Assembly (NCBI GenBank): GCA_024222455.1
Contig: JAAEPD010000225.1
Span: 1-64,000 of the forward strand
Direction of reading: 5' to 3'
DNA from: Aureispira sp.
Lineage (GTDB): Bacteria > Bacteroidota > Bacteroidia > Chitinophagales > Saprospiraceae
DNA: 64,000 bases
Below, one piece after another: positions 1 through 64,000 of the stretch. The position numbers and the translations under genes are program-made. The notes beneath the pieces were generated by a model. It saw only the letters and a list, made by a program, of their open reading frames with translations. It searched no databases and had not been told where the DNA came from. Numbering within the stretch: the first letter of the stretch is position 1; each line of letters opens with the position of its first letter.

Positions 1-41
1 TATCTAAACTCAAAATGTAATTCTTCTGTGAGGTCTAGCAT
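1..41 (-). CDS. 5' end of an unidentified gene leaving the window
   Basis: An ATG on the minus strand at 39-41 opens a frame that stays open to the window edge and reads MLDLTEELHFEFR. Only 13 codons are visible. The pattern loosely recalls the start of short RF-1-domain peptidyl-tRNA hydrolases (ArfB type), which place a similar acidic stretch before the catalytic GGQ loop. That loop would lie outside the window, so the identity is a guess. Confidence 0.3.
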   Translation of the reverse strand, partial: MLDLTEELHFEFR

Positions 42-216
42 AATTTGTATTACCTTTTAATCAATCAACAATTTAACCTATAAAAAGCTTATTTCAAACA
101 ACTTACTAACAAACCACTTAGAGTCACAAAATGTATTTAATCTATTTTGAGGGAAGAGTAAGATATTATTGCTCAAAAGAAAATCAACAAAAAGTTTTAA
201 AAATTTAAAACAAAAC

Positions 217-247
217 TTTGCTATTAAAACAAAATGTTGTATATTTG
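217..247 (+). promoter_or_regulatory. Bacteroidota-type promoter of the first glucosaminidase gene
   Basis: TTTG at 217-220 is followed after 19 bp by TATATTTG at 240-247, which matches the Bacteroidota -33 (TTTG) and -7 (TAnnTTTG) elements. The ATG at 272 lies 24 bp downstream. This is the best two-box promoter in the window. Confidence 0.65.
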
Positions 248-271
248 TAATCATAAAACAAAGGCATTTAT

Positions 272-1189
272 ATGGACAAGGAAAATAAATTAATCATTCT
301 AGGAGAGGTCAATAAAAATGAGTTACAACCCCTCGAAAAATCTTCTCAAGAGAAAGAGGAAGATAAAGAAATGGTCATTTACAAAGAGCCTAAACCTAAG
401 CACAAACGCTCTTTCAGTCATATTATGCAATCTTTTGCACATGCTATTCGTTGGTCTCAACTTAAGCGAAGTTTTAGCAAAGATAATTTGCTCCCTTTAT
501 TTCAAAAGCATTGGTACAAAGAAACAGTAGCTGTATTGTTATTAGTTATTTTGATGCGTCAAGATTGGGGCGGCAGTTCAAACAATAATGTTCAACATGC
601 TGATTTAACCTCTTATAATAGCTCTACTGTTACAACAGAAGCTCAACCTGCTGAAAATGTATCATTGGGCAATGAAAATCAAGTTCCGTTGAATATTCCA
701 GATGCTAACACACCTGAAAATGGTTCTATAACAGAGCTTGCTAATATGAGCGAATATGCTCAAACCAACTATATCAAACGATTTGCACAAGTAGCAAAGG
801 ATGAGATGCGTAAATATAAAATTCCTGCTTCTGTAGTTTTGGGATTGGCTATTCTTAATAGTGAATTTGGTACTAGCAATTTGGCTACGCAAGGCAATAA
901 TCATTTGAATATTGAATGTAACACAAATCCTTTAGCAGAAGGTATTTTGGGCAAGGGTACGCATAACAAAAAATGTTATACATATTACAATAATGCTTGG
1001 ACGAGTTTTCGAGCAAATAGTATATTTCTCACAACAGGAGATTTTAAGGAATTGGCATCTGTAGCAGTTGATGACTACACCACATGGGCTTCTGGCTTGG
1101 AAAAATTGGGATACAACAACTCAAACTTTTCAGCCACTGCCCTCATTGCCATCATCGAAAAACATGAATTGTATAGGTTGGATAAATAA
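272..1189 (+). CDS. Membrane-anchored glucosaminidase-fold protein with a shifted catalytic Glu
   Basis: 305 aa. A basic, charged N-terminal tail (1-83) precedes one membrane segment (about 84-96) and a low-complexity linker (97-160). The C-terminal GH73/FlgJ-type glucosaminidase domain (about 165-305) would then lie in the periplasm. It matches the two other copies in this window over the landmark NNHxxIxC and through to the final YxLDK. Where they carry the catalytic Glu in LLES, this protein has Asn196 (ILNS), with a Glu two residues later (Glu198). Two cysteines (216, 235) are kept, probably as a disulfide. It either has lost murein hydrolase activity or uses a moved acid. The start codon sits 24 bp after a good promoter. 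Confidence 0.75.
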   Translation: MDKENKLIILGEVNKNELQPLEKSSQEKEEDKEMVIYKEPKPKHKRSFSHIMQSFAHAIRWSQLKRSFSKDNLLPLFQKHWYKETVAVLLLVILMRQDWGGSSNNNVQHADLTSYNSSTVTTEAQPAENVSLGNENQVPLNIPDANTPENGSITELANMSEYAQTNYIKRFAQVAKDEMRKYKIPASVVLGLAILNSEFGTSNLATQGNNHLNIECNTNPLAEGILGKGTHNKKCYTYYNNAWTSFRANSIFLTTGDFKELASVAVDDYTTWASGLEKLGYNNSNFSATALIAIIEKHELYRLDK

Positions 1190-1255
1190 CCAATTAAAAA
1201 TATAGGGATTCATTCCCAAAAGAGGCTAAGTATAAGTCAAGTTGAGTCAATTTTT

Positions 1256-1290
1256 AAATAGTCAGTGTCACAAGGTCGCTGACTATTTTT
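1256..1290 (+). terminator. Terminator between convergent genes
   Basis: AAATAGTCAG (1256-1265) pairs with CTGACTATTT (1279-1288), extended inward by two pairs, and is followed by a T-run on the plus strand. It lies between the ends of the converging genes at 1189 and 1295. Confidence 0.7.
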
Positions 1291-1294
1291 CTGT

Positions 1295-1993
1295 TTAGGA
1301 AGATGCGTATTCCAAACACTTAGCTACCTTCTCTGCATCACAACCATTCAATCCTGCACCCCATACAGCATTCAACTCCAACACAAACCAACCAATTTCT
1401 GCATTATACCCAAAATCAACAACATAGGTAACTGGCAATACCGAAGAATAGCTATCTGCAAACTCTTGCACAAAATCGCTAGGCAACACACATTTTCGCC
1501 CCTCATAGATTGCCATTGTTTGCACCTCCCCATTTAGTACAAAAGCACGCATCTCTTTTTCGATTGCAACCACCTCCGAAACTAGAACCTCTGCGTCTTC
1601 GCTCAAACCATTTGTAGTCTCTTCCAACTCCCCTAGGGTATAAAACACTTTCCCTTGAAATAGCTTTGGAATAGCAGGCTTCACAAATTTAGGAAAAACC
1701 AATCCATCTGCTTGCCCTAAAAAGGATAAGCCTATCCACCTTTTAGTATAATGTTCATCAAATTTTGCTAATAACGCATCTTCTGGAGCTGTCAAATTAA
1801 GCTGCAACAGCTGAGCTAATACATTACAAAAAGTATCATTCCCATACACCCTAACATGATATTCATCAAGTTTGGGAGGCTCCCAAAAACGTCCTAATTT
1901 CAACACCTTTCCACCCAAAACTTCCCAAGCTTTAGCTACTGCAAAAGTCTCTTCATCCGTTTTCTCGGGTATTACTAAAATGAGTGGTTTCAT
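1295..1993 (-). CDS. ATP-grasp domain protein (R2K-like)
   Basis: 232 aa. It looks like a small ATP-grasp enzyme of the R2K clade: a preATP-grasp N-terminus (MKPLILVIPEKTD), a nucleotide-binding lysine region (FPKFVKP), the central VLVSEVVAIEKEMRAFV segment and a C-terminal metal/nucleotide motif VLELNAVWGAGLNG. Such enzymes ligate a carboxylate to an amine, and the substrate here is unknown. It is the last gene of a four-gene minus-strand operon. Its ATG overlaps the stop of the upstream gene by 4 bp, so the two are probably translationally coupled. Confidence 0.7.
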   Translation of the reverse strand: MKPLILVIPEKTDEETFAVAKAWEVLGGKVLKLGRFWEPPKLDEYHVRVYGNDTFCNVLAQLLQLNLTAPEDALLAKFDEHYTKRWIGLSFLGQADGLVFPKFVKPAIPKLFQGKVFYTLGELEETTNGLSEDAEVLVSEVVAIEKEMRAFVLNGEVQTMAIYEGRKCVLPSDFVQEFADSYSSVLPVTYVVDFGYNAEIGWFVLELNAVWGAGLNGCDAEKVAKCLEYASS

Positions 1994-2481
1994 AACTGTG
2001 TGAATAGGTTTTTATCACAAAAATCTGTAAAATTATTAAGCTCCTGGTTGTTCGATTTCATATTCCACTTCACAATATAAGGTGGGGATTTCTCAATATG
2101 TAGTATTTTGCGTATTCCATCCAAATAAATTGGCTCAATTTGCCATTCATGCTTAGTTCCAATTGCCTTGAGTAGTATTTTAAGCTCTTTAGTTGAGTTC
2201 TCTGACAATTCAATATTATGCTCTGAAACAGTTGGCTCTTGATTTATAACTCCAAGCTCAGCATATTGTTTGATGATAGGTGTTTTATACCAATCAAAAA
2301 TTGATACTATTATATTCCCATTAGGTTTTTCTAAAAAAAAGCTATACCAATTATTGGGATCAAAATGTGGTTCTACAATATACCAAGCTAACAATCGAAC
2401 GCATTTTATACACTTGACACGTGCTTTACAATACACCACAACAAACTTCCTGTAGTCCTCAAAATTATCATACATTCTCAT
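1990..2481 (-). CDS. Hypothetical protein in the ATP-grasp operon
   Basis: 163 aa. I do not recognise a family. The N-terminus has several cysteines (CKARVKCIKCVRLL), and the rest reads as a soluble alpha/beta protein. It overlaps the hydrolase gene upstream by 14 bp and the ATP-grasp gene downstream by 4 bp, which supports it being real and co-expressed. Translation may begin at either of two ATGs two codons apart. It may be a partner or a substrate for the ATP-grasp enzyme, but nothing in the sequence proves this. Confidence 0.6.
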   Translation of the reverse strand: MRMYDNFEDYRKFVVVYCKARVKCIKCVRLLAWYIVEPHFDPNNWYSFFLEKPNGNIIVSIFDWYKTPIIKQYAELGVINQEPTVSEHNIELSENSTKELKILLKAIGTKHEWQIEPIYLDGIRKILHIEKSPPYIVKWNMKSNNQELNNFTDFCDKNLFTQL

Positions 2482-3394
2482 TCAAAAAAGTATTAATCAA
2501 TGGCAATATTTCTTCTCGTTTCACTTGTATCAAATCATGATCATTGTCAAACTCATAATATTCATGTGTTCCCATTACCGTCCTTGCCGTTTGGATAGTT
2601 TTGAAAGGAATGAGGTGGTCTACTTTCCCAGCGAAAAGCTGCATAGGCTTTTTTAACTGTTTCAGTTGTTTGTAATAGTCTAAAAAATCTAAAGATTGAT
2701 GCTCTTTAAAACTACTTAAAATCATGTATTCGGTCCCTCTTACTGCATATTGCTGCTGAATGCGTTTGGCTAATTCAGCATGATTAGGGTTGGTAACAAA
2801 TACCCCTGTTGAGTGTTTAATAATTTTATCTACTAGTACTACTCTAAAAAGCCAAGATCCAAATAAAGGTAACCTAAACAGCTTCAACGCAGCCATTGAA
2901 GGATCTTTCACCAAAGGAGCTATAAGTGTTAGTGTTTTCACTCTGTTGGGGTTTTGAGCAGTAAATACCGTAGATATAGCTCCTCCTAGAGAATACCCCA
3001 TTAGTCTTATAGGTCGGTTGGGCACCAAAGTATCTATCAACTCCAATAATTGACGTTGATAAAGCTCCTTTGTTGGCACAAAATCTACTCGATCCGAAAA
3101 GCCTCGCCCATAGTGCTCGTAAGTAATCACATAAAACCCCTTATTGGCGAACCACTCAGCCAATCCATCAAAAGAAACACTAGGAATCAAAGCTCCATGC
3201 ACCATAACCAGCACAGGATCATTGGAGTTTCCATAAGTCCAGTAGGCCGTTTGACCATCGGATAAGGCAATAGACAAAACTTTTTCTTGCGCTCTTAATT
3301 CTGAAGCCTCTATGACTTCTTTATTTTTCAGTATGAATATTCCTATCAATAGAAGGAAAAAAGCCCCTATACATCCTAACATTATCATCATCAA
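2468..3394 (-). CDS. Membrane-anchored alpha/beta hydrolase
   Basis: 308 aa. One N-terminal membrane segment (about 3-22) is followed by an alpha/beta-hydrolase fold. The oxyanion-hole motif is VMVHGALIP, the nucleophile elbow GYSLGG places Ser135, and the acid and base lie in FAGKVDHLIPF and FDNDHDLIQ. This is the layout of esterases or lipases that act at the membrane, and the substrate is unknown. The gene overlaps the DUF2306 gene upstream by 4 bp (ATGA) and the next gene by 14 bp, so all four genes form one tight transcription and translation unit. Confidence 0.8.
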   Translation of the reverse strand: MMMIMLGCIGAFFLLLIGIFILKNKEVIEASELRAQEKVLSIALSDGQTAYWTYGNSNDPVLVMVHGALIPSVSFDGLAEWFANKGFYVITYEHYGRGFSDRVDFVPTKELYQRQLLELIDTLVPNRPIRLMGYSLGGAISTVFTAQNPNRVKTLTLIAPLVKDPSMAALKLFRLPLFGSWLFRVVLVDKIIKHSTGVFVTNPNHAELAKRIQQQYAVRGTEYMILSSFKEHQSLDFLDYYKQLKQLKKPMQLFAGKVDHLIPFKTIQTARTVMGTHEYYEFDNDHDLIQVKREEILPLINTFLNENV

Positions 3395-4107
3395 AATTCA
3401 ATATTTTTCTCCTTAGGTTTTCCTAGATAATAATTCAATAAACCTACCCAAATTAGAATCTCTGCAATCACTAAATTTCCAATCCAACTAATCCAAGCTA
3501 CTAAGATATAAAAATGAGGATAACACAACATAGAAAAAACCTCTGGCTCACAATAAATTCCATTGTTAGCTTTATACACAGAAACTCCATAAGTTCCCAA
3601 TCGGAGTGTAATAGCAGACATAGTCATGGCATAGCTACGCAATATATACTCTCCATGCTCTCTTAATTTCTTCTGTCGGATAGTCCTGTAGGCCATATAA
3701 GTTAGAAACCACCACCCTACTGCTTGCAATACAAATGCAAATTGGGCAGGAGGCCCCCCATTTCCGTAAAAAGCCATGACTAACCCTGAAGGTGCAGAAA
3801 CTACCAAAATCATAAATATATACAGCTTCCCCATATTTCGATGCCACTTGGGGTATTTAAACATCAAAGTTTTAGAGAATTGGGTCAACCCTGCAGCTAG
3901 AACAATTACACTACTCCCTATATGTATATAGAAGGCAATCATCCAATGTCGAAGGTCGATAACTAGTTGTTTAGACAACAAAAAATCGATATCAGTAGGA
4001 AAGGGAGGCACATAATAAGGTAGGGCAATAATTGCCATCTGATAAGCAGAAAAAAGAATCACTACCAACACTAGTATTTTAGCTATGTATCCTAAAAATC
4101 TATGCAT
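3391..4107 (-). CDS. DUF2306 integral membrane protein
   Basis: 238 aa with about six hydrophobic segments. The conserved core WHRNMGKLYIF followed by APSGLVMAFYGNGG and later LREHGEYILRSYAMT matches DUF2306. Members of this family are uncharacterised multi-pass proteins with intramembrane histidines. It is the first gene of the minus-strand operon ending at 1295. Its promoter should lie in the 4108-4250 region; CAAAGATTA at 4214-4222 is an imperfect minus-strand -7 candidate. Confidence 0.75.
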   Translation of the reverse strand: MHRFLGYIAKILVLVVILFSAYQMAIIALPYYVPPFPTDIDFLLSKQLVIDLRHWMIAFYIHIGSSVIVLAAGLTQFSKTLMFKYPKWHRNMGKLYIFMILVVSAPSGLVMAFYGNGGPPAQFAFVLQAVGWWFLTYMAYRTIRQKKLREHGEYILRSYAMTMSAITLRLGTYGVSVYKANNGIYCEPEVFSMLCYPHFYILVAWISWIGNLVIAEILIWVGLLNYYLGKPKEKNIEF

Positions 4108-4200
4108 CCTACAATATATTTTATCTAATTTATGTATTTATAATGATAAATATCACCTATTAGGTTGACTTCTGTCATATAATCAAACGTTTGCTTGTCT

Positions 4201-4208
4201 TATGTTTG
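4201..4208 (+). promoter_or_regulatory. -7 box for the candidate RNA upstream of ribD
   Basis: TATGTTTG matches TAnnTTTG exactly. No good -33 box is present at the usual 19-21 bp. It would start a transcript near 4215 that enters the structured region described next. Confidence 0.35.
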
Positions 4209-4214
4209 TAATGC

Positions 4215-4440
4215 AAAGATTAGACAAGGTCATCAATCATATAGTAAAAGACTAAATTAGACCTTATAATCACCAACTATTATGAATTGCTAATTTAAGC
4301 ATAGTTCCCTAATAAAGGGAATAGTTGGAACTGAAACGATAAAATAGTTATAGAATAAATATTCTATACTCAAGATTAATAGCTGTCCGTTCTCTAATTC
4401 TCAGAGCAGGTGTCCACATGGGGTGCTTGCTCTTTTGTTT
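4215..4440 (+). ncRNA. Candidate structured RNA upstream of ribD
   Basis: Several nested helices can be drawn on the plus strand. AAGGTC (4226-4231) pairs with GACCTT (4260-4265). CCAACTAT (4273-4280) pairs perfectly with ATAGTTGG (4321-4328) and encloses two hairpins: TGCT/AGCA at 4288-4301 and TCCCT/AGGGA at 4306-4320. Together these make a three-way junction. ATAGAAT/ATTCTAT forms a hairpin at 4350-4367. The last element is a 13-bp stem ending in a T-run. No ORF fills the region. I see no match to an FMN or TPP riboswitch core, tmRNA or SRP RNA. It may be an independent sRNA or a leader of ribD. Confidence 0.45.
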
Positions 4441-4441
4441 T
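4403..4441 (+). terminator. Intrinsic terminator ending the candidate RNA
   Basis: Positions 4403-4415 pair with 4421-4433 over 13 bp (four G-T wobbles) around a five-base loop. TTTGTTTTTG follows. No plus-strand gene ends upstream, so it must end a leader or an independent small transcript. Confidence 0.6.
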
Positions 4442-4522
4442 TGTCAGATCTAGTTATTCTAATAAGTTTTGTTTTGCTGGATTTAATACCTAACAATATG
4501 AAAGTTTTAAGCTAGCTCTTAG

Positions 4523-4530
4523 TATCTTTG
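4523..4530 (+). promoter_or_regulatory. -7 box of ribD
   Basis: TATCTTTG matches TAnnTTTG and lies 21 bp before the ATG at 4552. Its position argues against an upstream TTG start at 4528, which would fall inside the promoter. Confidence 0.55.
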
Positions 4531-4551
4531 CAGCACAAAATTGTGCTGTAC

Positions 4552-5586
4552 ATGAATCATGAAATCTATATGCAACGCTGCATCCAATTAGCTCAACGAG
4601 GATTGGGTTATGCAGCTCCAAACCCTCAAGTGGGTTCCGTTGTTGTTTATAATAATAAAATAATTGGAGAAGGTTACCACCAACGATATGGCGAAGGTCA
4701 TGCAGAGGTAAATGCGATAGCTAGCGTAGAAGACAAATCGCTACTTGAAAAATCAACTATCTATGTGACCTTAGAGCCTTGCTTTCACTATGGCAAAACA
4801 CCTCCTTGTGTTGAGCTTATCCTCAAACATCGTATTCCTCATGTGGTTATTGCATCTACTGATCCTTACGAAAAAGTAGCTGGACAAAGTATTCAAAAAC
4901 TAAGAGCAGCAGGTGTAAAAGTAGAAGAAGGTATACTCAAAGAAGAGGCAGTATGGCTCAATCGACGTTTTTTCACAACTATCCAGAAAAAGCGACCTTA
5001 CATTATACTCAAATATGCTCAGTCTATAGATGGTTTTATAGGACAAGAGGGCAAAACACTACCTATTTCCAATGCATTGTGCAAACGACTGGTACATCAA
5101 TGGCGTAGCCAAGAAGCTTCTATAATGGTTGGCACTAATACTGCAGCAACAGACAACCCTCAACTCGATGTTCGACACTATTTTGGCAAAAATCCGCTTC
5201 GGTTAGTTATAGATAGAGACTTAAGGCTACCCAATGATCTTAAATTATTTGATCAGACTATTCCTACATGGGTGTTTACGGCTCAAGAGTCCAGCACTCA
5301 GAATACAGAGAACTTGCAATACATTCAAGTACCTTTTGGAGATCAATTGTTGCCCTCTATTTTAGAACACTTACAACAACAAAAAATCCAATCCTTATTT
5401 GTAGAAGGAGGAAAACAATTACTTCAGAGTTTTATAGACCAAGGCCTTTGGGATGAAGCTAGGGTGCTCATTGGCAACAAACATCTAAATAAAGGTGTAG
5501 AAGCACCTAAACTCAAAAATCATCATCTGCTAAAAGAAGAAAAAGTGGCTGATGATCGATACCGACTTTATACTAACAATGCCTAA
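4552..5586 (+). CDS. ribD: Riboflavin biosynthesis bifunctional deaminase/reductase
   Basis: 344 aa from the ATG at 4552. It deaminates the diaminohydroxyphosphoribosylaminopyrimidine intermediate and then reduces the ribosyl side chain, two steps of riboflavin synthesis. The N-terminal cytidine-deaminase fold carries the zinc motif H50-A-E52 and EPCxxxGKTPPC (Cys77, Cys86). The C-terminal half is the NADPH-dependent reductase (RPYIILKYAQSIDG onward, with FVEGG near the end). Length fits the family. The start was chosen because the -7 box lies at 4523-4530. A transporter gene follows after 21 bp. Confidence 0.93.
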   Translation: MNHEIYMQRCIQLAQRGLGYAAPNPQVGSVVVYNNKIIGEGYHQRYGEGHAEVNAIASVEDKSLLEKSTIYVTLEPCFHYGKTPPCVELILKHRIPHVVIASTDPYEKVAGQSIQKLRAAGVKVEEGILKEEAVWLNRRFFTTIQKKRPYIILKYAQSIDGFIGQEGKTLPISNALCKRLVHQWRSQEASIMVGTNTAATDNPQLDVRHYFGKNPLRLVIDRDLRLPNDLKLFDQTIPTWVFTAQESSTQNTENLQYIQVPFGDQLLPSILEHLQQQKIQSLFVEGGKQLLQSFIDQGLWDEARVLIGNKHLNKGVEAPKLKNHHLLKEEKVADDRYRLYTNNA

Positions 5587-5607
5587 AGGGCATATTAAAA
5601 TACATAC

Positions 5608-6504
5608 ATGTTTTATCTCGTACTTAGTGCATTAAGTTCTATAGCCATTATTATGGCTTTTAAGTTTTTTGACAAATACCAAATTGACACTTTTCAAGCT
5701 ATTGTTATCAATTATTGGGTTTGTGTATTTACAGGTTCTATTGTTTTGGGGCAAATGCCTGTTTATGACGGAATATTTTCGTCTACTTGGATGTCTACCG
5801 CTTGGATATTAGGAACTACTTTTATTGCCGCTTTCTATTTTGTAGGATTGTCTGTGATCTACTTTGGGCTCGCAGTGACTTCAGTAGTTCAACGAATGTC
5901 TTTAGTTATTTCAGTTCCCTTTGCCATTGTTATGTTTTCGGAGCCTGCTACAGCCCTCAAAATAACAGGATTGATAGCAGCACTGTTGTCTGTTATATTT
6001 ATTAATATTCCATCTAAAAAAGATAAAAACAAACCTATCACTCCTAAGGAAGATGCAAAACCGTTGCCTAAAGGAATTATATTCTACCCTGTTTTAGCTT
6101 TTTTAGTTAGTGGTTTAGTAGAGTGTCTTTTGCAATATTCTCAACGTCGTTTAATTGGTGGAGATCCTTCAGAAGAAGCTATTTTTAGTATTTGGTTGTT
6201 TGGAGTGGCTGCATTCATAGGCTCTTTTGCAGCTTTAGGAATGATAATTTTTGGAAAAAGTAAGTTTGAACTAAAAAACTTGATTGGGGGTATTGGTTTA
6301 GGTATTCCTAACTATTTTTCTATCTATTTCTTGTTGCGTGCTTTCTCTTGGAAAGATGTTTCCATCATCCTGCCTATCAATAATCTATCTGTAGTAGGTG
6401 GTGCAGCCCTTATTGGTTTCTTTTTGTTTAGAGAGCGTCTGAGTAAACTCAATTGGTTAGGTGTATTGTTGGCTGCTTTAGCTATTATTTTAATTGCTTT
6501 TTAG
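5608..6504 (+). CDS. EamA/DMT-family transporter
   Basis: 298 aa with about ten hydrophobic segments in two five-helix halves, separated by a charged loop (residues about 132-155). This is the DMT/EamA plan of small-metabolite exporters. The C-terminal half keeps the typical LPINNLSVVGGAALIGFFLFRE segment. It starts 21 bp after ribD and is probably cotranscribed. That position makes a flavin-related substrate possible, but the family is too broad to say more. Confidence 0.8.
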   Translation: MFYLVLSALSSIAIIMAFKFFDKYQIDTFQAIVINYWVCVFTGSIVLGQMPVYDGIFSSTWMSTAWILGTTFIAAFYFVGLSVIYFGLAVTSVVQRMSLVISVPFAIVMFSEPATALKITGLIAALLSVIFINIPSKKDKNKPITPKEDAKPLPKGIIFYPVLAFLVSGLVECLLQYSQRRLIGGDPSEEAIFSIWLFGVAAFIGSFAALGMIIFGKSKFELKNLIGGIGLGIPNYFSIYFLLRAFSWKDVSIILPINNLSVVGGAALIGFFLFRERLSKLNWLGVLLAALAIILIAF

Positions 6505-6528
6505 TTTAGAACTTTTTTATAGTTTTAC

Positions 6529-6536
6529 TATCTTTG
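6529..6536 (+). promoter_or_regulatory. -7 box of the LysM glucosaminidase gene
   Basis: TATCTTTG, 50 bp before the ATG at 6587. No clear -33 element was seen. Confidence 0.5.
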
Positions 6537-6586
6537 CATTTAGTAATTATTGTTTTAGCTTCTCCTGAATAAAAATTCAATCTACT

Positions 6587-7624
6587 ATGCTTCGTTATAG
6601 CTTTATCATCTGTTTATTTTGTTGTTTAGGTCAACTATCTGCTATTCCTTTTAGTGAAGATATGCCCTTGATTGATAATGAAAAAGCACAAATCTATATA
6701 GAAAAATATAAGCATATTGCTATTTACGAAATGGATAGAAGTGGAGTGCCTGCTAGTATCAAAATGGCTCAAGGTTTGCTAGAATCTGGTGCTGGAGAGA
6801 GCTCTTTAGCGACTAAGGCTAATAATCATTTTGGAATCAAGTGTGGTGGAGATGTTTGGACAGGAGACACTTACTATCTATGGGACGATGATGTGGTTAA
6901 ATCTTGCTTTAGAGTATATACTAATCCTGAAGAATCCTTTGTAGCACACACTGATTTTTTGCTTAATCCTAAGAAAGAATTCCGTTATGGATTCTTATTC
7001 AAACTCAAAAAAACAGACTATAAAGCATGGGCTAAAGGCTTACAATCGGCAGGGTATGCAACTGCCAAAACTTACTCTAAAAACCTGATTGCTCTAATAG
7101 AACGCTATGAGTTGTATAAATTGGATTTATTGACCAGCGAAACTATAGTAGTGAGTGATGAGGAGCTAGAAAAAGTATTCCCTTCAGTAGCTCCTAAACC
7201 TGTAATAGAAAAAGAAGATACCACTGCTGAGGTAGTTGTTGTTCCTGATCCATTTCGTCATACCACTGATAGTGTAACTATACAATTGACTAAAACTGTA
7301 TTTGCTATCAATGGATTGAAAGCTGTTTATGTACAACCTAAAGATGACCTGAAAGCTATTGCTACACGTTATAAATCTAAGGTAGGTAAATTGAAGCGTT
7401 TCAATGAATTGAAAAAACGAGAGATTCGAACAGGGCAATATATATTCTTAGATAAGAAGAAAAACAACTATACAGGCAATGTAAAAATACATATTGTACG
7501 CCAACACGAAGAGCTGTATGATATTGCTCAACAGTATGGTATTCGCCTCAAAAAGCTACAAAAACTTAATAAGGTTTATAAACAACGTCAGCCTGCTACA
7601 GGCACCAAAATATTCTTAAAGTAG
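6587..7624 (+). CDS. Secreted glucosaminidase with two LysM domains
   Basis: 345 aa. A signal peptide (1-19) is followed by a GH73-type endo-beta-N-acetylglucosaminidase domain (about 32-176) with catalytic Glu66 in GLLESGAGESSLA and the landmark NNHFGIKC. A linker leads to two C-terminal LysM-like modules (about 242-290 and 300-345) that bind glycan strands. It should cleave peptidoglycan in the periplasm, probably in growth or separation. It has its own promoter. The next gene starts 3 bp after its stop, so the two share a transcript. It is the best preserved of three paralogues here. Confidence 0.88.
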   Translation: MLRYSFIICLFCCLGQLSAIPFSEDMPLIDNEKAQIYIEKYKHIAIYEMDRSGVPASIKMAQGLLESGAGESSLATKANNHFGIKCGGDVWTGDTYYLWDDDVVKSCFRVYTNPEESFVAHTDFLLNPKKEFRYGFLFKLKKTDYKAWAKGLQSAGYATAKTYSKNLIALIERYELYKLDLLTSETIVVSDEELEKVFPSVAPKPVIEKEDTTAEVVVVPDPFRHTTDSVTIQLTKTVFAINGLKAVYVQPKDDLKAIATRYKSKVGKLKRFNELKKREIRTGQYIFLDKKKNNYTGNVKIHIVRQHEELYDIAQQYGIRLKKLQKLNKVYKQRQPATGTKIFLK

Positions 7625-7627
7625 TCT

Positions 7628-8458
7628 ATGCAGCTACGTGCAATGACCTACAATATTCTTTTCAAAAGCTCTCGTTTTGATAAGATGCCTAATAAGCAAT
7701 GGCAAAATAGAAGGGAATATGTCATAGAGCGCATAAAGATGCACTATCCTAATATATTAGCTATACAAGAGGGTACAACTACTCAGGTGCAAGAGTTGCA
7801 AGCTGCTTTGCCCAAATATGCTTATTATGGTGTACACAATAAACCTGAGGGAGAGCAAGTAGGCATTTTTTATGAGAAAGCTATTTTTGAGTTAGAAAAT
7901 GCTAATACATTTTGGTTGTCAACTACTCCTAATCAACCTTCTAAATCTTGGGAAAGCGCCAACCCTAGAATATGCAGTTATGTACAACTTTTGCACAAAG
8001 TTTCTCAACAAACTGTTTTTTATTTTAATACTCATTTAGACCATAAAAGTGCTTTGGCTAGAATAGAAGGGATAAAGGTCATCTTATCTAAAATAAAAGA
8101 ATTGCAAACTGCATTTCCTAAAGCCTTTTTTGCCTTTTCTGGAGATCTAAATGCCAACACTAAAACAGCTGTTTATCAAGAATTGTCTAAAGCTAGTTTC
8201 TTACAAGACTGCTTCCATTCAACTTTAGATAAAGCTCAAGAATTGAATTATACTTTTGTGGGGATTGATAAAAAATGGACTTGGACTAAGTTCTTGTTGT
8301 TCTGCTTTTATCCTCGATTTATGCACAAACGCATAGATCATGTATTTGTCTCTAAAAATTGGAAAACACAACGCTATCTTATTGACAATTGGGCCAATGC
8401 TCAAGGATATTATCCTTCTGATCATTTGCCTATAATAGTGGATTTGAAAATGTATTAA
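7628..8458 (+). CDS. Endonuclease/exonuclease/phosphatase family protein
   Basis: 276 aa. The fold markers are all present: MTYNILF at the start, LAIQEG with the metal-binding Glu, NTHLDH, FSGDLNAN and the C-terminal SDHLPIIVDL with the catalytic Asp-His. The family covers metal-dependent phosphodiesterases acting on nucleic acids, phosphoinositides or sphingomyelin, and the substrate cannot be read from sequence. No signal peptide is seen, so it is probably cytoplasmic. It is cotranscribed with the glucosaminidase gene 3 bp upstream. Confidence 0.85.
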   Translation: MQLRAMTYNILFKSSRFDKMPNKQWQNRREYVIERIKMHYPNILAIQEGTTTQVQELQAALPKYAYYGVHNKPEGEQVGIFYEKAIFELENANTFWLSTTPNQPSKSWESANPRICSYVQLLHKVSQQTVFYFNTHLDHKSALARIEGIKVILSKIKELQTAFPKAFFAFSGDLNANTKTAVYQELSKASFLQDCFHSTLDKAQELNYTFVGIDKKWTWTKFLLFCFYPRFMHKRIDHVFVSKNWKTQRYLIDNWANAQGYYPSDHLPIIVDLKMY

Positions 8459-8461
8459 CCC

Positions 8462-9091
8462 TTAAGGCTTTCTCATTATATTTTTCAAGAAAGGGTCATT
8501 AGGAAACATCTCTTCTAAATATTGTTGGACAGCTTTAGCTGCTGCATACTCTCCTACTTTGGTTAACGTATATCCATACTCAAAGAGTATATCTCGATGT
8601 GGGATTTTCTGTTCAAAAAAGGGTTTCCAGTAACTTATGGCTCGCTTATATTGCTGATGTACTTTGCAAGCATAGCCTAATTCAAAATACCAATCTTGAT
8701 AGATTTCATTGGTTAATATTAAAGGCTCATAAATTGCTCTGACCTCCTCATAAGTTGGCAACTCCCCTATTATGATTGGCTCTGCTTGCTGAGGCATATA
8801 ATCATCATACCATCTAGCTGTACTTAATGCCCTTAGTTGCTCAAATTTCGAATCAAACCACTTAGGAGAATAATGATCTTCTAATAGCTTTTTAGCTATA
8901 TCAGCCAAGTAACTCTCGTCATCCTCTTCTGTTGTCTCATAGACAATATAAAGAAGCATTAGTTCTGGATGCACAACTTCTATGGCATCTAGATTAGATG
9001 TTAAGATCTTGAGGCCAATCTCTATATTTTTAGTACCCTCACTTAGTAGCAATTGTGATAAACTTGCCAATTCTGATTTAGATAACGTCAT
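8462..9091 (-). CDS. Hypothetical TPR-like protein
   Basis: 209 aa from the ATG at 9091. It is an acidic, mostly helical protein. The C-terminal part (YQDWYFELGYACKVHQQYKRAISYW...ILFEYGYTLTKVGEYAAAKAVQ) reads as two TPR-like helix pairs. No catalytic motif was found. A longer frame reaches 9136, but that extension overlaps the terminator hairpin of the gene upstream, so 9091 is preferred. It converges on the gene at 8458 with only 3 bp between them. Confidence 0.65.
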   Translation of the reverse strand: MTLSKSELASLSQLLLSEGTKNIEIGLKILTSNLDAIEVVHPELMLLYIVYETTEEDDESYLADIAKKLLEDHYSPKWFDSKFEQLRALSTARWYDDYMPQQAEPIIIGELPTYEEVRAIYEPLILTNEIYQDWYFELGYACKVHQQYKRAISYWKPFFEQKIPHRDILFEYGYTLTKVGEYAAAKAVQQYLEEMFPNDPFLKNIMRKP

Positions 9092-9101
9092 CGTTGAACT
9101 C

Positions 9102-9145
9102 TTTAAAATAAAACTGGGCAGTACTATAAATAGCACTGCCCAGTT
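9102..9145 (-). terminator. Terminator of the large T9SS protein gene
   Basis: An 11-bp perfect stem (9112-9122 with 9135-9145) carries a smaller inner CTAT/ATAG pair. On the minus strand it is followed by TTTTATTTT. It ends transcription of the gene at 9168-13547. Confidence 0.8.
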
Positions 9146-9167
9146 ATCTATAATCTGTATATTCTTA

Positions 9168-12100
9168 TTACTTTAATTTCTCAAATTTCTGAACGATTGT
9201 AGTAGCATCATCTAACTTGATTTTCAGGATATAAGTACCTGCTGCTAACTCATCTGTATTAAGTGTAAACTTATTCAGTTTTTGAGCTAAAGTAGTTTCT
9301 ATAACCTTACGCCCCAAAACATCCATTACCTCTAAAGTAGCTTGCTCTTTCAACAACTCCGGGAATTCGATAGTTACATCATTGAACGTAGGATTAGGAT
9401 AAATTACAATCTCTCCACTTACTCGATCAAAAGTTAGAGTTTTCACCTCACTGAATGTTTCATCTCCTGAAATTTCCACTGCTCTTAGACGGTAATAATT
9501 GATACCTGGCAATGGTGACTCATCTATCCAACCATAGTTAGTTGTTGTCAAGTTTCCTAAGGCTTTCTCTGTAGTTAACAACTCAAAGTCGATACCATTA
9601 GAGCTTCTTTCTAGATGGTATAATGTACCTAGTTCTTCACTTTCTACAGCCCAACTCAAATGCGCCTCTTTTTCTACTTTTTGAGCATCAAAAGATACTA
9701 GTTTGATTGGTAAAGAACCTCCATTCCAATTCACATCACCTAAAGTAAATGGACTAAATGAAGTTACCCAATCTGAAGTTAATGCTCCATTAGCAACAGT
9801 ACTACCTCCTGCCACAACAGGTGCATTACCTTCTCTATTCCAAACAATAGACTCATAGTGTGCTACACGCAAATCATTAACCACAACTACATAACTGAAA
9901 GGTGTCCAGTGTAAAGTAACTTTAGCATGCTCTCCTAAATTGCCCAAATCATCTAATGTCCAATATTCTTTTTGGCTTACATGATTTAGCTCTGCGGTAT
10001 TTACGTTAACAATATCAACATATGGATTGTGGAAATATTCTGCTTCAAAGAATTCACCTAAAAACATACGTGTTTCTATTTCCATTGTTCCTAAATGTCC
10101 TAATTTCCCTGTAGGGAAGGCAAATGTAGTAACAGCACTATTACTTGTTTCTTTGACAACAGGTCCACTAATATGACTATTATCAGAAGCATTAGAAGCT
10201 GTAGCATCTACATCAAAAAGGACTTTTTGGGTAGCTGTAGTTTGGACTATTCCATTTTGGAAATCCATATCATCATCCACAGTTATTTGAGTACAACCTA
10301 CAACCAACTCTCCACCAGATTTACTTACATCAATACTACCAAAGTCTTCTACACCACCACCATCGGCAGTTGTAATTGTTTGAGTACCATTACCTGCAAA
10401 AGTAACATGACTATTGCCTTGTGTAAATGCATTTCTATCTGCTTGGTTTTCCCAATTGCCATGTAATATAAAATGGCCATCAGTAGTAGCTCCATCCAAA
10501 TCTAAGTTAGCAGCTCCATTTTCTATTAATAAATTACCATTAGCTTCTAAGGTATCATCAGCATTTACTAAATGTACTCGCTCATCATTAATAGTCAAAT
10601 CATTACAAACTGCAATATTATTATAAGGAGCAGCATTAATAGAGGTTCTATCCACTACACAATTGTTAGAGCTGTTTGCAGCATCTACTGTTACATTTAC
10701 AGTAGCATCTGGTACTTGTAAGTTTTCCCAGTTATGGCAATTGAACCAATCGGTATCTGTAGCTCCTGTCCAAACTCCTTCAGAGGTAGTTCCTGTAATC
10801 GTAAATATATCAGTACAAACAGTAGATGGTATATCATTCCCACCTGTTCCTGTTCCTGTATTCCAATTAGCAAAATTGGTAATATTGCCTAATAGGCCAA
10901 TTTTAGATCCTGTTTTGATTCCATTATAATAAGCAAAAGACAAACCAGTACTTGTACGTCCCTGTATATTAAAACATTCAATTTGTGGCGGGATGCGAGA
11001 ACGACGACGGTTATCTCCAGAAGGAATACTTGTCAAATCGTCTGTAATATCATACCAAGTTGCACCATCTTGAATTCCGCCCAATACATTACCAGCAAAA
11101 GTTTGGTGAGAACCATGACTAGTCCAAGTCCCTTGCATTAGGAATACTGCATCAGGTCTAGTTGTACTGAAGTTAGTAGTTCCACCACCACCTGCTTGTG
11201 TTCCTGTAAAATCGGGAGAGGCAGCACCATTTACTTCAAACACAGTTATATTACCACTAGTAGGCAGTTCTAAACAAATAACAGATCCTGCTGCTAAAGC
11301 TCCTCCACCTGTGTATGTAATAAGGTAAGAAGCTAAATTTCCATCTGCACTCCCATTACAAGAATACCAACGATCTGTACGTACATTAGCTGGCGCAAAC
11401 ATTTCATAAACCATATTGGCTAGATAAAACTGCGTTCCTGGTTCTAAAGGCACCATAGTAACTAAAGAGATTCGATCTACAGCAGATCCTACATTATTAT
11501 CAAAACCAGTAATTACTAAATCACCAACTGCCAAGATAGGTCCTAAAACTGCATTTACCTCTACTCCCGAACTCCACTCTGTGCCTTTTCTTACAAAAAT
11601 TTCAAAATAATAGGTGACTCCAGCACTTAAGCCTGATACATTTACAGATGTTCCCGAACCTTTGTAAACTACTTGATCAGGCGCAGCATATGTAGAATTA
11701 GCGGTATAAGCAGATCCATCACCTGTAGGTGTAAATCCTATTCCTGCAGTTTCATTCACAACCACTAAAACCTCATCAAAACAACCTGCTGCTATATTTG
11801 TCCAAAAAGCTTGGATAGAAGAAGGTGAGCTTCCACTAGCAGCAGCTCCTGTTACATCATCTAATGTTGCAGTTGCAGAGCGTTGTGTCCCAGAAGACCA
11901 CAAGGTGTTTGTATTCCAAGTATAAGTATAAGCTTTGAAAGTATAAGATACCCCAGGAGTTAGGCCTGTAATCGTGGCAGAGGTTCCATTCCCGTTGTAT
12001 AAGACCTTGCCTTTAGCAGCAGAGCCCCAAGCATCAGTAGCTGCAGAAAAATCTGCATTTGCAGCAGCTAGAGCACTCTCATCATCACTTCCTCCTGGTC

Positions 12101-13547
12101 CCGTAGGTGCCGCTGCTTCACGACCTAAAATAACAATACCATCATGTATTCCTACAGGAGTAGTCCATGATAAGGTAGCAGTACTTCCAGTAGTACATTC
12201 AATAGTTAAGCTAGTTACATTATTAGGAATAACATCATCATCTGTTATTGTCAATGTATTGGTTGCAGTAGCTAAGGTAACACTTGTTGAAGTAGTTTCC
12301 GCTAATGTAAAATCAACTGTTTCATCATCAATATCAAAATCTTGATTTAAGGTAACAGATACATTTTGTGTTCCATCTGCATTGAAGGTAAGTGATGTTG
12401 TATTAATCGTATAATCTCCTCCTTCGGCTGTTAAGTTTGTTGGTGTGACACTCATTGTAACAGGAAAAGTAACACCATTAGTCAATGTTACTGGAATTAA
12501 AACTGTATTCCCTTCATTGTCTGTACTGGTAGTATTATCAAAACCTATAGTTGGATTAACATCTGTAATTGTTAATGTATTGGTTGCAGTACCTATTGTA
12601 ACACCTGTTAAAGTAGTTTCTGCTAACGTAAAATCAACTATTTCATCATCACTATCAACATCACTATTTAAAGTCACAGATACATTCTGTGTTCCATCTG
12701 CATTGAAGGTAAGTGATGTTGTATTGAGTGTATAGTCTCCTCCTTCAGCGGTTATGTTAGTTGGAGTAACACTAAGTGTAACAGGAAAACTAGCTCCATT
12801 GGCCAATGTTACTGGGATTAAAACTGTGTTTCCCTCATTGTCTCCACTAGTGGTATTATCAAAACCTACGGTAGGACCTGTTACAATTGAACTTAATCTA
12901 ATATTATCTATAGCTACATCTTCATCTCCAGAGGTTAGTCCTTCAAAACGTATTCTAATGTCAATTAAGCCTCCTGTTCCAGCTATACTCCCCATGAAGT
13001 CTTGAAATACATCAGTTAGAGCAGGGCCATCTCCAGTTCCATCATTATCCGTATCCAAAGCTGGTTCTCCATTAAAACAGCTTGTTCCACAATCTGACTC
13101 AAATCGTAAAAGAGTTGTAAACGTTCCTGAATTATCAATATCATATTCAATAAACACTGCATCAGCATCATCCCAGTCTTGGTTTCCACCGTCATCATCT
13201 TCGGCTAAGGCAATCGTTAGTTCCAAGCCTGTTTTTCCTGCTATATTAACATCATCTATCAAAAGACTTTTGGGAGATGAACCAGTTGGTCCACAAGGCC
13301 CCCCATCTATATCCTGTGCAGCAAAAAAGAAAGAACCTTGAGGTGCATTATATACAACTCCTGTTGCTAAATTGCTCCCATCTGAGCGCGTAAAATAATC
13401 TTCAGAACCATCTGTACATTCTAGATGGCTTGTTGTGTATCCTCCTGCTGCTTCAAAATCAAGAGTATAGAAGACTTGAGCATTACTAAAGGAGTAAGTT
13501 CCCATCAGTATAGTCAAAAATAGTAATATGTGTAATTGTTTCTTCAT
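9168..13547 (-). CDS. Large T9SS-exported multidomain surface protein
   Basis: 1459 aa from the ATG at 13547, which gives a clean signal peptide (MKKQLHILLFLTILMGTYSFSNAQ). After an N-terminal beta-rich region come two nearly identical Calx-beta-like repeats (EGNTVLIPVTL, GGDYT, FNADGTQNVSVTL), two fibronectin-III-like modules (ending near YTFKAYTYTWN and YYFEIFVRKG), a long region resembling a lamin-tail-like domain, a beta-rich stretch, and a pre-terminal module. It ends in a T9SS type A sorting domain (VIYPNPTFNDVTIEF, VLGRKV, GTYILKI, QKFEKLK). It should cross the outer membrane by type IX secretion and become surface-attached or released. Adhesion is a plausible role. It is monocistronic, with its own terminator. 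Confidence 0.88.
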   Translation of the reverse strand: MKKQLHILLFLTILMGTYSFSNAQVFYTLDFEAAGGYTTSHLECTDGSEDYFTRSDGSNLATGVVYNAPQGSFFFAAQDIDGGPCGPTGSSPKSLLIDDVNIAGKTGLELTIALAEDDDGGNQDWDDADAVFIEYDIDNSGTFTTLLRFESDCGTSCFNGEPALDTDNDGTGDGPALTDVFQDFMGSIAGTGGLIDIRIRFEGLTSGDEDVAIDNIRLSSIVTGPTVGFDNTTSGDNEGNTVLIPVTLANGASFPVTLSVTPTNITAEGGDYTLNTTSLTFNADGTQNVSVTLNSDVDSDDEIVDFTLAETTLTGVTIGTATNTLTITDVNPTIGFDNTTSTDNEGNTVLIPVTLTNGVTFPVTMSVTPTNLTAEGGDYTINTTSLTFNADGTQNVSVTLNQDFDIDDETVDFTLAETTSTSVTLATATNTLTITDDDVIPNNVTSLTIECTTGSTATLSWTTPVGIHDGIVILGREAAAPTGPGGSDDESALAAANADFSAATDAWGSAAKGKVLYNGNGTSATITGLTPGVSYTFKAYTYTWNTNTLWSSGTQRSATATLDDVTGAAASGSSPSSIQAFWTNIAAGCFDEVLVVVNETAGIGFTPTGDGSAYTANSTYAAPDQVVYKGSGTSVNVSGLSAGVTYYFEIFVRKGTEWSSGVEVNAVLGPILAVGDLVITGFDNNVGSAVDRISLVTMVPLEPGTQFYLANMVYEMFAPANVRTDRWYSCNGSADGNLASYLITYTGGGALAAGSVICLELPTSGNITVFEVNGAASPDFTGTQAGGGGTTNFSTTRPDAVFLMQGTWTSHGSHQTFAGNVLGGIQDGATWYDITDDLTSIPSGDNRRRSRIPPQIECFNIQGRTSTGLSFAYYNGIKTGSKIGLLGNITNFANWNTGTGTGGNDIPSTVCTDIFTITGTTSEGVWTGATDTDWFNCHNWENLQVPDATVNVTVDAANSSNNCVVDRTSINAAPYNNIAVCNDLTINDERVHLVNADDTLEANGNLLIENGAANLDLDGATTDGHFILHGNWENQADRNAFTQGNSHVTFAGNGTQTITTADGGGVEDFGSIDVSKSGGELVVGCTQITVDDDMDFQNGIVQTTATQKVLFDVDATASNASDNSHISGPVVKETSNSAVTTFAFPTGKLGHLGTMEIETRMFLGEFFEAEYFHNPYVDIVNVNTAELNHVSQKEYWTLDDLGNLGEHAKVTLHWTPFSYVVVVNDLRVAHYESIVWNREGNAPVVAGGSTVANGALTSDWVTSFSPFTLGDVNWNGGSLPIKLVSFDAQKVEKEAHLSWAVESEELGTLYHLERSSNGIDFELLTTEKALGNLTTTNYGWIDESPLPGINYYRLRAVEISGDETFSEVKTLTFDRVSGEIVIYPNPTFNDVTIEFPELLKEQATLEVMDVLGRKVIETTLAQKLNKFTLNTDELAAGTYILKIKLDDATTIVQKFEKLK
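12241..12875 (-). repeat. Tandem direct repeat encoding Calx-beta-like domains
   Basis: Two 314-bp units, 12241-12554 and 12562-12875, lie at an offset of 321 bp and stay in frame. The DNA is very similar over the whole unit, including silent positions, so the duplication or a gene-conversion event is recent relative to the rest of the gene. Confidence 0.85.
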
Positions 13548-13601
13548 AAGACGGTTTATTTTGTATAATAAGTTAAATCTATTATTAAGGGGGCATCCCA
13601 G

Positions 13602-13609
13602 TAAAGATA
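13602..13609 (-). promoter_or_regulatory. Possible -7 box of the large T9SS protein gene
   Basis: On the minus strand it reads TATCTTTA, one base off TAnnTTTG, 55 bp upstream of the chosen ATG. No good -33 box was seen. Confidence 0.35.
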
Positions 13610-13694
13610 CAAATAATACTAAGTTAAACCTACACGACCACATATATTATTGCCAATAATATGTAAAGCTCCTAATTCAATAGTTATCAAAGTG

Positions 13695-14258
13695 TTAGAC
13701 CTCCTCATTACTATTCAGTAAAGCATAGCGAATATGGTCTTGCCATTGCCCATTAATTTTGAGTAATTTTTGAGCAATTCCTTCCTTATGAAAGCCCAGT
13801 TTTTCGACTACTCGAATAGAAGCTTTATTGTGAGGCATAATGTTGGCCTCAATTCTGTGCAGCTTTAATGTTTCGAAAGCATATTGATTTCCAGTGTTTA
13901 AGGATTCAGTGGCAATACCTTGTCCATTAAATCGCTCATCAATCTTATATCCAAGATTGCAGTATTGGGCAACACCTCTTTGGATATTAGAATAAGTAAT
14001 GTTGCCTAGTATATTTTTTAACTGCTTGTCAGATTGATGAAAGATGTACAAGCGAAGCACAATACCATGTTGGGTCAAAATCGCTTGCTTTCTCAAAAAA
14101 TCTTGGATAAATTCTAATTGAAAGAAATAGTCTGAATAGGCAGGCCCCCATGGTTTAAAAAAACTCTCGTTTCTCCATCTAAAATCTTGCAATGCTTCCG
14201 CATGGTCTTCATTGATAGTAGAAAGTATAAATCGAGGTGTTTGAATGGTAACAATCAT
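13695..14258 (-). CDS. GNAT acetyltransferase (RimJ/RimL type)
   Basis: 187 aa. A GNAT fold of the RimJ/RimL subfamily: PRFILSTINEDHAEAL at the N-terminus, the acetyl-CoA-binding strand and loop (NLGYKIDERFNGQGIATESL) and the terminal HNKASIRVVEKLGFHKEG. Enzymes of this subfamily acetylate N-terminal amines of ribosomal proteins or small amines, and the target is unknown. It follows the cytochrome c gene by 3 bp on the minus strand and is probably cotranscribed, with no obvious functional link. Confidence 0.85.
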   Translation of the reverse strand: MIVTIQTPRFILSTINEDHAEALQDFRWRNESFFKPWGPAYSDYFFQLEFIQDFLRKQAILTQHGIVLRLYIFHQSDKQLKNILGNITYSNIQRGVAQYCNLGYKIDERFNGQGIATESLNTGNQYAFETLKLHRIEANIMPHNKASIRVVEKLGFHKEGIAQKLLKINGQWQDHIRYALLNSNEEV

Positions 14259-14261
14259 AGA

Positions 14262-14576
14262 TTACTCCTCTTTTAGCTTAAATGTATAGTCTACCACTGC
14301 TTTTATTTCGTCCTGACTCAATATTCCTCTAAAAGAAGGCATTACTCCTTTCCCATTACTTAAGATTTCGATACGCTCTTCTGCAGTGAAGGTTGATTGT
14401 GTTAGATCTTGTGCTCCATTTAGGCCTAATTTGCCATCTTGACCATGACAAGCGACACATTGCATACGAAAAATCTCGTAGCCTGAAATTTCTTTTGGAG
14501 AATTGCTATTAGAGTTATTGCCACTACAGGCAGATAAAAGAAGGAGAATTGTCGAGAAAACAGCTACTTTAAACAT
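14262..14576 (-). CDS. Small lipoprotein cytochrome c
   Basis: 104 aa. The signal peptide ends in a lipobox (LLSAC17), so the protein should be a lipid-anchored periplasmic cytochrome. A single haem c site CVACH (Cys40, Cys43, His44) is followed by the usual GVMPSF segment with the axial methionine. The size and plan match class I cytochromes that shuttle electrons in respiratory chains. It is the first gene of a two-gene unit with the GNAT gene. Confidence 0.87.
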   Translation of the reverse strand: MFKVAVFSTILLLLSACSGNNSNSNSPKEISGYEIFRMQCVACHGQDGKLGLNGAQDLTQSTFTAEERIEILSNGKGVMPSFRGILSQDEIKAVVDYTFKLKEE

Positions 14577-14697
14577 AATTTTTTTGAGCTTTGGAACTTA
14601 TGAATAGTGTTTTAAAATTAGTATTATTACAATAAAGGTCTAAACCTTTTGATAAAAATCATCCTTATTTATAAATAATCTAAAATCATAGCATCTT

Positions 14698-15705
14698 ATG
14701 GAGTTTGTTATTGGTATAGTAGTCGCTCTACTCCTTTTTCTTTTTATGTCGTTTAGGATCGTAAAAGAGAAATCTGCAGGGGTTGTTGAGCGTTTTGGTA
14801 AATTTCAACGAATATTACAACCTGGTTTTCATATTTTGATTCCTTTATTGGACAAAATGGCTGGGAAGGTTAACTTGAAAGTACAACAGTTGGATGTACA
14901 TATCGAGACTAAAACACGTGATAATGTATTTGTAAAATTGCAGGCATCTGTTCATGTTAAAATCATGAAGGTAAAAGTTAGAGAGGCTTTCTATGAACTA
15001 GATGATCCTTATGGACAAATTTCTTCCTACATATTTGATGTAGTTCGTGCAGAGGTTCCTAAATTAGATTTAGATGATGTATTTGCTCGTAAAGATGATA
15101 TTGCAACTGCTGTAAAAGCAGAATTAGCAGAACATATGGATAAATATGGTTATAGTATCATACAAACGCTGATCACAGATATTGACCCCGATTCTGTAGT
15201 AAAAGATTCTATGAATAGAATTAATGCTGCTCGTCGCAATAAAGAAGCCTTATCTGAAGATGCGGAAGGACGTAAAATTGCAAAAATAAAAGATGCTGAG
15301 GCTGAAAAAGAAAGTAAACGTATGCAAGGTGAAGGTATTGCTGAGCAACGTTTGGCAATAATTAAAGGTTTTGCAGACTCGGTAGAAGATTTCAGTAATA
15401 CCCTCAGTGATGTTTCTCCTATTGAGATTATGCAGTTTGTATTGCTGACTCAACATTATGATACCATTAGAGATGTTGGAGAGAAGAATAGTACACTTTT
15501 GGTCCCTTATTCTCCAGGTACTTTACAGAACCTACAACAACAACTGTTGGAGGGTAATTTTATGGCCGATGAAATCAATAAGATCAGCGCAGATAGAATA
15601 AAGGAAGGAACAAAGAGTAAAATCCCTCTAACTCCAGAACAAAAATTTCAACTAAAAGAAAGACGAATCTTAGATATTGATAATGATATCGATACTGGAT
15701 TGTAA
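14698..15705 (+). CDS. SPFH/band 7 (stomatin-like) membrane protein
   Basis: 335 aa. One N-terminal membrane segment (2-18) precedes an SPFH domain: VVERFGKFQRILQPGFHILIP, KVNLKVQQLDVHIETKTRDN, and the DDVFARKDDIATAVKAEL helix. A charged coiled coil follows (about 180-225, rich in EAE/KES). Proteins of this family form large membrane-domain scaffolds, often near proteases. No NfeD partner lies beside it. It stands alone, with a strong terminator 6 bp after the stop. Confidence 0.87.
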   Translation: MEFVIGIVVALLLFLFMSFRIVKEKSAGVVERFGKFQRILQPGFHILIPLLDKMAGKVNLKVQQLDVHIETKTRDNVFVKLQASVHVKIMKVKVREAFYELDDPYGQISSYIFDVVRAEVPKLDLDDVFARKDDIATAVKAELAEHMDKYGYSIIQTLITDIDPDSVVKDSMNRINAARRNKEALSEDAEGRKIAKIKDAEAEKESKRMQGEGIAEQRLAIIKGFADSVEDFSNTLSDVSPIEIMQFVLLTQHYDTIRDVGEKNSTLLVPYSPGTLQNLQQQLLEGNFMADEINKISADRIKEGTKSKIPLTPEQKFQLKERRILDIDNDIDTGL

Positions 15706-15710
15706 AAAGA

Positions 15711-15747
15711 AAGGCCAAATCACTAACAATGATTTGGCCTTTTTTTA
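15711..15747 (+). terminator. Terminator of the SPFH gene
   Basis: AAGGCCAAATCA (15711-15722) pairs with TGATTTGGCCTT (15730-15741) and is followed by a T-run. It can also serve the convergent gene at 15758. Confidence 0.88.
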
Positions 15748-15757
15748 CTAGGTTGGA

Positions 15758-16201
15758 TTAGAACCAACCAGCTCCTAATGCTCTAAATGGCCATGGGATT
15801 CCTGCCAAAATTAAAAGCAATCCGATTAGGTATGTGCTAAATATCATACGAAATCGTCGAGGAGTTTCAATGATTTTTTTAGCCTTACTAAAACCTACTG
15901 TAATAACAACTATAGCCAATATCATCATAATAGAATGTTCCATTGTGAAAAAACGAATTAAATCGTTCCCCATAGTTGCTCCACTAAATTGTACTTTTCC
16001 TCCAAGATTTAAAAAATAAGCAACAAAACCGATTAGCATTTGTATATGACAAAAGATCAATGCAAACAAGTGCTTTTTCTTATCAGAAGGGGTATATGGT
16101 TGACGTTTTTGCCATCCATTATAGGCATTAGCTATAGCTAACAAAAGTAATGCTAGAACAACCCATCTTAGGCCTGAGTGCGCATGTTTAATAGCGTTCA
16201 T
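15758..16201 (-). CDS. Four-helix membrane protein, cytochrome b-like
   Basis: 147 aa with four hydrophobic segments. Histidines occur near or inside them (KHAHSGLRW, FCHIQMLIG, TMEHSIMM), a pattern of small four-helix haem b proteins that are common in Bacteroidota and usually annotated as cytochrome B. Haem binding is inferred only from those histidines. It converges on the SPFH gene and stands alone. A minus-strand TATTTTTG lies at 16270-16277, 69 bp upstream of the start. Confidence 0.6.
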   Translation of the reverse strand: MNAIKHAHSGLRWVVLALLLLAIANAYNGWQKRQPYTPSDKKKHLFALIFCHIQMLIGFVAYFLNLGGKVQFSGATMGNDLIRFFTMEHSIMMILAIVVITVGFSKAKKIIETPRRFRMIFSTYLIGLLLILAGIPWPFRALGAGWF

Positions 16202-16715
16202 AATATTTCTCTATATTTTATATGAAAATCAGTAGTTTACTGAACTGTTATAGTATAAATGTCCTTTCGCAAAAATAGAATATTTTTTTCAACTTCCTAA
16301 CCTCCTCCTGCTATTTTTGATTCTAGAATTAATCGGTAAAATAATCTTAAAGCTCACTACACAACTAGTTTTACTAGTCTCTCCCCCTTTACTTTTTCAA
16401 TTCAAGCATTTAATAATACATCTAATTCAGATTGAATATTTTTGTTTCAAACTAGACTAAACCAAAATCCTTCCCCCATTTAATAGCAAAAACAGAAACC
16501 TCTACTAATTATTTTTGTTTCAAAAGTCTCTATTTATCGTGTCTACAGCTTTTTTAACTCATTTTATTTTAAAAAAGTGTTCAAAAAATTCTTTCTATTA
16601 AAACATTTTGTTTTAAATTTGCGTTAGAAGTTACGAACAATATGTTTCAAATAAGATCACAACCATTTAGTCAAAACAAATAGATTGACCAATCATTTTC
16701 AAAAAATAAGTAGTT
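16202..16715. other. 514-bp intergenic region
   Basis: Very AT-rich DNA between divergent genes. It holds a possible minus-strand -7 box (16270-16277) and a plus-strand -7 box (16614-16621). No ORF, repeat or strong hairpin was seen in between. Confidence 0.6.
16614..16621 (+). promoter_or_regulatory. -7 box of the third glucosaminidase gene
   Basis: TAAATTTG matches TAnnTTTG and lies 94 bp before the ATG at 16716. The intervening leader has no ORF. Confidence 0.45.
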
Positions 16716-17657
16716 ATGTTAAATACAAATCTTCCAGTCGTAGTCAACATGAAAAAAGCTCTACGCAACAGTGCTCACAAAGCTCAATTATTCAGTCAAA
16801 AAACATCTGTTAGAATAGCCTTTTTAGGATTATTCTTAGTCGTTATATCACAAAAAGAGCTCAGCTTTCAATTTTCGATTGGAGGCAACACTGCTCAAAA
16901 TAATATAATATTAGATGATTTAGAGACAACTCGTTCTCCTCATGCTCAACCTGCAAGTTTAACAGGAGCTTTTACGGCTGAAGCAAAAACAGCTAATATA
17001 AAACCACAAGCCAACAAAAAATGGTGGGACCAAATAAAAGAAGCAAGTAGTGATATTAGAAATGAATTAAATCTAGCCAATGCAGCTACAGCTGTAGGAG
17101 AAGGTTTGTCTGAAGAACAAAAGAAAAAAGCTGCAACGTATTCCAATCTTGGGTTCGCCTTAAGTCCTAACTATGCTAAAAAACATAATGTTGATCCAAG
17201 TATTGTCCAATACAAACAACAAATTTGCTTGACCTACATAAAGCAATATGTTTCTACAGCAAAAGAAGAAGCTAAACTCTTTGAGATTCCAGCAAGTATC
17301 ACCTTAGCGCAGGGTCTTTTAGAAAGTAATGCTGGGGCTAGCAGCCTTGCTCGCAAAGATAACAACCATTTTGGAATCAAGTGTCGCAAGAAGTGTATTG
17401 GCTGCCGCTGTGCAAACTATACTGATGATAGCAAATTCGATATGTTCCGAATTTTTGAATCTTCTTGGGAAAGCTTCCGTGAACATAGCAAACTCTTATC
17501 TGGCAAACGCTACAAACACCTCAAAAAGCTAAAACGTACTGATTATAAAAATTGGGCAAATGGTCTGCAAGCGGCAGGTTATGCTACTGACAAAAAATAT
17601 GCAAAAAAGCTTATTGGAATTATAGAGGCCTTCCAGCTCTATAAATACGACCAATAA
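16716..17657 (+). CDS. Membrane-anchored glucosaminidase with a Cys cluster
   Basis: 313 aa. A basic N-terminus, one membrane segment (about 32-46) and a long helical linker lead to a C-terminal GH73-type domain (about 165-313). Catalytic Glu203 sits in GLLESNAGASSLA. The loop after the NNHFGIKC landmark is unusual: Cys223, Cys227, Cys230 and Cys232 (C-x3-C-x2-C-x-C), while the sister proteins have two spaced cysteines. The layout matches the gene at 272, so the two likely arose by duplication. The start could also be Met12 (16749). It should trim peptidoglycan while tethered to the inner membrane. Confidence 0.85.
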   Translation: MLNTNLPVVVNMKKALRNSAHKAQLFSQKTSVRIAFLGLFLVVISQKELSFQFSIGGNTAQNNIILDDLETTRSPHAQPASLTGAFTAEAKTANIKPQANKKWWDQIKEASSDIRNELNLANAATAVGEGLSEEQKKKAATYSNLGFALSPNYAKKHNVDPSIVQYKQQICLTYIKQYVSTAKEEAKLFEIPASITLAQGLLESNAGASSLARKDNNHFGIKCRKKCIGCRCANYTDDSKFDMFRIFESSWESFREHSKLLSGKRYKHLKKLKRTDYKNWANGLQAAGYATDKKYAKKLIGIIEAFQLYKYDQ

Positions 17658-17691
17658 TAGAAACTATTATTTCCGTCTTTTTATACAAAGA

Positions 17692-17725
17692 GAGGGGGCA
17701 CCACACACTCCCCTTCTTTTTTTTG
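17692..17725 (+). terminator. Terminator of the third glucosaminidase gene
   Basis: A G-rich arm (17692-17698) pairs with TCCCCTT (17709-17715) and is followed by a T-run. An AATAATAG/CTATTATT hairpin at 17653-17671 overlaps the stop codon just upstream. Confidence 0.6.
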
Positions 17726-17766
17726 TTTTCTGTATCCTATTACTTCATTATAAATGCTTCCATAAT

Positions 17767-18201
17767 ATGTTTGATATCTTAATAAAATACTTGCGTCGAA
17801 TAAAAATACCATTTACAGTAGAGGCACCCAATAGTGTTCTTTATTTTAATATAAACACTCCTGAAGGTTTATGGAAGTGTACAGTCATCTTAGATCATCA
17901 CACCAAAGGTTTAGGATTCTACTCTACACTACCTTCTACCGTTCCACCCAATCTTAGAACAAGAGTTGCCTTGTATCTAATGGCTCTAAATAATAATCGT
18001 CTATTTGGAAACTTTGAATTAGATCTCAAAACAGGCGATGTCCATTTTAAGACCTATGTGGATTGTGAAAGTGTTGGTTTGAGCGAACGAATATTAGATC
18101 GCACTATGCTTGTCAATATTACTACTATGCAACAATATCTGCCTAAACTCATGTCGCTTCTAAAAGGCACAACACAGACTCAATTGAAAGAAGCATCATG
18201 A
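17767..18201 (+). CDS. YbjN-like protein
   Basis: 144 aa. Soluble, with the feel of a YbjN/T3SS-chaperone-like fold: a first helix, then a sheet (SVLYFNINTPEGLWKCTVILD, LGFYSTLP), a helix (RTRVALYLMALNNNRLFGNFELDLKTGDVHF) and a final helix around the mid-C-terminal LPKLM. The segment linking a short strand, ALNN and FELD is typical of YbjN-like proteins. Function is unknown; relatives have been linked to stress and regulation. It is a single gene between terminators. Confidence 0.55.
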   Translation: MFDILIKYLRRIKIPFTVEAPNSVLYFNINTPEGLWKCTVILDHHTKGLGFYSTLPSTVPPNLRTRVALYLMALNNNRLFGNFELDLKTGDVHFKTYVDCESVGLSERILDRTMLVNITTMQQYLPKLMSLLKGTTQTQLKEAS

Positions 18202-18338
18202 GCAGAGTTAAAATATGTGCTGTCTATCATAGGTAACTGAGCGAAATCATTTATAATCTATGATCCTCTGTTACACAAGCTGATTATAACCGAGAATATG
18301 AATACAAATTCATTAGGTCATAGTCTATTAAACTAGAA

Positions 18339-18364
18339 AAGGGTTGTCCATTTGGACAACCCTT
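18339..18364. terminator. Bidirectional terminator after atpG
   Basis: AAGGGTTGTCC (18339-18349) pairs with GGACAACCCTT (18354-18364) around a four-base loop, with short T-runs on both strands. It separates the gene ending at 18201 from the ATP synthase operon ending at 18404. Confidence 0.75.
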
Positions 18365-18403
18365 CTTCTTTATATCAAAACCTTTCTCGATTACAATCTA
18401 GAC

Positions 18404-19306
18404 CTACTGGCTTTCTAGTGCTACTGCACCACCAACGATTTCATAAAGCTCACTAGTAATAGCTTCTTGACGAGCTTTGTTGTAGAATATTTTCAATTCT
18501 TTCAACATTTCTTCTGCATTCTCAGAAGCTTTCTCCATTGCGGTCATACGTGCTCCTTGCTCAGAAGCTGTAGTATCTAAAATAGTCTTATGAAACTGTG
18601 TTTTAAGAATAGTTGGCACCAAATGCTCTAGAATTTCTTCTTGATTTGGTTCAAATATGAAATCAGCTTTCATACCACTATCTTTAGTATCAGCTGTTTC
18701 TTCAGCTGGTGCTACTGGCAAAAACTGCTCTACTGTAAAATATTGAACTGCTGCATTCTTGAAACGAGCATAAACAATATCAATAGCATCATATTCCTCA
18801 TTTTCAAATTGACTCATCAACTTAGAAGAAACTTTCTCAGAATCTTCATAAGCAAAATCTCTAGTTACTAAATCAGTATGATCTGTAATAAAGTTAACAT
18901 CTGTATAGCGACGCTTAAAGTAGTCGTAACCTTTTTTACCTATAAAAAGTATAGATAATTTGCCTGCTTTGCGTTGCTCGCTGTATTTTGTATCTATCAA
19001 CTTAACAGTTTCTTTATTCAAAGAACTATTAAATCCACCACATAAACCTCTATTAGAAGTTATCAATACAAGTAATACATTTTTCACAGGGCGCTCTACA
19101 CCATAAGACATAGAACTATCTCCATCCAAGTTGGATAAGATATTAGAAAGCATTGCACTCAACTTATTAGAATAAGGGCGTAATTGAACAATAGCTTGTT
19201 GTGCACGACGCAATTTAGCAGCCGCAACCATTTTCATTGCCTTAGTAATCTGTTGAGTAGATTTTACGGAACTAATCCGCTCACGTACTTCTTTTAAGTT
19301 TGCCAT
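18404..19306 (-). CDS. atpG: ATP synthase F1 subunit gamma
   Basis: 300 aa from the ATG at 19306 (MANLKEVRERISSVKSTQQI), the standard gamma start; a longer frame to 19381 has no support. Gamma is the rotating shaft linking the c-ring to the catalytic head. The conserved N-terminal helix (TKAMKMVAAAKLRRA), LLVLITSNRGLCGGFN and the C-terminal helix with GARMTAMEKASENAEEM and NKARQEAITSELYEIVGGA are all present. It is the last gene of the operon, 114 bp after atpA. Confidence 0.97.
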   Translation of the reverse strand: MANLKEVRERISSVKSTQQITKAMKMVAAAKLRRAQQAIVQLRPYSNKLSAMLSNILSNLDGDSSMSYGVERPVKNVLLVLITSNRGLCGGFNSSLNKETVKLIDTKYSEQRKAGKLSILFIGKKGYDYFKRRYTDVNFITDHTDLVTRDFAYEDSEKVSSKLMSQFENEEYDAIDIVYARFKNAAVQYFTVEQFLPVAPAEETADTKDSGMKADFIFEPNQEEILEHLVPTILKTQFHKTILDTTASEQGARMTAMEKASENAEEMLKELKIFYNKARQEAITSELYEIVGGAVALESQ

Positions 19307-19420
19307 TATTATATATATAGTAAAAGTTTGTCTTTGCTTGACGTAGAGAACAAACTCATGTATAATAAATAAACTACACAAAGTACTTAGTTTTCACTAA
19401 GCACTTTGTTTATATTATTC

Positions 19421-21004
19421 TTATGCAAATTCAGGAGCAATCTCTGCTGCTAACTCTGCAAATTTTTTCAATTCTTTTTTGTCAAATTTTCCTGCACGAA
19501 TGCTTGTTAGCAATTCTGGGAAACGTTGCTCAGCTTTGATCATAAAGATTTTTTCAAAATCTTTTACTTTATTCACTGCGATGTTTTTCAACAATCCGTT
19601 AGTTCCTAAGTAAATGATCGCTACTTGCTTCTCTACTGGTACTGGAGAGTATTGAGGTTGTTTTAGTATTTCTACATTACGTACACCTTTGTCCAATACA
19701 GCTTTAGTAGCAGCATCTAAATCAGAACCAAACTTAGCAAAAGCTTCTAGCTCACGGTATTGAGCTTGATCTAGTTTTAGAGTACCAGATACTTTTTTCA
19801 TTGGCTTGATCTGAGCAGAGCCACCTACACGTGATACAGAAAGTCCTACATCAATTGCTGGACGGATACCTGAGTTAAACAAGTTAGAGTCCAAGAAAAT
19901 CTGTCCATCTGTAATCGAAATTACGTTGGTAGGAATATATGCAGAAACATCACCTGCTTGAGTCTCAATGATAGGTAAAGCAGTCAAAGAACCACCACCT
20001 TTCACGATACCAGCTTTTTTCAAAGATTCTGGTAAATCGTTCATTGTTTGAGCAATCTCATCTTTGTTGATCACCTTAGCAGCACGCTCTAACAAACGAG
20101 AGTGAAGATAAAATACATCACCAGGATAAGCCTCACGTCCTGGAGGACGACGTAACAATAATGATACCTCACGGTAAGCAACTGCTTGCTTAGATAAATC
20201 ATCATAGATAATTAATGCAGGACGACCAGTGTCACGGAAATATTCTCCAATTGCAGCTCCTGAGAAAGGAGCGTAAAATTGCATTGGAGCAGGATCAGCA
20301 GCAGAAGCAGCTACAATAACAGTATAAGCCATTGCACCATTCTCTTCTAATACTTTTGCTACCTGAGCTACTGTAGATGCTTTTTGCCCAATGGCAACAT
20401 AGATACAGAATACAGGCTCTCCTTTATCGTAAAATTCTTTTTGGTTCAAGATAGTATCCAATCCAATAGCTGTTTTACCAGTTTGGCGGTCACCAATGAT
20501 CAACTCACGTTGTCCTCTACCTACAGGGATCATAGAATCGATCGCCTTGATACCAGTTTGAAGTGGTTCGTTTACAGGCTGACGGAAAATAACACCAGGA
20601 GCTTTACGCTCTAAAGGCATTCCGTAAGTTTCTCCTTTGATAGGGCCTTTACCATCGATAGGCGTTCCTAAAGGATTTACTACACGTCCTAACATTCCTT
20701 CTCCTACATCAATAGAAGCGATACGCTTAGTACGTTTTACTTTGTCACCTTCTTTGATTTTCTCAGAAGGTCCCATTAATACAAGACCGACATTGTCTTC
20801 CTCAAGGTTAAGTGCGATTGCTTGAATACCGTTTTCAAATTCCACAAGCTCACCAGCTAAGGCATTTTTCAAACCATATACACGAGCGATACCATCACCT
20901 ACCTCTAATACTGTTCCCTCTTCCTCTAGTCGTGCTTGAGAGTCAAATCCACCGATTTGTTCTTTTAATATTGCAGATATTTCATCTGGTCTTACATCAA
21001 CCAT
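19421..21004 (-). CDS. atpA: ATP synthase F1 subunit alpha
   Basis: 527 aa. It forms the non-catalytic nucleotide-binding part of the F1 head together with beta. The P-loop [13 protein letters not shown], the [11 protein letters not shown] Walker B region and the [29 protein letters not shown] segment are intact. The N-terminal delta-binding helix ([14 protein letters not shown]) is normal. It starts 3 bp after the atpH stop, within the B-E-F-H-A-G operon. Confidence 0.98.
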
Positions 21005-21007
21005 ATC

Positions 21008-21568
21008 TTAAAAGTTTTTGATATAAAGGTTTTCACTAAATTGCGTTTCCATCTGGTCAAGTTTATAAGCAATGCTAGCATCATAAACCTGATTATTAAA
21101 TTCTAAAACAAATCCTCCTATTATACTAGGATCTATTGCAGTATCTAATTCGACTTGAGCTTCTAATAAGCCTTTTGTCTTAAAAGTTTCCAAAATTCCG
21201 TCAACTACAGACTCACTTACAGCAGCCGCTGTAATCAAGCGAGCAGAAGATATCTTGCGAGAACTATTGTACATAGTATGAAATACTCTGCAAATATCTC
21301 CTAGATAAGGTTCACGTCTATGTTCTGCGATTACTCTTAGTGTTTTCAAAACTACAGATTCTACTTTATCAGTAAAAACAGCCTCAAAAACTTTTTCTTT
21401 TTTGTGTGCAGAGATAATCGGATTTTTTAAGAAAGCAGCAAAATCATCAGTTTTGGCTACTTCCCATATATACATGATATTATCATGTACTTTATCCAAG
21501 TTGCCTTCCTCTTCTGCAAGAGAAAAAAGCGAACTGGCATATCTTGATGCTATACGTAATACAGACAT
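21008..21568 (-). CDS. atpH: ATP synthase F1 subunit delta
   Basis: 186 aa. It connects the peripheral stalk to the top of the F1 head. The N-terminal helical domain (SRYASSLFSLAEEEGNLDKVHDNI) and the C-terminal signature IGGFVLEFNNQVYDASIAYKLDQM are typical. Its stop codon lies 3 bp before atpA, and atpF lies 66 bp upstream. Confidence 0.95.
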   Translation of the reverse strand: MSVLRIASRYASSLFSLAEEEGNLDKVHDNIMYIWEVAKTDDFAAFLKNPIISAHKKEKVFEAVFTDKVESVVLKTLRVIAEHRREPYLGDICRVFHTMYNSSRKISSARLITAAAVSESVVDGILETFKTKGLLEAQVELDTAIDPSIIGGFVLEFNNQVYDASIAYKLDQMETQFSENLYIKNF

Positions 21569-21634
21569 ATTGGAAAGAAAATTATACTAAATTAATATGT
21601 AAAATAGAAGTTTGAATAAAAGGGCTGTGAGCGA

Positions 21635-22153
21635 TTAAGCACCCAACTCTTGTTTTTTCAATTCATCTAATTTAGCTGTAACAAATTGATCATGGTTACC
21701 ATCTAACTCACGTTGCATAACTTGACGAGCAATAACCAAAGACAAACGACCAACCTCATTATATAGGTTTACTTCCATTTCTCTACGACGGTTATCCATC
21801 TCTTCTTTAGCAGACTCTAACATTTGCTTGTCACGCTCTTCAGCTATCACACGAGCCTCATCCAAAATCTTAGTTTTGATTTCTTCTGCTTCTCTGATAA
21901 TTTTCAAACGCTCCTCACGAGCTTGCTTAAGCAACTCTTCGTGCTTAGACTGAATCTGACGCATTTCCTCACGTGCTTTATCAGCAGCATGCAATGCCTC
22001 ATCAATAGACCCTTCACGCTCTTTCAATGCAGCAGCAATAGGTTTAATAGCTAGTTTACCTAGTAAAAACCAAGCAGCAAGAAAGATAATAGTAGTCCAG
22101 AACAATAACCCAAAACTTGGGTTCATCACTGAAAAATCGGTTAAAAACAACAT
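21635..22153 (-). CDS. atpF: ATP synthase Fo subunit b
   Basis: 172 aa. One N-terminal membrane helix (about 10-32) is followed by a long charged coiled coil with regular EAR/KER/EE heptads, the peripheral stalk. The tail (ARQVMQRELDGNHDQFVTAKLDEL) fits the delta-contacting end. It is 174 bp downstream of atpE, the largest gap inside this operon, and that gap contains two hairpins (22229-22293). Confidence 0.94.
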   Translation of the reverse strand: MLFLTDFSVMNPSFGLLFWTTIIFLAAWFLLGKLAIKPIAAALKEREGSIDEALHAADKAREEMRQIQSKHEELLKQAREERLKIIREAEEIKTKILDEARVIAEERDKQMLESAKEEMDNRRREMEVNLYNEVGRLSLVIARQVMQRELDGNHDQFVTAKLDELKKQELGA

Positions 22154-22228
22154 CTTATTGTAAGATTATATATTATAACAATATTTTTTCTCTTCTCTTT
22201 AGTTCGTAAAGTGTTTCTAAGTTGATTA

Positions 22229-22293
22229 GAAAAATAGACGAACTATTCACTTTGAATAAAGGCAAGCTGACAACCAATCGTTGTCAGTCTTGC
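22229..22293 (-). promoter_or_regulatory. Hairpin pair between atpE and atpF
   Basis: On the minus strand, transcription leaving atpE first meets a 13-bp stem: 22262-22274 pairs with 22280-22293 with one bulged base and a short T-run after it. It then meets the mini-hairpin AATAG-TTCGT-CTATT followed by T's (22229-22247). A weak terminator or mRNA stabiliser here would favour expression of the c subunit, needed in about ten copies per complex. Confidence 0.5.
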
Positions 22294-22327
22294 GCTTTTT
22301 CTTTCTGTAGTTTCTTAATGATCGAAA

Positions 22328-22531
22328 TTAGGCGATCAAAGATACTACGATAGCAAATAAAGCAGCACCCTCTACAAGAGCAGCCGCAATAATCATGTTG
22401 GTACGAATTTCTCCAGCCGCTTTTGGCTGACGAGAAATACCTTCCATAGCTTTACCACCAATTTGACCAATACCAATACCAGCGCCAATTGCTGCTAAAC
22501 CTGCTCCAATTACAGAAATAGAACCTCCCAT
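22328..22531 (-). CDS. atpE: ATP synthase Fo subunit c
   Basis: 67 aa, two membrane helices joined by the polar loop SRQPKAAGEI. The ion-carrying carboxylate is Glu54 in ALVEGAALF. The residues around it (EGA rather than EST, and no Gln at the matching position of helix 1) argue for a proton-driven rather than a sodium-driven ring; this is inference from known Na+ motifs. It lies 44 bp after atpB. Confidence 0.96.
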   Translation of the reverse strand: MGGSISVIGAGLAAIGAGIGIGQIGGKAMEGISRQPKAAGEIRTNMIIAAALVEGAALFAIVVSLIA

Positions 22532-22575
22532 GATTTGTTAGAATTTAAATATTAAAAAAAAGATATATTACAATA

Positions 22576-23865
22576 CTAGTGTGCTTCTTCGTGGTGGTGC
22601 TCTTCTACAGCAGAACCGATATACAAAGAAGTTAATAAAGCAAAGATGAATGCTTGTAAGAACCCTACAAACAACTCTAAGAAGTTCATAGCAAATACGA
22701 ATGGTACAGCGATAGCACCACCTCCAATTGCTCCTCCTATGCTTTCTCCTACATTAGAGAATACAAAGATCAAACTTGTCAAACTCAAGATCATAATGTG
22801 ACCTGCTGAAATATTCGCAAACAAACGAATAAGTAGTGTGACTGGTTTGATAAAGATTCCTAGTATCTCAATAGGAGTTAAAATTATTTTCACAAAAGCA
22901 GGTACCCCTGGCATCCAAACGATGTGCTCCCAGTAGTGTTTGTTACCATTAAGGTTAACTACTAAGAAAGTGAATACTGCTAATACTATAGTTACCCCAA
23001 TATTACCTGTTACGTTGGCACTACCTGGGAAAAATGGTATTAACCCTACAATGTTATTGATTAAGATAAAGAAGAATAAGGTCATTACGAATGGGAAGAA
23101 TTTCTCCCATTTAGGCCCAATTGCTGGAGCAACTACCTCATCTCTCATAAATACAATAACTGGCTCCATTACAGACTGTAAGCCTTTTGGTGCTTCTCCT
23201 TTACGTGTTTTGTAGCTCTTAGTAATGCTTCTAAACATTAGAACTAAAACCAACAACCCTAACAACATAGTAAATACGTTCTTAGTGATAGAGAAGTCAT
23301 ACCAAGAAGTCATTCCTTGTATTTTACTTGCTGGCTCTATTTCAAAAGATTTACCATCTTTATAAATATGATGAGCAGCATGTGCTTCTTCTTTGTGAGT
23401 CTCATCACCGCCATGAACACCATGTTCATCAACAGTTTGATGTCCGTGATCATCATCACCATGATGGTCATGATCGTGATCGTCTCCATGTCCATGATCG
23501 TCATGACCAGAAGTTGCATGTCCAGAAACTTTTACAGTTCCAGCAGGAAACTCTCCTTTGATTTTCATCAATTCGTCATGATAGATAACATATCCATCAA
23601 CGGCATTCTCAAATGTACCATGCTCATCTCGTGCACCAAATGCACTAGAGAATGTAAAGAATACCCCATCATCAGAGTAGGCAATACATGGTAATGGAAT
23701 GTAGAAACTACCTACTACATGAAATGCGTGTGCGTCACTAATGTGATGCATTACGTGAGGAGTAGGATTAAATGGCTCATCGCTCCCTTTTTGAGGGTCA
23801 CCTGCCCAAGCTGTTTGGGTCATTGTAATGAGCAATACAATTAGTATAGAAAAAACTGATTTCAA
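22576..23865 (-). CDS. atpB: ATP synthase Fo subunit a with His-rich extension
   Basis: 429 aa, much longer than the roughly 270 aa of the E. coli protein. A signal-like peptide (1-21) and an extra N-terminal domain of about 170 residues precede the usual membrane part (from about 195), which has the essential arginine in LLIRLFANISAGH. Residues 116-166 hold 16 histidines mixed with Asp and Gly, and the C-terminus ends EEHHHEEAH. Extended a-subunits are known in Bacteroidota, but such a His run is striking and would suit binding of Zn2+ or Ni2+, or proton buffering, on the periplasmic side. It is the first gene of the operon. Confidence 0.94.
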   Translation of the reverse strand: MKSVFSILIVLLITMTQTAWAGDPQKGSDEPFNPTPHVMHHISDAHAFHVVGSFYIPLPCIAYSDDGVFFTFSSAFGARDEHGTFENAVDGYVIYHDELMKIKGEFPAGTVKVSGHATSGHDDHGHGDDHDHDHHGDDDHGHQTVDEHGVHGGDETHKEEAHAAHHIYKDGKSFEIEPASKIQGMTSWYDFSITKNVFTMLLGLLVLVLMFRSITKSYKTRKGEAPKGLQSVMEPVIVFMRDEVVAPAIGPKWEKFFPFVMTLFFFILINNIVGLIPFFPGSANVTGNIGVTIVLAVFTFLVVNLNGNKHYWEHIVWMPGVPAFVKIILTPIEILGIFIKPVTLLIRLFANISAGHIMILSLTSLIFVFSNVGESIGGAIGGGAIAVPFVFAMNFLELFVGFLQAFIFALLTSLYIGSAVEEHHHEEAH

Positions 23866-23913
23866 AGCATTAACCTTTTATATATGTCAATAACTAGCTT
23901 TCATTTTCGAGGG

Positions 23914-23921
23914 CAAAGATA
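23914..23921 (-). promoter_or_regulatory. -7 box of the ATP synthase operon
   Basis: On the minus strand it reads TATCTTTG, 48 bp upstream of the atpB ATG. A TTTG lies further upstream but only 13 bp away, closer than usual. Confidence 0.55.
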
Positions 23922-24039
23922 TGGATTTATTCCACAAAAAAGCATCATCATTATTTTTTTTTACTTCTTAATTCAAGGAGAGATTTGAACGAGCGTTTTA
24001 CATATTCCAAAAATCCTCTCAAATCCATTTTTTTATTTG

Positions 24040-24056
24040 AAAAAATAGCGTACTAT
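24040..24056 (-). repeat. Solitary AATAG-type mini-hairpin
   Basis: Minus-strand ATAG-TACG-CTAT (24045-24056) followed by a T-run. It is the same mini-hairpin as at the ends of the 145-bp elements, with a changed loop and intact stem. No second end is visible, so it may be a decayed copy. Confidence 0.4.
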
Positions 24057-24147
24057 GAAATATTAGACTAAAAAACAAAAAAAAACCTAATAATATACGG
24101 AGTTGCTTTATCTGCAAAAAGAGCATTTTTTCAATCGATTTTTTTGA

Positions 24148-24155
24148 TAACTTTG
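24148..24155 (+). promoter_or_regulatory. -7 box of the cytochrome b5-like gene
   Basis: TAACTTTG matches TAnnTTTG. It overlaps a TTG start of a longer frame (24144) and thereby supports the ATG at 24192. Confidence 0.55.
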
Positions 24156-24191
24156 TATTTCGCAATTTTAGTGCAAAAATGGAGAACATAC

Positions 24192-24431
24192 ATGAAAGAA
24201 TATACTATATATAGTAGAGGGCAATTAGCTCTACGAAATGGCCAGGATAAAGAGGAAATTTGGGTGGCTTATCAGGGCATTATTTATGATGTGACAGATA
24301 GCCGTCTTTGGCGAAATGGAAAGCATTATGAACATTGGGCGGGGCAAGATCTTACGGAAGAAATTGGAGATGCTCCACATACAGAACAGGTATTCGAAAA
24401 GTTTGAAGCTGTTGGTAAATTAAAAAGCTAG
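24192..24431 (+). CDS. Small cytochrome b5-like haem-binding protein
   Basis: 79 aa from the ATG at 24192. A stand-alone cytochrome b5-type domain: IWVAYQGIIYDVTDSRLW followed by KHYEHWAGQDLT and GDAPHTEQVFEKF. The two histidines in these last motifs are the likely haem ligands, although the classical HPGG is replaced by EHWAG. Such mini-proteins occur in many bacteria with unknown electron partners. Promoter position decides the start. The stop codon lies inside a 20-bp terminator stem. Confidence 0.78.
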   Translation: MKEYTIYSRGQLALRNGQDKEEIWVAYQGIIYDVTDSRLWRNGKHYEHWAGQDLTEEIGDAPHTEQVFEKFEAVGKLKS

Positions 24432-24464
24432 TTTTATTTAAGGGTTAAATAAAACTAGCTTTTT
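24422..24464. terminator. Bidirectional 20-bp terminator hairpin
   Basis: Positions 24422-24441 pair perfectly with 24445-24464 around a GGG loop, with A and T runs on the outside. It overlaps the last codons of the cytochrome b5-like gene and also serves the converging lipoprotein gene. Confidence 0.88.
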
Positions 24465-24504
24465 AATTATTTTTTTACTGCTCTTAAAGGTTTTTCATCT
24501 TTAG

Positions 24505-25293
24505 TTATTTAACAGTGGATGGTTTAATCTCGATTTTGTAGTATTCTACTTCACCAGAACTTCCTCTATTATATTCTCCTTTAGATACAAATAACTCGAC
24601 GGCAGATCCCCAAAAAGCAGACTCTGGATCAAAAATCAAGGTTTCCCAATCAGGATTTGCTTCGTCTCTAGCATCTGTTTCAATGATACTAATAACAGTA
24701 TCGCCAACGATTTCACTAAGAGCTATACCTTCCCAATCTATCCCATCATTGGCTAAGGTGAAAATAAACTTGGAATCTGGAGATACTTTCAGTTTAGTCC
24801 CTGGTATAGATGTACTCCATCCTGTATTCATATTATAAATAGTATTAACAATAGTTGACTCCAGATAAGATTTGTAGAAAATACAAATACTTGAGTTTTC
24901 TAAACTGCCTAAATAGCCTACTGACATAAGCAAATCTTCCTCGTTTTCAACAATCTTTATTGTTCCCTTTGGCAACTCCAAAGAACAGCCTTTCTTAAGA
25001 ACTTTAACTTTGGGATGCACTTTTTTGCTATCCAAAATTGATTTTGGTTTATTTTGCTTTGCGGTATTATACGCTTCTTTTGTGCATTCAGAAATCAATA
25101 ACTTATAACCACTGCCTTCTAACACTAAAAGCTTAGAATCAGAAGATGTATCCTTATTTTCTTTATCCAAAGCTGGGTGTTCTGATACTAATGTCGAATC
25201 AGAAGTATGTTGAATAACACTGTTCTCTTCTTGAGAAGTATTACAAGAACAAAAAATTGCTAAGCATACAAGTAGTAATAATTGTTGTGTCAT
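24505..25293 (-). CDS. Hypothetical lipoprotein
   Basis: 262 aa. The signal peptide ends in a probable lipobox (IFCSC17), followed by a Ser/Thr-rich linker and a beta-rich domain (about 55-262). No family was recognised. Short phrases such as SPDSKFIFTLANDGIDWEGI recall WD/beta-propeller strands, but there are too few for a propeller. It lies 3 bp downstream of the duplicated membrane-protein gene and probably forms an operon with both copies and the DUF4837 gene. Confidence 0.65.
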   Translation of the reverse strand: MTQQLLLLVCLAIFCSCNTSQEENSVIQHTSDSTLVSEHPALDKENKDTSSDSKLLVLEGSGYKLLISECTKEAYNTAKQNKPKSILDSKKVHPKVKVLKKGCSLELPKGTIKIVENEEDLLMSVGYLGSLENSSICIFYKSYLESTIVNTIYNMNTGWSTSIPGTKLKVSPDSKFIFTLANDGIDWEGIALSEIVGDTVISIIETDARDEANPDWETLIFDPESAFWGSAVELFVSKGEYNRGSSGEVEYYKIEIKPSTVK

Positions 25294-25296
25294 AAT

Positions 25297-26154
25297 TTAA
25301 TTTTGATTAAAAAAGTACATCTTAACTATAACGGCTACAAAAACAATGATTCCTAAAATAAATATTTTCTTACCATGACTCCGAGTCATTTGATCATAGA
25401 TGTAAAAACTTTGCCTATCGGGATCACTACCCTCACTAGAAAAATAACGTAGCCCTATAATTACACCTACGAGCCCTCCTAATATAGACGTCAAATAGGC
25501 TAAACCTATGTACAGGGGTTTCACAGATTTAGGTTGACTTAGGTCTATCCACCTTCGCTGTTTCATAAGTTCTACATCCTTTTGGGAATATTGAGTTCCT
25601 CGCTCTCCAAGTATTCTCTGAGCCATCAACACATCATTGAGGTGCCATTTATCTTGATGTTCTAAAATACCTAGCAGTTCCTGATTATTCATTTGATATA
25701 GAGGATAGTCAGGTCCTAAATTCTGTACAAGATCTTGAGCGTCCTCAGCTATTAGATCTTTCACCTTCTCAAAATGCCTAATCTGCACCATCACATAATA
25801 GGGAGTAGGAACATTAAAATACATAGTATCTACGCCAGAACTTGAATCTCCTATTATATGAGGGATGTTGTGTTTTTTGAGCAAGTTTAGTAAGTCACTA
25901 GCTTGATCCTTATCGTCAAAAAAATCGAATGCTTTAAACCTTAATTCACTCTCTTTTTCTGACAACAAAAGTTCATTTACTCTTCTAATTTCTCGCTCAT
26001 CCAATTTGATCACAACAGGGAATTGATGCTCTTCCTCCAAGCGTAGCTTGGGCAATTGCTCTACTTCATAGTCAACTTGATGCTCATCCAATAGTCTTAT
26101 GAGCAACTCTGCATCAGCATTATTCTCAAATTCTCTAAACTTTTTCCAACCCAT
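25297..26154 (-). CDS. DUF2007-like membrane protein, copy 2
   Basis: 285 aa. A charged N-terminal part carries two related alpha/beta modules, each of the type ADAELLIRLLDEHQVDYEVE, resembling the DUF2007 'signal transducing' fold. A helical middle (LLGILEHQDKWHLNDVLMAQRILGERG) and two C-terminal membrane segments (about 217-235 and 262-280) follow. It is a clear tandem duplicate of the next gene upstream: same length, same domain order and about two-thirds identical by eye. Function is unknown. Assignment to DUF2007 is tentative. Confidence 0.65.
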   Translation of the reverse strand: MGWKKFREFENNADAELLIRLLDEHQVDYEVEQLPKLRLEEEHQFPVVIKLDEREIRRVNELLLSEKESELRFKAFDFFDDKDQASDLLNLLKKHNIPHIIGDSSSGVDTMYFNVPTPYYVMVQIRHFEKVKDLIAEDAQDLVQNLGPDYPLYQMNNQELLGILEHQDKWHLNDVLMAQRILGERGTQYSQKDVELMKQRRWIDLSQPKSVKPLYIGLAYLTSILGGLVGVIIGLRYFSSEGSDPDRQSFYIYDQMTRSHGKKIFILGIIVFVAVIVKMYFFNQN

Positions 26155-26217
26155 TTTAAGAAGAAAGTTTGAAGGGTATTGATTTATAAATACTCCTAAA
26201 ATATCCTAAATTAATAT

Positions 26218-27075
26218 TTAATTCAAAAAGTACACATTGAGTATAACAGCTATAAAAACAACAATCCCTAAAATCAATATTTGACGACCATGTTTTCGAG
26301 CATTTTCATCATAAGTATAGAAGCTTCGTCCATCAGGGTCATAGCCTTTATCAGAGAGATAATGCATACCATAAAAAATGCCTATAAATCCTCCTATAAC
26401 AGCCATTAGGTAGGCAAAACCTATTTTTTTAGCCTCCACAGATTTAGCTTGACGTAGATCTATCCATCTTCGTTGTTTCATCAATTCTATATCCTTTCGG
26501 GAATACTTAATTCCTCGTTCGCCAAGTATCCGTTGAGCCATGAGCACATCATTGATGTGCCATTCATCTTGATGTTCTAAAATATCCAACAGCTCTTGAT
26601 CATCCATTTTGTATAGATGATAATCTTTCCCTAAATCTTGTATAAGGTCTTGAGCTATTTCTTCTTGTAAGGCATTCACCTTCTTAAAGTACTTGGTTTG
26701 TACCATCACATAAGTCCGCTTAAGTGTAGGACTATTGGTATGTGTAGTATCTATGGCGGAACCTGTCTCTCCTGTTCGGTAGGGGATCTCATGTTTTTCG
26801 AGCAAGTCTAGCAAATCTCTAGCTTGATCTATATTATCAAATGTTTCTATTGCTTCATAGGCTGATTGTCGTTCCTCTTCAGCCAACAAGAGTTTATTGA
26901 CCTTTCGGATTTGTTTTTCCTCCAATTTGACGACTACAGGCAACTGAGACTCCTCTTCTAGACGTAGTTTAGGTAGCTCCTCTAGTTCATAGTCAACTTG
27001 ATGCTCATCCAATAGCCTTATAAGCACTTCTGCATCAGCATTATTCTCAAATTCTCTATATTTCTGCCAAGCCAT
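26218..27075 (-). CDS. DUF2007-like membrane protein, copy 1
   Basis: 285 aa, the sister of the gene at 25297-26154. Both begin with W-x-K-[FY]-REFENNADAE and share the middle segment MAQRILGERG and the motif LMKQRRWIDL before the first membrane helix. Differences cluster in the second module (residues about 85-125) and the periplasmic loop. Equal length and no disrupted frame suggest both copies are in use. The stop codon of the DUF4837 gene upstream directly abuts this start. Confidence 0.65.
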   Translation of the reverse strand: MAWQKYREFENNADAEVLIRLLDEHQVDYELEELPKLRLEEESQLPVVVKLEEKQIRKVNKLLLAEEERQSAYEAIETFDNIDQARDLLDLLEKHEIPYRTGETGSAIDTTHTNSPTLKRTYVMVQTKYFKKVNALQEEIAQDLIQDLGKDYHLYKMDDQELLDILEHQDEWHINDVLMAQRILGERGIKYSRKDIELMKQRRWIDLRQAKSVEAKKIGFAYLMAVIGGFIGIFYGMHYLSDKGYDPDGRSFYTYDENARKHGRQILILGIVVFIAVILNVYFLN

Positions 27076-28161
27076 TTAGGATGGAGTTAGTTTGAAGGTG
27101 GAGAACACTGCATCTAGCTTACGCATTTTAGGGCGTTTCTTGGTACCAGGAGCATGCACAAATCCGTCTAAAAAGATTACTCGTTGATTGGCTTTATCTT
27201 CTATCATATAAGAAACAAAAGGGCCTCCCATAAAATCATTAACCATTGCCCATATTCCTCTTGCTTGCAAAGCTTGAAGGTTATTAATTTGCATATACTG
27301 ATAATAAACAGGTAAGTATCGGTCATCTATTTGCATATAAGAACCTTCAATCCAAGTCGAAAAGTATTTTTTGGTTAAGGTATCTCGCAAACTATGATAA
27401 ATCTCTGGAGTCATCTTACTCCCTTCTTCCATTGGCAATACAGTTACAAATATATTGCTACTCATCTTATCAGTTTCGTATCTAGCCCAAACCGCAGAGC
27501 TGTCTTGATGGCCCAAAAAGTATTCTTTAGGAATACGCAATTGCAAACCAAAGTTTTGTTTAATAGTATGTGTTATATCTGTCTGCTCACCCATAGCATA
27601 AACTTGGGTTAACAACATATCATCATCTGCTTGATGGAATACTTTTAGTACTTTTTCGTAATCTCTACTAATGCTTTTTAATAGTTCTTGACGATTAGGA
27701 GCAAACCAATAAACTACAACCTGCCCTTTAGCCCAACGATCCTTAGCAATCGCTATTCTATAGTTAGGATCTTCTTCTGCTCTAGTTATATTATTATCTC
27801 CCAAGGTTTTTTTGACCATCAAACTAGCTGGATCATCTTCATTCAACACTCCTAATATTACTATCGCACGATGTGTTTTAAGTGTTTTTCCTGCTTGAAA
27901 CTCTTGAGGTTTCACATGTCTAAGATCAAGAATGGGTTCTGGCTGAGGAGTGACAGGATACAATGCTTCAAAATACATTCGAATAGAGTCCCCCATAGTT
28001 GTTTCCCAATTGTGTTGATCTGCAACTATCATTATATTATCAACTCGCCCATAAGCAGTGGGCGTAGCTTCATATTGTTTCCGCTGTTTTTCGGTACAGC
28101 TTGTCACTAAATAAAACATGGATAATAAAAAGGCATAGGTAGACAATCTAGTAGCGCTCAT
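27076..28161 (-). CDS. DUF4837 family lipoprotein
   Basis: 361 aa. The lipobox YLVTSC22 marks a lipid-anchored protein. The order of conserved segments (GRVDNIMIVADQHNWETTMGDSIR, ILDLRHVKPQEF, HRAIVILG, ARYETDKMSSNIFVTV, GPFVSYMIEDKANQRVIFLDGFVHAPGTKKR, FSTFKL) matches DUF4837, an envelope family found mainly in Bacteroidota with no known role. It is first in the run of minus-strand genes down to 24505, directly abutting the next gene. Confidence 0.82.
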   Translation of the reverse strand: MSATRLSTYAFLLSMFYLVTSCTEKQRKQYEATPTAYGRVDNIMIVADQHNWETTMGDSIRMYFEALYPVTPQPEPILDLRHVKPQEFQAGKTLKTHRAIVILGVLNEDDPASLMVKKTLGDNNITRAEEDPNYRIAIAKDRWAKGQVVVYWFAPNRQELLKSISRDYEKVLKVFHQADDDMLLTQVYAMGEQTDITHTIKQNFGLQLRIPKEYFLGHQDSSAVWARYETDKMSSNIFVTVLPMEEGSKMTPEIYHSLRDTLTKKYFSTWIEGSYMQIDDRYLPVYYQYMQINNLQALQARGIWAMVNDFMGGPFVSYMIEDKANQRVIFLDGFVHAPGTKKRPKMRKLDAVFSTFKLTPS

Positions 28162-28647
28162 AGGTATTGAATATTTAATAGATTTTTTGTTGTTAATAGT
28201 TTATGGCTTTCCGAAATTCCAATCCAATTTTCAAAAATGGACTATTCTTGGTTAGTACAACTTCTAAAAAACCACAAACTCCTGTGTTTGAACACAGTCT
28301 TCATTCTTTTATTTAAAAACTTAGCCGATTAGAAATCTAACATTGTCTATTTATTGTGATAAATAAGCCTCTGTTGTTACTAAGCTTTATAAAGAAGATG
28401 CTATTCTTTATTTTTTTGTTGCATGCTTTCCTAATTAATAGTTCACGTTTTTTTGAATTTGACTCAAAGTCAAGCAACTAAAAATTTAAAACTCATACAT
28501 AGCAAATATAGTGTTTCTACAAAAGTAGCGAATCTTTTTTAGATGAATATTTAGAAGTTATTAGAAATAATAGATACACGAATGTATACAGAGCAATTGT
28601 TTTTTAGTAATATTGCGCTGAATTTAAGAACATCTATTATTAAAACT
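28162..28647. other. Gene-free region between divergent genes
   Basis: AT-rich DNA upstream of the DUF4837 gene. A minus-strand TATATTTG occurs at 28503-28510, about 340 bp from the start of that gene. No ORF was found. The remainder up to fabI is occupied by the repeat element at 28648-28792. Confidence 0.5.
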
Positions 28648-28792
28648 AATAGTTTGCTATTTTTTAGATTTTTTGCAAAAATCTAAAAAAGCATCTATTC
28701 TTAGTTTATGATAATCAACTTTTTACTAAAGCTCAATTGCTCTAATTCTTTCATTGATTATCATTCACTTTCGAAAATTTAGCGAACTATAG
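28648..28792 (+). repeat. 145-bp non-coding element, copy A
   Basis: The left end is AATAGTTTGCTATTTTTT and the right end AGCGAACTATAG. Next to the left end lies a long A/T hairpin (AGATTTTT/AAAAATCT core, 28661-28690). An inner inverted repeat TGATAATCAA (28709-28718) / TTGATTATCA (28754-28763) is perfect. Same length and order of blocks as copies B and C. It ends 21 bp before the fabI start codon, so the fabI promoter must lie in it or use it. Confidence 0.75.
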
Positions 28793-28813
28793 TAAAACCT
28801 AACACGACTAGGT

Positions 28814-29617
28814 ATGATACTCAAAGGAAAAAAAGGAATTATTTTCGGTGCTCTCAATGAACAATCTATTGCATGGAAAGTTGCCGAAAAATGTGTTGAA
28901 GAAGGTGCTCAGATCACCCTCACTAATGCACCTGTAGCATTTCGCATGGGTTCTATTAAGAAATTGGCCGAACAGCTAAACTGTGAAGCAATCATGGCTG
29001 ATGCTACTAAACCCGAGGATCTCGAAAACTTGGTGACTAAAAGTATGGAAGTACTTGGTGGCAAAATCGACTTTGTGCTACACTCTATTGGTATGTCTGT
29101 CAATATTCGCAAAAACCGTGAATATACCAACTTAGACTACCGCTGGATGCAACAGTCTTTAGATATTTCTGCTATTTCTTTCCATAAGACAATGCAAAGC
29201 TTGCTCAAATTGGATGGAATCAACGATTGGGGTTCTATATTAGCGTTGACTTATATTGGTGCACAGCGTATATTCCCTCATTATAGTGAAATGGCTGAGG
29301 CCAAAGCAATGTTAGAGTCTTTTGCTAGAAGTTTTGGTTACCATTTAGGTACCAAAAAGAAAGTTAGAGTTAATACGGTTTCTCAATCACCAACACGTAC
29401 TACTGCAGGTTCTGGAATCAAAGGCTTTGATGGATTTTGGGATTATGCAGACAAAATGTCTCCATTAGGCAATGCTTCGGCTGATGCTTGTGCAGACTAT
29501 TGTATTAGTTTGTTCTCAGACTATACTAAATATGTAACTATGCAAAACTTATTTCACGATGGAGGATTCTCTTCTATGGGTATGAGTGCTGCATTTATGG
29601 AAGAAGATGAAGAATAA
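28814..29617 (+). CDS. fabI: Enoyl-[acyl-carrier-protein] reductase
   Basis: 267 aa. It reduces enoyl-ACP with NADH in the last step of the fatty-acid elongation cycle. The N-terminal LKGKKGIIFGALNEQSIAW is the FabI cofactor-binding start. The active-site tyrosines are Tyr147 and Tyr157 with Lys164 (Y-x6-K), as in E. coli FabI. The C-terminus is slightly longer than usual and acidic (FMEEDEE). It is monocistronic, preceded by repeat element A and followed by a strong terminator. Being a triclosan-type target family it is a housekeeping gene. Confidence 0.95.
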   Translation: MILKGKKGIIFGALNEQSIAWKVAEKCVEEGAQITLTNAPVAFRMGSIKKLAEQLNCEAIMADATKPEDLENLVTKSMEVLGGKIDFVLHSIGMSVNIRKNREYTNLDYRWMQQSLDISAISFHKTMQSLLKLDGINDWGSILALTYIGAQRIFPHYSEMAEAKAMLESFARSFGYHLGTKKKVRVNTVSQSPTRTTAGSGIKGFDGFWDYADKMSPLGNASADACADYCISLFSDYTKYVTMQNLFHDGGFSSMGMSAAFMEEDEE

Positions 29618-29638
29618 TTGAGCTACTCAATACATATT

Positions 29639-29674
29639 AAAAGAGCCTTACTAAGATCAGTAAGGCTCTTTTTT
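29639..29674. terminator. Bidirectional terminator after fabI
   Basis: Positions 29639-29652 pair perfectly with 29659-29672 (14 bp, loop AAGATC), with a T-run on the plus strand and A-run upstream. It also faces the minus-strand gene ending at 29676. Confidence 0.88.
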
Positions 29675-29675
29675 A

Positions 29676-30173
29676 TTATTGACTCTTCAGTATTTTTTGT
29701 TCTAATCGAGTAGTAGAATAGCCCTCTATAAAGGCCAAGCTCTTGACCACTCCTCCATGCTCCATCACTACATCACTCCCCACTATATCTTTAGGCTGCC
29801 AATCTCCTCCTTTTACCAAAATATCTGGCAATAATAGGCTTATCAAATCTAAAGGAGTATCCTGCTCAAATACCACTACCAAATCTACAAAAGCTAAACT
29901 TGCCAAAACATGTTCTCTGCTCAGCTGTTCCTTGATTGGGCGATGCTCTCCTTTTAGACGTTGAATAGATGCATCTCCATTAAGACCAACTATCAAGCGA
30001 TTTCCCAAACTAGCCGCTTCTGCTAAGTAATAAACATGGCCATAATGCAACAAATCAAAACATCCATTAGTAAAAACAACTTCTTCTCCCCGCTGTTGCC
30101 AAGTCTGCACTGTTTGTCTTGCTGTTTTCCAATCTTGCATTTTATCCTTGACCTGTTGGAAGTTCTGGTTCAT
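29676..30173 (-). CDS. rfaE2: ADP-heptose synthase adenylyltransferase domain
   Basis: 165 aa. A cytidylyltransferase-like nucleotidyltransferase with VFTNGCFDLLHYGHVYYL (the HxGH motif) and the terminal YSTTRLEQKI, as in the C-terminal half of E. coli HldE. It adenylates heptose 1-phosphate to make ADP-heptose for lipopolysaccharide or glycoprotein heptose. It is a separate gene here, as in other Bacteroidota; the kinase half must lie elsewhere. The start at 30173 overlaps the upstream membrane-protein gene by 32 bp. An internal ATG at 30140 would remove the overlap but would also cut conserved sequence. Confidence 0.88.
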   Translation of the reverse strand: MNQNFQQVKDKMQDWKTARQTVQTWQQRGEEVVFTNGCFDLLHYGHVYYLAEAASLGNRLIVGLNGDASIQRLKGEHRPIKEQLSREHVLASLAFVDLVVVFEQDTPLDLISLLLPDILVKGGDWQPKDIVGSDVVMEHGGVVKSLAFIEGYSTTRLEQKILKSQ

Positions 30174-31236
30174 ATCCCTTATTATAAATTGGTAATAAAA
30201 TATAGGCTATAAACCCAAAAAGTACATTACAGAATATATTGATAGTAAAGAATATTATATTAGAAAAAGCAAAGGCTTGTGGTCCTGGTACAGCATAAAT
30301 AATCAGTCCAGCTGTTACAGCTAACTGATAAGTACCAATACCTCCTGGAGAAGGAATAACAATCCCAAATGCTCCAAACACAAAAACTAACAAGGCTGTC
30401 AAAGCAGATAACTGACTAGTTGGTTCATAAGCCCAGAAACAAATGTACATCATCAGATAATACATCAACCAGATTACGATAGTATGTATTAAAAACTGTA
30501 CTAATTTACCTTTTCTAAGTTCAAATACAGTTTTCATTCCTGCATAAAAATTGAGTGCTAAGGCTTTTACTTTATGGAAAAAAGCAGTCTCTTTTATAGC
30601 TTTCCACTTTATGAAAATGATGATTAAGGTTGTAATACCTATAGCAACCAAAACCAAAAAGATAGTTAACCAAGGAAAAGGTTCTCCCACATCTTGTACT
30701 ACACCAGTAACACAAGTTTCAGGCTCTTTTTCTCCAAATAAGAAATTATATAAATGCTGAAACTGTAGCAAAAAGGTCAAGCCAATCATCAAGAGTAACA
30801 TAATAACATCGAATACCCGATCAGCTACAATAGTCCCAATAAGTTTATCTACTGGTATTTTTTCATATTTAGCCAAGGTGGCTGGTTTAGCAATCTCTCC
30901 AGCCCTAGGCAATGCTAAATTGATAAAGTAGCCCACCATAGTAGCAAAGAAAGAATTGGCTGCCCTAGGCTTATACCCCAAAGGTTCTATCAACAAATTC
31001 CATCGCAAGGCACGGCTAATATTACTCACCATAAAAGCTGCACAGACGATCATCAACCAAAATAGATTGGTCTCACTAAACGCATTCACTACATAGTCCC
31101 ATAAGTTGTCTGAAGGATATTTATTAGGATCACACTCCTTACCCAATTGGTAAGCTGCTTCTTGATTTTGATAAACAAAATATAATATGCCAACTCCTAT
31201 TCCTAAGAAAAACAGGAACTTAATAAATGATTTCAA
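30142..31236 (-). CDS. UPF0104/AglD-like membrane protein (flippase-like)
   Basis: 364 aa with about eight hydrophobic segments and the UPF0104 landmarks SRALRWNLLIEPLGYKPRA, GEIAKPATLAKYEKIPVDKLIGT, ADRVFD and IPSPGGIGTYQ. This family includes the lysyl-phosphatidylglycerol synthase membrane half and proteins of uncertain glycolipid roles. The start is TTG at 31236: the frame has a stop eight codons upstream and no ATG near it, and the N-terminal helix starts straight away. It overlaps rfaE2, which suggests a joint envelope role. Confidence 0.82.
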   Translation of the reverse strand: MKSFIKFLFFLGIGVGILYFVYQNQEAAYQLGKECDPNKYPSDNLWDYVVNAFSETNLFWLMIVCAAFMVSNISRALRWNLLIEPLGYKPRAANSFFATMVGYFINLALPRAGEIAKPATLAKYEKIPVDKLIGTIVADRVFDVIMLLLMIGLTFLLQFQHLYNFLFGEKEPETCVTGVVQDVGEPFPWLTIFLVLVAIGITTLIIIFIKWKAIKETAFFHKVKALALNFYAGMKTVFELRKGKLVQFLIHTIVIWLMYYLMMYICFWAYEPTSQLSALTALLVFVFGAFGIVIPSPGGIGTYQLAVTAGLIIYAVPGPQAFAFSNIIFFTINIFCNVLFGFIAYILLPIYNKGYEPELPTGQG

Positions 31237-31371
31237 TGGCTTGAAATTTAGTAGTAATTAAATTGATATTGTACCTAATAACGCACAAGGCAGTGCTAAA
31301 GTAATGGCCAAAAATAAAAAAACTATAGGAGAGTAGCTCTAAGAGCCGATTTAAAATTTATTAAAAAAATG

Positions 31372-31893
31372 CTATAGTTTCTTAAATCTTTGTTTTAAGA
31401 CCATTCGCATATCTTCTCCGTAAACCCACTTAGCCACTATCGCTTCACAATCTTCTAAGAATAAATCTGTTAACTTATGAGTCTCCATCAAGTCTAGCAA
31501 TTCCTCAAAATTACTATATACACTATTATACATAGCCTCCTCATAATATGCATACTTAGTGCTATGGGTTGCTACACAAGATATTCTATGCAGCAATAAG
31601 GCTGCAACCTCATGTTTGAAAATAGCTATGTTTTTGTAGTCTTCAATTATCTTACGAATTTCGCTATTACTGGGGTCTCCAAACCCACGTTTAGGGAAAT
31701 ATTTGAGTGTTATTCTCTCTTTATAGGCATTCAACAGCTCTACCCGATCTGCCTCTGATCCCAATTCCAATTGATAATAAGACTTAACTTCCTTAAATTT
31801 TGAAAAAAGTTTGAGCACCTCTTTTTCTAAATCTTCTTTAGAAAGGTGTCCTAAATACTTTTTCAATTCACGCTTATTAAACTTTTGGCTCAT
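31372..31893 (-). CDS. DUF6155-like protein
   Basis: 173 aa. A soluble helical protein starting KRELKKYLGHLSKEDLEKEVLKLFSKFKEVKSYYQLEL, then ITLKYFPKRGFGDPSNSEIRKIIEDYK. This fits DUF6155, a conserved family without known function. No catalytic motif is apparent. It stands alone, with 48 bp to the next minus-strand gene upstream, which may share its transcript. Confidence 0.65.
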   Translation of the reverse strand: MSQKFNKRELKKYLGHLSKEDLEKEVLKLFSKFKEVKSYYQLELGSEADRVELLNAYKERITLKYFPKRGFGDPSNSEIRKIIEDYKNIAIFKHEVAALLLHRISCVATHSTKYAYYEEAMYNSVYSNFEELLDLMETHKLTDLFLEDCEAIVAKWVYGEDMRMVLKQRFKKL

Positions 31894-31941
31894 GGATTAT
31901 CAATTCAACTACAATTTTATTCCCCTACACAGGTTACTACA

Positions 31942-32247
31942 TTAGCCCACAACTTCCAATAAAGTTCTAAATGCCACAAACTTACCCTCATATTTATTAG
32001 AATGATCTTGTTGCAAAGCAGGCGCATGATGAATGGTATACTGGTGCAATGTCTTCATATCTGGACAAGTATATTGAATTGCATAAGTAAACCCATCTGC
32101 TTCATCTTGTCCCAATACTTTTGCAATTTGATGCCCCTTAAAAAAACCTGTAGCCATCACATCTGGGATGTGCACTGTTTTCATCCAATGCAACCAATCC
32201 TCATGAACTTCCGTATCTATTTTTACAGTAACATTGTATAGTATCAT
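31942..32247 (-). CDS. DUF4286 family protein
   Basis: 101 aa. It matches the DUF4286 pattern: MILYNVTVKID, VHEDWLHWMKTVHIPDVMATGFF, YAIQYTCPDMKTLHQY and a final KFVAFRTLLEVV. The family has a ferredoxin-like alpha/beta-barrel dimer look (compare antibiotic monooxygenase domains) and is common in Bacteroidota. Its role is unknown. Confidence 0.78.
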   Translation of the reverse strand: MILYNVTVKIDTEVHEDWLHWMKTVHIPDVMATGFFKGHQIAKVLGQDEADGFTYAIQYTCPDMKTLHQYTIHHAPALQQDHSNKYEGKFVAFRTLLEVVG

Positions 32248-32565
32248 AACTAGTATTATTTGTAATATATTTAGAACCTTCTTTCTATTAGAATTTTGAA
32301 CAAAATAAACATGTTCTTAAACTAAGTTCTCATTTTTGATGCTAGAAAAATAAAAACAAGCTGCAATTATTATTAATATTATAGTTAAATAATGTTAAAT
32401 AGCTTAATTAATCCTTTTCAAGCTGTTTTATGGTATAAAAATATCTGTACTTTTAATCTATAATGTCTTATATAGAAAAACCCTTTATTATAAACGCAAA
32501 CAACTAGTTGCTAGTTTTCAATCAGCGACCGTTCTAATTCGAACATTTACTTAAATACCTCATAT
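32248..32565. other. 318-bp intergenic region
   Basis: AT-rich gap between divergent genes (DUF4286 and prc). No exact TAnnTTTG, ORF, repeat or strong hairpin was seen. Confidence 0.5.
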
Positions 32566-34671
32566 ATGTTAAAATTAAAAAACCTCTTAGTTCTTCTAGT
32601 CATAGCATCTTCTTTCATTGCGTTCCAAACAGCGCAAGATGGAGACGATGTAACAAAGGAAGAGTTGCTGATGGATGTAGTGATGCGCAGCATCGAGTTC
32701 AACCATTATGCTCCTGCAGTCATCAACGATGAGTTCTCTGCAAATGTATTTGATATGTATCTAAAGCGTTTGGACAACGGAAAACGCTTCTTCTTGCAAA
32801 AAGATATTGATGCTATCCAAAAATATAGAACACAACTAGACGAAGCTACTTCCGAAAAAACTTTTGAGTTTTTTGATGAGGTACACAAAATACGTGATGA
32901 GCGTATCGAGTTAGCTAAAGGCTATTATAAAGAGATTCTTGCCCAACCTTTCGATTTTGACAAAAGTGAAGAGATTGAAACAGATGAAGAAAAATTAGCT
33001 TATGCTAAAGATGAAAAAGGACTAAAAGAGCGTTGGAGAAAAATGCTCAAATATAGAATCTTGACGGATTTACACACAAAAGTAGAACGCCAAGAAGCTG
33101 CCAAAGAGAAAAAGGATACTTCTGTTAAGATCAAACCAATTGCAGAACTTGAAAAAGATGCTCGCAAAAAAATTCTAAAGCAATTTGATCGCTGGGCAAA
33201 AGACTTAGATAAAGAAGATCGCGACGATCGCATATCTGCTTATGTCAATACCATAGCAAATGTATTAGAGCCGCACACAGGTTATTTCCCTCCATTAGAA
33301 AAAGAGAACTTTAATATCCGCATGTCTGGAAAATTGGAAGGTATTGGAGCTCAATTGCGTGAAGAAGATGGCTATGTTAAGGTAGTTCGTATAGTTCCTG
33401 GCTCGGCATCTTGGAGACAAGGAGACTTAGAAGTCAATGATAAAATCATAAAAGTAGCTCAAGGGGAAGAAGACCCTGTTTCTATTGTCGATATGAAAAT
33501 GGATGATGTACTTCCTTTGATTAGAGGTAAAAAGGGTACTGAAGTTCGCTTGACAGTCAAAAAAACAGATGGTTCTATCAATGTAGTTCCGATTGTGCGA
33601 GATGTTGTAGTCTTAGAAGAAAGCTATGCTAAATCTGCAATTTTGGAGCACAAAAATGTGAAAAAGAAAATTGGTTTAATCGATCTGCGTAGTTTCTATG
33701 CAGATTTCCAAGATCCTCAAGGACGTCGTTGCTCTAGAGATGTAAAGAAAGAAGTTCAAAAACTGATTGCAGAAGGTGTTGATGGTATCGTTATCGACCT
33801 TCGTTACAATGGTGGTGGTTCATTGACAGATGTAGTAGATATGTCTGGCCTATTTGTAGAGAAAGGCCCAATGGTTCAAGTAAAACGTCGCAACGGTAAA
33901 CCAATTCCTCTAGAGGATAGAGATCCTAATGTACTATATGATGGTCCATTGGTTATTATGGTTAATTCTTTCTCCGCATCTGCTTCTGAAATCATGGCAG
34001 CAGCACTACAAGATTATGGTCGTGCTATTATTATTGGTACAGCTCCTTCTACATTCGGAAAAGGTACTGTACAACGTTTCTTCAACTTAGACAATGTAGT
34101 ACCTCCTCGCTATAAAGAATTAGGAGAGTTGGGTTCTATGAAAATTACTATCCAAAAATTCTATAGAATCAATGGTGGTTCTACACAGTTGAGAGGGGTT
34201 ACACCAGATATTATACTACCAGGTGCTTATAGCTATATCGAAACTGGTGAGCGTGAAGAAGACTATCCTATGGCTTGGACCGAAATCGATCCAGCATTCT
34301 ACAAAGCTTCTAATGCGCTACCAAAAATGGATAAAGTGAAGAAGAAAAGTAAAGCTCGTGTAGAATCTAGTGAAGCATTTCAATTAATTGATGAGCAAGC
34401 TAAATGGCTAAAAGATCGTCAAGATAAATCTACTTATCCATTGCAACTTCAAGCTTACAAAGATATGCAAAAAGGATATAAAGAAACATCTGCTAAATTC
34501 AAAAAGGCGTTTACCGAAATTAAAGAATTTTCGATTAGCTCTCTTGCTGCAGATATGCCTGCACTAGAAGCAGATACAGTTCGTGCAACTAGCATCAAAA
34601 ACTGGCACAAAAATCTTAAGAAAGATCCTTACTTAGAAGAAGTGGTTCAAATCATGAAAGACTGGAAATAA
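32566..34671 (+). CDS. prc: Tail-specific carboxy-terminal protease
   Basis: 701 aa. A periplasmic S41 peptidase of the Prc/Tsp type. Signal peptide (about 1-22), a helical N-terminal domain, a PDZ domain (about 240-345, with GIGAQLREEDGYVKVVRIVPGSAS), the S41 core with catalytic Ser472 in NSFSASASEI and Lys499 in FGKGTVQ, and a C-terminal helical domain. It degrades or trims proteins with suitable C-termini, including envelope proteins. The length fits E. coli Prc (682 aa). A single gene with a strong terminator. Confidence 0.94.
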   Translation: MLKLKNLLVLLVIASSFIAFQTAQDGDDVTKEELLMDVVMRSIEFNHYAPAVINDEFSANVFDMYLKRLDNGKRFFLQKDIDAIQKYRTQLDEATSEKTFEFFDEVHKIRDERIELAKGYYKEILAQPFDFDKSEEIETDEEKLAYAKDEKGLKERWRKMLKYRILTDLHTKVERQEAAKEKKDTSVKIKPIAELEKDARKKILKQFDRWAKDLDKEDRDDRISAYVNTIANVLEPHTGYFPPLEKENFNIRMSGKLEGIGAQLREEDGYVKVVRIVPGSASWRQGDLEVNDKIIKVAQGEEDPVSIVDMKMDDVLPLIRGKKGTEVRLTVKKTDGSINVVPIVRDVVVLEESYAKSAILEHKNVKKKIGLIDLRSFYADFQDPQGRRCSRDVKKEVQKLIAEGVDGIVIDLRYNGGGSLTDVVDMSGLFVEKGPMVQVKRRNGKPIPLEDRDPNVLYDGPLVIMVNSFSASASEIMAAALQDYGRAIIIGTAPSTFGKGTVQRFFNLDNVVPPRYKELGELGSMKITIQKFYRINGGSTQLRGVTPDIILPGAYSYIETGEREEDYPMAWTEIDPAFYKASNALPKMDKVKKKSKARVESSEAFQLIDEQAKWLKDRQDKSTYPLQLQAYKDMQKGYKETSAKFKKAFTEIKEFSISSLAADMPALEADTVRATSIKNWHKNLKKDPYLEEVVQIMKDWK

Positions 34672-34697
34672 AAATCAGAAACCAACCAATATTTTCA

Positions 34698-34730
34698 GGC
34701 TGCTAGAATTCTTCTAGCAGCCTTTTTTTT
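34698..34730 (+). terminator. Terminator of prc
   Basis: GGCTGCTAGAA (34698-34708) pairs with TTCTAGCAGCC (34712-34722) and is followed by eight T's. Confidence 0.92.
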
Positions 34731-34796
34731 GTAGTCTTACATATATTCAGTAATATATGATAATCAAATCATTACCAACCAAAACTCTTACTGATT

Positions 34797-35384
34797 ATGA
34801 ATCAAGATTTATTCAAAATACTCAAAGCTAGTGTCACCGACTTTAATGACTGGCGAGATGAACACCCTAACGAACCAGTTGATCTAAGTGGAGCAGATTT
34901 GTCTGGAGAGAATCTCGCTTTTGCAAACTTCAAAGACATCAATTTAGCCGGAGCCAATTTCACTAATGCTAGCTTAGTTAGCGCCAATCTTTCGGGAGCC
35001 AATATGGAAGCTTCTACACTCAACAATGCTAAGCTCAACAATGCTCTACTTGAAAACACAAACCTATCTAAAGCTACTCTATGCAAAGCTGATATGACTT
35101 TTTGTAATATCCGAAAAGCACAAGTAATAGAAGCTGATTTAGAAAAAGTAAAACTAGTAGGTGCTCGAATGGAAGGAGTCGATTTATCAAAATCGTCACT
35201 ACTAAATGCCAATATGGTAGGAGCAGACCTAGAGAATGCTACATTAGTTAATACTAACCTAAGTGGAGCAGATTTAAGCATAGCTTGGATGACCAACGCC
35301 AACTTAAGTAATGCTAACTTGCAAAAAGCCAATTTGAGCAAGACCAACACTACTGGTGCTAATATGACTGGCACAAAAAAATAG
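34797..35384 (+). CDS. Pentapeptide-repeat protein
   Basis: 195 aa. From residue about 28 on it is made of A(D/N)LSx units (for example LSGADLSGENLAFANFKDIN), about 30 repeats, which fold into a right-handed quadrilateral beta-helix. There is no signal peptide or membrane segment. Proteins of this type can mimic DNA and protect gyrase (Qnr/MfpA) or serve unrelated structural roles; nothing here decides between these. It is monocistronic. The regular repeats make a long open frame on the other strand, which is a shadow. Confidence 0.88.
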   Translation: MNQDLFKILKASVTDFNDWRDEHPNEPVDLSGADLSGENLAFANFKDINLAGANFTNASLVSANLSGANMEASTLNNAKLNNALLENTNLSKATLCKADMTFCNIRKAQVIEADLEKVKLVGARMEGVDLSKSSLLNANMVGADLENATLVNTNLSGADLSIAWMTNANLSNANLQKANLSKTNTTGANMTGTKK

Positions 35385-35395
35385 TATTTGTATCA

Positions 35396-35437
35396 AATAG
35401 CAGGTTGCTTTCGTTCCCTTTTTAGTAACCTGCTATT
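35396..35437. terminator. Hairpin between convergent genes
   Basis: AATAGCAGGTT (35396-35406) pairs with AACCTGCTATT (35427-35437), extended inward by three pairs with one wobble. T-runs outside the stem are poor, so termination may be weak. It overlaps the last bases of the minus-strand hydrolase gene. Confidence 0.5.
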
Positions 35438-36239
35438 AGGTTGTAATATACTCCATAAATTCTACAACTATCTCCAAGCTTAAAATTCTAGCTTCCACCA
35501 TTCCCATATGCCCTATTCCATCCAAGATATGTATTACAGCACTGTTTGGCAATATTGTTTGTTCCAAACTTCGAGTATAGTCAATAAAAGTATCTTCCTT
35601 CCCAACTATATATAATACAGGACAAGCTATTTGCTCTAAAACTGTTTGTTTATCCGTTCGAGCAATCATAGCTCTAGACGCAGCTATTACCGCATCACTA
35701 TGGTATTCAGCAGTATGTTGTATCAAATCTTCTATATAATCTCTATTTGCTTTCACAAATAGTGGCGTAAACAAGGCTTTCACAAACTGAGCAGCAAAAG
35801 GTGCTACCCCATGTCGCTCGATGAATCCAATAGTCTTTTCTCTATTTGCTTTTTTCTGTTTAGTATCTTCATAAGGATGAGAATGAAACAAGCCCAGTCC
35901 TAGCAGCTTATCTCCAAAAATTTCTGCAAAAGCCAATCCTACATAGCCCCCCATAGAATGACCTATCATACAGCATTTTTCTATTTCCAATACTTCCAGC
36001 ACAGCATTCACAGCTTTGGCCATAGCTTCCATACTACACTCCTCCAACAAGTCCGAATCCCCAAATCCAGACAAATCAATTGTCAATACAGTATATTTAT
36101 TATGAAGAGCTTGCACAAAATCTGCCCACATAATACTATCTTCGCAAAATCCATGTAATAAGACTAGTACATCACCCTTCCCTAACAGTTGGTAAGCAAC
36201 TTTTTTATTTTGATATATACAGAACATCTTTTGACTCAT
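35436..36239 (-). CDS. Alpha/beta hydrolase
   Basis: 267 aa without a signal peptide, so probably cytoplasmic. The oxyanion region is VLLHGFCEDS, the nucleophile elbow GHSMGG places Ser95, the acid is Asp in YIVGKEDTFID and the base His in DGIGHMGMVE. The cap region and general look are those of MenH/esterase-like hydrolases. The substrate is unknown. The gene stands alone. Confidence 0.85.
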   Translation of the reverse strand: MSQKMFCIYQNKKVAYQLLGKGDVLVLLHGFCEDSIMWADFVQALHNKYTVLTIDLSGFGDSDLLEECSMEAMAKAVNAVLEVLEIEKCCMIGHSMGGYVGLAFAEIFGDKLLGLGLFHSHPYEDTKQKKANREKTIGFIERHGVAPFAAQFVKALFTPLFVKANRDYIEDLIQHTAEYHSDAVIAASRAMIARTDKQTVLEQIACPVLYIVGKEDTFIDYTRSLEQTILPNSAVIHILDGIGHMGMVEARILSLEIVVEFMEYITT

Positions 36240-36363
36240 TAAAATTAATCAGTTAGGATTATACTGCCCAAATTAATATTTTATTAGAATAAGTTTCTCT
36301 ATTGTACTCAACAATATTTACAGCAAGGACAACAGCTATTATTTTTTATAAATCTTAACTATC

Positions 36364-39300
36364 ATGAAATATCTAGGACTATTTATTTTGATATTTAATT
36401 TCTGTATGCAATCTTCTCTAGATGCTCAAGTTGATACAGCCGCAGCTGTAAAACAACTAAAGGCCTTAGAAGAAGAGAACAAGGAATATGAAGAAAAAGC
36501 AGACTTCAAAAATCAATTAGTTTGTGCTGACAAAGCTATAAAAATAGTAAAAGAACAACTCCCTAAAAAGAAATCAACTTTAGCCTTTTGGTTAAAAGAA
36601 AAAGCCTACCCACTCTACCGACTAGGAGAATATAACGAAAGTGAAAAATTATATTTAGAAGCCTTAGATCTTTATAAAAAATATAAAGGACCTACACATG
36701 TATACACCGCTGGTGTATTAGCTAAATTAGCCCACCTTTGCTCAAAAACAGGTCGTTTAGGCCAAGCCAAAGCCTATTATAAAGAGTCTATTGATATTTT
36801 TGAAAAAAATCCAGGTGTTAGTATAAAAACTTATGCCAATGCTCTTTTCTCTGCAGGTAGCTTTTATCAAAAAATGGGACTAATGGAATTGGCAGAAAAA
36901 ACGTTACTTAAATCAAAAAAAATATTAGAAGAAGAAGAAGTAGGTACAGACAATGCCTACTATGCTGGATGTATCAATGCATTAGCTCTATATTATAGAG
37001 ATATAGGCAAGTACTTAGAAGCTGAACCTCTATACAAAAAAAGTCTAGAAATTAAAGCCAAAGAATTAGGAACCAATAGTCCTTCTTATGCTCGATCTCA
37101 ACTTAACTTTGCTAATTTTTACACCAAAATTGGGAAATACAATGAAGCTGAGCCTCTATTTATGCAAGGTAAAAAGATTATAGAGGAACAATTGGGGAAA
37201 GAACATCCTCATTACCCTATTTGTCTAAATATGATGGCCCTATTCTATATTGATATGGGACGTATTACCAAAGCTGAGAATTTTTTATTAGAAGCTCGTC
37301 AGATTTATAAAAAAACTACAGGTATGCAAGCTTATGGTTATATCAGCGCAACCATAAACTTAGCAGCCTTATACTTAGACACAGAAGAGGCTCCTAAAGC
37401 GAAAAAAATGTTTGGAGAACTCAACAAACTCCGTCAAACTGTATTAACACCAGAACACCCTTTGTATGTATATAGTCTAAAGAATCTTGCAATATACTAT
37501 GGTAGTAAAAAAAATGGAGAATATGATAAAGCTCAGAAACTCTACGAAGAAGTATTAGAATTAGTTAAAACCACTTATGGTACACATCATATAGATTATG
37601 CATCTGCTCTAAACAATCTAGCTTCACTCTACCAGAAACAAAATAAAGTAGTAGAATCAGAAAAACTCTTATTGGAAGCTAAAGATATTACTCTAGAAAA
37701 CTACAGCATTCATCATCCTGAAGCAATATTAGCATTAGCCAACTTAGCTGATGTATACGTACTTATGCATAAACTAGAACTTGCAGAAAAATACACTACT
37801 GATGCCATTCTAGCCAACAACCTACTCCCTCAGTTACCTACTACTATCGACAAAACCTGGCAAGCAACACTAATTCAGGCACCTCCTGCTTCTTATATTT
37901 ATATGCTTGGTTCACTCAAGCACCTATACAACATCAAACGCCAGCATTATGATCACTCTCATGATGCAAAATACTTAATGGAGGCAAAAACAATTACGCA
38001 AACAGCCTTACAACTAGCCAATCAATACCGTCAGCGATTTACCAGTGATGGAGATAAATTGCATGTATTAGAACGCAGTGTAGAATGGACATACAAAGCA
38101 ATTCAAAACTCTATCGAAATAGCCGAAAAACAAAAATTAAAAGAGTTTCACAAAAAAGCCTTTGTTTATGCAGAACAAAGCAAATCAGTGCTACTAACAG
38201 AAACTGTCCAAAACGATAAAGCTCATATCTTTGGTGATCTGCCAGATAGTTTAGCTCAAAAAGAACGACTACTACAAAAAGATCTTTCTGAACTTCAAGC
38301 AACATTACTAGAAGAGACCAATCCAACCAAAAAACATGAACTTCGTTCTGAACTTAATGACCTTAACAATAAGATTCAAGCGTTTCAAAAACACATAGAA
38401 ACCAACTATCCTAAATACAATGCCCTAAAGTATGCCCAAAACCCTATTTCTACAGAGCATATACAAGAGCTACTCGATGATGAGACTGCATTAATAGAGT
38501 ATGTAGTTGCCGACTCCTCTATTTATCTATTTTATGTAGACAAAACACATGTTGACCTTTTAGATCTGCCTATTTCGCATACACTTTTAAGCAAAAAAAT
38601 TGCAAATCTTCGAAATGCACTTAGCGATTATCAGCTCATCAGCAAAAAGCCAGATGAAGCCTACCAACTCTATACAAGAACTGCACATTGGTTTTATGAA
38701 AACTTGATCAAAACAGTATTAAACAATGAAAATATACACCATTTACTAATCATTCCAGATGGAGAACTCGGCCATTTACCATTCGAGGTATTCTTAAGTG
38801 AACAAGCACCGCAATCTACCACAGACTATAATAAACTGCACTATCTAGTTCAAGATTACAAAATTAGCTATGACTATTCAGCCTCTTTATGGGATGAAAA
38901 TGAGCAAGATTACTTAAAGGCAGAAAAAGGAAAACATTATGAACTCGTTTTAGCTTGTGCTGCTAGTTATGGCGAAAAGCCTGACTCTGCAACTGTTGCA
39001 TCAAGAGGTTCTAGAGGTGCACTTCGAAATATGCTTATAGAGCTTCCGGCCGCCAAGGATGAAGTAAAAATGTTATCTGAAATGTTTGATGGTACTTTTT
39101 TATATGATAAGGATGTTAATGAACAATTCTTTAAGGAGCATGCTAGCGAATATGGTATTATTCATCTAGCAATGCACGGTTTGCTCGACAATAGCCATCC
39201 AATCTTGTCCTCTTTAGCCTTTACAGAAACAGCCGATAGTATCGAAGATGATTTTCTTTGTGCTTACGAAATTGCCCACCAACATCTCCATGCACAATTA

Positions 39301-39717
39301 GTGGTACTCTCTGCCTGCGAAACTGGCTATGGCAAATTTAAGCAAGGAGAAGGTGTTATTAGTTTAGCTCGATCATTTATGTATGCAGGAGTTCCTTCCT
39401 TAGTAGTTTCCATGTGGGAAGTCAATGATAATTCTACAGCCCGCATCATGAAACTTTTTTATCAAAATTTGGCCGAGGGTTTAGACAAAGCCCATGCGCT
39501 CCAAAAGGCAAAAATAGATTATCTCAACACAGCAAAAGGCATTGCTGCACACCCTGTTTTTTGGGCTCCATTTATTCAGTTAGGCGACCACCACCCTATA
39601 CATATCCATGCTAAAAGTGCTGGAAATGGACTTTGGTGGGGATTAGGAATTGGTTTAGGTTTGCTTTTGATAGCAGGAATAAGTTGGAAGATGATCAGTA
39701 GTCGAAAAAAACAATAG
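36364..39717 (+). CDS. TPR-CHAT caspase-like protease, membrane anchored
   Basis: 1117 aa. Signal peptide (1-21), about ten TPR units of the Kinesin-light-chain type (roughly 45-480, for example YNEAEPLFMQGKKIIEEQLGKEHPHY), a helical link and a C-terminal CHAT domain (about 760-1080). The caspase-like dyad is intact: His938 in IIHLAMHG and Cys985 in VVLSACETG. One membrane helix near the end (about 1090-1108) is followed by a basic tail, so the bulk would face the periplasm. CHAT proteases are known as effectors or processing enzymes (separase-like; TPR-CHAT with CRISPR in other phyla). No partner gene is adjacent. Confidence 0.88.
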   Translation: MKYLGLFILIFNFCMQSSLDAQVDTAAAVKQLKALEEENKEYEEKADFKNQLVCADKAIKIVKEQLPKKKSTLAFWLKEKAYPLYRLGEYNESEKLYLEALDLYKKYKGPTHVYTAGVLAKLAHLCSKTGRLGQAKAYYKESIDIFEKNPGVSIKTYANALFSAGSFYQKMGLMELAEKTLLKSKKILEEEEVGTDNAYYAGCINALALYYRDIGKYLEAEPLYKKSLEIKAKELGTNSPSYARSQLNFANFYTKIGKYNEAEPLFMQGKKIIEEQLGKEHPHYPICLNMMALFYIDMGRITKAENFLLEARQIYKKTTGMQAYGYISATINLAALYLDTEEAPKAKKMFGELNKLRQTVLTPEHPLYVYSLKNLAIYYGSKKNGEYDKAQKLYEEVLELVKTTYGTHHIDYASALNNLASLYQKQNKVVESEKLLLEAKDITLENYSIHHPEAILALANLADVYVLMHKLELAEKYTTDAILANNLLPQLPTTIDKTWQATLIQAPPASYIYMLGSLKHLYNIKRQHYDHSHDAKYLMEAKTITQTALQLANQYRQRFTSDGDKLHVLERSVEWTYKAIQNSIEIAEKQKLKEFHKKAFVYAEQSKSVLLTETVQNDKAHIFGDLPDSLAQKERLLQKDLSELQATLLEETNPTKKHELRSELNDLNNKIQAFQKHIETNYPKYNALKYAQNPISTEHIQELLDDETALIEYVVADSSIYLFYVDKTHVDLLDLPISHTLLSKKIANLRNALSDYQLISKKPDEAYQLYTRTAHWFYENLIKTVLNNENIHHLLIIPDGELGHLPFEVFLSEQAPQSTTDYNKLHYLVQDYKISYDYSASLWDENEQDYLKAEKGKHYELVLACAASYGEKPDSATVASRGSRGALRNMLIELPAAKDEVKMLSEMFDGTFLYDKDVNEQFFKEHASEYGIIHLAMHGLLDNSHPILSSLAFTETADSIEDDFLCAYEIAHQHLHAQLVVLSACETGYGKFKQGEGVISLARSFMYAGVPSLVVSMWEVNDNSTARIMKLFYQNLAEGLDKAHALQKAKIDYLNTAKGIAAHPVFWAPFIQLGDHHPIHIHAKSAGNGLWWGLGIGLGLLLIAGISWKMISSRKKQ

Positions 39718-39766
39718 TACAGTCTAAAAATATATTCTAGAATCTAGATCTATAGTTAATACAACT

Positions 39767-39774
39767 ATCTTTAC
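39767..39774 (+). promoter_or_regulatory. Possible -7 box of the amidohydrolase pair
   Basis: TATCTTTA, one base off TAnnTTTG, 53 bp before the ATG at 39828. Confidence 0.3.
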
Positions 39775-39827
39775 AAGATCTTGTTACCTTCTTTTTAACA
39801 ACCTTTTTAATTCTATCTTAAATTATC

Positions 39828-42800
39828 ATGACACTCAACAAACCAATTCTACTACTCTTATTTTGGTCTTGGGCAGCTATTAGTTTAGCACAACAAACTT
39901 TTCCAAAAAATGGAGTCTACGATCAACGAGATGGACATTATGCATTCACCAATGCAACTATACAAGTCTCTCCTACGCAGCAACTAAAAAAAGCATCTCT
40001 TTTAATCAAAAAAGGGAAAGTTGTGGCAGTAGGAACCAATATAGACATTCCTAATGATGCCATACAAATCGACTTGGCTGGAAAATTTATATACCCTTCT
40101 TTTATAGACTTGCACACAGCCTATGGCATGCCAAAACCTAAAGCTGCAGGTACTCGCCCTAAGCAACAACCACAAATGGTTTCTAACAAAAAGGGGGCTT
40201 ATAGTTGGAATGAAGCGCTCAAATCAGAAACAAGAGCTGATGAACTATTCACAGTTAATAAAGCTAAAGCCAAAGAATGGCGCAACCTAGGGTTCGGAAC
40301 TGTACTTTCGCATCATAGAGATGGCATAGCAAGAGGTACATCTTCTTTAGTCCTTTTGGGTGAAGAGAGGGAACATGAAATGATTATAAACAATCAAGTA
40401 GCTGCACACTATTCTTTCGGAAAAGGTACCTCTACACAAAACTATCCTAGCTCTAGAATGGGTGCAATAGCTTTGCTCCGACAAACGCACTATGATGCAC
40501 AATGGTACAAGGCTAATCCTGACGATAGAGAGTATAATATCTCTTTAGAAAAATGGTTAGCAATAGAATCATTGCCTCAAATATTCGAGGTCGGAAACCG
40601 TTTGGATATGCTTCGTGCAGCCAAAGTGGGGAAAGAATTTGGAGTAACCTATATATTCAGAGGTAGAGGAGATGAGTACCTTCGCTTAGACGAAATCAAG
40701 CAAACAGGTTCAGCTATTATTCTACCTGTCAACTTCCCCAAACCTTATGATGTTAGCGATCCTTATACTACGCAAGAGGTTTCGCTTACGCAAATGAAAC
40801 ATTGGGAATTGGCACCAACCAATCCAGCAAAATTGGCCAAAGCAGGAATTAAATTTGCCTTAACAACAGACTACCTTAAGGATAAAAAAACATTCTGGAC
40901 ACAAGTAAAACAAGCCTATAAGTTTGGCTTATCAGAAGAAGATATCCTAAAAGCCTTAACCACTACACCTGCTCAACTGATTGGAGCAGATAAAGAATTA
41001 GGCACTTTAGAGCAAGGTAAAATCGCTAACTTCATTATTACTTCTCACAATATCTTAGCTGACAAGGTTACTATTTATCACAACTGGGTCAATGGGAAGC
41101 CTTATGCCCTTAAGGACATCAACACTATTGACATTAGAGGTAAGTACGAATTGACATTGGAAGGCAAAAAGCATGAATTAGAGGTAAACGGAAGTTTATT
41201 AACTCCTGACATTCATCTAAAAGATCCAAATCAAAAGGATAAAAAGAAAAAGGGTACTAAGCTCAAGTATACTTATGCCAATGGTACTATTGCATTCACT
41301 ATTATACCTAAAAAAGACACCTCTAAGAAGGCTAAAACACAAGCAATCTATAGACTGTCGGGTAATGTAACTGCTAAAGCATGGTCAGGCAACGCTACTA
41401 AAGCTAATGGAGATTGGGCAACATGGTCAGCCAAACGCACAGGCGACGTTGAGATAAAAGAGCCAAAACTACCTAAACTAGATTCAACAGTTATGGGCAA
41501 GGTGGTTTATCCTTTTGCACCTTATGGTGTAGAAAAAGATCAACTCCCTACAGCCAAAACGGTTATTATCCAAAATACAACAGTTTGGACAGGTGAAAAA
41601 CAAGGTAAACTTACCAATACAGATGTACTGATTCAAGATGGTAAGATTACTAAAATTGGCAAAAAACTAAAAGCAAAAGGAGCTACCTTGATAGATGGAA
41701 CCAACAAGCATCTTACTGCAGGTATAATAGATGAGCACTCCCATATTGCTATTAACTATGGTGTGAACGAAGGCACTCAAGCAAGTTCAGCAGAGGTGCG
41801 TATTGGAGATGTCATCAACTCTGAAGATGTTAATCTTTATCGTCAGTTGGCAGGTGGTGTTACGATGGCGCAACTGCTACATGGTTCGGCTAACCCAATT
41901 GGAGGACAAGCTGCCTTAATCAAATTCAGATGGGGGCAAGCTCCAGAGCAGATGAAATATGAAGGTGCTGATGGATTTATCAAATTTGCACTAGGTGAAA
42001 ATGTCAAACAATCCAATTGGGGTGATAACAATCGTCATCGTTTTCCTCAAACACGTATGGGTGTAGAGCAGGTTTATGAAGACTATTTTACTAGAGCTAG
42101 AGAATACGAAAAACTGCGCAAAGAAAAAGGAGATAAAATCCGTAGAGACCTAGAGTTAGACGCTGTGTTAGAGATTCTAAATAAAAAACGCTTTATCACT
42201 TGTCACTCCTATGTACAAAGCGAAATCACTATGCTGATGCGTATGGCAGAGCGTCATGGATTCCGTATCAATACCTTTACACACATTCTAGAAGGTTACA
42301 AGATAGCTGATAAAATGGCTAAACATGGAGCAGGTGGTTCTACCTTCTCTGATTGGTGGGCATATAAAGCGGAGGTAATGGATGCGATTCCTTACAACCC
42401 TAAGTTGCTTAATTCTATGAATGTAGTGATTGCCATCAACTCTGATGATGCTGAAATGGGTCGTCGTCTAAATCAGGAAGCTGCCAAAGGCGTTAAGTAT
42501 GGAGGAATGAGCGAAGAAGATGCTTGGAATATGGTTACACTCAATCCTGCTAAACTCTTACATGTAGATGATAAGGTAGGTAGTATAAAAGTGGGCAAAG
42601 ATGCTGATGTAGTCTTATGGTCAGACAATCCTCTTTCGGTATATGCTAGAGCCGAAAAAACCTTTGTAGATGGTATTTGTAGGTTCGATGTAGAGGAAGA
42701 TAAAAAATTGCGTAAAGCTCTACAAGCAGAGCGTAGTCGCTTGATCCAAAAGATGCTTAATAAAAAAGCAGCAGGTGTCAAAACTCAACCTCCAGTGCAT

Positions 42801-42869
42801 ACACACAAGCACCATTATCACTGTGGAGATATTGAGAACAATAATTTTATAGATTATAATATCGACTAG
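39828..42869 (+). CDS. Secreted double amidohydrolase-fold protein
   Basis: 1013 aa. A signal peptide (1-21) precedes two amidohydrolase-fold units. The first (about 25-440) keeps the overall fold (GKFIYPSFIDLHTAYG) but has H96-T-A in place of HxH, so it probably lacks metal. The second (about 580-980) carries the metal motif H637-S-H639 in GIIDEHSH, a later HSY and HIL histidine and the Asp in INSDDAEMG, so it should be active. The C-terminus ends in an odd His/Cys-rich tail (HTHKHHYHCG). Substrate unknown; imidazolonepropionase- or dipeptidase-like hydrolysis is possible. The next gene, 13 bp on, is a third such fold. Confidence 0.82.
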   Translation: MTLNKPILLLLFWSWAAISLAQQTFPKNGVYDQRDGHYAFTNATIQVSPTQQLKKASLLIKKGKVVAVGTNIDIPNDAIQIDLAGKFIYPSFIDLHTAYGMPKPKAAGTRPKQQPQMVSNKKGAYSWNEALKSETRADELFTVNKAKAKEWRNLGFGTVLSHHRDGIARGTSSLVLLGEEREHEMIINNQVAAHYSFGKGTSTQNYPSSRMGAIALLRQTHYDAQWYKANPDDREYNISLEKWLAIESLPQIFEVGNRLDMLRAAKVGKEFGVTYIFRGRGDEYLRLDEIKQTGSAIILPVNFPKPYDVSDPYTTQEVSLTQMKHWELAPTNPAKLAKAGIKFALTTDYLKDKKTFWTQVKQAYKFGLSEEDILKALTTTPAQLIGADKELGTLEQGKIANFIITSHNILADKVTIYHNWVNGKPYALKDINTIDIRGKYELTLEGKKHELEVNGSLLTPDIHLKDPNQKDKKKKGTKLKYTYANGTIAFTIIPKKDTSKKAKTQAIYRLSGNVTAKAWSGNATKANGDWATWSAKRTGDVEIKEPKLPKLDSTVMGKVVYPFAPYGVEKDQLPTAKTVIIQNTTVWTGEKQGKLTNTDVLIQDGKITKIGKKLKAKGATLIDGTNKHLTAGIIDEHSHIAINYGVNEGTQASSAEVRIGDVINSEDVNLYRQLAGGVTMAQLLHGSANPIGGQAALIKFRWGQAPEQMKYEGADGFIKFALGENVKQSNWGDNNRHRFPQTRMGVEQVYEDYFTRAREYEKLRKEKGDKIRRDLELDAVLEILNKKRFITCHSYVQSEITMLMRMAERHGFRINTFTHILEGYKIADKMAKHGAGGSTFSDWWAYKAEVMDAIPYNPKLLNSMNVVIAINSDDAEMGRRLNQEAAKGVKYGGMSEEDAWNMVTLNPAKLLHVDDKVGSIKVGKDADVVLWSDNPLSVYARAEKTFVDGICRFDVEEDKKLRKALQAERSRLIQKMLNKKAAGVKTQPPVHTHKHHYHCGDIENNNFIDYNID

Positions 42870-42882
42870 TTTTTAAATAATA

Positions 42883-44157
42883 ATGATGATGAGAACAATA
42901 TATTTAAGCATACTTTTCATTGCTTTTTCAATACTTTTGCAGGCTCAGAATAAAGATTTTCTTTATACTAATGTAAAAATACATGTAGGTACTGGGTTGA
43001 TTATAGAAAATGGTGCAGTAGGCATCAAAGATGGCAAAATTGCAGTTGTCAGCGAAAATGGAGATGCCCTAAAAAAGGATTATAAAACAGTTATAGATGG
43101 TAAGGGACAAGAACTCTACCCTACGTTTATAGCTCCTAACACACGTTTGGGCCTAGAAGAAGTAGAAGCAGTACGTTCTATGCGTGACTATAGAGAAGTT
43201 GGTCATTTTAATCCAAATGTTCGCTCTCTTATAGCTTACAATACAGACTCTAAAGTAACTCCAACTATCCGTACTAATGGTATTTTATTGACACAAGTAG
43301 TCCCTGAAGGTGGCCGTATATCTGGACAATCAAGCATACTGTATACAGAGGCTGACAACTGGGAAGATGCTACATTACTAGCTGATGATGGTATTCATTT
43401 ACGTTGGCCAAACCGCTTTCACTACTCAGGTTGGTGGGCACAACCAGGTCCAACCAAGAACAACAAGAACTATGATCGTGACTTACAAGCCATCAAGGTG
43501 TATATGGACGCTGCCCAAGCTTATTACAAAAAAGATGTGGTAGAAACCAAAAACATAAAATTTGAAGCTATGAAAGGCTTGTTTGAAAAGAACAAACGTC
43601 TTTTTGTGCATGTTGATGATGCTCGTGGCATCATGGAGGCGGTGCGTTTATTGAAGCCTTATGGTGTAGATGTAGTCATACAAGGAGGTGCAGAGTCTTG
43701 GCAAATCACTAAGTTTTTGAAAGAGTATAAAATTCCTGTTATTTTGAGCAATGTACATAGTTTGCCTAAACATACAGATTCAGACATAGATCAACCTTTC
43801 AAAACACCTAATATATTACACGAAAATGGGGTTAAATTCGCATTTAGTATGGAAGGTAGCTGGAATGTACGTAATCTAATGTTCCAAGCTGGGCAAGCTA
43901 TTGCTTATGGATTGCCCAAGGAAACTGCTGTAAAAGCATTGACGCTACAAACTGCTGAAATTTTGGGTATTTCTCAGCGTGTGGGGAGTATAGAAGTTGG
44001 TAAAGATGCTACCTTCATCGTCTCTAAAGGGGATGCATTAGATATGCGTACTTCTATAGTTACAGATGCTTATATTGCAGGAAAGAAGGTTGACTTGAGC
44101 GACAAACAAAAAGTGCTTTATGAAAAATACAAGGAGAAATATGAACTAAAGGATTAG
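42883..44157 (+). CDS. Secreted amidohydrolase-fold protein lacking HxH
   Basis: 424 aa. Signal peptide (1-21), then an amidohydrolase-like composite (IIENGAVGIKDGKIAVV, LYPTFIAPNTRLG, and the closing GSIEVGKDATFIVSKGD). The HxH metal site is N86-T-R88, so catalysis by the usual binuclear route is unlikely. It closely resembles the metal-free first half of the preceding protein and follows it by 13 bp. It may pair with the active unit as a structural subunit. Three ATGs in a row (42883, 42886, 42889) leave the exact start open. Confidence 0.8.
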   Translation: MMMRTIYLSILFIAFSILLQAQNKDFLYTNVKIHVGTGLIIENGAVGIKDGKIAVVSENGDALKKDYKTVIDGKGQELYPTFIAPNTRLGLEEVEAVRSMRDYREVGHFNPNVRSLIAYNTDSKVTPTIRTNGILLTQVVPEGGRISGQSSILYTEADNWEDATLLADDGIHLRWPNRFHYSGWWAQPGPTKNNKNYDRDLQAIKVYMDAAQAYYKKDVVETKNIKFEAMKGLFEKNKRLFVHVDDARGIMEAVRLLKPYGVDVVIQGGAESWQITKFLKEYKIPVILSNVHSLPKHTDSDIDQPFKTPNILHENGVKFAFSMEGSWNVRNLMFQAGQAIAYGLPKETAVKALTLQTAEILGISQRVGSIEVGKDATFIVSKGDALDMRTSIVTDAYIAGKKVDLSDKQKVLYEKYKEKYELKD

Positions 44158-44164
44158 AAAAAGT

Positions 44165-44198
44165 AAAAGGAGCTAACTTCAACAGTTAGCTCCTTTTT
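44165..44198. terminator. Bidirectional terminator
   Basis: AAAAGGAGCTAACT (44165-44178) pairs perfectly with AGTTAGCTCCTTTT (44184-44197) around TCAAC. It serves both the amidohydrolase pair and the converging prs gene. Confidence 0.9.
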
Positions 44199-44221
44199 TA
44201 TTTCTCAAACAATGAGATCGC

Positions 44222-45184
44222 TTACTTAGCAAAATCACGTTTTGGTTTATCTACAAACAAGGCAGAGATAGAACGCTGCTCATGAATATTTCGGACAGCT
44301 CTAGCAAATAATTTAGCAGCAGAAACTACCTTGATACGACTAGATTTTTTGCGTAAAGGAATGGTATCTGTTACCACCAACTCTGTCAAGTCAGATGCTT
44401 CTATACGCTCATAAGCTGGACCAGACAATACTGGATGTGTGATAAAGGCACGAACACTTTTAGCTCCTTTTTCTCTCAATATAGTAGCAGCTTTGCACAA
44501 GGTACCAGCGGTATCTACAATATCATCGATCAAGATCACATCTTTTCCATCAACGTCTCCAATCACAGTCATTTCAGCTACTTCATTAGCTTTTTTGCGA
44601 TATTTATCACAGATCACTAGACCTGTTCCAAAATGTTGAGCATAAGCTCGAGCACGTTTAGTACTTCCTACATCAGGAGAAGCAAACACTACATTATCTG
44701 TATCCTCTCCTTCTAAGTAAGGCATAAAAATAGCTTCACTCTTTAAGTGATCTACAGGGATATCAAAAAAGCCTTGAATTTGATCTGCATGTAAGTCCAT
44801 TGTCACAATACGATTAACTCCAGCTGCACTCAGAATATTGGCAATCAATTTAGCACCAATTGCGACTCTTGGCTTGTCTTTTCTATCTTGACGTGCATAT
44901 CCATAATAAGGAATAACAGCAGTAATATACCCTGCAGAAGCTCGTTTAGCAGCATCAATCATTAAGAGTAACTCCATAATATTATCGGTAGGAGCAAACG
45001 TAGATTGTATAAAAAACACATAGTTTCCTCGAACAGATTCTATAATGTTAGCCTGCATTTCACCATCACTGAATTTTTGAATATCTACATTCCCCAAAGG
45101 TTGACCATAGAAATCCACAATTTTTTCAGCTAAATACCTAGAGGCCATTCCTGAGAATAGCTTAACGTCGGTCATTGTTGTCAT
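44222..45184 (-). CDS. prs: Ribose-phosphate pyrophosphokinase
   Basis: 320 aa. It makes PRPP from ribose 5-phosphate and ATP for nucleotide, His and Trp synthesis. Present are the ATP-binding flexible loop (YYGYARQDRKDKPR), the MDLHADQIQGFFDIPVDHL segment, the PRPP-binding motif VILIDDIVDTAGTL and the regulatory TDTIPLR. Length fits the family. Starts at either Met1 or Met4. Monocistronic with its own promoter. Confidence 0.96.
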   Translation of the reverse strand: MTTMTDVKLFSGMASRYLAEKIVDFYGQPLGNVDIQKFSDGEMQANIIESVRGNYVFFIQSTFAPTDNIMELLLMIDAAKRASAGYITAVIPYYGYARQDRKDKPRVAIGAKLIANILSAAGVNRIVTMDLHADQIQGFFDIPVDHLKSEAIFMPYLEGEDTDNVVFASPDVGSTKRARAYAQHFGTGLVICDKYRKKANEVAEMTVIGDVDGKDVILIDDIVDTAGTLCKAATILREKGAKSVRAFITHPVLSGPAYERIEASDLTELVVTDTIPLRKKSSRIKVVSAAKLFARAVRNIHEQRSISALFVDKPKRDFAK

Positions 45185-45303
45185 GATAAAGTTGGATATA
45201 TTTGTGTATATAAATAAAGAATTAGTAAAATCGAATTCAGTTGATTATGAGTCTCTTAAGACTCTACACTTCCACTATTACTATTACCGACTATTGCATG
45301 CCG

Positions 45304-45311
45304 CAAAGGTA
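45304..45311 (-). promoter_or_regulatory. -7 box of prs
   Basis: Minus-strand TACCTTTG, 119 bp upstream of the prs start. No good -33 box. Confidence 0.45.
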
Positions 45312-45449
45312 GTTGATTTATTCTAAAAATAAAATGCTCTTAACCTATAATTGATTGGTTTACTATTTCTTAACATTGGCTTTAGGATAGAATCGAACAA
45401 AATGTCCTATTTATTAGGATTTTATGTGCTGTAAAACCAAACAAAACCT

Positions 45450-45457
45450 TAACTTTG
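45450..45457 (+). promoter_or_regulatory. -7 box of the CpcT-like lipoprotein gene
   Basis: TAACTTTG, 44 bp before the ATG at 45502. No good -33 box. Confidence 0.5.
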
Positions 45458-45501
45458 CAGGCAAATAGCTCTATCAATAATTAAGAAAACAAGAGATTCT
45501 A

Positions 45502-46236
45502 ATGAAAAAACTACCATTACTTTTGCTACCAATAGTTTTTATACTAATGGGTTGCCCTGGTAAAAAATTAAGTAAGCCTATCTATCTACGCTCTACTGTA
45601 GATGTAGACAAGCTAACTGATATTGATAATAAATTTGATCGTTTTAAGCAACAGATACTTGGACACTTTTCTAACAAAGAACAAGTCAAAAACAATCCTG
45701 GCTTAGGAGAAAGAGAACAAGAATTTATAATTGTACCTGCATTAGAGGAGCGTCCTGGTGAATTTTGGGTTTACCTAGAATTTTTCTCTCCAAGTTTGGT
45801 AGATGAACCAATCAATCACCGTGTAGAACAATATGTTCGTGTAGATAGAGACACGTTCCGAATGGAAGTTTACCTACTCAAAGAACCTGAAAAGTATGTT
45901 AATGCATGGAAAAAAGAAAAGCCTTTGGAGGGCTTGAATACTAAAAAAGATTTGATTCGTGTCAACAATTGTGATTTATTGATTGTGGCAGATGAAAAAC
46001 CACATACCTTTCATACCCTAGCCCCAGAAGATATTAATTGTGAGTTGGGTAGTGCAGGGACTACTAAATATGTTAACTTGTACTTTGGTTTATCTGATAT
46101 AGGATACAACATGCGTTTCCAATTTTATGATGCAGCCAAAAAGATCCTAAGAGAAACAGAGACCGATCTAATTTTCAAAAAACTAGATTACAGAACGGAG
46201 ACGTATAGAGATTATACAAAAAAAGAAAAAGACTAA
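45502..46236 (+). CDS. CpcT/CpeT-like lipoprotein
   Basis: 244 aa. The lipobox ILMGC18 marks a lipid-anchored protein. The rest follows the CpcT/CpeT chromophore-lyase fold: ILGHFSNKEQVKNNP, FWVYLEFFSP, INHRVEQYVRVDRDTFRMEVYLLKEP, a central NNCDLLIV (where CpcT has GC-x-V/L) and NCELGSAGTTKYVNLYFGLSDIGYN. In cyanobacteria these lyases attach phycobilins to light-harvesting proteins. Nothing phycobilin-related is seen here, so this branch likely binds another hydrophobic ligand in the envelope. The homology call rests on motif order only. Confidence 0.7.
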   Translation: MKKLPLLLLPIVFILMGCPGKKLSKPIYLRSTVDVDKLTDIDNKFDRFKQQILGHFSNKEQVKNNPGLGEREQEFIIVPALEERPGEFWVYLEFFSPSLVDEPINHRVEQYVRVDRDTFRMEVYLLKEPEKYVNAWKKEKPLEGLNTKKDLIRVNNCDLLIVADEKPHTFHTLAPEDINCELGSAGTTKYVNLYFGLSDIGYNMRFQFYDAAKKILRETETDLIFKKLDYRTETYRDYTKKEKD

Positions 46237-46258
46237 TCTACCATAAAAGAGATATACT

Positions 46259-46293
46259 AAGGTAAACAGCAGTTATGTTGTTTACCTTTTTTT
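46259..46293 (+). terminator. Terminator of the CpcT-like gene
   Basis: AAGGTAAACAGCA (46259-46271) pairs with TGTTGTTTACCTT (46276-46288, one wobble) and is followed by a T-run. The histidine kinase gene starts 13 bp later. Confidence 0.85.
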
Positions 46294-46305
46294 GTACATT
46301 AGTAT

Positions 46306-49300
46306 ATGCATTGGCCTCTCAACATAAAATTTTATATTTTAATCAGTCTCCTTTATTGTGGCTCACTTGTGGCTCAACAGCCTGTGGCTTTTCATATTGG
46401 AGAAAAGGATGGGTTCCCCAATAGTGAGATTTATGATATGATTCATACTCCTGATGGATTCCTTTGGTTAGGAACCAATCGAGGTCTATTTAGATATGAT
46501 GGACAAGAATTCAAGCATTACCCTGTCCAATCCGCCTCTCCTGCCAAAACTCATTTTGCTCTAGATAAAATGGGACGTATTTGGTGCATGAATTTTTCTA
46601 ACCAGATTTTTTATTTAGAAAATGATACCCTCAAAGAATTCACTCCATTAAGGTCTCACAAAATAAACCGTTTAAAGAATTTTGATTTTGACCACAAACG
46701 CAATCTATTGTGGTTGGCTACAGCCAAAGGAGTTTTGAAATATAACTTAAACACAGAAAAATGGTCTAATTATCATTCCAAACAAGTCATTCAAGGAGTT
46801 GCGTCCAACCATGATATGGTCATAACTTGCAACAGCCAAAGATATGCTTTATATGATAGTGTTCTGGATAGTTTTGTATTTGCAAACTTTTCCTTTCCTC
46901 AAACATCCACTTACCTTAGCTATTTAAACAACAAAATATTTAGCTCTACACAACAAAATGTACCACTCCCCAATACCTCAGGCATCTCTGTTTGGCAACA
47001 AGACAAGTTTACCCCCTTATTACTTCCTAATTTAGATGAGTTACAAAACAGTAGCAATATGTTTTGGATTCAAGATGCTAATAAAAATTATTGGTTACTA
47101 ACCAATAATGGCGCATTAGGCTATACTCCTGATCTAAAAAATGTCTTATTGGATGGTAAACGATTATTGCCAGGCAAAATTATTACAGAATTACTTTTGG
47201 ATAAAGAGGGAATTTATTGGATAAGCACCTTACAAAGTGGATTGTACCAAATTCCATCTTTTGAAGTATTCTTGCAAGATGAAAAAAACTCTAGCCTTTT
47301 AGATAATCGCCTAACAGCTATAAAATCTATCTCCACAGACCAATTGCTACTAGCAGACAAAGCAGGAAATATATCATATTGGGATACTAAAAATAAGGCT
47401 CTTGTAAATAATATAAAAGTGACTGCATCTTTCAGTCAAAATATTTATCATTTCTGGCAAACCCCTAATCAACAAGACATTTATTTTAGTTATATCAAAT
47501 TGGTTAACAACCAAGACCTTGAAGAAGGCTACCCTCCTGCAAAATCAACAACAATCATTAATAATCATGCAGTTATAGGCAACAACTTTTCTACTCAGCT
47601 TGTCAACCTCTTGCCTAATCTAGGGAAATCCCCACCTACATTTAACTATGGTAAAGCTGCAACATCCTCTACTTTTTTCATAAGTACATTACTTAGAAGG
47701 CAACGTACCAGAACTGTATTAAGTGATCACTCTAAACAACACTTCTGGGTTGGTTATTCTGATGATTTATATTGCTATACATTAGAAGATACCAGCTTCC
47801 ATATCATCAAAAATAATAAGGAAAAAACTAGTATTATAGCTACAGACTTGAAACAATCTACTGATGGTCTTTTATGGGTAAGCACAACCGAAAATGGAGT
47901 TTTGGGCATAAAAGACAGTACTGTTTTATTCCACTATACTATAAACAATGGCCTAAGTAGCAATACGTGTACAAAGCTCTTGATTGATGAAACTCAAAAA
48001 ATTTGGGCGCTTAGTGATAATGGAATCAACAAGATTGATTATAACACAGATCAAATTGAGCTTTTTGATAAAAAGGATGGCTTACACAATTACAACTTAC
48101 AAGACTTTGTATTCCATCAAGATCAAGTTTATGTTATCACATCTAAGGGAATGATCAATTTCCCCAAAGATATTTCATTCACCAATACTGTGGCCCCCTC
48201 TATTTTTCTGAATAGTGTTGCCATAAACAATCAAGACACCTCCATAAGTGAGCATTACAGCCTTGCTTACGATCAAAATAATATCAAAATAAGTTTTAAG
48301 GCTCTAGCTTATCGTAGTCAGGGTGATTTTCAGTTTAAATATCGCATGCTAGGAATTGATACTACATGGCAATTCACAGGCAATAACAACATTAATTTCC
48401 CTGCACTAAATAGTGGCGAATATACTTTTGAGGTCAAAGCATTGAATGAAGATGGTGTAGAAAGTCTAGAGCAAATTCGTATTAACTTTATTATTCGACC
48501 TCCATTTTGGAAAACACTTTGGTTTAATGCTGCAATTTTATTAATTTTAATATTAATTATACGTCAAGTTTATAAGTATAGACTTCGAAATATAACCAAG
48601 CAGCACCAACTAGAACAAGATCGCAATAAGATAGCCCTCGAAAAAAGCGATGTAGAACGGCAATTCCGTAGTTCACAACTTGCTGCGCTCAAAGCGCAGA
48701 TGAATCCTCATTTTATTTTTAATGCTTTAAACTCTATCCAAGAATATATTTTGCTAAATGAAAAGAGATTAGCAAACGAATATTTAGGTAAGTTTGCAGA
48801 CTTAATGCGTCTAACATTAGACATGTCAAACCAAGATACCGTTATACTAGATGACGAGCTCAAGGCATTAAACCTATATTTAGATCTGGAAGCAGTACGT
48901 TTTGAAGATACATTTGAATATACCATAGATCTTGATCCGCAGTTGCAAAACAGCCATATTCAATTGCCATCTATGTTGATTCAACCCTATATAGAAAATG
49001 CGATTAAACATGGCTTATTACACAAAGTAATAGATCGAAAATTATCTATACAATTTGAATTTAAAGAAGCCGAACAACTTTTGATTTGTACTATTCTAGA
49101 CAATGGGATTGGCCGAAAAGCATCTATGGAGATAAATAAACGAAAACCTAAAAACCATAAGTCTTTTGCAATGAGTGCCAATCAGAAGCGATTAGAATTA
49201 CTTAACCATGCAAGAACACACGTTATTGGTATAGAGATAAAGGATTTGTATGATGAGAATAAAGTAGCAGCAGGAACAGAGGTTATTCTAAATATTCCAA

Positions 49301-49314
49301 TAGAACTCTTTTAA
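46306..49314 (+). CDS. LytS-type histidine kinase with beta-propeller sensor
   Basis: 1002 aa. Signal peptide, a long periplasmic two-component-regulator propeller region (about 25-640, repeats like GFLWLGTNRGLFRYDG), a Y_Y_Y-type Ig domain (about 645-735), one membrane helix (about 740-757), a coiled coil and a LytS/YehU kinase core. His802 in QMNPHFIFNALNSIQEYI is the expected phosphoacceptor. The ATP-binding N-box is IENAIKHGL, and the G-box DNGIG. It should sense an extracytoplasmic cue, perhaps a polymer. The partner regulator follows 66 bp downstream. The domain plan is like hybrid polysaccharide sensors but without the receiver. Confidence 0.92.
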   Translation: MHWPLNIKFYILISLLYCGSLVAQQPVAFHIGEKDGFPNSEIYDMIHTPDGFLWLGTNRGLFRYDGQEFKHYPVQSASPAKTHFALDKMGRIWCMNFSNQIFYLENDTLKEFTPLRSHKINRLKNFDFDHKRNLLWLATAKGVLKYNLNTEKWSNYHSKQVIQGVASNHDMVITCNSQRYALYDSVLDSFVFANFSFPQTSTYLSYLNNKIFSSTQQNVPLPNTSGISVWQQDKFTPLLLPNLDELQNSSNMFWIQDANKNYWLLTNNGALGYTPDLKNVLLDGKRLLPGKIITELLLDKEGIYWISTLQSGLYQIPSFEVFLQDEKNSSLLDNRLTAIKSISTDQLLLADKAGNISYWDTKNKALVNNIKVTASFSQNIYHFWQTPNQQDIYFSYIKLVNNQDLEEGYPPAKSTTIINNHAVIGNNFSTQLVNLLPNLGKSPPTFNYGKAATSSTFFISTLLRRQRTRTVLSDHSKQHFWVGYSDDLYCYTLEDTSFHIIKNNKEKTSIIATDLKQSTDGLLWVSTTENGVLGIKDSTVLFHYTINNGLSSNTCTKLLIDETQKIWALSDNGINKIDYNTDQIELFDKKDGLHNYNLQDFVFHQDQVYVITSKGMINFPKDISFTNTVAPSIFLNSVAINNQDTSISEHYSLAYDQNNIKISFKALAYRSQGDFQFKYRMLGIDTTWQFTGNNNINFPALNSGEYTFEVKALNEDGVESLEQIRINFIIRPPFWKTLWFNAAILLILILIIRQVYKYRLRNITKQHQLEQDRNKIALEKSDVERQFRSSQLAALKAQMNPHFIFNALNSIQEYILLNEKRLANEYLGKFADLMRLTLDMSNQDTVILDDELKALNLYLDLEAVRFEDTFEYTIDLDPQLQNSHIQLPSMLIQPYIENAIKHGLLHKVIDRKLSIQFEFKEAEQLLICTILDNGIGRKASMEINKRKPKNHKSFAMSANQKRLELLNHARTHVIGIEIKDLYDENKVAAGTEVILNIPIELF

Positions 49315-49380
49315 CATTAGTTTGTGAAGTTAGAGATGTACAAACTATTATTTAAAAATGGACAGACTATAATATAAGCT

Positions 49381-50145
49381 ATGAATGCGATTATTATTGA
49401 TGATGAGAATAAAGCTAGACGTGTCTTAAAAGCACTTCTAGAAGAGTATTGCCCTACAGTAACAGTAGTGGCAATGGCAGCTAATGTGCCTGACGGTGTA
49501 AAAGCTATTAATCAACATCAACCTGACTTGGTGTTTTTGGATATAGAAATGCCCCAATACAATGGGTTTCAACTATTAGAGTTTTTTGATAAAGGAGATT
49601 TTGGAATCGTATTCACCACAGCTTATAGCGAATATGCCATTCAAGCATTTCGGATATCAGCAATCGACTATTTACTCAAGCCTATTCAAATTAGTCAACT
49701 AATTGATGCAGTAGAGAAAGCTGCTGAACAGATAAAGCAACCTAAAAAACAAAATGCTCAACGACTAGAGGCCCTAAAAACGAATTTAGCCCCTAATAAT
49801 GGAAGTTTAGGGCGTATTGCACTACCAATAAGCAATGGTCTCTATTTTGCTAATATGGAAGATATTATATTTTTAGAAGCAGATTCTTCTTACACCTATG
49901 TTCACCTTATCAATGAGTCCCAAAAGCTTATTATATCTAAGTTGCTCAAAGATTTAGAAAAATTGCTACCTGAAAATAAGTTTGTTAGAATCCATCGAAA
50001 ATATCTTATCAATGTAGATCACATCAAGCAATATTTAAAAAGTGATGGTGGTTATGTGATAATGGCTAACAATCATCAATTGACCATAAGTCGACACAAG
50101 CGAGACAACTTACTCCAAGCTTTTGAAAACTTATATGGAGGTTAA
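49381..50145 (+). CDS. LytTR response regulator
   Basis: 254 aa. The receiver domain has the acidic pair Asp7/Asp8, phosphorylation site Asp54 (VFLDIEMP), the Thr in FTTAYSEYA and Lys in LLKPIQ. The C-terminal LytTR DNA-binding domain (about 150-254) has LEADSSYTYVHL and KFVRIHRKYLINVDHI. It is the cognate regulator of the kinase gene just upstream and would bind short imperfect direct repeats in target promoters. No such target could be singled out here. Its end lies 4 bp from the converging amidase gene. Confidence 0.94.
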   Translation: MNAIIIDDENKARRVLKALLEEYCPTVTVVAMAANVPDGVKAINQHQPDLVFLDIEMPQYNGFQLLEFFDKGDFGIVFTTAYSEYAIQAFRISAIDYLLKPIQISQLIDAVEKAAEQIKQPKKQNAQRLEALKTNLAPNNGSLGRIALPISNGLYFANMEDIIFLEADSSYTYVHLINESQKLIISKLLKDLEKLLPENKFVRIHRKYLINVDHIKQYLKSDGGYVIMANNHQLTISRHKRDNLLQAFENLYGG

Positions 50146-50149
50146 ACTA

Positions 50150-51307
50150 TTAATAATCTTTCAATAGTCCTTCTGTCATCCAATCAGCCAAAGCTTTTCG
50201 ATTACTAGCCAACAAGAATCGTTTTTGATCTGCTTTGTTTTGAATATTACCTACTTCTATAAATACACTAGTTGGTTTTATCTCTCTAAGCATGTGCAAA
50301 TCCCGACCAGTTACTGTTCCATGATACTCTCCTGATTTACGATGAATAGAGTATTTATCCTTCATAGTTTTGTGCAATCGAGTTGCCATCATTTTACTGA
50401 TCTGGTTATCAGGATAATGGTAGAAAAACAAGTCAATTCGCTCTGATTTGCTTCTAGAATCTACATGAATCGCAATTGTTCGTTGGTATTCTATTCCTCT
50501 CTGACGATTTTGTATATACAACTTATTGATAACATCTGAGCGTTGAGTTAGTCGCTCTTTTTGCCCAAGCGGAAGCACCTCATTACCCCAACAGCGTTCA
50601 TCCATATCACAAGGCAAATACATTTCATTTCGGATTCCATCATTAGCGTCTCGAATGATCAAATACACAATAGCCCCATGCGAAATTAAGTTTCGAGCTA
50701 AACGCAAAGTAATATCATAAGCATACTCATCTTCCGAAATGGTTTTCCCATTGTACTTGGCCATAGCACCAGGATCTGGACCACCATGTCCTGCCACTAA
50801 ATAATAAACTGCTCCTGCTAGTTTTTTATCTTTGAGAGGCACATCAGCATAATCCTTTCCAAAAATAGGGAATGATCTATTCTTTGGAATAAACTGATCC
50901 ATATTAGTTGGGCACTTTTTGATATGATAAGGCACCCACAACTCTTTTTTCCCTCTTCTGAAATCACTATCTTTTCGCCCCAAAGTTTGCATTACGTCAT
51001 TATAACGCTCTATTTGTTTGGCTGTTTGCCAATCCTTAATTCCAACAGTAGAACGTATAGATTTACCATTGAATGTATATTTCTGCAAGGGCAAAGAATA
51101 GGTTCTACCTATAATCAAATAGGAGTTTTTCTTCAAACTATTCAGTTTGCAAAAATGATTGTAATTACACTCACTACGTTCTAGGTTATACCTTCCCAAC
51201 AACACATATATTCCGTCTCCTGCTTGAGCTTTTGTTTTGATATAGCTTTGAGCCTCACTTCCTAAACTTATGAATGCTAGTAAAACAACTAATATTTGTA
51301 CTTTCAT
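50150..51307 (-). CDS. N-acetylmuramoyl-L-alanine amidase
   Basis: 385 aa from the ATG at 51307, where a signal peptide starts (MKVQILVVLLAFISLGSEAQ). A degenerate LysM-like stretch (about 27-75) precedes an Amidase_3 zinc domain (about 165-385): His174 in VAGHGGPDPGA, the Glu in ISEDEYAYDI, His281 in IAIHVDS and catalytic Glu351 in VFIEVGN. It cleaves the amide between MurNAc and the stem peptide, for cell separation or remodelling. The insert with CDMDERCWGN between the zinc ligands is longer than in minimal amidases. A longer frame to 51355 was not accepted because it would bury the signal peptide. Confidence 0.88.
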   Translation of the reverse strand: MKVQILVVLLAFISLGSEAQSYIKTKAQAGDGIYVLLGRYNLERSECNYNHFCKLNSLKKNSYLIIGRTYSLPLQKYTFNGKSIRSTVGIKDWQTAKQIERYNDVMQTLGRKDSDFRRGKKELWVPYHIKKCPTNMDQFIPKNRSFPIFGKDYADVPLKDKKLAGAVYYLVAGHGGPDPGAMAKYNGKTISEDEYAYDITLRLARNLISHGAIVYLIIRDANDGIRNEMYLPCDMDERCWGNEVLPLGQKERLTQRSDVINKLYIQNRQRGIEYQRTIAIHVDSRSKSERIDLFFYHYPDNQISKMMATRLHKTMKDKYSIHRKSGEYHGTVTGRDLHMLREIKPTSVFIEVGNIQNKADQKRFLLASNRKALADWMTEGLLKDY

Positions 51308-51473
51308 TGATTCCTTATTCTGGTAAATAAACATACTTTCACTTCTTATATACAATCAGCTTGCCATTATATTATAACAATAGCAAACAAAATATTGCCT
51401 AAAAGACGTGAATTATCTTATAAATATCTCAAAAAACAAATAAACTACTAAATTTGTAGGCAATTTCAATTAT

Positions 51474-51617
51474 CCATAGTTCGCCATTTTTTTGTAAGCC
51501 ACTGATAATCAAAGCAAATCTCTAGCTTAGCTTTTTACATTAAAAACATGATTATCAAGAACTAAGAAACGATATTCTTTTATTCTTTGGCAAAAACTCA
51601 AAAAATAGCGAACTATT
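51474..51617 (-). repeat. 144-bp non-coding element, copy B
   Basis: Inverted relative to copies A and C. On the plus strand it starts CCATAGTTCGCC and ends AAAAAATAGCGAACTATT. The inner pair is TGATAATCA (51503-51511) / TGATTATCA (51549-51557), the latter followed by AAGAACTAAG, which matches the conserved CTTAGTTCTT block on the other strand. It ends 20 bp before the DUF368 gene. No other feature was noted in the rest of the 330-bp gap from 51308 to 51637. Confidence 0.75.
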
Positions 51618-51637
51618 AAATTATAAATAACACCATT

Positions 51638-52585
51638 ATGAATATAATATCGAATGCATTAAAAGGTGCTGCAATGGGTATAGCCGAAATTATACCGGGA
51701 GTATCAGGTGGAACGATTGCCTTTATCACAGGTATTTACGAACGCTTACTCAACTGTATCAAAGCATTCAATTTTAGCTTGATCAAAACCTTCAAAGAAT
51801 CTGGTGTAAAAGGAGTATGGGAAGCTATAGATGGTATGTTCCTACTTACCTTGATTATGGGTATGGGTTTTGGTGTTATTGTTGGTGTTTTTGGTGTTAC
51901 TCACCTGCTAGAAAATTACCCAGAACCCCTTTGGGCTTTCTTTTTTGGTTTGATCATCGCTTCTGCAGTATATATTGGCAAACAAATACCTAGTTGGCGA
52001 GCATCTGAGTTTGTACTTATAGCGATAGGAGTTATAGTTGCTTATGGCATAACCATATTACCTGTAGGAGAAGGTTCTAAATCCTTGCTCTATGTATTTT
52101 TGGCAGGTACGATTGCTATTTCTGCCTTGATTTTACCTGGAATTTCGGGTAGTTTCATGCTCTTGCTAATGGGAATGTACACCTATATAATCCCTTCTAT
52201 AAAACTGGCTCTAAAAGAACAAGATCCAGAAGCTTTAATGGTTTTAATAGTATTTGCAGGAGGTTGTTTAGTTGGTTTGTTAACCTTTGCTAGAGTCCTT
52301 TCTTGGACATTCAAGAACTATCATTCTCCTACCCTAGCATTGCTTACAGGATTTATGATTGGCTCTCTTAATAAGATTTGGCCTTGGCGCATACCTTTGG
52401 AACAAATACAAGCAGCTGATGGTGAGCTAAAAACAGTAACAGAATCTAACTTAATGCCTAATGCTTATGATGCCATTGCAGGCAATGAGTCGCATCTTGT
52501 ACTTTGTATAGTCACTGCTATTATAGGATTTGCTGTTGTGTTCTTATTAGAACGTCTAGACAATTCTCAACCAGAAGAAGCATAA
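51638..52585 (+). CDS. DUF368 membrane protein, probable polyprenyl-phosphate translocase
   Basis: 315 aa with about eight to ten hydrophobic segments. The family signature is at the N-terminus (MGIAEIIPGVSGGTIAFITGIYERLL) and is echoed in the middle (ALILPGISGSFMLLLMGMY). DUF368 proteins have recently been shown in other bacteria to recycle undecaprenyl phosphate across the inner membrane (PopT). The same function is likely here. It is followed after 4 bp by aroE and lies near the amidase. The start is 20 bp after repeat element B. Confidence 0.88.
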   Translation: MNIISNALKGAAMGIAEIIPGVSGGTIAFITGIYERLLNCIKAFNFSLIKTFKESGVKGVWEAIDGMFLLTLIMGMGFGVIVGVFGVTHLLENYPEPLWAFFFGLIIASAVYIGKQIPSWRASEFVLIAIGVIVAYGITILPVGEGSKSLLYVFLAGTIAISALILPGISGSFMLLLMGMYTYIIPSIKLALKEQDPEALMVLIVFAGGCLVGLLTFARVLSWTFKNYHSPTLALLTGFMIGSLNKIWPWRIPLEQIQAADGELKTVTESNLMPNAYDAIAGNESHLVLCIVTAIIGFAVVFLLERLDNSQPEEA

Positions 52586-52589
52586 ATAG

Positions 52590-53333
52590 GTGAGAACATT
52601 TGGATTAATTGGCAGAAAACTAAGTCACTCTTTTTCGCCTAAGTATTTTGCTCAAAAATTTAATAAGGAGGGTATTCTAAATACAGAATACTTAGCCTTT
52701 CCATTGACAACGATAGAAGAATTTCCTGTTTTGTTTCAAAAGCAGGAAAACCTAGTTGGCCTAAATGTAACCATTCCCTATAAAACAACAGTCATCCCTT
52801 TTTTGGATAAAGTAGATTGCGCTGCTAGTGAAATAGGAGCTGTCAATACTATACGTTTGCACAATGGAGAGTTGCATGGTTTCAATACAGATGTTTATGG
52901 TTTTGAACAATCCTTGCAACCTTTACTAAAACCCTATCATCAAAAAGCATTGGTTTTGGGAACAGGAGGCGCAGCCAAAGCAGTTTGTTATGTGCTTCAA
53001 CAATTAAACATTCCATTTAAACTCGTTTCTCGCAATCCTCATGCATCGCAATTGAGCTACCAAATAATCAGTCCACAACTCTTAGAAGAGTATTTGTTGG
53101 TTATCAATACAACCCCTTTGGGTATGTACCCAAACATAAATGAAGCCCCCTCACTTCCTTACCTTTCTGTTGGAAATAAGCACTTGTTTTATGATCTAGT
53201 CTACAATCCCCAAAAGACCTTATTTCTGCAAAGAGCCGAAGCGCAAGGCGCTACTATCAAAAACGGTCTAGAAATGCTGCATTTACAAGCTGAAAAAGCT
53301 TGGCAAATATGGAATAATCCGAATTATTCATAG
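52590..53333 (+). CDS. aroE: Shikimate dehydrogenase
   Basis: 247 aa. It reduces 3-dehydroshikimate with NADPH in aromatic amino-acid synthesis. The start is a GTG at 52590, directly giving MRTFGLIGRKLSHSFSP, the standard opening with the shikimate-binding serines. Catalytic Lys is in NVTIPYKT and Asp in NTDVYGF; LVLGTGGAAKAV is the dinucleotide-binding loop. It is 4 bp after the DUF368 gene, so translation may be coupled. It is slightly shorter than the E. coli enzyme (272 aa). Confidence 0.93.
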   Translation: MRTFGLIGRKLSHSFSPKYFAQKFNKEGILNTEYLAFPLTTIEEFPVLFQKQENLVGLNVTIPYKTTVIPFLDKVDCAASEIGAVNTIRLHNGELHGFNTDVYGFEQSLQPLLKPYHQKALVLGTGGAAKAVCYVLQQLNIPFKLVSRNPHASQLSYQIISPQLLEEYLLVINTTPLGMYPNINEAPSLPYLSVGNKHLFYDLVYNPQKTLFLQRAEAQGATIKNGLEMLHLQAEKAWQIWNNPNYS

Positions 53334-53398
53334 TACATTTGAAGATATAGATATAGAACATGTTTACAGCGATTTTGTCAACCTATTAATTTAGAATT

Positions 53399-54577
53399 AT
53401 GGCTAATTCTCCTCTAGACTTCACGAACACAGCTACCTCATTTGAACGCAAGTCCAACAAAGACCTAAAAGACATGGCTTGGCTGTTCAACCTAATGAAC
53501 AAGCAATGGCTAGTTGATATAGGTAGTGCTCTCACTCTAGTTGCGCTAAAAATCCGCCTACCAATTCGAGGGATTATCAAAAAAACCATATTCAAACAAT
53601 TTTGTGGAGGTTCTACCTTTGAAGAATGCACAAAAACAATTGAAGAATTAGGTAAATATGATGTTGCCACTATATTAGATTATGGCGCAGAGGGTAAATC
53701 TACAGAGAAAGCTTTTGACAAAACAGTACAAGAATCTATGCGTTCTGTACGTTTTGCAGCTAAAAATAAAACAGTGCCTGTAGTATCTTGCAAAGTAACA
53801 GGGTTAGCTAGATTTGAACTACTCGAAAAAGTAACAGCTAAAAAAGAACTTTCTGATAAAGAAAAAGAAGAATATCAGCGTGTTATAGATCGTCTTGATA
53901 AAATTAGTAAAGAAGCTCATGATCTCAAAGTTGCCTTGTTTATAGATGCTGAAGAAAGTTGGATTCAAGTTGCTATAGATGAGCTTACAGATCTGATGAT
54001 GTTGCGCTACAATCAAGAACATATAGCTATCTACAACACTTTTCAACTATATCGTCATGACCGATTAGCCTTTTTGAAAGCTTCTTTTGAGAAAGCTCAA
54101 AAAGGAAACTACATCCTAGGTGCTAAATTAGTACGAGGTGCTTATATGGAAAAAGAGCGTGAACGAGCAGAAAAAAAAGGATATCCATCTCCTATCCAAC
54201 CGAACAAAGAAGCTTGTGACAACGACTACAATGCTGCTGTTAAGTTTTGTATCGATAATTATGAACAAATTGCTTCCTGCCTAGCTTCACACAATGAATA
54301 CAGCACTAGATATCAAGCAGAGCTAATGGAAGAAAAAAATATTCCAAAGAATCATCCACACACCAACTTTTGCCAATTGTATGGTATGAGCGACAATCTG
54401 ACTTTCAATTTAGCTAAAGAAGGCTATAATGTAGCTAAGTATGTTCCTTATGGTCCTGTTCAGGATGTCATACCTTATCTTATTCGTAGAGCAAAAGAGA
54501 ACTCTGCGGTAGGTGGGGAAGTAAGTAGAGAATTAGGAATGATCCGATCTGAATTGAAGCGTCGCAAAAATGCATAA
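53399..54577 (+). CDS. Proline dehydrogenase
   Basis: 392 aa. An FAD-dependent enzyme that oxidises proline to pyrroline-5-carboxylate. It is a monofunctional PRODH with the TIM-barrel markers LDYGAEG, FIDAEESWIQ, GAKLVRGAYMEKER and the C-terminal proline-binding YLIRRAKENSAVGG. The N-terminal helical part (1-85) is typical of Bacteroidota PRODH. The partner P5C dehydrogenase is not in this window. Monocistronic with a strong terminator. Confidence 0.93.
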   Translation: MANSPLDFTNTATSFERKSNKDLKDMAWLFNLMNKQWLVDIGSALTLVALKIRLPIRGIIKKTIFKQFCGGSTFEECTKTIEELGKYDVATILDYGAEGKSTEKAFDKTVQESMRSVRFAAKNKTVPVVSCKVTGLARFELLEKVTAKKELSDKEKEEYQRVIDRLDKISKEAHDLKVALFIDAEESWIQVAIDELTDLMMLRYNQEHIAIYNTFQLYRHDRLAFLKASFEKAQKGNYILGAKLVRGAYMEKERERAEKKGYPSPIQPNKEACDNDYNAAVKFCIDNYEQIASCLASHNEYSTRYQAELMEEKNIPKNHPHTNFCQLYGMSDNLTFNLAKEGYNVAKYVPYGPVQDVIPYLIRRAKENSAVGGEVSRELGMIRSELKRRKNA

Positions 54578-54619
54578 AAAAAAGGTTAGTAACTATTATT
54601 TGAGTTACTAACCTTTTTT
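54578..54619. terminator. Bidirectional terminator after the PRODH gene
   Basis: Positions 54578-54594 pair perfectly with 54603-54619 (17 bp). It serves both the PRODH gene and the converging outer-membrane protein gene. Confidence 0.92.
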
Positions 54620-54638
54620 CTTCTAATTCTAGTTCTTA

Positions 54639-55559
54639 CTAGAAACCATATTTTACACCTAGATTCAAGCCAAAAGCACTATAGTTACTATTTTGTGCTG
54701 GAATATCTAAAGGTTTAGAATCATCATATCCATTAGGGTTAGGTAAAATCTTATAAGAAATTCCTTCACCAGCAGCAGCAGTAGAATTCATATTAGAGTT
54801 ATCAGTAGACAACTCGTCTACAAATCTAAATTCACTCAAACCTACTGGTCTTCCTTCCAAATTATCTTGCTTAACAGAACCATCTTCGTTAAAAAATTGC
54901 TCTTGCGTAATAGCTCCCTTAGCAGCTTTTACTCTGAGTCCTGTGTACATCATCTCTAGATACACACCAAATTTCTCTGTAATATTATATTGCAAACCAA
55001 CAGCAGACTCAAACCCAACAGAAAAAGCCCCATCAATTTCTACTACTTTTTTATAATTAATATAGGTAGGATCTGTATGTTGAATTTCTTGTTCCGTTTC
55101 CAAATATTGTTTGCCCACAAAAGGTAAAACCACTCCAAATTTAGCATAAGGTGCAAATTTTGTCCCCGCTGGAGCCTTTACAATCAATGAAGGGCTCATT
55201 CTAGCTTGTATTGTTCTACCCGTTGTCTTACGAGTATAAATACCATCTTGTGAAGTACTTCCAAAATCTTGTTTCATTCCATGTAGGTAATAAAACTCTA
55301 GGTCTATTCCAAAATATTCTGTAATCATATATCCTCCTCCTAAACGAAAAGTAGGACCACTCCCAAAACTACCAGAAATAGTAGTTTGTTTTATTCGATC
55401 TCCACTAGAAGGGTCTCGTTCTACATTTTGGTAAACAAAAATTTCGGGAGTTGCAGAAATGCCAAAACCAGCACCACCTCTAATATAAAACTTTTGTGCC
55501 TCTGTAGTAGTTGTCAAACCTAGGCAAATGAAGAACAATAATATCATTTGTTTTTTCAT
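54639..55559 (-). CDS. Outer-membrane beta-barrel protein
   Basis: 306 aa. A signal peptide (1-21) is followed by alternating beta-strands of an OmpA/porin-like barrel: GGGYMITEYFGIDLEFYYL, FAPYAKFGVVLPF, AVGLQYNITEKFGVYLEMMY and the closing FGLNLGVKYGF, which ends in the C-terminal Phe needed for barrel insertion. Periplasmic or extracellular loops are long and polar. A specific transport role cannot be assigned. Monocistronic. Confidence 0.82.
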   Translation of the reverse strand: MKKQMILLFFICLGLTTTTEAQKFYIRGGAGFGISATPEIFVYQNVERDPSSGDRIKQTTISGSFGSGPTFRLGGGYMITEYFGIDLEFYYLHGMKQDFGSTSQDGIYTRKTTGRTIQARMSPSLIVKAPAGTKFAPYAKFGVVLPFVGKQYLETEQEIQHTDPTYINYKKVVEIDGAFSVGFESAVGLQYNITEKFGVYLEMMYTGLRVKAAKGAITQEQFFNEDGSVKQDNLEGRPVGLSEFRFVDELSTDNSNMNSTAAAGEGISYKILPNPNGYDDSKPLDIPAQNSNYSAFGLNLGVKYGF

Positions 55560-55634
55560 AGTAGTTTGTTTTTTTTAGTAAGTAAAAATAGGTCCTAAAT
55601 GTACAAAAAGAATTAAACTAGTCTGTTAAACGAT

Positions 55635-55668
55635 AAAAAAAGCCTCGAAAAATTTCGAGGCTTTTTTT
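55635..55668. terminator. Terminator of the THX gene
   Basis: GCCTCGAAA/TTTCGAGGC flanked by A7 and T7 (55635-55650 with 55653-55668). On the minus strand it ends the THX gene. Confidence 0.88.
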
Positions 55669-55686
55669 ATCTGTTAGAGGTATAAA

Positions 55687-55806
55687 TTATGCCTCTTTTT
55701 TCTTGTTTTTAGCGATTTTGCGCATCTCTTTAGCATTTTTACGAGCTTTTCCGTAAGAGCTAGAATTGATTTTACCACGCTTAGATCTTTTATCACCTTT
55801 TCCCAT
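55687..55806 (-). CDS. 30S ribosomal protein THX
   Basis: 39 aa, from ATG at 55804-55806 to TAA at 55687-55689. It starts MGKGDKRSKRGKINSSSYGK, which matches the THX family (MGKGDxxTKRGKIxxGSYGxxR), a small very basic protein bound in the head of the 30S subunit. The C-terminal tail is lysine-rich and longer than in Thermus. A terminator follows at 55635-55668. A possible -7 box TATCTTTA lies on the minus strand at 55848-55855, next to repeat element C. Confidence 0.88.
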   Translation of the reverse strand: MGKGDKRSKRGKINSSSYGKARKNAKEMRKIAKNKKKEA

Positions 55807-55858
55807 GATCGATTAGAATATTTGTTTTTGTATAAAATTTTCAGACCATAAAGATAAT

Positions 55859-56003
55859 AATAGTTCGCTATTTTTTACATTTTTCACAAAAATCTAAAAA
55901 AACAGCACTTCTTAGTTCTTGATATTCAAAACTTTAGGATCATGCCTCTTATAAAAAACAAGTATTGATTATCAATCACTTGCGAAAGTCTAGCAACCTA
56001 TAG
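55859..56003 (+). repeat. 145-bp non-coding element, copy C
   Basis: It starts AATAGTTCGCTATTTTTT and ends AGCAACCTATAG. The conserved inner block CTTAGTTCTTGATATTCA lies at 55911-55928 and TTGATTATCA at 55965-55974. AAAGATAAT flanks it on both sides (55850-55858 and 56004-56012) and could be a 9-bp target duplication, although the DNA is AT-rich. It lies between the divergent THX gene and the gene at 56096. Confidence 0.75.
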
Positions 56004-56095
56004 AAAGATAATAAAAATCAATTTATATCCTATGTTAAAGTACTTACAAGCTGAATAATTGTATTTTACCTACTAAACTAACGATCAATATTGCT

Positions 56096-56911
56096 ATGGA
56101 AGGACTTATTGTTATTGGTGTTATACTTGGTATTTGGCTGTACACTTTCTTGCTTGTCCTCTTTATTTATAAATACTACAACAAGCAAGCAGCCAAGACT
56201 CAAGACAAAATTTCGGATGCCGAAATTTTACAATTAGTCTATAGAGCAAACCATTTTTTGACTGCAGACCAGTTGGCAAGTGTATCTCCTCTTACCAAAA
56301 AAGAATCTAAAACAAGACTCACACAGCTCTCTATGCAAAAAGCATTGCGCAGATTGCATGGCAATACAGGATTTAATGTTTATCAACTACAACAAGATGT
56401 TCCCCTGTCTCCACCTCAAGAAGTAGATTTGGAGAAACTGAGCGAACAAGAAATTGTCAGTATTATACTAGATCAAGTGCAAGATTACCAAGTTACACCA
56501 GCTCAATTATCTGTAATCTTTGGGTTAGATATTAAATCAGCCAGAAAGCTGCTTAAACGCCTTAGAACACATGGCTTAGTTACAATCAACTATACCAAAG
56601 GGTTTCAGCGTATTTATGTCATTAAACAACCTCTAAATGCCAACCCTCCTAAACTAAAAAATTTGATAGCAGCTCCTATCCTAAAGGATCTAGAACGAAT
56701 AAAAATACCAGACGCAGATGTATTAGACATTGCCATCCAAAACAAAGGGCGCATAACACCTTCGGTACTCTGTGTAGCCAAACGTATTCCCTTAGAAGAG
56801 GCTAAAATAAAACTAGACAAACTTTATGAGCAAGGTGCATTTCACATAGATGTAGATGAAAAAGAAGGCACTATAGCATACTTATTGCGGGATAGTAAGT
56901 TATACAAATAA
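56096..56911 (+). CDS. Membrane-anchored protein with three winged-helix units
   Basis: 271 aa. One N-terminal membrane helix (about 3-25) and then three similar helical modules of about 55-60 residues, each ending in a beta-hairpin: ILQLVYRANHFLTADQLAS to YQL; IVSIILDQVQDYQVTPAQLS to YVI; VLDIAIQNKGRITPSVLCV to YLL. This reads as three winged helix-turn-helix domains in tandem, tethered to the inner membrane. A membrane-bound DNA-binding or scaffold role is possible. I know no family with this name. The next gene is 16 bp on. Confidence 0.62.
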   Translation: MEGLIVIGVILGIWLYTFLLVLFIYKYYNKQAAKTQDKISDAEILQLVYRANHFLTADQLASVSPLTKKESKTRLTQLSMQKALRRLHGNTGFNVYQLQQDVPLSPPQEVDLEKLSEQEIVSIILDQVQDYQVTPAQLSVIFGLDIKSARKLLKRLRTHGLVTINYTKGFQRIYVIKQPLNANPPKLKNLIAAPILKDLERIKIPDADVLDIAIQNKGRITPSVLCVAKRIPLEEAKIKLDKLYEQGAFHIDVDEKEGTIAYLLRDSKLYK

Positions 56912-56927
56912 GAAACTATCCATACGA

Positions 56928-58526
56928 ATGTTGATAAGAAAAATACAACCATTTTTTATTATTTTAATTCTATTAACGCTCCATGCTGCAATAGTCGCTC
57001 AAGAATGCTCCAATTTTGAGCAAATAGGTAATCTAGGGGGAGAGGAAGGTCTGCATATCCAAACGACTAGCAAGTATAGACTTCTAGGAGGTTCTTTTCA
57101 GCAAGTGGCTAATATTCACAACAATACGCTCAATAGTAAGGGCGATAGTGATGGATGGTTAAGCCTCCAAGATGACCAACAAAATACATTTTGGGCTGCC
57201 CAAATAGCAAGCCCTAAAGCCATAGAGTTTGTAGATTTGAAGTTAGACAGTATCCAAAATAAAATATATGCCTTAGGTTCTTTTTCGGATAGTTTATGGA
57301 TAGGAAACCAATCCTTTTATAGTGCCTCTAATAGTATATTTGTAATCCAGTATTCCATACAAGGAAAAGTCTTGTGGGTTAAGATCTTTGGAGCATCTCA
57401 TTTTGCAAAGCCTTCGGAATTATTGATCAGCAATTCTAATATTTATCTAACAGGAAGCTATCAAGACAGCTTAGAAATAGATACTGTTTCTCTTTATAAT
57501 ACAGGTTCTAAAAACGCCTTCATCCTAAAATTTGATACTACAGGGCAAGCACTTTGGGGCTACAGTTTTGATCAAACTCGTTTTGCAGAAGGCATATCCC
57601 TCACCAACAGTCAACAAGGAGATATCTACTGGGTTGGCAATTTCAGGGGACAGCTAATTGCAGGACAAAATAGTTTTGAGGCCAATGTTGTCTACCCTAA
57701 TATATTCCTATCTAAGCTTAGCCCAAACGGACAACTACGTTGGACTAAATCCTTTGGGGGTGTTTATAGCAACGAAGTAGGTGCTATTAGATATTATAAC
57801 AATCAACTTTTCTTGGCAGGGCAATTCATGGGAGTACTCCAATTGGGGCAGTCTAAATTAGCCACAGCCTATCGATACTATGATATATTCCTAAGTCAAT
57901 TAGATACTTCTGCTAATCCAGTATGGGCAACACAAAGCAACAGCCACAAAGCACACTGTTGGTTCAAAGGATTGGATATAAATCAACAAAAAATCGGTTT
58001 GGTAGGTGGTTTTGAAGATTATCTAAGAATCGAAGACCAACAAATAGTCAGTAAAAACAAAATCGATGGTTTTTATGGACAATTCACTACAAACGGTAAT
58101 TTGACTTACTTGCAAGGGATTGGCAGCAATGGCAATGATCTTGCTCATTCTTTGAGTATTTCAAGCAAAAAACCGCTTATCATAGGCACATTTCAAGACA
58201 GTCTAAGTTGTATACAAAACTATATAGCAAAAGGATACTCAGATGCTTTTCTTTTGGAGAGTTCTAATTCATCAAATGTTTCAGTTATCACAACTCAAGC
58301 TAAGCTAATAGATGCAACACTCTTTCCTAGCCCTAGCCAAGACAGTGTTTTCATACAAATAGCCAACAGCAATCAATTGCATTGGCAGCTTTATAACACT
58401 AATGGCCAATTAGTTTTGGAGGGACACAACCTCCACTTCTCCCTCAAAAATCTTACAACAGGATTTTATAGTTTACTCTTGAATAATGAAGAAGGTTTTG
58501 CTGTTTTAAAAGTAGTTAAAAATTAA
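56928..58526 (+). CDS. T9SS-exported beta-propeller-like protein
   Basis: 532 aa. A signal peptide (about 1-24) is followed by repeats of about 50-60 residues like NIFLSKLSPNGQLRWTKSFGG, AFILKFDTTGQALWGYSF and DIFLSQLDTSANPVWATQS, a SBBP-type propeller. The end is a T9SS type A sorting domain (DATLFPSPSQDSVFIQI, NTNGQLVLEG, TTGFYSLLL, VLKVVKN). It should be secreted through the type IX system. The role is unknown. It starts 16 bp after the preceding gene. Confidence 0.82.
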   Translation: MLIRKIQPFFIILILLTLHAAIVAQECSNFEQIGNLGGEEGLHIQTTSKYRLLGGSFQQVANIHNNTLNSKGDSDGWLSLQDDQQNTFWAAQIASPKAIEFVDLKLDSIQNKIYALGSFSDSLWIGNQSFYSASNSIFVIQYSIQGKVLWVKIFGASHFAKPSELLISNSNIYLTGSYQDSLEIDTVSLYNTGSKNAFILKFDTTGQALWGYSFDQTRFAEGISLTNSQQGDIYWVGNFRGQLIAGQNSFEANVVYPNIFLSKLSPNGQLRWTKSFGGVYSNEVGAIRYYNNQLFLAGQFMGVLQLGQSKLATAYRYYDIFLSQLDTSANPVWATQSNSHKAHCWFKGLDINQQKIGLVGGFEDYLRIEDQQIVSKNKIDGFYGQFTTNGNLTYLQGIGSNGNDLAHSLSISSKKPLIIGTFQDSLSCIQNYIAKGYSDAFLLESSNSSNVSVITTQAKLIDATLFPSPSQDSVFIQIANSNQLHWQLYNTNGQLVLEGHNLHFSLKNLTTGFYSLLLNNEEGFAVLKVVKN

Positions 58527-58637
58527 GCATTTAACTTTAACTAAAAATAGTTTTAAAAGCTGCTCACATTCAACAGTTTTGGCACTGGAATTGTTCTAAG
58601 AGAAGTTATACCCTCGTACCAAAAATCACCAAACCAA

Positions 58638-59579
58638 ATGACATCAAAAATCTATGTTGCGCTGGCAACATTATCTATGTATTTGTTTCCTCTAGGGGAA
58701 CAAATTTCTTTCCCTACCCCTGAATTAAAAATTTTTAAAGAAGAAGCTAAAACCTATTGGGTTATTCCAGAAAAATATCTGGACGATATGCCTTTAGGAA
58801 TCAGCATTATCCCTTATCCGCAAGCTAAAATGATGGCGGATGGTCTAGTTTGGGGCCCACACACTCACCCTATTCAGCAACGTGTTGATCAACTTAGAAT
58901 AGAGTCTCCAATGCTGGATCAGATGCTTTGCCATTTAGAACATTCAGAATATCCCTTTTTGGTGGTTTGCAAAAACCTAGAAAAGGCTATTGGCCAATAT
59001 CTTCCGAACAGAGGAGAACTTCAGTTTGCTTTAAACCAAATGGATGGCTACTTTTTTGATGCAGCTATCATTGAAGAGTTTGTGCATGCTTATCAAGGCT
59101 TGTATTATAATTACACACATGGCAGCTATCGCTCTAATAGGCATAAAGTTGCCTTAAAAAAAGGAAACGACTACTCTACAGATCTAAAAAAAGGGATGCA
59201 GCACTGGAAAAAATATGGAGAGTACAATGCTTTCATTGAGAGCGAAGCTAAACTTATTACCTATATTATTCAAAATCAAAGCAATTCTATATCTTTACAG
59301 GATATTGTAGATACAGATGACTACAATACAGGTGGTGAAGGGCGCAACTTGATTCAACAATACTTAGTAAAACAAAATGATAAACATAGTTGCCGTCGAT
59401 TAACTAAACTAGGGGTTTTAGACAACAATCATATTGATCTAAAAACGTTTATGCGTTATCAAACCAAATTTATCAAACACTGGAGCAAAAAAGCTCCTAA
59501 ATCTCAATATACCAAAGGGCAATTGAAACATGCGCCAGATGCCTTAAATAGTATATCTAAAGAGATATCAGATTCCTAA
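58638..59579 (+). CDS. Secreted zincin-like protein with altered HExxH
   Basis: 313 aa. A signal-like N-terminus (1-21) and no lipobox. The segment IIEEFVHAYQ (E146-E147-x-x-H150-A-x-Q153) followed by FIESEAKLITYI (Glu201/Glu203) is laid out like HExxHAxQ...ExxA gluzincin-type peptidases, but the first His is Glu. If it is of that fold, zinc binding would be changed or lost. The family was not recognised. Secretion and position between a T9SS protein and another small secreted protein suggest an envelope or extracellular role. Confidence 0.55.
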   Translation: MTSKIYVALATLSMYLFPLGEQISFPTPELKIFKEEAKTYWVIPEKYLDDMPLGISIIPYPQAKMMADGLVWGPHTHPIQQRVDQLRIESPMLDQMLCHLEHSEYPFLVVCKNLEKAIGQYLPNRGELQFALNQMDGYFFDAAIIEEFVHAYQGLYYNYTHGSYRSNRHKVALKKGNDYSTDLKKGMQHWKKYGEYNAFIESEAKLITYIIQNQSNSISLQDIVDTDDYNTGGEGRNLIQQYLVKQNDKHSCRRLTKLGVLDNNHIDLKTFMRYQTKFIKHWSKKAPKSQYTKGQLKHAPDALNSISKEISDS

Positions 59580-59633
59580 AATATTCTATCACTAAGAGAG
59601 TATTAGATTCTGTATTACGTTAAGACAACTTCC

Positions 59634-60083
59634 ATGAATGTATTAAAAATATGGTGCATCCTCCTTGGCTTACTTTGCCATAAAAAATGGGGAAAAGCAC
59701 AAAGCGATTTTGTAGCCTATCACAAAGACTCTATGCATTGTAAACAAACTGGTTTTAATAAAAAACCTCTAGAAGTTTGTTTTAAGGGTATTAACCAACT
59801 GTTGGATAAAGAATGTGAGAATGAATTAAAAGGTTTTAATGGTCAATTGGAGTGCAAACTATACATATCGCTCAGACAAGAAAAAATCTTGATGACTCGC
59901 ATCAAAGTTCATGACAAACAAGCATTAACGCTCAAACAAAGAATTACGATAAAAAAAGCCTTAAAAAAGGTAGACTTCACACTCTATGGTAAAGACAATA
60001 ATCAACGAATAGCAAGAGTAAACCTCCCTTACCTAACTAGTTGGGTGTATGATATAGAAAATGGCAAATTTAAGAGCCTATAA
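59634..60083 (+). CDS. Small secreted protein of unknown function
   Basis: 149 aa with a signal-like N-terminus (MNVLKIWCILLGLLCHKKWGKAQ). The mature part has five cysteines among charged residues (HCKQTG, EVCFKG, KECENEL, LECKLYI), which suggests disulfides in the periplasm or outside. The middle (LYISLRQEKILMTRIKV) reads as a small alpha/beta fold. No family was recognised. It follows the zincin-like gene by 54 bp and probably shares its transcript; a hairpin follows at 60096. Confidence 0.5.
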   Translation: MNVLKIWCILLGLLCHKKWGKAQSDFVAYHKDSMHCKQTGFNKKPLEVCFKGINQLLDKECENELKGFNGQLECKLYISLRQEKILMTRIKVHDKQALTLKQRITIKKALKKVDFTLYGKDNNQRIARVNLPYLTSWVYDIENGKFKSL

Positions 60084-60095
60084 GCTCTAATTTAG

Positions 60096-60145
60096 AGAGG
60101 GCAACAAGTTGCTGTATTGCTCATCTTGTTGCCCTCTACTTTTTC
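60096..60145. terminator. Terminator between convergent genes
   Basis: AGAGGGCAACAAG (60096-60108) pairs perfectly with CTTGTTGCCCTCT (60125-60137), loop of 16, with ACTTTTTC after it on the plus strand. It lies between the gene ending at 60083 and the minus-strand gene ending at 60158. Confidence 0.82.
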
Positions 60146-60157
60146 ATAAAAACCTAT

Positions 60158-62584
60158 TTATTGTAGCATAGCATCTAATATTTGGTAATTATAATGTTCT
60201 GCGGCTTGTACATAAGCTCTCACTTCTTGTATTTTGGCACCCAATTTTTTCTTGACTAGTTCTGCTGTATAAGCTAAATCTAAGGTAGATTCTCCTAACT
60301 CTTTTGCTCTTAGTAAGGTTTGAAACATAATCTGTTTATAGGTATTATGCTCCTTAAGATACTGATAATCTAGACCTACGATCATTGCATTGTAACTAGT
60401 ATGGTTCAGTTGGCTAAACATAACTCCTACCAAAACTGGTTCAGTTGCTCCACCAGCAAATTCAGGCTTGAGATATAACCTAATCACATCATAATTACTA
60501 TCCTCACACATTTGTTGAAAAAAGGCTTTGGGTAGCTTAAACACATTCAACTCATAAGATTTTTCAAATACTGCTGTATATAAATCATAACAAGCTTCTA
60601 ACTCTTTCTCTGTCTGAGGTTTTTCGGTCTTAACTATAAATCGATCTTCAAATTTTAAGATCTCCTTTTTGACATTATATCGATATTTTTGCCCCAATTG
60701 GGCTAGATATTCATCTCTAGTATTCCAAGCTGTTAAATTATTCACTACACAATTATTCAATAGGTTGTAATTAATTAACCCCAACTCCAACATCACATTT
60801 TTCAACTCTAAATTTTCCTTTCCTATAAAATCTCGAATCATCAACTTTGTAGCACCTAATTGCTCCATTGTTACTTGCATTTGATTAAGCAATAATTCCA
60901 ATGCATCTTTCCAGTTTTCATGATTTTTATTGAGATACACATGTTCTCCTTTTGTGATCATAGACCCTGTCATAACATTCTTAGAAGTTAGGGCATAACT
61001 ATCTTGTTCACGCATTTTTTCTACCTGTTTAGATATAGAAGCAGGAGAAAACATATCGTCTTTGACCAAAGCACAAGTATAAAAAGTTTTTAAAATGACT
61101 TGATCGTTGACATCTCTAATTGTACAGTAATAGAAATCCCAGTTATTCTCAGGTTTTGATTGGTTCGTAAACACCTTTTCAATCATTTTTATATTCTCAT
61201 AACTCAAATTACCTTGACCAGCAAAATACAGATCCCATTCCGTTTTTTTCATATTGAGAATAGAGCGGTGCATTTCTATTTTTAAATCATTCTTATTGAT
61301 TGTTTCACTACTCTGGCTACCTTCCACTTTGATTTTAAAAGGTGCTATTCCAAAGGCTTTGGCAACTTCTTCGCAGCTACTTCCTATCTCTAGTATAGTT
61401 TCGATATAATTGGCTTGCAAAGATTCCAACATATTGTCAATATCCTCTATAGTTAGATTCCCATTGATCATAAATCGAATACCACCTTTTTTCATTGGAA
61501 CTGCTGGGAAAGCTGCTGCATTGAGATAAAATCCGTCATTTTTCATTTTACCAATAATATCATAAATTGTTTTGGGCAAACCCACTGGTATAAAAAACAA
61601 AGGACTATCCATTTGCATATATTGTGGCAAATTGAGCTCATTAAGTCGCTGATTGGTATGATCGATCAACACTTTTAATGCCTTTTGGCGATCTTCTAAC
61701 TCTTGAGAGAGGTGCAAATTGACAGAAGCTATTGCTGCACCTAGCATAGGTGGTTGAATAGGCCCACAAAACATATAGGTAGAACCACAATTTCGGACAT
61801 TTTCTTCCATTTCCTTATTAGGAAAGACTAAACAACCTCCTGCAGCTCCAAAAGACTTATTGAGCGATACTGCCAAGACCATTTTATCATGGTGTTCCAT
61901 GTGACTACGAACTACACCTACACCATTTTTGCCTGCCCACCCCATACCATGCGCATCATCGATATATAAATGGAATTTTTTGTACTTGTTGAGTAGGTTT
62001 TCTAGTTCTGCAAAAGGTGCAAAATCACCATACATAGAATACACACCATCTGCAAAATACCAGATTTTATCATGCTTATTATTCAAATGTTGAATCTTCT
62101 TTTCTAGAGAATCCATACAATTGTGTCGAATAATATAAACAGGAATTTTACGAGCTTTTAGGAGTTGAGTAGTCATTTGGATGCTAGAATGTGCTTGCAA
62201 ATCCAAAACAACGGCATCATTCTTACCTATAATAGTAGGCAAAGTTGCTAAATGCCCCAAAGTAGTACTTGCAGCAACAATAACAGGTTTTTGAAAAATG
62301 GTGCTTAAAGATTTTTCTAAATCCTTGTATAATCCTAAAGACAAATATGTTCGGGATGAAGAGAATTGAGTTCCATATTTGATAACTGCATCAACAACTC
62401 CTTGTTTGAGCGCAGGGTGTGTTTCTAAACCTAAATAACTGCAAGAACCAAAATTTACTAATTCTTGTCCTTCTATGGTAAAGCTTTTACCTGTTAGGAA
62501 ACTGTCTTCTGTATAAAGATGTCCTAGTCCTCTGCTTATTCCATCCTTTACGATCTGATTTAAGGTTTCAATAGTACTTGACAT
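60158..62584 (-). CDS. Alpha-oxoamine synthase/acyltransferase-like fusion
   Basis: 808 aa. Residues 1 to about 400 are a PLP-dependent alpha-oxoamine synthase (the KBL, BioF and serine palmitoyltransferase superfamily): FGSCSYLGL, ring-stacking His132 (LQAHSSIQ), FADGVYSMYGDFAPF, IDDAHGMG (Asp209, His212), PLP Lys243 in SLNKSFGAAGG and GIRFMIN. Residues about 430-808 form a second domain that reads as a GNAT/FemAB-like acyltransferase (LVGVMFSQLNHTSYNAMIVGLD, LLRAKELGESTLDLAYTAELVKKKLGA). Condensing an amino acid with an acyl thioester and then N-acylating the product is how sphingolipids and sulfonolipids arise. That makes a lipid role likely but unproven. Confidence 0.82.
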   Translation of the reverse strand: MSSTIETLNQIVKDGISRGLGHLYTEDSFLTGKSFTIEGQELVNFGSCSYLGLETHPALKQGVVDAVIKYGTQFSSSRTYLSLGLYKDLEKSLSTIFQKPVIVAASTTLGHLATLPTIIGKNDAVVLDLQAHSSIQMTTQLLKARKIPVYIIRHNCMDSLEKKIQHLNNKHDKIWYFADGVYSMYGDFAPFAELENLLNKYKKFHLYIDDAHGMGWAGKNGVGVVRSHMEHHDKMVLAVSLNKSFGAAGGCLVFPNKEMEENVRNCGSTYMFCGPIQPPMLGAAIASVNLHLSQELEDRQKALKVLIDHTNQRLNELNLPQYMQMDSPLFFIPVGLPKTIYDIIGKMKNDGFYLNAAAFPAVPMKKGGIRFMINGNLTIEDIDNMLESLQANYIETILEIGSSCEEVAKAFGIAPFKIKVEGSQSSETINKNDLKIEMHRSILNMKKTEWDLYFAGQGNLSYENIKMIEKVFTNQSKPENNWDFYYCTIRDVNDQVILKTFYTCALVKDDMFSPASISKQVEKMREQDSYALTSKNVMTGSMITKGEHVYLNKNHENWKDALELLLNQMQVTMEQLGATKLMIRDFIGKENLELKNVMLELGLINYNLLNNCVVNNLTAWNTRDEYLAQLGQKYRYNVKKEILKFEDRFIVKTEKPQTEKELEACYDLYTAVFEKSYELNVFKLPKAFFQQMCEDSNYDVIRLYLKPEFAGGATEPVLVGVMFSQLNHTSYNAMIVGLDYQYLKEHNTYKQIMFQTLLRAKELGESTLDLAYTAELVKKKLGAKIQEVRAYVQAAEHYNYQILDAMLQ

Positions 62585-62820
62585 GGCTTACTGTTTTTTT
62601 TATTAAAAGTGTTTTTTTTATTTGTTACTTTTCTAAGCAACGCACACCTAGTTAACAGAAAAAACATGGCCAAAACTACTGTCAGAATAGGCATCTTCAG
62701 TGAATGATCTAGATTTATCAGTAAACAGTTAAATATATTCAATGAACAATAAATTTGAGTATTACTAGCTAACACTATAAGGTTCATATCACGAAAAATA
62801 TAGTTAGGTAATTTGAAGTT
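62585..62820. other. Gap without a supported gene
   Basis: AT-rich DNA upstream of the fusion gene (part of a 311-bp gap to 62895). A 75-codon frame on the minus strand here overlaps the fusion gene and has no family features. No exact TAnnTTTG was found. Confidence 0.5.
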
Positions 62821-62867
62821 AAAAAAAATCTCAGTATAGAAAACAATTGCTTTCTATACTGAGATTT
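62821..62867 (-). terminator. Terminator of the T9SS protein gene at the right edge
   Basis: Positions 62826-62842 pair perfectly with 62851-62867 (17 bp, loop of 8). On the minus strand a run of eight T's follows. Confidence 0.9.
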
Positions 62868-62895
62868 AGTCTATTAGAATTAAGCTATAGAGTTT

Positions 62896-64000
62896 TTATT
62901 CCTTCACAAATTGTTGTGTAACTACAGCTCTATCTTGATATATTTGAAGGATATAAACTCCTGATTTTAAACTTTCAATATCTACTTCCAAATTGCGACC
63001 TACTTGGTTAATGGCTAATTCTTTCCTTTGTCCTAAGGCATCTATCACAGCCAAAAAGGCAACCTTCTTATCTAAAGGCATGATAACTCTGATATTATTT
63101 TTTGCAGGATTAGGAAGCAATACCACTTCGCTAGGAATCGATGATTTTACTGCAACAATTTGACTATAAGAAGTAGTCCCATCTATATCCACTTGTTTCA
63201 ATCGATAATAAGTTATTGGATATATATTTTTATCCTTAGTTTGGTAAGTTTGAGCTTCTGTACTATTTCCTACAGCATCTACAATTTGCCAATCCTCAAA
63301 ATCAATCCCATTCAAAGATTTCTCTATTACAAAATAATCATTGTTGACTTCTGATGCAGTTATCCATACTAATTCATTTTGCCAACCATTGTTTTCAGCT
63401 GTAAATGATAATAATTCTATAGGAAAAGTATTAGGTGTAGTACATACAATATCCGGACTACCATTTGCTTCAGCTAATGCTATGGTAGAGAATGGCCCAC
63501 TTACATTCAACTCACAAATATCTAAACCACCACAGCCTAGTAGGTCTGTTTCATCATAAACTTCTAAGTAATACATGTTAGCAAAGCCTGTGGCAGGGCC
63601 AATGAGATTATAAATGCCATAATGCCCTGTTCCTCCATTACAAGTACCAGGATCAGTTAATACACCTTCTGCTTCTTCTGTAACCAAACTCTGCACTCCA
63701 CAAGGTTGATCTACATCTGTAATATCGCCATCATTAGTTCCTAAAGTCTCATTCGGCTGGAAAAACATTCGAGTATTAATATCATTTCCATCACGGCCAA
63801 TTGCCTCAAATCGATAATAACCAGAAGGGGAACGCTCTGGCAAAGAAATTCTATAGAATCGAGAGCAATCATCAGCACATTCAACACCTTCAGCTATTGC
63901 AATAGTAGATTGACTACACGCATCCTGAGTAGCTGTTTCGTACAAACATAAATCATATAATACTTCTTCTGTAACAGGTTCATTATGACTAATACGAATA
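62896..64000 (-). CDS. T9SS-exported protein, truncated at the window edge
   Basis: The frame stays open to the right edge of the window (ISHNEPVTEEVLYDL leads into LYETATQDACSQ), so the 5' part of the gene is missing; 368 codons are seen. The visible part has a cysteine-containing beta-rich domain (about five disulfide-capable cysteine pairs between 63480 and 63950), then the usual pre-terminal module (IELLSFTAENNGWQNELVW, YFVIEKSLNGIDFE, ITYYRLKQVDIDG) and a T9SS type A sorting domain (VLLPNPAKNNIRVIM, GVYILQI, QQFVKE). Same C-terminal architecture as the protein at 9168-13547. Exported and probably surface-linked. Confidence 0.85.
   Translation of the reverse strand, partial: IRISHNEPVTEEVLYDLCLYETATQDACSQSTIAIAEGVECADDCSRFYRISLPERSPSGYYRFEAIGRDGNDINTRMFFQPNETLGTNDGDITDVDQPCGVQSLVTEEAEGVLTDPGTCNGGTGHYGIYNLIGPATGFANMYYLEVYDETDLLGCGGLDICELNVSGPFSTIALAEANGSPDIVCTTPNTFPIELLSFTAENNGWQNELVWITASEVNNDYFVIEKSLNGIDFEDWQIVDAVGNSTEAQTYQTKDKNIYPITYYRLKQVDIDGTTSYSQIVAVKSSIPSEVVLLPNPAKNNIRVIMPLDKKVAFLAVIDALGQRKELAINQVGRNLEVDIESLKSGVYILQIYQDRAVVTQQFVKE

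Follow-up and report, generated by a model that had tools for sequence, protein, structure and literature searches.

An orphan intrinsic terminator upstream of ribD marks out a candidate lineage-restricted small RNA in a Saprospiraceae genome

The window analyzed here, a stretch of 64,000 nucleotides, contains a gap of 444 bp (positions 4108-4551) between two divergent genes, one for a DUF2306 membrane protein on the minus strand the other being ribD on the plus strand. Compared by RibD, the nearest named relatives belong to Aureispira, at 61-64% identity, which places the source genome in the Saprospiraceae neighbourhood. A sequence-only reading of this DNA had proposed that a region of the gap free of open reading frames (ORFs) carries a new structured RNA. 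The lack of coding potential was borne out, as no ORF longer than 31 amino acids was found from position 4108 to the reading frame of ribD. The possibility that a short ORF at position 4211, MQRLDKVINHIVKD, encodes a leader peptide was weighed and dismissed, since this ORF has no run of regulatory codons. The features of the locus are given in Table 1.

Table 1. Features of the locus and the genes on either side. The z-scores of sub-regions refer to parts that were selected after the fold had been seen.
Feature	Positions	Strand	Basis
DUF2306 membrane protein gene, divergent	3391-4107	-	PF10067, 115 bits
-7 box TATGTTTG, perfect TAnnTTTG	4201-4208	+	exact match; predicted start ~4213
5' helix, GATTA..AAGGTC / GACCTT.TAATC	4218-4272	+	folding; z -2.25 alone
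Three-way junction, closed by CCAACTAT (4273-4280) / ATAGTTGG (4322-4329), with two inner hairpins	4273-4329	+	folding; z -3.67 alone
A/T-rich hairpin, TAGAATA..TATTCTA	4349-4368	+	folding; z -2.56
Intrinsic terminator, 13-pair stem (4403-4433), then T-rich tail TTTGTTTTTG	4403-4441	+	terminator scan
-7 box TATCTTTG of ribD, distinct from the candidate RNA	4523-4530	+	motif scan
ribD (deaminase/reductase)	4552-5586	+	TIGR00326, 290 bits; PF01872 and PF00383

The terminator is the strongest part of the locus. Its stem and T-run, both described in the sequence-only reading, could be read directly, and the terminator has an energy of 16 kcal/mol. No gene lies upstream of it on the plus strand for 3.2 kb, back to position 1189; the terminator belongs to no gene, and as an orphan it is the only clearly non-random part of the locus. 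Terminators of at least 12 pairs from one scan over the window were set against the gene coordinates, and nearly all of the others were found within about 50 nt behind the end of a gene on the same strand (for example, 9145-9112, 15742-15710, 19409-19378, 34697-34723, 29639-29672, 44165-44197, 46259-46288, 54578-54619, and 62867-62826). A palindrome at 24420-24466, which has 20 pairs with long A/T arms and lies between two minus-strand genes, was scored on the plus strand, yet it is located 39 nt behind a minus-strand gene. Another apparent orphan, a weaker terminator at 55676, overlaps with the end of a gene missing from the annotation, which encodes the 30S ribosomal protein THX (55687-55806, minus strand, 39 amino acids; TIGR04560 at 43 bits, and PF17070). 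Behind this gene stands a very strong terminator hairpin, and the region is among those that fold best in the window. The orphan terminator at 4403-4441 favours a short independent transcript of approximately 4213-4438, which would be the simplest reason for a terminator at this place.

An exact TAnnTTTG box was likewise read where the earlier reading had placed one, and the start site predicted in Table 1 follows from the -12 to -5 placement of such boxes in Flavobacterium psychrophilum (PMC9723704). Neither TTTG nor TTG was found at the spacing of a -33 element from this box. Over the 64 kb, exact TAnnTTTG occurs 62 times on the plus strand and 61 times on the minus strand, or approximately once per kb per strand. 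Taken alone, the -7 box is weak evidence for a promoter, because about 0.4 such boxes are expected by chance in a gap of 444 bp. The separate box of ribD, also part of the earlier description, was confirmed approximately 90 nt past the terminator.

The hairpins between box and terminator are predictions. Folding recovered the 5' helix, the three-way junction with its 8-bp closing helix and two inner hairpins, and the further hairpin, all matching the previously assigned places exactly or to within a few bases. The whole candidate (4209-4441, 233 nt) has a predicted energy of -50.9 kcal/mol and a z-score of -2.56, with 1 of 200 shuffles being as good, and the z-score is -2.12 when the terminator is removed. 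In an unbiased scan, we also folded both strands of every intergenic stretch in the window that measures 100 nt or more, using segments of 60 or 120 nt; 13% of the 120-nt segments had z-scores below -3 and the best reached -8. Several other intergenic stretches in the window folded much better than the candidate region. Since the latter scored -3.1 on the plus strand and -4.2 on the minus strand, the predicted folding signal is mild, not specific to the plus strand and not outstanding in the window. It is the orphan terminator that marks out this region, not the fold.

A BLAST search with the region against 61 genomes, and another against three Aureispira genomes and others, identified no homolog, the only matches being short and of chance size. 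With this one sequence and its predicted fold as input, a covariance model returned only the query (198 bits) among 18 chosen genomes, where the best other match had an E value of 2.3, and it found no homolog at E values up to 1 in 150 genomes of the family under the stricter filters used at that number. Collections of plasmids and phages gave no match to the region, and an exact pattern search of viral contigs returned nothing. In two Aureispira genomes and three other relatives, different genes lie upstream of the DUF2306 ortholog and no such element is present, with just 157 bases of contig remaining upstream in one of them. RNase P RNA, used as a positive control, was found by its model in all seven of the relatives compared, and by BLAST in the three Aureispira genomes with approximately 75% identity and 205-242 bits. 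Because the candidate is unmatched where RNase P RNA is readily found, these comparisons, in which the relatives include no second species of the source genus, indicate that it changes much more rapidly than housekeeping RNAs do, or else is limited to the source lineage. As a conserved family, the proposed new structured RNA was not upheld: neither BLAST nor the covariance model found a homolog, so that no covariation was obtainable. A lack of conserved pairing in relatives, which the earlier reading had named as grounds for giving up the proposal, speaks only weakly against it, as there was nothing to align.

We lean towards interpreting the candidate as a lineage-restricted intergenic sRNA of an ordinary kind, approximately 220-229 nt in length. 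An independent sRNA is preferred because an orphan plus-strand terminator is accompanied by an exact TAnnTTTG box, located at a fitting distance and on the same strand. A sigma-ABfr-type promoter would start transcription near 4213, and the intrinsic terminator would end it, giving an RNA of the above length with three or four hairpins, and this RNA would most likely act in trans, with open A/U-rich stretches pairing with mRNAs. Against this interpretation stand the absence of a homolog, and so of a sign of selection, a -7 box that is without a -33 partner and of a type common by chance, and a fold signal that is mild and not strand-specific. The independent sRNA of about 225 nt suggested earlier is retained as the best reading, whereas its assignment to a conserved structured family is unsupported.

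Intergenic sRNAs of this kind are numerous in the Bacteroidota, where dozens have been described, and many are strain-specific (PMC7366714, PMC9723704); in Bacteroides thetaiotaomicron, 49 intergenic sRNAs were called with a start and an intrinsic terminator, and 27 of them were strain-specific (PMC7366714). GibS and the high-confidence set of 49 from B. thetaiotaomicron (PMC7366714), as well as the Rfp RNAs of F. psychrophilum (PMC9723704), resemble the candidate in their short length, lack of coding potential and intrinsic terminator, and are often lineage-restricted; their TAnnTTTG-type promoter has a putative counterpart in its -7 box. Those sRNAs were seen by RNA-seq, whereas the candidate is known from sequence alone, and no sequence relation to them is claimed. 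If transcribed, it would provide one more sRNA for a poorly studied family, the Saprospiraceae. The case is mainly useful as an illustration that controls are needed for -7 boxes and hairpins when a genome is A/T-rich.

The main rival to the sRNA is non-functional gap sequence, which we regard as a credible though rather unlikely account. The divergent genes would then simply be separated by A/T-rich sequence in which a -7 box and hairpins arose by chance, the terminator would be the leftover of a lost plus-strand gene or an insulator, and there would be no functional RNA. The chance expectation for exact boxes in the gap, folding that is unexceptional for the window and the lack of conservation are all consistent with this account. 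However, a 13-pair stem with a T-run behind it, oriented in the one way that plausibly suits a transcript from the box, is unlikely to occur by chance, and our scan revealed very few strong terminators away from gene ends.

The candidate precedes ribD on the same strand, and the sequence-only reading had offered, as a second option, an attenuated 5' leader for riboflavin genes, in which transcription from 4201 would halt at 4433 unless a signal opened the terminator. An alternative pairing of the 5' arm of the terminator with 4379-4393 is partly possible, but it is weak beside a terminator of 16 kcal/mol, and no convincing antiterminator was found; moreover, the -7 box of ribD itself lies beyond the terminator. 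When the regions upstream of ribD were compared, the close relatives were without any such element. In three Aureispira and one further Saprospiraceae genome, a serS-like coding sequence (named serS from our own reading of the sequence) precedes ribD, and the gap between the two genes in the three Aureispira genomes contains a terminator on the serS side, with a TATTTTTG box immediately ahead of ribD and no extra element. The FMN riboswitch (RF00050) precedes riboflavin genes in other bacteria, as the candidate precedes ribD, but its anatomy is different; its covariance model had no match in the region or anywhere in the genome, in agreement with the earlier remark that the region does not look like this riboswitch, and no other Rfam riboswitch was found at the locus. 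Considering the ribD genes of relatives, the separate ribD box, the weak alternative pairing and the absence of an FMN riboswitch, a regulatory link to riboflavin is unlikely, and the attenuated leader, left unsupported, appears improbable.

The search against Rfam that had been recommended as a check gave no significant hit to the candidate at gathering or permissive thresholds, and the few matches up to an E value of 10 were to eukaryotic snoRNA and microRNA families and a poor one to PrfA, all far under the cut-off and implausible. A new genus-level structured RNA, with its three-way junction conserved in sister species and a role as a trans regulator or ligand-binding element, is considered very improbable. 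Hardly to be expected at all is a housekeeping RNA, 6S for example, so diverged in this clade that Rfam models overlook it: the length would fit roughly and neither RF00013 nor RF01685 gave anything above cut-off in the source genome or nine relatives, but the predicted fold is multi-branched, whereas 6S forms a rod with a central bubble, and a housekeeping RNA ought to be found in Aureispira just as RNase P RNA was, which did not hold for the candidate. The 6S RNA of the clade is itself either missed by these models or absent.

A palindrome, GCAGCACAAAATTGTGCTGT at 4530-4549, overlaps with the position where transcription of ribD is predicted to start. It is not present ahead of the Aureispira ribD genes, and a search of the genome allowing one mismatch gave no second site; it may represent an operator or a chance occurrence.
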